The notes below the pieces were generated by a model that ran no database searches, was not told where the DNA came from, and saw nothing but the letters and a program-made list of their open reading frames with translations. The position numbers and the translations under genes were made by a program. Source: a virus. Taken from it: a stretch of 21,201 nucleotides of DNA. Location of the stretch: IMG/VR virus record IMGVR_UViG_3300023198_001094, positions 1-21,201 of that record; one strand, written 5' to 3'. Shown piece by piece: positions 1 to 21,201 of this stretch (position 1 is its first letter; every line of letters begins with the position of its first letter).

Positions 1-437
1 CCTCTTGAAGCATTCTTGGCAGTCACTCCCATGTCATACGTCCGCGTAGGTGACGTGATACCAGAACCAGGAACCTTCCTGACTTTCCCGAGTCTCATCA
101 ACCCGGCAGCAGCTCTAACAGGACCGGCATAGGCATCTGCAGGCTCATCCAGTCCCAGCAGCGTGGCAAGCTTCAAAGCAGAATCTACAGGCTCTTGTAC
201 GAAATCCGGGGCATACTCCCTATACGTCATTTGAGCCTTCTCAAGCAGTCCTTGTGGCGCACTGATAGTTCCGCTAGGGGAAGCCTTCTCTCCTGTTATG
301 CGTTCTTTTATGGTAGCGAGCTCTTGAGCATCTGGACCGAAACTAAACAGGAGATCCGATAGCGCCGGAGGGAGACTGGGAAGACTATCCCGCCAGCTTT
401 TCTCTTCCATCACAGATTTATAAGGCTTCTCTGGCAT
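1..437 (-). CDS. Hypothetical phage protein, 3' end beyond window
   Basis: The ATG at 437 lies 1 bp after the stop of the terminase nuclease half, and the frame stays open for 145 codons to the left edge. The visible part begins MPEKPYKSVMEEKSW. It is Pro/Ala/Leu-rich with stretches such as DSLPSLPPALSDLLFSFGPD and LLGLDEPADAYAGPVRAA. I see no signal peptide, no clear membrane segment and no catalytic motif. In most tailed phages a portal gene follows terL, but nothing in these residues looks portal-like. It could be a large internal virion protein whose functional domain lies further downstream. It is co-oriented with, and almost certainly co-transcribed with, the packaging genes. Function is not recognised. 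Confidence 0.7.
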   Translation of the reverse strand, partial: MPEKPYKSVMEEKSWRDSLPSLPPALSDLLFSFGPDAQELATIKERITGEKASPSGTISAPQGLLEKAQMTYREYAPDFVQEPVDSALKLATLLGLDEPADAYAGPVRAAAGLMRLGKVRKVPGSGITSPTRTYDMGVTAKNASR

Positions 438-438
438 G

Positions 439-1194
439 CTATTGTCCCATCCAGCCACCTGACAGAGACTCGGTTGTTGCGAACCTTCTCAGGTGATCCA
501 ATTCTTCTGTGGGTTTCTCTTTAGGCGGTACCGGCTTGGCTCTCTCTAATCCAGACATCACCAGGTACCTCATACAGTCCATTAAATGGTCGTCTTTCTT
601 TACAATCTTGCCTTTATCATCCCGGGCGTAGAATCTCAGCTCTTCGAAGAAAGGTAGCAGACTCTGAAACACCTTCAGCCTGCCTTCGTTGAATGCGATC
701 CAGACTTTATAGATCCCAGCCTCAACCGATTTGTTCGGGAGCTCGATATCCAGGCCGTGATCATTCTTGTAAATATCAATCATCTTGCTGCCGTCTTTTT
801 GATTGACAGCGGCCGCATCACCTACGCCGGCTATCCACTCTCCTCGCGCCTTTATCGCCTTGGCGTGCGTCTCAGGCTCAGCCTGGCCGCGTTTGTAGCA
901 CGAATACAGATTAATCACGCCGGTATCAGGATCTTCGGCGCCCCAGATACAAGAAGTCCAATTCCACCCGACATCCAGAGCCCAGACTCTTTTATAGTGT
1001 TCAGGTATGGGAAAATCCGGAACAGTGATGGCAGACTCCTCTATAGGATAGATTAGCCCCGACCCAAGCGACGGTATCCCTTTGGACCGCGCCTCTCGCT
1101 GATACGGTGGCAGAGTCGCGAGTAGATCAGCCTTGTCCTTTGCGCTGAGGTGTGGAACCTCATCCCATGATACTTGAGCGAACCATTTGGACAT
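439..1194 (-). CDS. Terminase large subunit, C-terminal nuclease half (split gene)
   Basis: This is a 251-residue protein that carries only the RNase H-like nuclease of a phage terminase large subunit, the enzyme that cuts concatemeric DNA at the prohead portal. The start is KWFAQVSWDEVPHL (residues 3-16), a segment that in intact terminases follows the ATPase domain. Next come PPYQREARSKGIPSLGSG (29-46) and the first acidic motif ALDVGW with D74. A second acid is in VGDAAA (D126), followed by the typical VEAGIYKVW (158-165) and the last acidic cluster DDHLMD (201-206). I chose the ATG at 1194 because GGAAGG sits just upstream. A longer in-frame reading from 1395 is only a shadow of the preceding gene. 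The ATPase half lies 10 kb away at 11202-11969. The split leaves no evident loss of domain sequence. Confidence 0.93.
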   Translation of the reverse strand: MSKWFAQVSWDEVPHLSAKDKADLLATLPPYQREARSKGIPSLGSGLIYPIEESAITVPDFPIPEHYKRVWALDVGWNWTSCIWGAEDPDTGVINLYSCYKRGQAEPETHAKAIKARGEWIAGVGDAAAVNQKDGSKMIDIYKNDHGLDIELPNKSVEAGIYKVWIAFNEGRLKVFQSLLPFFEELRFYARDDKGKIVKKDDHLMDCMRYLVMSGLERAKPVPPKEKPTEELDHLRRFATTESLSGGWMGQ

Positions 1195-1195
1195 A

Positions 1196-1417
1196 TTATC
1201 CTTCCGCTGTGTCCAAACGAGAATCACCGTTAATGACTGTTGCCGACTTGGATTCTGATTCTTTGGTTTCCAGTGTCTGTCCAGGCTTTGCACCGTACTT
1301 GGTGGCCGTGGCATAAAAAACACTTTGTAATTTCTTCTCGTCCCACTTCGGGTGTTTCTTGCGAAGAGATTCCATAACCTCTTCACCCTTCCCACCGAAA
1401 TATCTCGATACAGGCAT
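1196..1417 (-). CDS. Small conserved-type phage protein (73 aa)
   Basis: A 73-residue protein that opens MPVSRYFGGKGEEVMESLRK. This resembles the short phage proteins of the form SRYFGG-KG-x-VM-x-SM that sit among structural genes. The middle section VFYATATKYGAKPGQ fits the same type. The tail is polar and ends GDSRLDTAEG. It ends 1 bp before the terminase nuclease half, whose SD lies inside its 3' end, so the two are likely translationally coupled. The start at 1417 has a purine-rich GAAAGAAG upstream. Function is unknown. The family likeness is from memory of phage genomes and was not searched. Confidence 0.8.
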   Translation of the reverse strand: MPVSRYFGGKGEEVMESLRKKHPKWDEKKLQSVFYATATKYGAKPGQTLETKESESKSATVINGDSRLDTAEG

Positions 1418-1418
1418 A

Positions 1419-1856
1419 TTATTTCTTCTTTCTTGGTTTCGGCATCAGTACACCGAATATCTGCGTCGTCAGCGCATCGTGTAAATACGCAAACGCCTCA
1501 TTAGATCCGCCCTTCACGTACGGTATACCTGCAAGATCCATGATAGCGAACGTGACGTGCAGGAATTCATGGGCTATGTACCCCATGTTCATCGTGGTCC
1601 ACTCAAATGATTCGAGTGTAACAACGAGGATGAGAGCACCATGATCATCGATTACCGGAACCACTCTCCCAAAGTAATCGCTGAAGTCTACTTTCGTAAG
1701 CATGTCAATAGCTTTTTGAGACAGGCTTAATCCGGTCCTGCGCTTTATTACCTTTGCAATATCCTTACCTTGCATTCCTATGCAAAGCACCACTCCGACC
1801 GGGTATACCGAGATATCCATGAAGTGGATAAGTGGGTTCTTGGTATTGTAGATCAC
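1419..1856 (-). CDS. Phage HExxH-type putative zinc protease-like protein
   Basis: A 145-residue protein with the zinc-binding motif HEFLH at residues 96-100, preceded by a hydrophobic strand and followed by EAFAYLHDALT (120-130). The Glu and the extra His there could serve as a third ligand. This arrangement is typical of small phage proteins annotated as HExxH metallopeptidase-like. The start shown is a GTG in a GTGA overlap with the preceding gene. An ATG at 1820 (MDISVYPV) is an alternative without a clear SD. It ends in a basic PKPRKKK tail. Activity is unproven: many phage members of this group have no known substrate. It lies among virion genes, so prohead or tail maturation is possible but not shown. 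Confidence 0.78.
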   Translation of the reverse strand: MIYNTKNPLIHFMDISVYPVGVVLCIGMQGKDIAKVIKRRTGLSLSQKAIDMLTKVDFSDYFGRVVPVIDDHGALILVVTLESFEWTTMNMGYIAHEFLHVTFAIMDLAGIPYVKGGSNEAFAYLHDALTTQIFGVLMPKPRKKK

Positions 1857-2212
1857 CTTCGTCCGCGTCTGCTTGGACGGGATTGGGTGCGACGGGCTGT
1901 CCCGGGACGCGATGGAGCCGAACGCTTCGCTACCGGTCTCGATCTCGCTGGTACTGTCCCTGTTGCCCTGAGAACTTTTTTGGCCGCACCACCGATTACA
2001 CTGCCCCTGGAAACAGGTTTACCTACGCGGGTGATAGGCTTTGCCGGGAGTTTCCTGATCCCTGGACCCAGACGTTGTTTAGGTACGCCAATGGTAACTC
2101 TTCCCTTTAGTCCTGGACCTTTGCCTGGTACCTTGCTGCCCTTTAGGGCTTTCGATGCTACACTCTTCACTGCTCTCCTCATTCGTTTACCTGCAAGTGC
2201 TGTTCCAATCAT
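1853..2212 (-). CDS. Highly basic Arg/Lys/Pro/Gly-rich small protein
   Basis: A 119-residue protein made almost entirely of Lys, Arg, Pro, Gly, Ala, Ser, Thr and Val, with very few acidic residues. Examples are KGPGLKGRVTIGVPKQRLGP and the C-terminal RRTQSRPSRRGRR. It has no signal peptide or membrane segment. The composition resembles the tails of linker histones or other nucleic-acid-condensing proteins. The ATG at 2212 follows GAGGATATT, a good SD. The stop overlaps the GTG start of the next gene by 4 bp. The opposite strand has open frames as well, but orientation, SD and operon packing favour this one. Role is inferred only: a packaged DNA-binding protein is possible. Confidence 0.7.
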   Translation of the reverse strand: MIGTALAGKRMRRAVKSVASKALKGSKVPGKGPGLKGRVTIGVPKQRLGPGIRKLPAKPITRVGKPVSRGSVIGGAAKKVLRATGTVPARSRPVAKRSAPSRPGTARRTQSRPSRRGRR

Positions 2213-2221
2213 AATATCCTC

Positions 2222-2497
2222 TTAGCTTTCGTAGGTGTCCAGACGGGAGCCGCCTGAATGATGTGATGTTTCTTTTCCCTCTTTCTGTACCGACTCGTTG
2301 GAAGGGAATAGTCCTTTGATATGGTTGCCGAGAGCTGCAGGGTTATTGAACACGGATTTCCTGCGGAGACTGTCGTAGTCCTGGTGACAGCCGCACGGCT
2401 CACCTTTTTCGCACTTACATTTGGGAGCCTTGTGCTGTACAATCACCATAAACCCACCGTCGTCAGCAGGCTCGATTTCAATTCTCTGAATTTTCAT
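2222..2497 (-). CDS. Small Cys-rich conserved-type phage protein (91 aa)
   Basis: A 91-residue protein. The N-terminal strand IQRIEIEPADDGGFMVIVQH, the later FNNPAALGNHIKGLF and the short length match a common class of tiny phage proteins found between structural genes. Between these parts lies a Cys cluster, CKCEKGEPCGCH (residues 27-38), that could bind a metal. The C-terminus GGSRLDTYES resembles the tail of the 73-residue protein at 1196-1417. The ATG at 2497 is preceded by GGAG. Function is unknown. Confidence 0.8.
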   Translation of the reverse strand: MKIQRIEIEPADDGGFMVIVQHKAPKCKCEKGEPCGCHQDYDSLRRKSVFNNPAALGNHIKGLFPSNESVQKEGKETSHHSGGSRLDTYES

Positions 2498-2513
2498 TTA
2501 CAGCTCCTTTGAT

Positions 2514-4115
2514 TTATTGTCCTCTTATCCGTAAGCTTGAAGCCGCTCCAACAGCAGGTGCGGCTGGAGTATATTCAAAAGCGCCCATCTCTGGAGCAGT
2601 TCCTAGAAGTACAACTGTGCCGGACGAGTCTTTGTAGAGCCAAACCTCATCATCCTCACTTCGGGTAATCCCTACCGATAGTGTTATCGTATCAGTGCCG
2701 TAATTTATGGAAGAGATCTGAGCCGTATTCCCTACAGTACCCACAGCAATCTGATCTGGATCAATACCAGCCCAACCGTCCTGAAAGAAACTGGCATCAT
2801 CCACAATAAGAGATGTGCCACTACCTGAATCACCCGCAGCTACCTCGGTTAAGTGTCCGCCTGTATTGATGGCAGGAGAGGCAGCTTGCAAGGTCCAGTC
2901 AGAGGCCGGATTCGTGAAGTCCGGATTGTCATTCAGAACCGCATTCGCTTCGTCTGATATGGGAGAAACCCATGTCCTTGTCCCTCCGGTCTGAAAAGCA
3001 AGATTATAGTCATGATCTGTATTAGTGCCGATTCCAAAACCAATATAGGGAGAACCGGACTGAGCATCATACATCAGGTTATTAAGTGCACTCGAATTCT
3101 CAGATTTGGCTAATGTAAAGGCGGATGTTCCAACCACCGCACTTGACACTAAGGTATTATTGTACATCTTGTACTTCTGCTGAGAACTTGCTGCGGTGCC
3201 GTCAGTCAGGTAGAAGCTACTACCTATATTATAGGTATTATTGTATCGAATGATAATATTTGTAAGCCCACCACAACTATCTGCTCCTATATTTATCAGG
3301 CCAAAGTGTACGTTGTAGTCCGGCACATCGTACATATAGTTATTCTCAATCAGTAGATAATCAGCCGCTTGAGCAGCAGGATTTGTACCTGTACAGTAAG
3401 ACTGAAAGCCATCTATATGTGTTCCTGAAGCTGGAGTACCATCATAACCAGAAGTCTCACTCTCAAGAGAGTCATGGAAGGTGTTATTTCTTAAAACATT
3501 ATACTCACCAAAGATATTCGTGAAGTCGGCTGTGTGTTGAATATCATTGCCTTCAATAAGAGCATTGTCACACCAACAGGCAATGCCGATAGAACGTCCA
3601 CCTGTATAGTCGGGAGAACCGGTGTTGGCATCGCCTATCCCGTTAAACGTATTGTCCTTCACATGAAGGTAGATAGTCTTCGCCCTACCGCTAAATTGAT
3701 TACCTCTAATTCCTCCCGCCGTGGTGTCAGTAAAGCTACAGTTCTGTATGGTATTATACTCTGAGGTCGAAACAGTAATACTCTCTAGGCTATCATCCGT
3801 CATGCCTGAATGAGTAAAGGCCAAACCGTCAATTACAATCCAATCCCGATAGCCGATATTGAAGTTTCTGACAACCGGAGATTGTCCCGGTTCCTTGATG
3901 AAAGAGATGGGACTACCATTTGTACCAGAGTTAGCTGGAGTCGGACGTTCATCATAAGTACCGTTGAAGATCCAACAGGTATCTCCAGCGACAGCAGCAG
4001 TGGCACAGCCCTGAATCGTAGTGTAATCTCCACCGCCAGCCGCAATCACGTCATACTCAGTTGCAAGTACCGGAACAGCGAATAAGAGCATCAGTGCGAG
4101 TAATAGTTTCTTCAT
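2514..4115 (-). CDS. Secreted right-handed beta-helix protein
   Basis: A 533-residue protein. The N-terminus MKKLLLALMLLFAVPVLA is a classic Sec signal peptide with a likely cleavage after VLA. After it comes DYTTIQGCATAAVAGDTCWI with GTYDERP, the usual opening of a parallel beta-helix (pectate-lyase or chondroitinase-B fold). Many short Asn/Ile-rich rungs follow, for example IENNYMYDV and IIRYNNTYNI. This fold is common in phage tailspikes and in polysaccharide lyases. No catalytic residues can be assigned by eye. It overlaps the stop of the previous gene as TAATG and is the last of three consecutive genes with signal peptides. It may be an exported polysaccharide-binding or degrading protein, or an appendage protein. 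Confidence 0.85.
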   Translation of the reverse strand: MKKLLLALMLLFAVPVLATEYDVIAAGGGDYTTIQGCATAAVAGDTCWIFNGTYDERPTPANSGTNGSPISFIKEPGQSPVVRNFNIGYRDWIVIDGLAFTHSGMTDDSLESITVSTSEYNTIQNCSFTDTTAGGIRGNQFSGRAKTIYLHVKDNTFNGIGDANTGSPDYTGGRSIGIACWCDNALIEGNDIQHTADFTNIFGEYNVLRNNTFHDSLESETSGYDGTPASGTHIDGFQSYCTGTNPAAQAADYLLIENNYMYDVPDYNVHFGLINIGADSCGGLTNIIIRYNNTYNIGSSFYLTDGTAASSQQKYKMYNNTLVSSAVVGTSAFTLAKSENSSALNNLMYDAQSGSPYIGFGIGTNTDHDYNLAFQTGGTRTWVSPISDEANAVLNDNPDFTNPASDWTLQAASPAINTGGHLTEVAAGDSGSGTSLIVDDASFFQDGWAGIDPDQIAVGTVGNTAQISSINYGTDTITLSVGITRSEDDEVWLYKDSSGTVVLLGTAPEMGAFEYTPAAPAVGAASSLRIRGQ

Positions 4116-4750
4116 TAATTGCCTACCCCCAAAAGTAATATTCCGGAATCACCACTTCCTCCAGCAGCAGCCTCATAAATAGCATAGAGTGATGTAGTAT
4201 AAACGCCGGATGTATTGGTTTCCCAATCAGGCTCCGTAGGCCAAGTGGAGTAGGTTACATCTGTCCTAAGAGATAGTCCACCCGTAGTGTCTGCGCTTAA
4301 CCTCATATCATTACTACCGGACTCACCTATCATCGCAAGCCAGTAATCAGTTCCGCCCGTTAGTTGGGGTTGAGTCCCGTAAGTATGATAATAAAGTGTA
4401 TAGGAACTGCCGTCGATTGTAACCTCAGTGGATTCTGAATTTTCAACCATATCCTCAGGACAGTCATTAACATTATCATCCGTGAATATAGCGAACTTTG
4501 CACCGAGAGTTCCTGTGGCAATTTCATACAGGTAAGCACCGATTTCCGTTATGTTATATGGTCCGCTTCCGGGCATGGTAAACCTCTCAGCCCTTGAGCG
4601 CATAACGGAACCAGTATCGGATATAAGCACATAATCAGCTCCAAACCGAGCATCGGGTCTTACTGTTAAAAATCCCTGTCCAGCAGCAGCCCACACCAGA
4701 ACTGCGAAACAGAGAATCAGTACTGCTGTGAGCAGTTTATTTCTGAACAT
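4115..4750 (-). CDS. Exported beta-rich protein of unknown function
   Basis: A 211-residue protein. Residues 1-22 (MFRNKLLTAVLILCFAVLVW) form a strong signal peptide, with a probable cleavage after WA. The mature part is beta-strand-like and rich in Gly, Ser, Thr and Tyr, with features such as ITEIGAYLYEIATGTLGAKF and GGTDYWLAMIG. The layout recalls beta-sandwich domains of extracellular or anchor-type proteins, but no named family is certain. It ends SGILLLGVGN. Its start overlaps the end of the upstream gene by 14 bp, so it belongs to the same message. No enzyme motif is visible. Confidence 0.8.
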   Translation of the reverse strand: MFRNKLLTAVLILCFAVLVWAAAGQGFLTVRPDARFGADYVLISDTGSVMRSRAERFTMPGSGPYNITEIGAYLYEIATGTLGAKFAIFTDDNVNDCPEDMVENSESTEVTIDGSSYTLYYHTYGTQPQLTGGTDYWLAMIGESGSNDMRLSADTTGGLSLRTDVTYSTWPTEPDWETNTSGVYTTSLYAIYEAAAGGSGDSGILLLGVGN

Positions 4751-5903
4751 AGGTTATCCACCCATCAACATTTGCAGTGCCGCCCTGTAGTAAGCAGAGA
4801 TCCTCATTTGCGGTGTTGGTCTGGAGATCATTAATTAGAAATCCGTTACCGTCAGCTGGTAGTGAGATCACGCCAGTAAGAAGACCCCGAGATGTTCCAC
4901 AGGTTGTACCGGTACCCTCAGCAAACTGCGCTGTTTCATCTGCGTCAGTGGCTAACATCCCACCACAGATATAAATCTTCTGACCGGCAACCTGCGCTAT
5001 TAATTCTGCAGTTGCCGCCTGATTTATTGGGAGTGTGATCTTAGGACTGTTAAGACATGGGTCATAAGCATTCGCTACAAGTGTAGCTTGATTAGCGTCC
5101 AGATGTAATGCACCAGCATCACCGGTCTCTATAACAGTGGGGGTTGTCTCAAAGATCCCACCTGTATAAACGGGATTATTGGTCTGGGCTGCATCAACGG
5201 CAACGTCGGTTACAAGATTGTCAACTGTCACATCTCCTATGTCCACACCTGAGTTGGCAGCAAGCTTTCCTATGGCGTTTGTACCGGCTGGTAGGGCAGC
5301 TACAATATCAACCTGCTGCTCAGAACCTGCTACTGTACCGAAGAGAACAGAAGTATCAGCATCTATTGTGGTTAGTAAAGCATTAGCAGCGTCCTGCTTG
5401 GCTTCAGTAGATCCGCCTGCTGCAGCAGCTATGGTAACTACACCGGGAGCCGGCCGCATGGAGAAATACATCCGTATAGTACCGGTAGCACCGGCGTCGG
5501 TCTGATTAGACCAAACTACAGTAAAGCGGCTATCGACTACACTGGCGAGTGTATCTGCATAAGCTATCTCTGTGTCGGCGGTGTCTCGATCAGTCAGGTT
5601 TCCGTCCATCATATCAAGACCGCTGGAGTTGTTGATCACCAGGTCATAATCATCTGTAGGAGCTGTGGCACCAGGATCAGTCATCACGGCGACGAGATAC
5701 CAACCGTCGATACTATTGTATAGATTCTGATCGAGTTGGGTACTGGTAACGGTACCTGCAGACGAGTCGCCCACCCATTTGAAATCTATAATGCGGGTGT
5801 CCTGGGTGCTCATGGCAGTGGTCTGCCTGACGGTATCGTCTGTCGCGAAAGCACTAGGCGTAAACAGCAACGCCATAATCAGTATTGCAAATAACTTTTT
5901 CAC
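4737..5903 (-). CDS. Exported phage appendage-like repeat protein
   Basis: A 388-residue protein starting with GTG at 5903 (SD AGGAG upstream). MKKLFAILIMALLFTPSAFA is a Sec signal peptide. The mature chain contains GGSTEAKQDAANALLTTID and LPAGTNAIGKLAAN followed by GVDIGDV. These are modules seen in phage baseplate, fibre and surface proteins, and the second is shared with the gene at 8440-9738. The C-terminal part holds several Cys residues (DPCLNSP, IYICGG, GTTCGTS, DLCLLQ) that could pair as disulfides after export. This fits the signal peptide. Exact role is unknown. Exported host-surface or adhesion function is an inference. Confidence 0.82.
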   Translation of the reverse strand: MKKLFAILIMALLFTPSAFATDDTVRQTTAMSTQDTRIIDFKWVGDSSAGTVTSTQLDQNLYNSIDGWYLVAVMTDPGATAPTDDYDLVINNSSGLDMMDGNLTDRDTADTEIAYADTLASVVDSRFTVVWSNQTDAGATGTIRMYFSMRPAPGVVTIAAAAGGSTEAKQDAANALLTTIDADTSVLFGTVAGSEQQVDIVAALPAGTNAIGKLAANSGVDIGDVTVDNLVTDVAVDAAQTNNPVYTGGIFETTPTVIETGDAGALHLDANQATLVANAYDPCLNSPKITLPINQAATAELIAQVAGQKIYICGGMLATDADETAQFAEGTGTTCGTSRGLLTGVISLPADGNGFLINDLQTNTANEDLCLLQGGTANVDGWITYVQK

Positions 5904-5904
5904 T

Positions 5905-6162
5905 TTACTTTTCTCCTTTTGGCGGGAGCGCCAACTCTATCGCCAATGATATATCTCGCCTATCTGATTTTGGGAATTGCTTAACAAGACGACCGTAGAC
6001 TTGGTGACGTTTCCACTCGCCTTCCTTGCTGTACGGATCGAACTGGTCTGTGAAAGACGACGCGGCTTTGATTATCAGTCTGATAGCCGGGGTAACAAAA
6101 AAGCACTCGATCCCGTAGCGTGTAAAGATCCATCGAGCTAGTTTAAGTAGGATATTCTTCAT
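5905..6162 (-). CDS. Small phage protein of unknown function (85 aa)
   Basis: An 85-residue protein opening MKNILLKLARWIFTRYGIE with a moderately hydrophobic stretch (VTPAIRLIIKAASSF). It ends in the amphipathic RRDISLAIELALPPKGEK. The combination of a xxxAxxRHQVYGRLVKQFP-like middle and a DISLAIELAL end is familiar from small phage proteins near tail-fibre genes. I cannot attach a function. GGAGG lies 9 bases before the ATG, overlapping the stop of the upstream 42-residue gene. The downstream GTG begins 1 bp after its stop. Confidence 0.8.
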   Translation of the reverse strand: MKNILLKLARWIFTRYGIECFFVTPAIRLIIKAASSFTDQFDPYSKEGEWKRHQVYGRLVKQFPKSDRRDISLAIELALPPKGEK

Positions 6163-6174
6163 TACTCTAACCTC

Positions 6175-6303
6175 CTATAACGGATACCAAAGACCACGCA
6201 TGGGTGTCATGATGGGATTACCTGTAGCAGCTTCTCCTCCAGCAGATTCAGGAAAGAACCTGGGAGCGAAGTACCGGCCTGCAAAATATCGTCTCGGGAA
6301 CAT
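6175..6303 (-). CDS. Tiny aromatic/Arg-rich phage protein (42 aa)
   Basis: A 42-residue protein that begins MFPRRYFAGRYFAPRFFPES and ends RGLWYPL. The [FY]-rich RYFAGRYFAPR pattern recurs in very short phage ORFs next to appendage genes. The ATG at 6303 has AGGAG at optimal distance. The stop TAG is part of the GGAGG of the next gene, so the two are coupled. Role is unknown. The sequence is too short for a domain. Confidence 0.8.
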   Translation of the reverse strand: MFPRRYFAGRYFAPRFFPESAGGEAATGNPIMTPMRGLWYPL

Positions 6304-6313
6304 ATGCTATCTC

Positions 6314-8335
6314 CTATGTGGCGTCTGGAGTGACAGCTGTACGGTTGCCGTCTGCGTCAACTGTTGCTGTGATGCGATCTTTACTGTCACCGATATCTCG
6401 AATCGCTACTGTTGTCGTAGCGGCTCCTGAGAGCTTACCGACCAGAGCGGACAGGATAAGACGAAGAGCCTGACGAGGTGTATAACTGGTTTCAATACCG
6501 TTAGCGCGATCCAGGAGGGCATCGGCATTTTCGTTACTGACATCTGCAGCTTGTCCCGCAGCGTCCCGGGCATTGGCGGCATATGTAGATGAGCTTATAC
6601 TGGCGTCAGCAGGAGAAACCTCAGTGAGATGATCACCATCGCCACCGGCTTCGGTTAAATGATCTCCGTCGCCTCCAGCTTCTGTAAGGTGGTCGCCATC
6701 CCCACCAGCTTCAGTCAGACCGACACCGGCAGCACCGATTTCAGCTGTGTCATCTAGTATGTCATTGAGATCCAGTGCTGTTTGTGCTGTCGCCTGGACA
6801 TGAGTCACATTCACATCGGCATATGCGGCATTCATGATATAGAAAACATCATCTGCAACAGGAGTGAATGAGAACGCTCTATCGACAAACACTTCCTTGG
6901 TTGCGCCTATGTAGTCGACAATGCGCCGTACCTCAGAATGGCTATCTGTCGCGTCTTCCAGGACTATAACCATACCGTTGTAAGCGTCGTTGTTACCTAT
7001 TCCGGTATCGAGAATGAACTGCGAGGCACTGGTAGCTGATGCGATATCACCGTGTACAAGATGTTGTTTGGATACATTATAACCAAGCGTGTTTTCATCA
7101 TGTCCAGAATCTGCACGACTCCATACGGCTTCTTGTATAGCGTCGGCGGTTAACCCTGCAGCCTCTTGAGCGACTGATGTTATATTAACGTAATCGCAAT
7201 ACCAGTCATCTGTTACAGTGATAGATTCTGAAGTGAATCTAATCTTAACCTCGCCATCACTGACCTGGCGCATATTGTTTGTTAACGGATATTGGAATGT
7301 CTGATTGGCGACACCGTTATTGAAGTCGTTGGCCGAACTGGATAATTGGACATATGCGGCTAGGTTATAGTCGTATGCCCAAACCTGTACTGTTCTAAGC
7401 GCACCAGAGCCGAAGTAACCCGTCACTGTAATTTGATCTGGAACCCGCCCGGTACCAATATTAAACGTCAGGTCTACGTTAAGTCCAAAACCTCCCACAG
7501 CGGCGCCGGCAGGAGCGGTTTGATAGTATGTGGTATTAACAGAAGCTGTGTCAGCATACGTCCCTGATTCGAGAGTACCGGTTGTTTCGTTGTTAGCCGC
7601 CGCTGAGTGATTCTGAGGATTGGCATCTGTAATAGCATCCCTGACAGCCTCAAGAGAATCTGTGGTATTGACAAATGTACTCCAGTCCGGCGTTGCGCCC
7701 TTGGATGCAAGTTTGGCTATGATTGAGCTATCTACTACATCATCTGCATCGGCTACAGCCACAAGATGATCGAGCTTGATTTCATCCAGGACCTTGCGGA
7801 CTGCGAGTGCGATGATGTTCGTGGCATAAGCGGTACTGCCCACATCTGCAGCAAAAGTAGCGTTGTCGATTGCGGCATCGGCTATAGCAGCAGCAGTGAC
7901 CGCATTCGCCGCCATTGCAGTTACATTAACATCAAGAGTGTCACCGCCGTCGATAAGAGCGTTGTTGAGTGCAGCAGCCCTGAAACCTATAACAGGTCCG
8001 ATCCAGGGTAGGATTCCTGTAGCGTATCCACTGAACCATCCAAACCCCTCTGTGTCGTTGTTGATTGAAGCTCCGCTATCGGCAGGGATCTCGATTGAGT
8101 ACATCCCGTTGCCCTGGTTCACCCAGTCGTAGTCTCCACCGGTATCGGTAGGGGTTACTGCGGTTTGGCTCATCACACCTGCGGTCGTTACGAAGTTCCA
8201 CAACAGATCCAGACCAGCCTGATCGTATGTGACCGACTCTTCTCGGGCCTTAAAATCAGTGTCGTCTATCAGAGCCGCCTTGCATACGGGTACTTCCGAC
8301 AAGGCTGCATCTACATCCATCCATAGATCAGGCAT
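6314..8335 (-). CDS. Large phage appendage/fibre-type structural protein
   Basis: A 673-residue protein. The N-terminus has DFKAREESVTYDQAGLDLLW and WVNQGNGMYSIEIPADSG, typical of modular phage surface proteins. Ala/Val/Asp-rich helices, VTAMAANAVTAAAIADAAID and VRKVLDEIKLDHL, follow. A Gly/Asp repeat (three 10-residue units) precedes the last ~60 residues, which contain RQALRLILSALVGKLSGA and RDIGDSKDRITATVDADGNR. That C-terminal segment recurs at the end of many phage fibre-like proteins. There is no signal peptide, unlike the three genes downstream. The ATG at 8335 is preceded by AAGGAG. It is probably an adhesin, a fibre component or a scaffold for one. Confidence 0.85.
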   Translation of the reverse strand: MPDLWMDVDAALSEVPVCKAALIDDTDFKAREESVTYDQAGLDLLWNFVTTAGVMSQTAVTPTDTGGDYDWVNQGNGMYSIEIPADSGASINNDTEGFGWFSGYATGILPWIGPVIGFRAAALNNALIDGGDTLDVNVTAMAANAVTAAAIADAAIDNATFAADVGSTAYATNIIALAVRKVLDEIKLDHLVAVADADDVVDSSIIAKLASKGATPDWSTFVNTTDSLEAVRDAITDANPQNHSAAANNETTGTLESGTYADTASVNTTYYQTAPAGAAVGGFGLNVDLTFNIGTGRVPDQITVTGYFGSGALRTVQVWAYDYNLAAYVQLSSSANDFNNGVANQTFQYPLTNNMRQVSDGEVKIRFTSESITVTDDWYCDYVNITSVAQEAAGLTADAIQEAVWSRADSGHDENTLGYNVSKQHLVHGDIASATSASQFILDTGIGNNDAYNGMVIVLEDATDSHSEVRRIVDYIGATKEVFVDRAFSFTPVADDVFYIMNAAYADVNVTHVQATAQTALDLNDILDDTAEIGAAGVGLTEAGGDGDHLTEAGGDGDHLTEAGGDGDHLTEVSPADASISSSTYAANARDAAGQAADVSNENADALLDRANGIETSYTPRQALRLILSALVGKLSGAATTTVAIRDIGDSKDRITATVDADGNRTAVTPDAT
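6620..6718 (-). repeat. 30-bp tandem repeat encoding AGGDGDHLTE
   Basis: Three full 30-bp units and part of a fourth lie in the large appendage gene, at 6620-6649, 6650-6679 and 6680-6709, with a tail to about 6718. They encode repeated [TS]EAGGDGDHL. The units differ mostly at third codon positions, so the protein repeat is kept while the DNA has drifted. Confidence 0.9.
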
Positions 8336-8344
8336 AGTATCTCC

Positions 8345-8440
8345 TTAATTCTGTTGCGCGTACTGATACCAGGGATTTCCAGATGGTGCGTCGATACTTC
8401 CCCAGGAGAATTTAAGATTAATCACAAGTAATAAAGTCAT
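8345..8440 (-). CDS. Tiny ORF, 31 aa
   Basis: An ORF of 31 codons, MTLLLVINLKFSWGS then IDAPSGNPWYQYAQQN. It fills the otherwise empty gap between the two large appendage genes. Its ATG overlaps the preceding TAA as TAATG with GGAG upstream, and the SD of the next gene (AAGGAG) directly follows its stop. Placement is that of a real translationally coupled gene. The length is too short for certainty and no function can be given. Confidence 0.55.
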   Translation of the reverse strand: MTLLLVINLKFSWGSIDAPSGNPWYQYAQQN

Positions 8441-9738
8441 TAGACTCCTCCGGTCACTGCTGCTGTGTAGCCGCTAACCATAATGCTGTGGTAAGTGACG
8501 GTCGTACTGGTCACAGCCAGTAATGTATTGGCAGTTAATTTAATTGGAGTTTTAAGATGTATGGTAGCACCACCATAGGCACCAGGAAAGATCTTCAGTT
8601 TTACTGAGCCGCCAGAGCCGTCAAGTAGTGAGATATAACCAGTAGCTCCACCAGTGGTGACTCCGTTGCTTATTACGATGTCTGTGATGAACAGACTTAA
8701 ATTCGCCCCTGGTGCTGCTTTGAGTGTGGCGTTGGTTTGGGCTGAACTGTAGTCGCCTACGGCATCCCACCGGAATGGATGGGTTGTTTCTACATACTGA
8801 CGACCGTAACCGTCTGCGATACCATCAACCCTGTCATTCTCTGCGCTGACTGTTGTGCCTGGGGCTGTGCCGTCGAAGAGCTTGTTCTTGAACCCTACTT
8901 TGGTCGGATTGCCTGAGTCTGCTACATCATGGGCTACATCACCAGCTACCACGACATCGTTGTTAGAGCCGAGGTCTGCGGTAACAGAGCCGTCTACTGT
9001 TATGACGTTTCCACCGTCCTGAATGTTTACAGCAGCACCGGCAGCAGCATTATCGATAGTGACATTATGCCCATCGGCTAACTGTTTGGCTTCAGTAGCA
9101 AACCCGGCGATCGGGCTGCTCTCAGTTGTCGCTATAGGAGTCATACTAGCGATTCCCTGAACCGTCACTACCTCGCCATCTACGGCGGCTCCAGCGGATT
9201 GTGACCCCCTGACAAATACTTCATTGGTAGATATATTGTCTACTGTGACATTGTGACCGTCCGCAAGCTGAAGTGCTGAAGTGGCTGCACCTGCCGGGAG
9301 TGCGCTTGAGAGAACATCGACATCACCGATATCAACACCGGTATTCGCTGCGAGTTTACCAATGGCATTGGTGCCGGCTGGTAATGGAACATTTGTCGCC
9401 AGCGTCACTCGTGGAACTGTCACGCCATCAACACCTGTACTAGCGGCAATTCCAGCCTGGCCGACAATGGGATTAACCTTCGCCCTGTCCGACTCATCCC
9501 AGTCGTCCATTATCTCAACAGCAGTTTTAATCGCGGCCGCACTGGCTTCAGTCATGTTGAGGTCTGCTGCGGTTGGCTGTTGCACCTCCAGCCCTTTGGC
9601 GTCTGCCAGTATGCCGGTTGCGACACCGTCACCAGAATAGGAGAGTTTCACCCGCTGGACTTGTCCAGCAGCGCCACAGTCATCGGTGGCACAAACCTCG
9701 CCGCCAGTTCCTGCGTCAAGTTGTACATTGTCTGCCAT
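8440..9738 (-). CDS. Phage surface/appendage repeat protein
   Basis: A 432-residue protein starting MADNVQLDAGTGGEV. I place the start at 9738, where GGGAG lies upstream; a longer frame to 9837 only overlaps the previous gene. It contains ATSALQLADGHNVTVDN and ATEAKQLADGHNVTIDN, an internal repeat. It also has LPAGTNAIGKLAAN followed by GVDIGDV, shared with the exported protein at 4737-5903. The C-terminal part is beta-rich (VVTYHSIMVSGYTAAVTGGV-like strands). Such modules are typical of phage structural proteins exposed on the virion. No signal peptide is present. Confidence 0.85.
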   Translation of the reverse strand: MADNVQLDAGTGGEVCATDDCGAAGQVQRVKLSYSGDGVATGILADAKGLEVQQPTAADLNMTEASAAAIKTAVEIMDDWDESDRAKVNPIVGQAGIAASTGVDGVTVPRVTLATNVPLPAGTNAIGKLAANTGVDIGDVDVLSSALPAGAATSALQLADGHNVTVDNISTNEVFVRGSQSAGAAVDGEVVTVQGIASMTPIATTESSPIAGFATEAKQLADGHNVTIDNAAAGAAVNIQDGGNVITVDGSVTADLGSNNDVVVAGDVAHDVADSGNPTKVGFKNKLFDGTAPGTTVSAENDRVDGIADGYGRQYVETTHPFRWDAVGDYSSAQTNATLKAAPGANLSLFITDIVISNGVTTGGATGYISLLDGSGGSVKLKIFPGAYGGATIHLKTPIKLTANTLLAVTSTTVTYHSIMVSGYTAAVTGGV

Positions 9739-9743
9739 AATAT

Positions 9744-10478
9744 TTAATCTCCCATTCCCATCATTTTGAGTACTGAGTTGTCCGTTGACGGTGCCGCTCC
9801 CCCCGCCTCTTTGAATGTTGCACCGCAACCGCACCACGGCTGTGTTTGGGTATATGTATGCGTTAGGGTTTTATCCCCTGAGCCGACTGGAATATCATAA
9901 TTAGTGCAACAACCATTACCACCCGAATCCCATGAAGTAGTTGCAAGCGTTCCACCAAATGCACTGTCTGAAACAGATGTTATACCATTTGCTTTATTGA
10001 CAGTAACGGCTGCGCAAAATTCTCCACCCTCAGATGGAGTTACCACAACATCATTAACAGTAGCGCTAGTTTGATTGTCGTATTCGCTTATATCGTCTAG
10101 TGGTGCAGTCTGGTCAACGCCGCTAAACCACTCCACCCCAACACGAGTTGAATTACCAGCAGTACCCGCTGGAGAGGAAAAGGTGATTACTATGTCATAG
10201 GTTCCATCGTCTATCGTTCCATCCGACTCAAGCACATACCACATTTCTGTAACTAAATCGCTTGCACTATGAATGGCTTCAACTGCACGAGTCATGGAAA
10301 CGCCATTCCAAGTTACACCCGAAATGACAAAAGTGGAACCTGAAGCTATTCCAACAGTTACAACTCCCATACCATCGGTAAGTGCATCAACCGCTACACT
10401 ACCTACAGTTAAGGAACCATCGACACCCTTTGCGTCAGAGTTTTCAAGTTCGACAGATCCAATGACAGTAATCGCCAT
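9744..10478 (-). CDS. Beta-rich phage structural-type protein (244 aa)
   Basis: A 244-residue, Gly/Ser/Thr/Val-rich, low-Lys/Arg protein. It contains NSTRVGVEWFSGVDQTAPLD with the pattern of a beta-sandwich or lectin-like domain. A later segment with paired Cys (GGNGCCTNYD) follows, then WCGCGATFKEAGG. It ends KMMGMGD. The ATG at 10478 is embedded in the end of the preceding gene, and the next gene starts 6 bp after its stop. No family is certain. Context says virion or appendage protein. Confidence 0.78.
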   Translation of the reverse strand: MAITVIGSVELENSDAKGVDGSLTVGSVAVDALTDGMGVVTVGIASGSTFVISGVTWNGVSMTRAVEAIHSASDLVTEMWYVLESDGTIDDGTYDIVITFSSPAGTAGNSTRVGVEWFSGVDQTAPLDDISEYDNQTSATVNDVVVTPSEGGEFCAAVTVNKANGITSVSDSAFGGTLATTSWDSGGNGCCTNYDIPVGSGDKTLTHTYTQTQPWCGCGATFKEAGGAAPSTDNSVLKMMGMGD

Positions 10479-10831
10479 TATAATATAACCTCTGGTATTT
10501 CTTCGCCTTGAGCAAATGAGGCCACTCTAAACCTTGCCCTCATACGTCCATTCATATTCGCAATAATCCGGCACTGTTGCCCGGAGTTATCACCGTAACT
10601 CATCCCCGCTACGAATTGCCCGACCTCATCAAAGCGTTGAACTGTTCGACAGAGGACATTACTATCCTTGGATATTTCAATAGTAATATCGCAGAAAGCA
10701 CCCACAGAAAGGATAGATACAATATCAAAGATGGCCTTAACGTCATTAGTAGTCAGATCATCGAAGTTGACAGTTTCATCAGCTTGATAATCATTGTAGT
10801 TCCGTTCTGGTGCTTGAAATAGTGTTTGCAT
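10478..10831 (-). CDS. Small phage structural-type protein (117 aa)
   Basis: A 117-residue protein, MQTLFQAPERNYNDYQADET then beta-rich CDITIEISKDSNVLCRTV and a basic end RMRARFRVASFAQGEE. It overlaps both neighbours by a base or more, as is usual in this operon. The middle looks like a small beta-barrel or sandwich. No named family is recognised. A head or tail accessory role is inferred from its place between the 123-residue and the 244-residue structural genes. Confidence 0.75.
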   Translation of the reverse strand: MQTLFQAPERNYNDYQADETVNFDDLTTNDVKAIFDIVSILSVGAFCDITIEISKDSNVLCRTVQRFDEVGQFVAGMSYGDNSGQQCRIIANMNGRMRARFRVASFAQGEEIPEVIL

Positions 10832-11202
10832 TACACCTCTATGTAATTAATGCAGCCGCCGATCTGGACGCTGCCACCGAGGTTGAGGTTGAGGGCTTCA
10901 CCGGCTACAGTCTCGAAGAAGAAACCATTCGGACCCCAGTAGTCTGAATGTCCTGAGCCTGCGAGCCAGGTCGCGGCCGGGAGTAGGGCTGTCGATGCAC
11001 TCTTCCAGGTGAGGGCGAGATCCGATACCAGTGGAGCGAAGTGGATACCGATAACGCGGATCTTCTTGGTTTCCACAGCTGCTACTATTTCCTGGTCGCC
11101 GGCAGTGTCTTCGTCGATGACTGCCTGTTTGATCTGGAATTCGCCTACCTCGGACTGAGATGTGTTGCCGAGCTTGACACGGTCGTGTGAGCTACCTGGC
11201 AT
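10831..11202 (-). CDS. Phage structural-type protein with GEALNLNL motif (123 aa)
   Basis: A 123-residue protein with QEIVAAVETKKIRVIGIHF followed by a beta strand series and a C-terminal ETVAGEALNLNLGGS and NYIEV. This pattern (V-A-A-V-x-x-K-K-I-R-V ... GEALNLN) belongs to a common small phage virion-type protein. Its ATG overlaps the stop of the terminase ATPase half as TAATG. The SD AAAGGAG lies inside that gene's last codons, so it is coupled to terL translation. The exact virion position is unknown. Confidence 0.8.
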   Translation of the reverse strand: MPGSSHDRVKLGNTSQSEVGEFQIKQAVIDEDTAGDQEIVAAVETKKIRVIGIHFAPLVSDLALTWKSASTALLPAATWLAGSGHSDYWGPNGFFFETVAGEALNLNLGGSVQIGGCINYIEV

Positions 11203-11969
11203 TAGACTACTCCTTTATATGATTCGAGAAAACCTTTGACTACTTCTGTCACGCCCTGGAGCGGAGTGAATGTGAGAGCGATCTGGCCTTTGGTTGTCAT
11301 GGTGCGTACACAGCATTCGGCATAGACATCTTCGGGAGGTTCCTCATCGCACCAGATGAATTCGATTGCACGTCCGGTGAATGCAGCCCAGCCCTGCTCG
11401 TATGACTTGAAGATGATGGTTGAGTTGGCTCCGCTGACGTGTTTGACGTCGACTGATTCGTAGGCCCGGGGGATTCCGGCTCGTCTTGGTGGAGCTCCTG
11501 AGATGTATCGGTGCGGGATCATGCCGGTACCGAGTTTATCCCAGGCGCCCAGGAGTTCGAACTGGTTCACGTCCCGGACGTTGTAAGAAGAATCGTTGAC
11601 TGCCCAGGCCAATATGGGCTTGTTGAATCTGTGTCCAGGCCACCAGTCAGGATAAAGTCCAGTGGCATGCAGGGTGATCTCAAAGGCAGCTGCGATTGTC
11701 TTGCCTGTTCTGTTAGCTGCAAGGAGACAGCGTTCCCTGTGAGCTGATCCGTCGCAATTCGGTGGACATGTGTCCATCGGCTCGTGTTTGCCGCCTGCAG
11801 TGAAGAATTTGACATGCTTGGGGTAGAGCTCACGACGATAGATTCCTTTGTCCAGGAAGAATGCGTCCTGGCGATTGTTCTTCCGGGCTGCGTCGAGGGC
11901 TGTGAGCTCGTCCAGGTGCTTGAGCCAGAACTCCTCGTTGTCTTTGATGCGGGTTGCGATGTCAGTCAT
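11202..11969 (-). CDS. Terminase large subunit, N-terminal ATPase half (split gene)
   Basis: A 255-residue protein that is the DNA-packaging ATPase of a terminase large subunit and stops before the nuclease. Walker A is LAANRTGKT (residues 83-91), Walker B with the catalytic acids is IEFIWCDEE (202-210), and the coupling motif is TFTPLQG (233-239). It ends VTEVVKGFLESYKGVV with a stop exactly where intact homologues continue toward the nuclease domain. I chose the ATG at 11969 (overlapping the end of terS as ATGACTGA) over a GTG at 11984. There is no intein-like extension after residue 239. The partner half is at 439-1194. The two together would make a normal-length terminase of about 500 residues. 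Confidence 0.94.
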   Translation of the reverse strand: MTDIATRIKDNEEFWLKHLDELTALDAARKNNRQDAFFLDKGIYRRELYPKHVKFFTAGGKHEPMDTCPPNCDGSAHRERCLLAANRTGKTIAAAFEITLHATGLYPDWWPGHRFNKPILAWAVNDSSYNVRDVNQFELLGAWDKLGTGMIPHRYISGAPPRRAGIPRAYESVDVKHVSGANSTIIFKSYEQGWAAFTGRAIEFIWCDEEPPEDVYAECCVRTMTTKGQIALTFTPLQGVTEVVKGFLESYKGVV

Positions 11970-12495
11970 TAGGGTCCTGCTCACGGACGGCCTTGATGGC
12001 TTTGACCGTGGTCAGCAGCTCGGTTAGATCCTCGTCGGTCATCTCGTCACGTCCAGGCATCTTCTTGAGGATCGCGTCTTCCTTCTCAACCTCGTGTGTG
12101 CCTTGTGAATCCCCGTACCGTTTCTTGAAATCACCCTTAATGATAGTGTTCAGTAGACTATCGCTGTACACCTGCTTCTGCCCGACAACCTCGCCTTGAT
12201 AGTAGATATCTTCCGTAACTCCTTGTGACGCACGACGATACGCCTCGTGAAGCCGTCTGTACTTGGCCAGCTCGTCCGCGAGATGATAACAGGCCGCATA
12301 CTCCACACTGGCCTTCATCCAGTGGTAATGTGACGTCCAAGCGACCCCTGCAGCCTCCGCAGCCTGGGTAATTATACCAAAACACTCCACTAGGGCTATC
12401 AAAAAGCCCTGTTGGTTGACTTGAAGACCGCTTCCTACAATTTCTTCAATGAATTTATCGATCTTTTCTTGCTCGATATCGACAGCGCTGCTCAT
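11962..12495 (-). CDS. Terminase small subunit
   Basis: A 177-residue protein directly upstream of the terminase ATPase half, overlapping it by 8 bp. It has the helix-turn-helix of small terminases, IITQAAEAAGVAWTSHYHWM (residues 41-60). This is followed by the characteristic YRRASQGV, IYYQGEVVGQKQVYSDSLL and KGDFKKRYGD segments, and an acidic C-terminal region. Its role is to recognise viral DNA and load it on the large subunit. The ATG at 12495 overlaps the stop of the preceding gene as ATGA. Confidence 0.93.
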   Translation of the reverse strand: MSSAVDIEQEKIDKFIEEIVGSGLQVNQQGFLIALVECFGIITQAAEAAGVAWTSHYHWMKASVEYAACYHLADELAKYRRLHEAYRRASQGVTEDIYYQGEVVGQKQVYSDSLLNTIIKGDFKKRYGDSQGTHEVEKEDAILKKMPGRDEMTDEDLTELLTTVKAIKAVREQDPND

Positions 12496-12680
12496 TTCTT
12501 CACCTTTTCTTCACCCTTTGGAGGGCATGGTTGTGTTTGCCTGGCGGCTCGTCGTGATGCCTGGTCCAGGAGGTGTGATGTGTAGTGACCTGGGCGAGAG
12601 TGGCCGGAAGATACTGAGTAATAAGGGTTTCGGGAGTCTGCGTTAAACATGGCTCGGATTTCGTCATTAGTGTAGCACAT
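12492..12680 (-). CDS. Small hypothetical protein (62 aa)
   Basis: A 62-residue, basic protein: MCYTNDEIRAMFNADSRNPY, then a Ser/His/Arg-rich middle and a KGEEKVKK tail. The first ~15 residues look like a short helix. It sits between an unknown gene and terS and overlaps terS by 4 bp. The SD is weak (GAGACG). The family is not recognised. Confidence 0.6.
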   Translation of the reverse strand: MCYTNDEIRAMFNADSRNPYYSVSSGHSRPGHYTSHLLDQASRRAARQTQPCPPKGEEKVKK

Positions 12681-12681
12681 T

Positions 12682-12939
12682 TTACGTCTCGGTTGGGTTT
12701 ATGGGGATGAATTGAGTGTGTGGAAATGTAAAGCTGTCGACTATCCTGATACCTGCGATAGGACGGTCGTAGACGTCGCTGAGGGCTCGCCTGGCTGCGT
12801 TGGTGCGGTAGAACTTGAGTCGGCCGTCAGGGAGGAAATAGGCTTTGTTTGCTTGGATATAGCTGTGGGCCTTGGCCGGGGAAGTGTAGGTAGATCCGCC
12901 CGGGTACGGGTTGGCGATTTCGATTTTGTGTTTGGACAT
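12682..12939 (-). CDS. Small hypothetical protein, first gene of the minus-strand operon
   Basis: An 85-residue protein, MSKHKIEIANPYPGGSTYTS, with a central ANKAYFLPDGRLKFYRTNAA. It reads as a small alpha/beta fold. It is the promoter-proximal gene of the packaging/virion operon, 1 bp before the next gene. The only upstream purine-rich stretch is weak. No known family is recognised. A regulatory or decoy role cannot be judged. Confidence 0.65.
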   Translation of the reverse strand: MSKHKIEIANPYPGGSTYTSPAKAHSYIQANKAYFLPDGRLKFYRTNAARRALSDVYDRPIAGIRIVDSFTFPHTQFIPINPTET

Positions 12940-12977
12940 AATTTTATCGTGTTGTTCCTCTTGAAGGCAAACGGCGA

Positions 12978-12997
12978 GCCCTCAGATGCAGGAGGGC
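12978..12997 (-). other. Hairpin in the leader of the minus-strand operon
   Basis: A 6-bp GC-rich inverted repeat, GCCCTC at 12978-12983 and GAGGGC at 12992-12997, around an 8-base loop. It lies in the untranslated leader between the predicted minus promoter and the first gene. No U-tract follows on either strand, so it is not a simple terminator. Confidence 0.4.
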
Positions 12998-13025
12998 GAC
13001 TGCGTGGTGTTGCGTCATTATCAAG

Positions 13026-13053
13026 GATATATGGGATTGGGTTAAGGTGTCAA
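13026..13053 (-). promoter_or_regulatory. Candidate sigma70-type promoter for packaging/virion operon
   Basis: On the minus strand a perfect -35 TTGACA (13048-13053) is followed after 16 bp by TATATC (13026-13031). Transcription would start near 13020 and enter the leader of the minus-strand operon. The region between 12940 and 13158 has no gene. It is the only intergenic gap over 200 bp, and it divides the divergent operons. Confidence 0.5.
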
Positions 13054-13076
13054 GGGGAAGTGAAGAAAAGGTGAAG

Positions 13077-13156
13077 AAAATAAATCGTGCTTTTTGTCGT
13101 TATTTTGTTGACAAGGAGTGAACGACCTGTCAAACTAGGTTCAAATAAGGAGGACG
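13077..13156 (+). promoter_or_regulatory. Repeated promoter/operator block, copy 1
   Basis: This ~80-bp block is nearly repeated at 16134-16216. It holds TTGACA (13108-13113) and, 14 bp later, its inverted copy TGTCAA (13128-13133), a dyad suited to a dimeric regulator. It then has GGTTCAAATAA leading into GGAGGA just before the ATG at 13159. If TTGACA is the -35, the 17-bp-spaced -10 would be CAAACT, a weak match. The dyad would then span the core promoter. It drives the plus-strand early-type genes. Confidence 0.6.
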
Positions 13157-13158
13157 AC

Positions 13159-13566
13159 ATGGGAAAGCGTTTCACGAAGGGCCAGAAAGTTTATTACTTT
13201 TCTACCAATTTCGCAGACATACCGCTAGACGATAGGGTAGTCGAGTACTACGCTATTATCGAAAGGACTGTAGATGCCTGTGGAGCAAAGCAGATGACAT
13301 TTGAGGATCATGGGTGTGACGGGATCTACGGACGACGTCAGGGGAGTCAGCATCCTCATTACTTCGCAACGGTTGACGAGGCTCTTGATCACGCCGAAGA
13401 GCATGTAGGAGAAACAGACCGGAGAACCTGGAAGACACGCACAGAAACAATCCCGATGTTTGGTGCGCTTCTTGGAATCTATACGGATCGAGACCACGCA
13501 GCGTTTGATGAATTCGAAAGAGTCCGAAACGATTTAACCTGGCAGGGAAGGACGGCATGCAAGTGA
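13159..13566 (+). CDS. Hypothetical early-type protein (135 aa)
   Basis: The first plus-strand gene after the repeated operator block, with GGAGGA before the ATG at 13159. A frame extension to 13087 lies inside the promoter and is rejected. The 135-residue protein begins MGKRFTKGQKVYYFSTNFAD. It has a mixed composition with a long acidic DEALDHAEEHVGET helix and no Cys/His metal motif. The fold may be a small SH3-like beta domain (KGQKVYYF) plus helices. Function is not recognised. Its end overlaps the metallopeptidase start by 10 bp. Confidence 0.75.
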   Translation: MGKRFTKGQKVYYFSTNFADIPLDDRVVEYYAIIERTVDACGAKQMTFEDHGCDGIYGRRQGSQHPHYFATVDEALDHAEEHVGETDRRTWKTRTETIPMFGALLGIYTDRDHAAFDEFERVRNDLTWQGRTACK

Positions 13567-14036
13567 CTTACTTGAAGGAAGAGAAGCATGAGATAGGAGT
13601 CGACGAGATTCAAGATGCTGTCGAGTTGTTGAGTGAGCATTTCAAGATACCGGTTCCTCATGTGAAGGTGACTTGGAACCAAGGGAGTAAATGTAGCTAC
13701 AGGAGATCCTATTGGGGTTTCTGGTCTGAGATGAGTATCAGCAGAGATGACTGGCACGGGATTACAGATTGCGTGCTTCATGAGTTTACGCATGCACTGA
13801 GAGGGTTCAGATCGGGAAAGCACTATCATGATGTGAGATTCTTCCTGGCGCTCAAGGAAGTGTGTGAAGTGTGGCTGGGCGATGCCGAATGGTTCAGGTG
13901 GGACAGGGATTATAATCCTATCTGGAAGCAGGCGGTGCGGCATAGGTTGACCAGGAGGACTTGGTTCAGGCATACTCATAAATTCGGGCCGTTTCTGTCT
14001 GCTGAAAAGATAGCGGCATATGGGACAGTTAAATAA
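13557..14036 (+). CDS. SprT-like / HExxH zinc metallopeptidase domain protein
   Basis: A 159-residue protein. The helix CVLHEFTHALRGF contains the zinc motif HEFTH (residues 75-79). A third ligand is likely in KHYHDVRFF (His89 or His91), as in SprT/WLM-type peptidases. Before the motif a strand plus a Tyr/Trp-rich loop (SYWGFWSEMSIS) form the substrate wall usual for this fold. The C-terminus is basic and aromatic. Phages and bacteria use this fold in DNA-protein crosslink or general proteolysis, but the substrate here is unknown. It overlaps the preceding gene (ATG inside its last codons). Confidence 0.75.
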   Translation: MQVTYLKEEKHEIGVDEIQDAVELLSEHFKIPVPHVKVTWNQGSKCSYRRSYWGFWSEMSISRDDWHGITDCVLHEFTHALRGFRSGKHYHDVRFFLALKEVCEVWLGDAEWFRWDRDYNPIWKQAVRHRLTRRTWFRHTHKFGPFLSAEKIAAYGTVK

Positions 14037-14096
14037 GTAACCATAAGTAGGTGGACAATGCGCTCAGTGTCACGTTAAAGGAGCTACTGATTCTTT

Positions 14097-14158
14097 TGTT
14101 CGGCTCCCCCGGGTGAAACCTTATCAGAGGTAGAGGGAGTCGGATTGAAGGATTAACC
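14097..14158 (+). ncRNA. Structured intercistronic leader, copy 1 of 3
   Basis: In the 141-bp gap before the zinc-ribbon gene at 14178. An 8-bp outer stem (14101-14108 with 14135-14142) encloses an inner ACCT/AGGT stem. It is flanked by TGTTCGG on the left and by GATTG plus AGGATTAACC (14149-14158) on the right. The same flanks surround the hairpin at 17000-17024. No U-tract follows, so a terminator is unlikely. Confidence 0.5.
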
Positions 14159-14177
14159 AATAACAAGGAGGTGGATC

Positions 14178-14381
14178 ATGTCGAAATTATGTTGCCCCAG
14201 TTGCGGAGAACGAGAAAAAGTTCGTCCTGTGTATGAGGTGTACTGGTCTGGACGAAACGAGGGTGTGTACTGCTTCGTGTGCAAACGATTCTACGGAAAA
14301 GAAGAAGTCAAACGATACAGAGAAACCGGATGCCGAGTCGGAGAGTGTATGCCGAGGACGTGTTGGGATCTCGTAGTATAG
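14178..14381 (+). CDS. Zinc-ribbon small protein (67 aa)
   Basis: A 67-residue protein with two Cys pairs: CPSCGE (residues 6-11) and CFVC (32-35). This is a zinc ribbon. The C-terminal part is basic with two further Cys, CRVGECMPRTC. Its mRNA leader is the structured element 14097-14158 and its SD is AGGAGG. It is one of several unrelated-looking Cys-pair proteins in this plus-strand block. The role may be nucleic acid or protein binding. The family is not identified. Confidence 0.75.
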   Translation: MSKLCCPSCGEREKVRPVYEVYWSGRNEGVYCFVCKRFYGKEEVKRYRETGCRVGECMPRTCWDLVV

Positions 14382-14391
14382 GAGGTGGATT

Positions 14392-14565
14392 ATGGCAGGT
14401 AGAAAACAGTTAACAGTCAGAAAGCTTATCAAGGATCTTATGAAGTGTGATAACCTGGATGCTGTCGTTTATATCAATGATCACAATGCAAACGAGAATG
14501 CTGTCAGGGCTGTGAAGGTTTTCGGCCGGGATCAGCGACACTTTGTTATCATAAGAGGAGAATAA
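14392..14565 (+). CDS. Small hypothetical protein (57 aa)
   Basis: An ATG at 14392 follows GGAGGTGG and opens 57 codons: MAGRKQLTVRKLIKDLMKCD, then NLDAVVYINDHNANENAV and a basic end. The helix-strand order resembles small phage proteins with a VRKLIKDLMKxD start. It ends 1 bp before the next ATG, whose SD GAGGAG is inside its last codons. Function is unknown. Confidence 0.7.
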   Translation: MAGRKQLTVRKLIKDLMKCDNLDAVVYINDHNANENAVRAVKVFGRDQRHFVIIRGE

Positions 14566-14566
14566 T

Positions 14567-14761
14567 ATGGCGTATGATCTGGACAAGATTGACAGGCATG
14601 CGAAAGCTATCGGGCCGGATGCTTTCTACAAAATAGAGAAGGATAATCGCGGCCAGGATGTTGTGATGTTTTTTAATGTGACGCACCAGACAACACTGGT
14701 GGATTTCTTTGATGCCGAGAGGTTCGCGGTGGAGGAGAACGGTGATGCTGAGAGCTCGTAG
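14567..14761 (+). CDS. Small hypothetical protein (64 aa)
   Basis: A 64-residue acidic protein: MAYDLDKIDRHAKAIGPDAF, then YKIEKDNRGQDVVMFFNVTH. It looks like one helix and a short beta hairpin. It begins directly after the preceding gene with GAGGAG as SD, and its last 17 bases overlap the next gene. No known family. Confidence 0.7.
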   Translation: MAYDLDKIDRHAKAIGPDAFYKIEKDNRGQDVVMFFNVTHQTTLVDFFDAERFAVEENGDAESS

Positions 14762-15068
14762 GGTAGATGATTACCAGGGCAAGAGGATGTACCGGGTGCC
14801 TGTTGAGATTAAGTTCAATGATAGTCAGCGGTGCGCTACGGTAGCTGAGGCAGTGATTGTTGTCCTGGCGCCCAGTTCAGTTGATGCGGTGGATTGGGTG
14901 AGGGATCAGATCAATCGTCCTGAGACTGAGTTTGTTGGGTATGGTCCGAGGGGTGGACAGACTTATCGGTATATGGGATGGGAGAGTCATATCGGGTGCT
15001 CCCTGCTCAAGAGTGATTACATGAAGCCGAAGCAGTTGAAGTTTATCTATGCGAGGAGCGTATTATGA
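14745..15068 (+). CDS. Hypothetical early-type protein (107 aa)
   Basis: I set the start at the ATG at 14745 (SD GGAGGAG at 14731-14737) rather than the earlier ATG at 14709, which lies deep in the previous gene. The 107-residue chain runs from MLRARRVDDYQGKRMYRVP to RSVL. A beta strand VPVEIKFNDS and a helix VAEAVIVVLAPSSVDAVDWV are visible, and the C-terminal part is basic. It overlaps the next start by 4 bp. Family not recognised. Confidence 0.7.
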   Translation: MLRARRVDDYQGKRMYRVPVEIKFNDSQRCATVAEAVIVVLAPSSVDAVDWVRDQINRPETEFVGYGPRGGQTYRYMGWESHIGCSLLKSDYMKPKQLKFIYARSVL

Positions 15069-15265
15069 GCCTTATCAGAAAAGGAGTAAGCGACAATGAT
15101 CATAGAGTAGACCTGCATACGACTGAAGGGATACTCAAGACAAGAAAGAGTAAATATTATCGTAGCGGAGTTCTCAAGGCGATGTTGTCAGTAGGGCTCA
15201 TCACACCAGCAGAGTGGAATGTATTTTATCTTAAATATGTAGGTGAATTAAAGGAGATCAAATAA
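15065..15265 (+). CDS. Small hypothetical protein (66 aa)
   Basis: A 66-residue, basic protein (MSLIRKGVSDNDHRVDL ... YYRSGVLKAMLSVGLITP). It ends in a helix FYLKYVGELKEIK. It overlaps the preceding gene by 4 bp (ATGA) and the next ATG by 1 bp (TAATG). No motif or family is recognised. Confidence 0.7.
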   Translation: MSLIRKGVSDNDHRVDLHTTEGILKTRKSKYYRSGVLKAMLSVGLITPAEWNVFYLKYVGELKEIK

Positions 15266-15438
15266 TGACGAGTAAGAATACGAAACCGAGAGGACAGAGG
15301 AGTAAGATGCGTCACGCTGGAATGGTGGCGAAACTGTTCAAATTGTGGCGGAGGGCGCTAACGAGAAGGATGCCCGTTGCTGAGTGCAGTAAACGATATG
15401 ATAGGTACTTTGATGCCAGAGAGGCAGGTGAGCTGTGA
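15265..15438 (+). CDS. Small basic protein (57 aa)
   Basis: A 57-residue, strongly basic protein: MTSKNTKPRGQRSKMRHAGM, then KLFKLWRRALTRRMPVAE. The middle could be an amphipathic nucleic-acid- or membrane-binding helix. It starts in a TAATG overlap and ends in a GTGA overlap with the next gene. AGGAG lies upstream. The family is unknown. Confidence 0.6.
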   Translation: MTSKNTKPRGQRSKMRHAGMVAKLFKLWRRALTRRMPVAECSKRYDRYFDAREAGEL

Positions 15439-15444
15439 GTAGAC
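15422..15444 (+). repeat. 23-bp start cassette, copy 1
   Basis: Bases AGGCAGGTGA, two variable bases, then TGTGAGTAGAC. The same string with two changes is at 15656-15678. In both copies it holds the ribosome-binding stretch and the GTG start of a gene that begins Met-Ser-Arg. Confidence 0.6.
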
Positions 15445-15653
15445 GACGCAGACATCGTCTCGATATATCTGAAGGAAAAGATATGTTGACACCTGAACAG
15501 ATTAAATTTATCAAAGCGCAGGATTCGCTGATCTTTAACATCGATCAGATGCTGGAGAAGTCTTTCCGAAAAGTTTATCGCGGAGGCAGACATATATCCG
15601 CGTGGAACAGTGACGATGGAAACCCTAGAGTCTGTATTATTGACTGGAATTAG
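15435..15653 (+). CDS. Small hypothetical protein (72 aa)
   Basis: A GTG at 15435 overlaps the stop of the preceding gene (GTGA) and is preceded by AGGCAGG. The 72-residue chain starts with a basic run MSRRRRHRLDISEG, then LTPEQIKFIKAQDSLIFNID, a likely amphipathic helix pair. It ends RVCIIDWN. An ATG at 15483 (MLTPEQI) is an alternative start. No known family. Confidence 0.65.
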   Translation: MSRRRRHRLDISEGKDMLTPEQIKFIKAQDSLIFNIDQMLEKSFRKVYRGGRHISAWNSDDGNPRVCIIDWN

Positions 15654-15655
15654 AA

Positions 15656-15678
15656 AGGCAGGTGAATTGTGAGTAGAC
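15656..15678 (+). repeat. 23-bp start cassette, copy 2
   Basis: Second copy of the 15422-15444 cassette (21 of 23 bases the same). It again includes the SD stretch and GTG start of the following gene. Confidence 0.6.
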
Positions 15679-15902
15679 CAAGTGGAAGTGATCGTATGGT
15701 TGAGACCCTGGCGTCTCCGTGTTGTTCGGTGTGTGAGGAGAGGACAAACGGGGGGCATAGGCTGAAGGAATCCGGTACGCTGGTTTGTGACCGGTGCTGG
15801 ATGAGAGTGAAGCAAGATCTGCAGCAGGTGTTGAAGTGGCTGTGGAAAGAGGGAGAGATCAGTGAAGTTTGTGATGATATTATTATTTGGAAAGGAAATT
15901 AG
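15669..15902 (+). CDS. Zinc-binding Cys-rich small protein (77 aa)
   Basis: A GTG-start 77-residue protein. The first half has CCSVCEERTNGGH and, 14 residues after the second of the paired Cys, CDRCW, a four-Cys zinc site. The second half is a helical VKQDLQQVLKWLWKEGEI. The start lies in the 23-bp cassette that also begins the gene at 15435. It is likely a small nucleic-acid or protein-binding factor. No family identified. Confidence 0.7.
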   Translation: MSRPSGSDRMVETLASPCCSVCEERTNGGHRLKESGTLVCDRCWMRVKQDLQQVLKWLWKEGEISEVCDDIIIWKGN

Positions 15903-15904
15903 AT

Positions 15905-16147
15905 ATGAAAATATTTGGGATTGATTTCATTACAGGGCAGGATCACCCGAGGTTAGGGTATATCAACTTGGATAACATCGATACGATAGTAAGCCACCCG
16001 ACAAATAAATTCTCTTGTCTGGTTACATTCAGCGGAAGCGATGAACCATACGAACTAGGCTTATCGGCTAACGGATTGGCTGATGAAATACAAGCTGCAC
16101 AATTCGGTGGTTCTGGCACGGTTATTGCATGCAAAAATAAATCGTGA
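15905..16147 (+). CDS. Small hypothetical protein (80 aa)
   Basis: I start at the ATG at 15905 (SD AAGGAAA). A frame to 15887 overlaps the previous gene. The 80-residue chain, MKIFGIDFITGQDHPRLGYI, then IDTIVSHPTNKFSCLVTFSG, is a beta-rich small domain ending in a helix ADEIQAAQFGGSG. The last six codons (CKNKS and the stop) fall within the start of the second operator block. No known family. Confidence 0.65.
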   Translation: MKIFGIDFITGQDHPRLGYINLDNIDTIVSHPTNKFSCLVTFSGSDEPYELGLSANGLADEIQAAQFGGSGTVIACKNKS

Positions 16148-16216
16148 ATAAATGTCGATTGCTGTTGACAGTGAGTTGACGATCTGTCAAACTGGGTTCA
16201 AATAAAGGAGGAACAC
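16134..16216 (+). promoter_or_regulatory. Repeated promoter/operator block, copy 2
   Basis: The sequence parallels 13077-13156. AAAATAAATCGTG comes first (here also the end of the preceding gene), then GTCG, TTGACA (16165-16170), a 14-bp gap and TGTCAA (16185-16190). It then reads GGTTCAAATAAAGGAGGA into the ATG at 16220. In this copy a tighter dyad, TTGAC/GTCAA (16176-16190), is nested inside the larger one. Confidence 0.6.
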
Positions 16217-16219
16217 AAA

Positions 16220-16591
16220 ATGGCAGACGAACAATATTACGATTGCCCCGGTTGCGGTGGCGAGCTTTTCTTAAAATTCACGACTGGGTTTCACCACTGT
16301 AGAGATTGTGGACAGTACTGGGATGAGTGCATGCTTGAGCCGGCAGAGGTTGAGCCGGAAGCTGCAGTAGCGGCGACAGGGTTTGCACACCTGCACCAGG
16401 ATTGGCTGCAGCTGGAGATCGAGAATAACATCAAAGAGAATACGCCGGAGACTGACAAGGCGTGTGCTTTTGATTGTCCTCTGTGTAGCGCGTATCTGTT
16501 CGAGTTCAACAAGACGGATGCGGATCGGAAGGCACTGGCCGGAAGAGCGATGGCGCATGTAACAGGTGGATGTAAGGAAGAAGAGGAATGA
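16220..16591 (+). CDS. Multi-zinc-site protein (123 aa)
   Basis: A 123-residue protein with three Cys pairs: CPGCGG (residues 9-14), CRDCG (27-31) and CPLC (85-88). The last is joined by the His and Cys in HVTGGC near the end to make a second site. An acidic EPAEVEPEAAVAAT linker separates the two sites. It is the first gene after operator copy 2 and has AGGAGGA as SD, which suggests strong early expression. Function is unknown. Protein-protein or nucleic-acid binding is inferred. Confidence 0.72.
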   Translation: MADEQYYDCPGCGGELFLKFTTGFHHCRDCGQYWDECMLEPAEVEPEAAVAATGFAHLHQDWLQLEIENNIKENTPETDKACAFDCPLCSAYLFEFNKTDADRKALAGRAMAHVTGGCKEEEE

Positions 16592-16595
16592 AACC

Positions 16596-16763
16596 ATGAA
16601 AGTACGAGTAATCAAAAACAGTGATGGCTTTTATGATGTAGTCAATCGTCCACCATTAAAAAGTCAGGATCAAATAATAGGTTGTCAGCACCTTACGGAA
16701 GAAAGCGCACGAAAGGCTGTCCGTATTATATTGGCCGATCCCAAACAGTGGCCCATTACTTAA
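16596..16763 (+). CDS. Small hypothetical protein (55 aa)
   Basis: A 55-residue protein, MKVRVIKNSDGFYDVVNRPP, with a later helix EESARKAVRIILADPKQWPI. It reads as a beta-beta-alpha mini-fold. SD AGAGGA lies before the ATG at 16596, chosen over a longer frame that runs into the previous gene. No family is recognised. Confidence 0.6.
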   Translation: MKVRVIKNSDGFYDVVNRPPLKSQDQIIGCQHLTEESARKAVRIILADPKQWPIT

Positions 16764-16774
16764 TCCCTGCATAC

Positions 16775-16825
16775 TCCCGGCATTCGTGCCGGGACAGTGG
16801 AAGGAATAAACCTTTAAACCGGGAG
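16775..16825 (+). ncRNA. Structured intercistronic leader, copy 2 of 3
   Basis: A perfect 8-bp hairpin with a TTCG loop (16775-16794) is followed by AGGAATAAACC and the purine leader AAACCTTTAAACCGGGAG (16808-16825). The ATG at 16832 comes next. No U-tract follows. Confidence 0.5.
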
Positions 16826-16831
16826 AATGAA

Positions 16832-16981
16832 ATGTCGAAAAACTTAGTCAAAGCATATAAAACTCTGCAAGTAGCATGGAAGCAGTGTAAGATAGAAGGA
16901 TTACCTTACGAGATAACACGCAAATTATCCCACGCTATGGACTATATAAACGATCAAATTGCAGACTATTTCAACAATTAA
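16832..16981 (+). CDS. Small helical hypothetical protein (49 aa)
   Basis: A 49-residue protein, MSKNLVKAYKTLQVAWKQCK, then LPYEITRKLSHAMDYINDQI. Its whole length looks helical and amphipathic. The ATG at 16832 follows the conserved AAACCGGGAG leader. Longer in-frame readings pass through the hairpin. Family unknown. Confidence 0.6.
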   Translation: MSKNLVKAYKTLQVAWKQCKIEGLPYEITRKLSHAMDYINDQIADYFNN

Positions 16982-16995
16982 TAGATTAATTCCGC

Positions 16996-17053
16996 TGTTC
17001 GGTACTCTGTTCTTCAGAGTATCGGATTGCAGGATTAACCTTAAACCGGGAGG
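16996..17053 (+). ncRNA. Structured intercistronic leader, copy 3 of 3
   Basis: A 10-bp stem (17000-17009 with 17015-17024) with a TTCTT loop. TGTTCGG is at its left edge and GATTG plus AGGATTAACC (17031-17040) at its right, followed by CTTAAACCGGGAGG. Compared with copy 1, stem pairs at positions 4-5 change on both sides (C-G, T-A to T-A, A-T) while pairing is kept. Confidence 0.55.
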
Positions 17054-17063
17054 AATGAAACCA

Positions 17064-17237
17064 ATGAAACATGATAATACCTTCACTGATTGGACGGAAG
17101 CATTCGACATTTGCCGTGAGCGTAATCGTCCCATGACATTGTGGATGGACGATGGACATTTTTACAAAATATTCCCATCGGGTCAATGTCGCGAATTAGT
17201 CGCTGGAAAATGGACGGAAACGGAGAACTGCAAATAA
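17064..17237 (+). CDS. Small hypothetical protein (57 aa)
   Basis: The ATG at 17064 is chosen because the SD GGGAGGA ends 9 bases before it. The ATG at 17055 abuts the SD. The 57-residue chain is MKHDNTFTDWTEAFDICRER, then MTLWMDDGHFYKIFPSGQC, ending in a basic, Lys/Glu-rich tail. Tandem short strands and one helix are visible. The gene sits behind structured leader copy 3. Family unknown. Confidence 0.6.
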   Translation: MKHDNTFTDWTEAFDICRERNRPMTLWMDDGHFYKIFPSGQCRELVAGKWTETENCK

Positions 17238-17242
17238 GACTC

Positions 17243-17260
17243 AAACCTTAAGCCGGAAGG
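17243..17260 (+). promoter_or_regulatory. Leader motif AAACCTTAAGCCGGAAGG
   Basis: Third occurrence of the AAACCTTAAACCGGGAGG-type leader (also 16808-16825 and 17036-17053). Here it has no preceding hairpin. It serves as the ribosome-binding region for the gene at 17270. Confidence 0.5.
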
Positions 17261-17269
17261 GGGGCTAAT

Positions 17270-17470
17270 ATGTATATACTTGACAATAACAACCTGTCGG
17301 ATAGTGATTTTTTTGAAAGACAGAAAGAAATGGCTAGGGAGCTATCCCAATCAGAAAGGGACCGGCACGCATCAGTAAGTACCAGGCACGAAAAACCGCT
17401 ATGTTTAAATTGCTTTTGTTGTGCTTGTGTAATTGTTAATAGGGAAATGAAATCAATAGAGGAGGAGTGA
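17270..17470 (+). CDS. Small Cys-rich hypothetical protein (66 aa)
   Basis: A 66-residue protein, MYILDNNNLSDSDFFERQKE, a charged helix, then CLNCFCCACVIVNRE (four Cys in a row of pairs) and an acidic tail. The Cys cluster could bind a metal. GGGGGG follows the leader motif as SD. It overlaps the next ATG as TGATG. Family unknown. Confidence 0.6.
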   Translation: MYILDNNNLSDSDFFERQKEMARELSQSERDRHASVSTRHEKPLCLNCFCCACVIVNREMKSIEEE

Positions 17471-17631
17471 TGGGAAGTTGTCCGAGATGTGGAGGTCCTG
17501 GGGTTCCGATGGGAGCTCTGGGGAACAGGTACTGGAGTAGATGTCGGTATTGCGGCTGGGAGTTCAGTGAGGTTATCATTGATATCGAGGCCAAGGATGT
17601 TGAGGAAGATGAGCAGGTGGAATCAGAATAG
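17470..17631 (+). CDS. Zinc-ribbon small protein (53 aa)
   Basis: A 53-residue protein: MGSCPRCGGPGVPM, then RYWSRCRYCGWEFSE, a compact zinc ribbon with CPRC and CRYC pairs. The tail is acidic. The ATG overlaps the stop before it and has GGAGGAG as SD. Such mini ribbons often bind DNA, RNA or protein, but the target is unknown. Confidence 0.75.
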   Translation: MGSCPRCGGPGVPMGALGNRYWSRCRYCGWEFSEVIIDIEAKDVEEDEQVESE

Positions 17632-17642
17632 GAGATTTTGAG

Positions 17643-17843
17643 ATGAGTAAATCCTTGTTGCAGAAAATATCAGAAGAATACACCGGCTATCGTTGTCCAA
17701 AATGTGAAGGATCAGAAGATGTGCATTTTGACAGTGAATGCTACTGGTGGATTGGATTGAAACAGCTGGTGTGTACCAATTGTGATGGTTATGTCTTTTC
17801 AGTGGACGACGCACTTGAACCGGAGGATAAAAAGAATGTGTGA
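17643..17843 (+). CDS. Zinc-ribbon small protein (66 aa)
   Basis: A 66-residue protein, MSKSLLQKISEEYTGYRCPK: a short helix, then CPKC and CTNC pairs 26 residues apart with a Trp/Tyr-rich hairpin between (CYWWIGLKQL). This is a typical zinc ribbon. The last codons overlap the next gene by 8 bp. Role unknown. Confidence 0.72.
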   Translation: MSKSLLQKISEEYTGYRCPKCEGSEDVHFDSECYWWIGLKQLVCTNCDGYVFSVDDALEPEDKKNV

Positions 17844-18189
17844 TTTGACCAAGACAGTATGGAAGTGTAAGAACTGCAGATTCACGACAACGAAGGAAGG
17901 TGATGCGAGAGTGCATGGGATTCGTCATCAGGTATATCCGTATCAGCAGATAGCGTTCAGGAAAAGGAAGGTGAAGGTTGTAGGTGTCTGCTTCCGGTGT
18001 GGGGAGCAATTCTTTGATCGGGACTCCTGGGCTATGCACGAGTTTTTGATGGATGTCACTCATGCAACTGAGGTGAGAAAGTTTGCACGAACGCTCGCGA
18101 AACCTGACCTGGAGGCTATAGACAGGAGAGGTAATTTCGAGTCGCGGCGAGGTGAGACGTCTATGATGCCTGTTATGGGAAAGGAGTGA
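17836..18189 (+). CDS. Tandem C2H2 zinc-finger protein (117 aa)
   Basis: The ATG at 17836 overlaps the previous gene. The 117-residue protein has two classic fingers. The first is C-x2-C-x12-H-x3-H (residues 10-30: CKNC ... HGIRH). The second is C-x2-C-x3-F-x5-W-x2-H-x7-H (residues 51-75: CFRCGEQFFDRDSWAMHEF...TH). A strongly basic linker FRKRKVKV joins them. The C-terminal third is charged. Two-finger C2H2 proteins of this form are rare in bacteriophages, and DNA binding is a fair inference. Confidence 0.75.
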   Translation: MCDLTKTVWKCKNCRFTTTKEGDARVHGIRHQVYPYQQIAFRKRKVKVVGVCFRCGEQFFDRDSWAMHEFLMDVTHATEVRKFARTLAKPDLEAIDRRGNFESRRGETSMMPVMGKE

Positions 18190-18195
18190 TGCGGG

Positions 18196-18417
18196 ATGAA
18201 ACGATACAAAGGTAAGATCATGTTGGACAGCGGGAAATACCATGTGACATTCCCGGCCGAAACTCAGGCGAGTAACCTGAGCGCGGCAGGGCAAAGGATG
18301 ATAGCTAAGGGCCTGGAGCAGTGGCGGAAGAACGGACACTCAAGACTCCCTGTGGGATTGACTTTGGTGTTGAAGGTTGTCCCAGGCTTAATAGATGCCT
18401 TACCTGACGAGGATTAA
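18196..18417 (+). CDS. Small hypothetical protein, last plus-strand gene
   Basis: A 73-residue protein, MKRYKGKIMLDSGKYHVTFP, with a helix LSAAGQRMIAKGLEQWRKNG and LTLVLKVVPGLIDAL. The ATG at 18196 has AAGGAG 9 bases upstream. Its last 113 bp run antisense to the 3' end of the HD-domain gene, so the transcripts converge. Function is unknown. Confidence 0.65.
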   Translation: MKRYKGKIMLDSGKYHVTFPAETQASNLSAAGQRMIAKGLEQWRKNGHSRLPVGLTLVLKVVPGLIDALPDED

Positions 18418-19015
18418 GGAGTTCGACGGGTAAAGGGGATATAGCATTGTAAGCTGCAAGAAATGCAGATTCGGCCAGCTTGGCTTTCCAGGGTATTATT
18501 TCGAGATCCGGGTATGGCCGGATGCCTGCAGTTTTGAGATCTGGTAGTTCAGATCCAGTCAAATGCCACGCTTCAGTGGCGCACATATCCAAATCAACTT
18601 CGGAAATCATAGCCATGTGGCGGTCGTGTTCGGCGTCGCGGGTCAGGTTGAGCGGCTCGTATACGAACTTGTCATAGATGTCGAGTTGGAGGGCCTTCTC
18701 GATTTTGCGATAGCCGGCAAGCTCGGGGAGACGTTTGACGTGGTGCGGGATATCTCGTATGTAAGCTTCCGAGGCGTCGTGGAGCAGGGCCAGGAGGGAT
18801 AGGATTCGGGAGTTGAAGGCGGACGCCACCAGGACGCTATGCTGGGCGACAGAGTAGTGAATAGGGATTGATCCTGTGAACCTGCACTCCAGGCTGAGGT
18901 GATGGGCAATGTCGATGAAATCAAGTAGTGACGGGTCCGGGTTCTTCACTGTCAGGATCTTGCCGGTGTATGTCCTCACTGTTCCCGGTTTTATTTTTAG
19001 TCTTCTCGGTGTCAT
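18305..19015 (-). CDS. HD-domain phosphohydrolase (YfbR/5'-nucleotidase-like)
   Basis: A 236-residue protein. The HD-domain signature is clear: SVAQHSVLVASAF with His59, then LLALLHDASEAYIRDIP with His79-Asp80, followed by downstream acids in EVDLDMCATE. This architecture matches 5'-deoxynucleotidase-type phage HD proteins, which dephosphorylate (d)NMPs and help control nucleotide pools during replication. I start at the ATG at 19015 (AGGAG upstream) rather than earlier codons inside the preceding gene. The C-terminal ~38 residues overlap, on the opposite strand, the last plus-strand gene, and look less conserved. Confidence 0.85.
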   Translation of the reverse strand: MTPRRLKIKPGTVRTYTGKILTVKNPDPSLLDFIDIAHHLSLECRFTGSIPIHYSVAQHSVLVASAFNSRILSLLALLHDASEAYIRDIPHHVKRLPELAGYRKIEKALQLDIYDKFVYEPLNLTRDAEHDRHMAMISEVDLDMCATEAWHLTGSELPDLKTAGIRPYPDLEIIPWKAKLAESAFLAAYNAISPLPVELLNPRQVRHLLSLGQPSTPKSIPQGVLSVRSSATAPGP

Positions 19016-19469
19016 TTTGTTTCTCCTGTAAAAGTTGGGATAGGCAGGTGTCGTGATAGTGAATGCCATAGTTGTCTGTGAAATAGTCTTCCGAGCTGGC
19101 GATTGATTTATCGCAGACTCCGCAGATGCCTTTGACGTCTTGTTGAGGGATCATAAGAGATTCCCCTTCGGCTTCCAGGCGCTTTTTGAGGTCGGATTTG
19201 AGTTGCTGGAAGTTGGGGATCTTGCAGTGGAAGACTCCGGAATCGAATTTGGACGAGTCGCGCCACTCGCGATACATGAGGACTACGACCTTGTCGTCCC
19301 ATAGGAGGTTGAGTCCTTTGAGATTTTCTATGGCCTCGTGAACCATAGCCTTGAGGATCTGGACGCGGTCGACTGCAGCGAGACGTGCGAGTTGCTCGTC
19401 GGTGACGTGGATCTTGGTGGCCAGGACATCACGGAGGGTGAGGGCTGGTATTAGAGATGGAGTTGACAT
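18921..19469 (-). CDS. Zinc-site protein with acidic overprinted tail (182 aa)
   Basis: A 182-residue protein. Helical residues 1-110 (LRDVLATKIHVTDEQLARLA, then HEAIENLKGLNLLWDD) lead to a zinc site CGVCDKSIASSEDYFT-DNYGIHYHDTC (Cys-x2-Cys ... His-x2-Cys, half-LIM-like). The tail is hydrophilic (EKTKNKTGNSEDIHRQDPDS). The last ~95 bp overlap the first codons of the HD gene in another frame. GGAGG precedes the ATG at 19469. Possibly a replication-associated factor, by context only. Confidence 0.7.
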   Translation of the reverse strand: MSTPSLIPALTLRDVLATKIHVTDEQLARLAAVDRVQILKAMVHEAIENLKGLNLLWDDKVVVLMYREWRDSSKFDSGVFHCKIPNFQQLKSDLKKRLEAEGESLMIPQQDVKGICGVCDKSIASSEDYFTDNYGIHYHDTCLSQLLQEKQNDTEKTKNKTGNSEDIHRQDPDSEEPGPVTT

Positions 19470-19681
19470 TATTCGGGCGCCTCCTGGATTTTAAATCTCA
19501 GACCTAGAGATACACCTTCTGAATCGGATGCTCCATAGAATTTCCATTCGCCTGGAGCGATAACGAGAACGTGCCGCAAAGGCTCGTAATTGCAGAAAGT
19601 TAATGCGCCGTTTACTACAGTGGCGGTTTCGGCCTGTATTATTACTGTTGCCTTTTTGATTTTTACTAGCCAGTGTTTCAT
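19469..19681 (-). CDS. Small beta-rich hypothetical protein (70 aa)
   Basis: A 70-residue protein, MKHWLVKIKKATVIIQAETA, then HVLVIAPGEWKFYGAS and GLRFKIQEAPE. It consists almost wholly of beta strands. AGGAG precedes the ATG at 19681, and it overlaps both neighbours by a base. No family recognised. Confidence 0.65.
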   Translation of the reverse strand: MKHWLVKIKKATVIIQAETATVVNGALTFCNYEPLRHVLVIAPGEWKFYGASDSEGVSLGLRFKIQEAPE

Positions 19682-19914
19682 TATTTTCTCCTGTCATGAT
19701 ATCCGACATGGTTGGCCTTGATTAAAACGGGGGGCGTTCCTGGTCGGGAGTGGTCGATGTAGGCTCGGGCTTCGCATCGGAGGCAGTAGTAGTACTGGAC
19801 TCCTTCGATTGCGTGGGCTTTTTTGAATTGGTGATGGCACCCTTTTTTGGCTTTGTCTTTGAGGGTGAGTTCGGTGTAGGTTGTGTTACGAGTTTTGTTA
19901 TTGAACGGCCACAT
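19681..19914 (-). CDS. Small Cys/His protein (77 aa)
   Basis: The ATG at 19914 has AGGAGG at ideal distance. The 77-residue product MWPFNNKTRNTTYTELTLKD has CHHQFKKAHAIEG and CLRCEARAYIDH, a possible Cys/His zinc site. It lies inside the 3' part of the gene at 19722-20069 in another frame for 193 bp. Both frames cannot be optimised. I keep this one because of its start signal and balanced composition. Confidence 0.65.
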   Translation of the reverse strand: MWPFNNKTRNTTYTELTLKDKAKKGCHHQFKKAHAIEGVQYYYCLRCEARAYIDHSRPGTPPVLIKANHVGYHDRRK

Positions 19915-20069
19915 CCTGGTTCCTCCTGAAGTGAGGCGAGTCTTGCGTAGTCTTCGCCTGATATGTGTTTGATGTACGCGTTGCAAGCGGCGCAGTAGAG
20001 GGTTATGTGTGGGCCTTTTGTTTTGATGTAGACTGATTTGTTTAAACAGCGATTGCATTGGATAAGCAT
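19722..20069 (-). CDS. Zinc-ribbon protein with long polar tail (115 aa)
   Basis: A 115-residue reading from the ATG at 20069 (AGGAG upstream). The first ~45 residues are a real zinc ribbon: MLIQCNRCLNKSVYI, then KGPHITLYCAACNAYIKHI with CNRC and CAAC pairs, a form found often beside phage replication genes. The rest is a low-complexity Ser/Thr/Pro/Lys tail that runs antiphase through the next gene. The tail may be functional or an overprinted read-through. The ribbon domain is well supported. Confidence 0.7.
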   Translation of the reverse strand: MLIQCNRCLNKSVYIKTKGPHITLYCAACNAYIKHISGEDYARLASLQEEPGCGRSITKLVTQPTPNSPSKTKPKKGAITNSKKPTQSKESSTTTASDAKPEPTSTTPDQERPPF

Positions 20070-20077
20070 GGTGACTC

Positions 20078-21201
20078 CTATTTTAACGCACCCCAGTCGT
20101 GAGCGATGTTGCCGCCGCACTTTATGGGTACTGAGTAGTTGAGAGGATCTACTGCTTCCTCTAGGGATTCCTTTACTATCGCATCAACAAGTGTAACATC
20201 GTTTTCGGAGAACTCAAGTACGATTTCGTCATGGACCGGGACGAGAGGTTCTGCGATTCCGGATTTGATACGGTGCCAGACGCGAGCCATCCACATTTTC
20301 ATGATGTCGGTAGCGCCGGCTTGGATAGGGTGGTTTCCTGCGGCACGCTCTGCCTCAGAGCGGACGGAAGATATAGGCGAATGTATGCCAGGAAGGTACC
20401 GGATACGTCCACAAAAGGAGCGGATAAAGCCATGCCGTGCCGCAAAAGATCTGCAACGTTCCATATAGTCTTTGACGCCGGGATAAGCCAGTTCGAGATA
20501 TTTATCGATAATAGCCTGACATTCTTCCAGTGTTCTAAACTGTCCTCTCTGAGCCATCTGAGCTCGGAGACCCTCTGCTGTGATGCCATAAACGATTCCA
20601 AAAGATACGTTCTTTGATGCCATGTACTGCCAGGATTCTTTATCAACTTTTGAAACTGGGATATCGAATACTTCATGGGTGGTTTCCTTATGAATGTGAC
20701 GCGTTGGATCGGAAAGAACGGAGATCATGTTGGAGTCCTGGGATTCGTGGGCCAAGACGCGCATTTCTATCTGGTCAAGATCCCAGGCGCCGAGTACTTT
20801 GCCGGGGGGTGATATGAAACCGTGACGGACTTCGCGGCCGAGATCGCTACGAACGGGGATAGCCAGGATGTTCGGGTCGTGGGAAGCGAAACGGCCAGAG
20901 ACGACTCGGGTGATCCGGAAATGTGGATGGATACGGCCGTCCGGTTTAACGAATTGTTGGAGTTTGTCGACATAGGTTCCTTTCAGCTTTTGGCGTTCCA
21001 TAAAATCGGTACGCATTGTGATGAATTCCTGGACGAGCTCGTGGTCGTAGTGTTTTAGTTTGAGTTCTTCCAGGGCCTTGTCGTCTACGGAACCGCGAGT
21101 GCGGGATTTGGTGAGGGCGACAGGGTCTATGCCGAGAGTGTCGAATAAGTAGCCTGCGACCTGGTCTCCGGAACCGATGTTGTATTCGGGGTCTCCTACC
21201 A
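20078..21201 (-). CDS. Family A DNA polymerase (PolA-like), 5' end beyond window
   Basis: Only 373 complete codons lie in the window, covering most of the polymerase domain; the upstream thumb and any exonuclease part are cut off. Residue numbers are from the first whole codon at the right edge. Seen are VSGRFASHDPNILAIPVR (a nucleotide-template region), motif A WDLDQIEMR (Asp140, Glu145), motif B KNVSFGIVYG (196-205) and motif C PVHDEIVLE (323-325 is HDE). The Phe at 200 equals the residue-762 position of E. coli Pol I. Four residues before the conserved Lys196 is Tyr192, where most family A enzymes have Arg. It replicates phage DNA and heads the minus-strand replication operon. Confidence 0.92.
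   Translation of the reverse strand, partial: VGDPEYNIGSGDQVAGYLFDTLGIDPVALTKSRTRGSVDDKALEELKLKHYDHELVQEFITMRTDFMERQKLKGTYVDKLQQFVKPDGRIHPHFRITRVVSGRFASHDPNILAIPVRSDLGREVRHGFISPPGKVLGAWDLDQIEMRVLAHESQDSNMISVLSDPTRHIHKETTHEVFDIPVSKVDKESWQYMASKNVSFGIVYGITAEGLRAQMAQRGQFRTLEECQAIIDKYLELAYPGVKDYMERCRSFAARHGFIRSFCGRIRYLPGIHSPISSVRSEAERAAGNHPIQAGATDIMKMWMARVWHRIKSGIAEPLVPVHDEIVLEFSENDVTLVDAIVKESLEEAVDPLNYSVPIKCGGNIAHDWGALK

What the first reader, a model, noticed from the sequence alone, without database searches (positions are those of the whole stretch)
439..11969. Large terminase split into separate ATPase and nuclease genes 10 kb apart
The ATPase half (11202-11969) has Walker A, Walker B and the TFTPLQG coupling motif and ends cleanly. 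The nuclease half (439-1194) begins where intact homologues continue after that point and keeps its three acidic motifs. Each half has its own start and SD-like sequence, and no part of the domain pair seems lost. Introns or inteins interrupting terL are known, but there is no intein or intron core in the visible ends. A bipartite terminase would need the two proteins to find each other at the portal.
Basis: partly seen in the sequence, partly recalled or inferred. Interest (0 to 1): 0.88.

Follow-up and report, generated by a model that had tools for sequence, protein, structure and literature searches.

The report
Phage packaging motor made from two genes
This phage, like dozens of relatives found here, encodes the enzyme that pumps DNA into its capsid as two separate proteins (an ATP-burning core, and a lever-plus-nuclease) whose genes lie 10,000 bases apart, so the motor must be assembled from two chains instead of the usual one.

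Summary
The ATPase half of a P22-gp2/Terminase_6-type large terminase (11202-11969, minus strand) and its nuclease half (439-1194, minus strand) are clean separate genes. Nothing is missing, and no intact terL was found in the 30.4-kb record. It is not an oddity of this contig: the same break, at the same junction, occurs in 75 of 194 non-redundant relatives compared (biased sampling, not a prevalence), from metagenome phages, prophages of cultured bacteria and a finished Endozoicomonas plasmid. Gaps range from ATGA overlaps through single inserted genes to 1-7.5 kb; 10 kb is the largest. Supported branches force at least 12 split/intact changes. Both halves are under purifying selection in other split pairs (dN/dS mostly 0.05-0.25). 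One relative has reversed gene order. No intron, intein or frameshift explains the window. One refinement: the break lies between the ATPase core and its lid subdomain, so the second chain is lid + linker + nuclease. Best explanation: recurrent fission giving a bipartite TerL that reassembles non-covalently, the open junction then taking up homing endonucleases and cargo genes. I found no description of a bipartite TerL in the papers searched. Assembly of the two chains is inferred, not shown.

The parts
11962..12495 (-). Small terminase subunit (TerS), directly upstream of the ATPase gene
   Evidence: phrog_4044 terminase small subunit E=1e-19; TerS lies just upstream of TerL in 13 intact and 6 split relatives
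11202..11969 (-). terL part 1: ASCE ATPase core, ends 16 residues after the coupling motif
   Evidence: Terminase_6N 5e-15; AF2 pLDDT 92; Foldseek best hits D6E TerL, E down to 2.8e-5
11697..11726 (-). Walker A (LLAANRTGKT) with P-loop Arg
   Evidence: N, G, K invariant in all 75 split rows; Arg in 72 of 75
11340..11366 (-). Walker B and catalytic Glu (IEFIWCDEE)
   Evidence: D and E invariant in 75/75 split and 119/119 intact rows
11253..11273 (-). Coupling motif TFTPLQG
   Evidence: second T and G invariant in 75/75 split rows
439..1194 (-). terL part 2: lid subdomain + linker + RNase H-like nuclease
   Evidence: Terminase_6C 7e-9; A1 profile vs P22 gp2 nuclease 4dkw E=3e-51 from residue 48, vs D6E TerL from residue 12 = D6E 199
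1054..1194 (-). Lid strand, lid helices and start of linker (MSKWFAQVSWDEVPHL...ARSKGIPS) carried by the nuclease chain
   Evidence: Aligns to D6E residues ~199-235; the D6E lid includes Y213, M216, R224 and its linker is 230-241 (PMC5727402); AF2 secondary structure of intact L026
973..975 (-). Nuclease acidic residue D74
   Evidence: Invariant in all 194 rows
817..819 (-). Nuclease acidic residue D126
   Evidence: sequence and alignment A1
577..591 (-). Nuclease acidic residues D202 and D206 (KKDDHLMD)
   Evidence: D202 in 193/194 rows, D206 in 173/194
1195..11201 (-). Interval between the two halves: about 13 same-strand genes, mostly orphans; one weak beta-helix protein (2514-4115)
   Evidence: GC3 0.33-0.51 over 2514-10831 against 0.57-0.61 for the two terL halves

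Best explanation
The phage encodes a bipartite large terminase. A once single terL of the P22-gp2/Terminase_6 type was cut in the flexible loop between the ATPase core and the lid subdomain. Chain 1 (255 aa) is the ASCE ATPase core with P-loop, Walker B and coupling motif. Chain 2 (251 aa) is lid + linker + RNase H-like nuclease. The two chains are made separately and probably meet non-covalently through the native core-lid interface at the portal, forming a ring of core/lid-nuclease pairs that pumps and cuts DNA like an ordinary TerL; the P-loop arginine-to-lid coupling, normally within one chain, then runs between two. The same fission arose repeatedly in related phages, probably starting from overlapping ATGA genes or from homing-endonuclease invasion. 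Once the gene is open, the junction collects other genes, up to 10 kb here. Shown: two clean complete genes, the location of the break, recurrence, purifying selection on both halves in other split phages, independence of gene order and distance. Inferred: physical association, ring architecture, the cause of the first split, and function in this particular phage.
For: Clean halves with domain hits and own starts. Same junction in 75 of 194 non-redundant TerLs, with gaps from -3 nt (16 loci) to 7.5 kb plus the window at 10 kb. 31 of 77 loci in bacterial/archaeal genome assemblies that hold both halves are split. Finished circular Endozoicomonas plasmid with TerS, WP_262568764.1 (ATPase half) and WP_262568763.1 (nuclease half, called hypothetical), close to an N4-gp56-type capsid gene. 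FastTree: 30 split/intact changes, at least 12 forced by supported branches; ATPase-only 31/10, nuclease-only 33/14. dN/dS mostly 0.05-0.25 for both halves in split pairs; in closely related Acidovorax-type TerLs the gap varies -3, 915, 952, 2030, 2762 nt. Catalytic, coupling and lid residues as conserved in split as in intact rows. No residues lost. Reversed gene order in L101. AF2 puts the break in a low-confidence loop of an intact homologue.
Against: No experiment shows that the chains associate. In a few split pairs the ATPase half has a higher ratio (0.45-0.54, Azospirillum L272 pairs), which may be an alignment or frame problem. The window has no close relative here, so selection on its own two genes could not be measured and its sister lineage is unresolved. 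The record is a fragment without the portal gene, so another terminase elsewhere in the genome is not excluded. Sampling was biased toward split forms.
Confidence: 0.85

Rival explanations
1. terL is interrupted by an intron (or pair of trans-spliced intron halves) and the mRNA is spliced to one reading frame, as reported for phage ICP1 and for Jug phages.
For: Spliced terL introns are documented: ICP1 (PMC10448857) and Jug phages (PMC12363816).
Against: No Rfam intron hit at gathering cut-offs in the window, nothing but chance hits at E<=10 around both ends, none in 20 other split loci. Each half has its own stop and start at the junction; many relatives overlap by ATGA; L101 has reversed order. 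A 10-kb intron with about 13 genes is unlikely.
Confidence: 0.05
2. The ATPase and nuclease halves carry split-intein pieces and are ligated after translation.
For: Inteins occur in this TerL group: L013 has Hom_end/Hom_end_hint and L030 LAGLIDADG_3 inside TerL, upstream of most of the ATPase domain; Mic1 TerL has two inteins (PMC7156551).
Against: The ATPase tail is 16 residues after the coupling motif and the nuclease head 9 residues before the lid Trp, the same total as in intact proteins: no room for any intein piece. In L013 the insertion is at the P-loop, a different site.
Confidence: 0.01
3. Misassembly or chimera: two phages joined in the contig, or an intact terL broken by error.
For: Contig from an IMG/VR virus record; reads were not available; codon third-position GC differs between the interval and its flanks.
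Against: An intact terL would not stop and restart precisely at the junction, so a chimera would only change the distance. Same architecture in isolate genomes and a finished plasmid. 16 separate -3 nt overlaps are not random errors.
Confidence: 0.06
4. Decayed terL: the split is a step to loss, the phage is defective or uses another terminase.
For: Record incomplete; portal not in the contig.
Against: All catalytic and lid residues kept in the window; other split pairs at dN/dS well below 1 for both halves; the split recurs without loss of either half.
Confidence: 0.04

Closest known systems
P22 gp2 / Terminase_6-type TerL (EBPR podovirus 1 gp39, Chlorobiaceae phage CV-1-33 gene 3, P22 nuclease 4dkw, D6E TerL 5oe8)
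   Same: Same ATPase core, lid and nuclease sequence families, 45-50% identical to EBPR podovirus 1 TerL; TerS gene upstream.
   Different: Those are single polypeptides (CV-1-33: 474 aa; L026: 478 aa); here core and lid-nuclease are separate genes.
Genes-in-pieces ribonucleotide reductase of phage Aeh1 (nrdA split by mobE), split DNA polymerase 43A/43B, T4 topoisomerase with mobA insertion
   Same: Essential phage enzyme split into two polypeptides that reassemble without splicing; homing endonucleases between the pieces in three TerL relatives (PMC2988022).
   Different: Different enzyme; here no endonuclease in the window's interval, the split recurs at one junction in many phages, and the interval can reach 10 kb.
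Intron-interrupted terL of ICP1 and Jug phages
   Same: terL appears as two or more ORFs in the genome (PMC10448857, PMC12363816).
   Different: Those are spliced at RNA level; no intron signature here.
phi29 gp16
   Same: From general knowledge and PMC7672431 (title and abstract): a packaging ATPase whose C-terminal domain is a vestigial nuclease, showing that the nuclease link can be relaxed.
   Different: Single chain, nuclease vestigial; here the nuclease is kept, on another chain together with the lid.

Membership tests
Large terminase (TerL), Terminase_6 / P22 gp2-like | ASCE ATPase core with Walker A, Walker B + Glu, coupling motif | tested here: met
Large terminase (TerL), Terminase_6 / P22 gp2-like | RNase H-like nuclease with acidic active site | tested here: met
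Large terminase (TerL), Terminase_6 / P22 gp2-like | Lid subdomain between core and nuclease | tested here: met
   present at the start of the nuclease chain:
Large terminase (TerL), Terminase_6 / P22 gp2-like | Core, lid and nuclease in one polypeptide | tested here: not met
   two genes 10 kb apart. Hence 'bipartite variant', not an ordinary member
Large terminase (TerL), Terminase_6 / P22 gp2-like | TerS gene next to terL | tested here: met
   TerS adjacent to the ATPase gene:
Large terminase (TerL), Terminase_6 / P22 gp2-like | ATP-driven packaging and DNA cleavage | not testable with these tools
   needs biochemistry
Homing-endonuclease genes-in-pieces (Aeh1 nrdA type) | Freestanding homing endonuclease gene between the pieces | tested here: not met
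   none found by Pfam or PHROGs in the window interval; met in relatives L121, L127, L159
Homing-endonuclease genes-in-pieces (Aeh1 nrdA type) | Two pieces reassemble to an active enzyme | not testable with these tools
   only indirect: selection and residue conservation in relatives
Intron-split terL | Group I or II intron in the interval | tested here: not met
Split-intein protein | Intein halves at the broken ends | tested here: not met
   tail 16 aa, head 9 aa

The most novel reading that the evidence does not exclude
A widespread class of viral DNA packaging motors in which the lid, the lever thought to turn ATP hydrolysis into DNA movement, sits on a different protein from the ATPase core, so the ring is a two-component assembly with inter-chain mechanical coupling; it has evolved many times at one junction and lets the nuclease/lid chain be exchanged, regulated or replaced independently of the motor core.
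Probability: 0.6. Interest if true: 0.82.

Novelty: new variant of a known kind. Interest (0 to 1): 0.72.

Why it matters
TerL is usually treated as one polypeptide and used as a single-gene marker for tailed phages. Here fission between motor core and lid recurs in many phages, in both metagenomes and cultured bacteria, while annotation can call the nuclease half 'hypothetical protein'. Competing packaging models disagree on whether lid movement, nuclease-domain movement or trans-acting fingers drive translocation (PMC5727402). A natural two-chain motor lets the lid-nuclease be added, left out, mutated or swapped without touching the core, so those models become directly testable. It also warns that TerL-based surveys can miss or mis-split such phages.

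Tried and rejected
Intron search by Rfam in the window and 20 split loci: nothing relevant. Split intein: no room. Second intact TerL in the record: none found. PDB sequence search with the ATPase-half profile gave only a meaningless weak hit; fold comparison worked instead. NCBIfam named neither half. Annotated relatives with split TerL among isolated phages: those inspected are intact; the plasmid collection gave one split case and two intact ones. Finding a sister lineage of the window: unresolved; the first tree put L101 next to it, the larger tree did not. Homologues of the window's interval genes in the fetched loci: none at E<=1e-4; one 47-residue match to a Pirellulaceae prophage interval protein in a direct comparison. 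Papers on bipartite TerL: none found in ten searches of an open-licence library, so absence is not proof. L093 was dropped as a frameshift inside the ATPase; L209 is treated with caution because a tRNA lies in its interval.
Full report
WHAT IS THERE. On the minus strand the window reads TerS (12495-11962), ATPase gene (11969-11202), about 13 genes over 10 kb, then a nuclease gene (1194-439). The ATPase gene matches Terminase_6N (E=5e-15) and the nuclease gene Terminase_6C (E=7e-9). The ATPase reading frame stops 16 residues after the coupling motif, and its stop overlaps the ATG of the next gene; the nuclease gene begins with its own ATG behind AAGGA, directly after the stop of the gene before it. 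Both edges are tightly packed operon edges without a scar. In intact relatives 21-38 residues (median 28; outliers 11 and 49) separate the coupling-motif glycine from the lid tryptophan; in the window 16+9=25 do, so nothing was lost.

WHERE THE BREAK LIES. [quoted passage not shown] The profile of the nuclease halves aligns with D6E TerL from D6E residue 199 and with the P22 nuclease domain only from residue 48. In D6E the lid includes Y213, M216 and R224 and the linker is 230-241 (PMC5727402). So the second chain carries lid, linker and nuclease. An AlphaFold model of the intact homologue L026 (pLDDT 91) shows the break in a low-confidence loop, 230-238, before a strand and two lid helices; that model matches solved TerLs (D6E E=3e-21, P22 nuclease 2e-16, T4, Sf6, HK97). 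The window's ATPase half alone folds confidently (pLDDT 92) and its best match is D6E TerL. The lid motif W-D-x-x-P-H-L and Arg36 are as conserved in split as in intact proteins, as expected if the lid still works against the core across two chains (inference).

IS IT REAL BEYOND THIS CONTIG. Searching IMG/VR and one bacterial/archaeal genome collection with both halves gave 249 usable loci including the window, 164 intact and 85 split; after removing near-duplicates 194, with 75 split. Because the alignment queries were made from split proteins, this ratio is not a prevalence. The gap between stop and nuclease runs from -3 nt (16 loci, ATGA-type overlap) through one or two small genes to 2-7.5 kb; the window is the extreme. 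Among 77 genome-assembly loci with both halves, 31 are split, including cultured Halomonas, Kushneria, Chromohalobacter, Acidovorax, Azospirillum, Vibrio, Acetobacter and Sphingopyxis. A finished circular plasmid of Endozoicomonas gorgoniicola has terminase small subunit, 'terminase family protein' WP_262568764.1 and 'hypothetical protein' WP_262568763.1, the latter being the nuclease half. L101 has the nuclease gene before the ATPase gene on the same strand.

HOW OFTEN IT AROSE. On a FastTree of 194 concatenated TerLs the state changes at least 30 times, and branches with support of 95 or more force at least 12; trees of the ATPase part and the nuclease part alone give 31/10 and 33/14. Changes may be splits or re-fusions. 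For 19 split rows the most similar row is an intact one, up to 72% identical. The window is 53% identical to its nearest row and its sister group is unresolved.

DO BOTH HALVES STAY FUNCTIONAL. In pairs of split phages dN/dS is mostly 0.05-0.25 for both genes. In Acidovorax-type prophages with nuclease halves 91-97% identical, the gap is -3, 915, 952, 2030 or 2762 nt: the insert changes while both halves are held. This could not be measured for the window itself for lack of a close relative.

WHAT SITS IN THE GAP. Of 60 interval ORFs from other loci, Pfam and PHROGs recognise three homing-type endonucleases (L121 HNH_3+NUMOD4, L159 HNH_3+AP2, L127 endonuclease VII), a HipA toxin-like kinase, BrnA antitoxins, a Dam methylase, tail collar and fibre proteins; most are unknown. 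The window's interval is almost all orphan genes, with one weak beta-helix protein, several apparent signal peptides, and lower GC3 (0.33-0.51 over 2514-10831) than the terL halves (0.57-0.61). This fits an insertion site for mobile endonucleases and cargo once terL is open; whether endonucleases caused the first split in any lineage is not shown.

MECHANISM. Best supported: two-chain TerL reassembling non-covalently. Known analogues are genes-in-pieces enzymes such as Aeh1 NrdA, shown to be active, and split gp43, whose pieces co-purify (PMC2988022). Rivals: introns as in ICP1 and Jug phage terL (PMC10448857, PMC12363816) find no support in Rfam searches or gene layout; inteins have no room, and the inteins that do occur in this family sit elsewhere, at the P-loop in L013; assembly error cannot explain clean ends nor the finished replicon; decay is at odds with conserved residues and selection in relatives.

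NOVELTY. Ten paper searches found spliced and intein-bearing terL but no bipartite TerL; the library lacks most subscription journals, so this is a limited negative. PHROGs already holds an ATPase-sized family (phrog_31467, 261 positions, function unknown) and a nuclease-sized one (phrog_5653, 199 positions) that match the halves best, so pieces of this class have been clustered before, apparently without the link being noted. I rate it a new variant of a known kind.

Noticed in passing
L013:6147-8756: TerL reading frame of 870 aa with an in-frame intein-like insertion (Hom_end_hint, Hom_end, LAGLIDADG_3) at the Walker A region; an intein site different from the fission junction. L030 (834 aa) has a LAGLIDADG_3 domain too.
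   Followed up: partly
L101:9962-11788: Nuclease half encoded upstream of the ATPase half, i.e. terL pieces in reversed order on the same strand.
   Followed up: partly
window 2514-10831: Interval genes with apparent signal peptides (4737-5903, 4115-4750, 2514-4115) and a weak beta-helix match, almost no database relatives; lower GC3 than the neighbouring terL genes.
   Followed up: partly
window 1419-1856 and 13557-14036: Two proteins with HExxH-like motifs (HEFLH, HEFTH), possibly small metalloproteases, one of them two genes upstream of the nuclease gene.
   Followed up: no
L209:12507-12579: tRNA gene inside the 5.3-kb interval between terL halves of a Bradyrhizobium prophage; might mark an attachment site or chromosomal DNA in the gap.
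   Followed up: no
L138:9841-11376 (-): HipA-like kinase gene on the opposite strand inserted between terL halves.
   Followed up: partly
G000 C1 just beyond window end (L046 about 5980): Run of N interrupts the family A DNA polymerase gene; the record is a scaffold with a gap right after the window.
   Followed up: no
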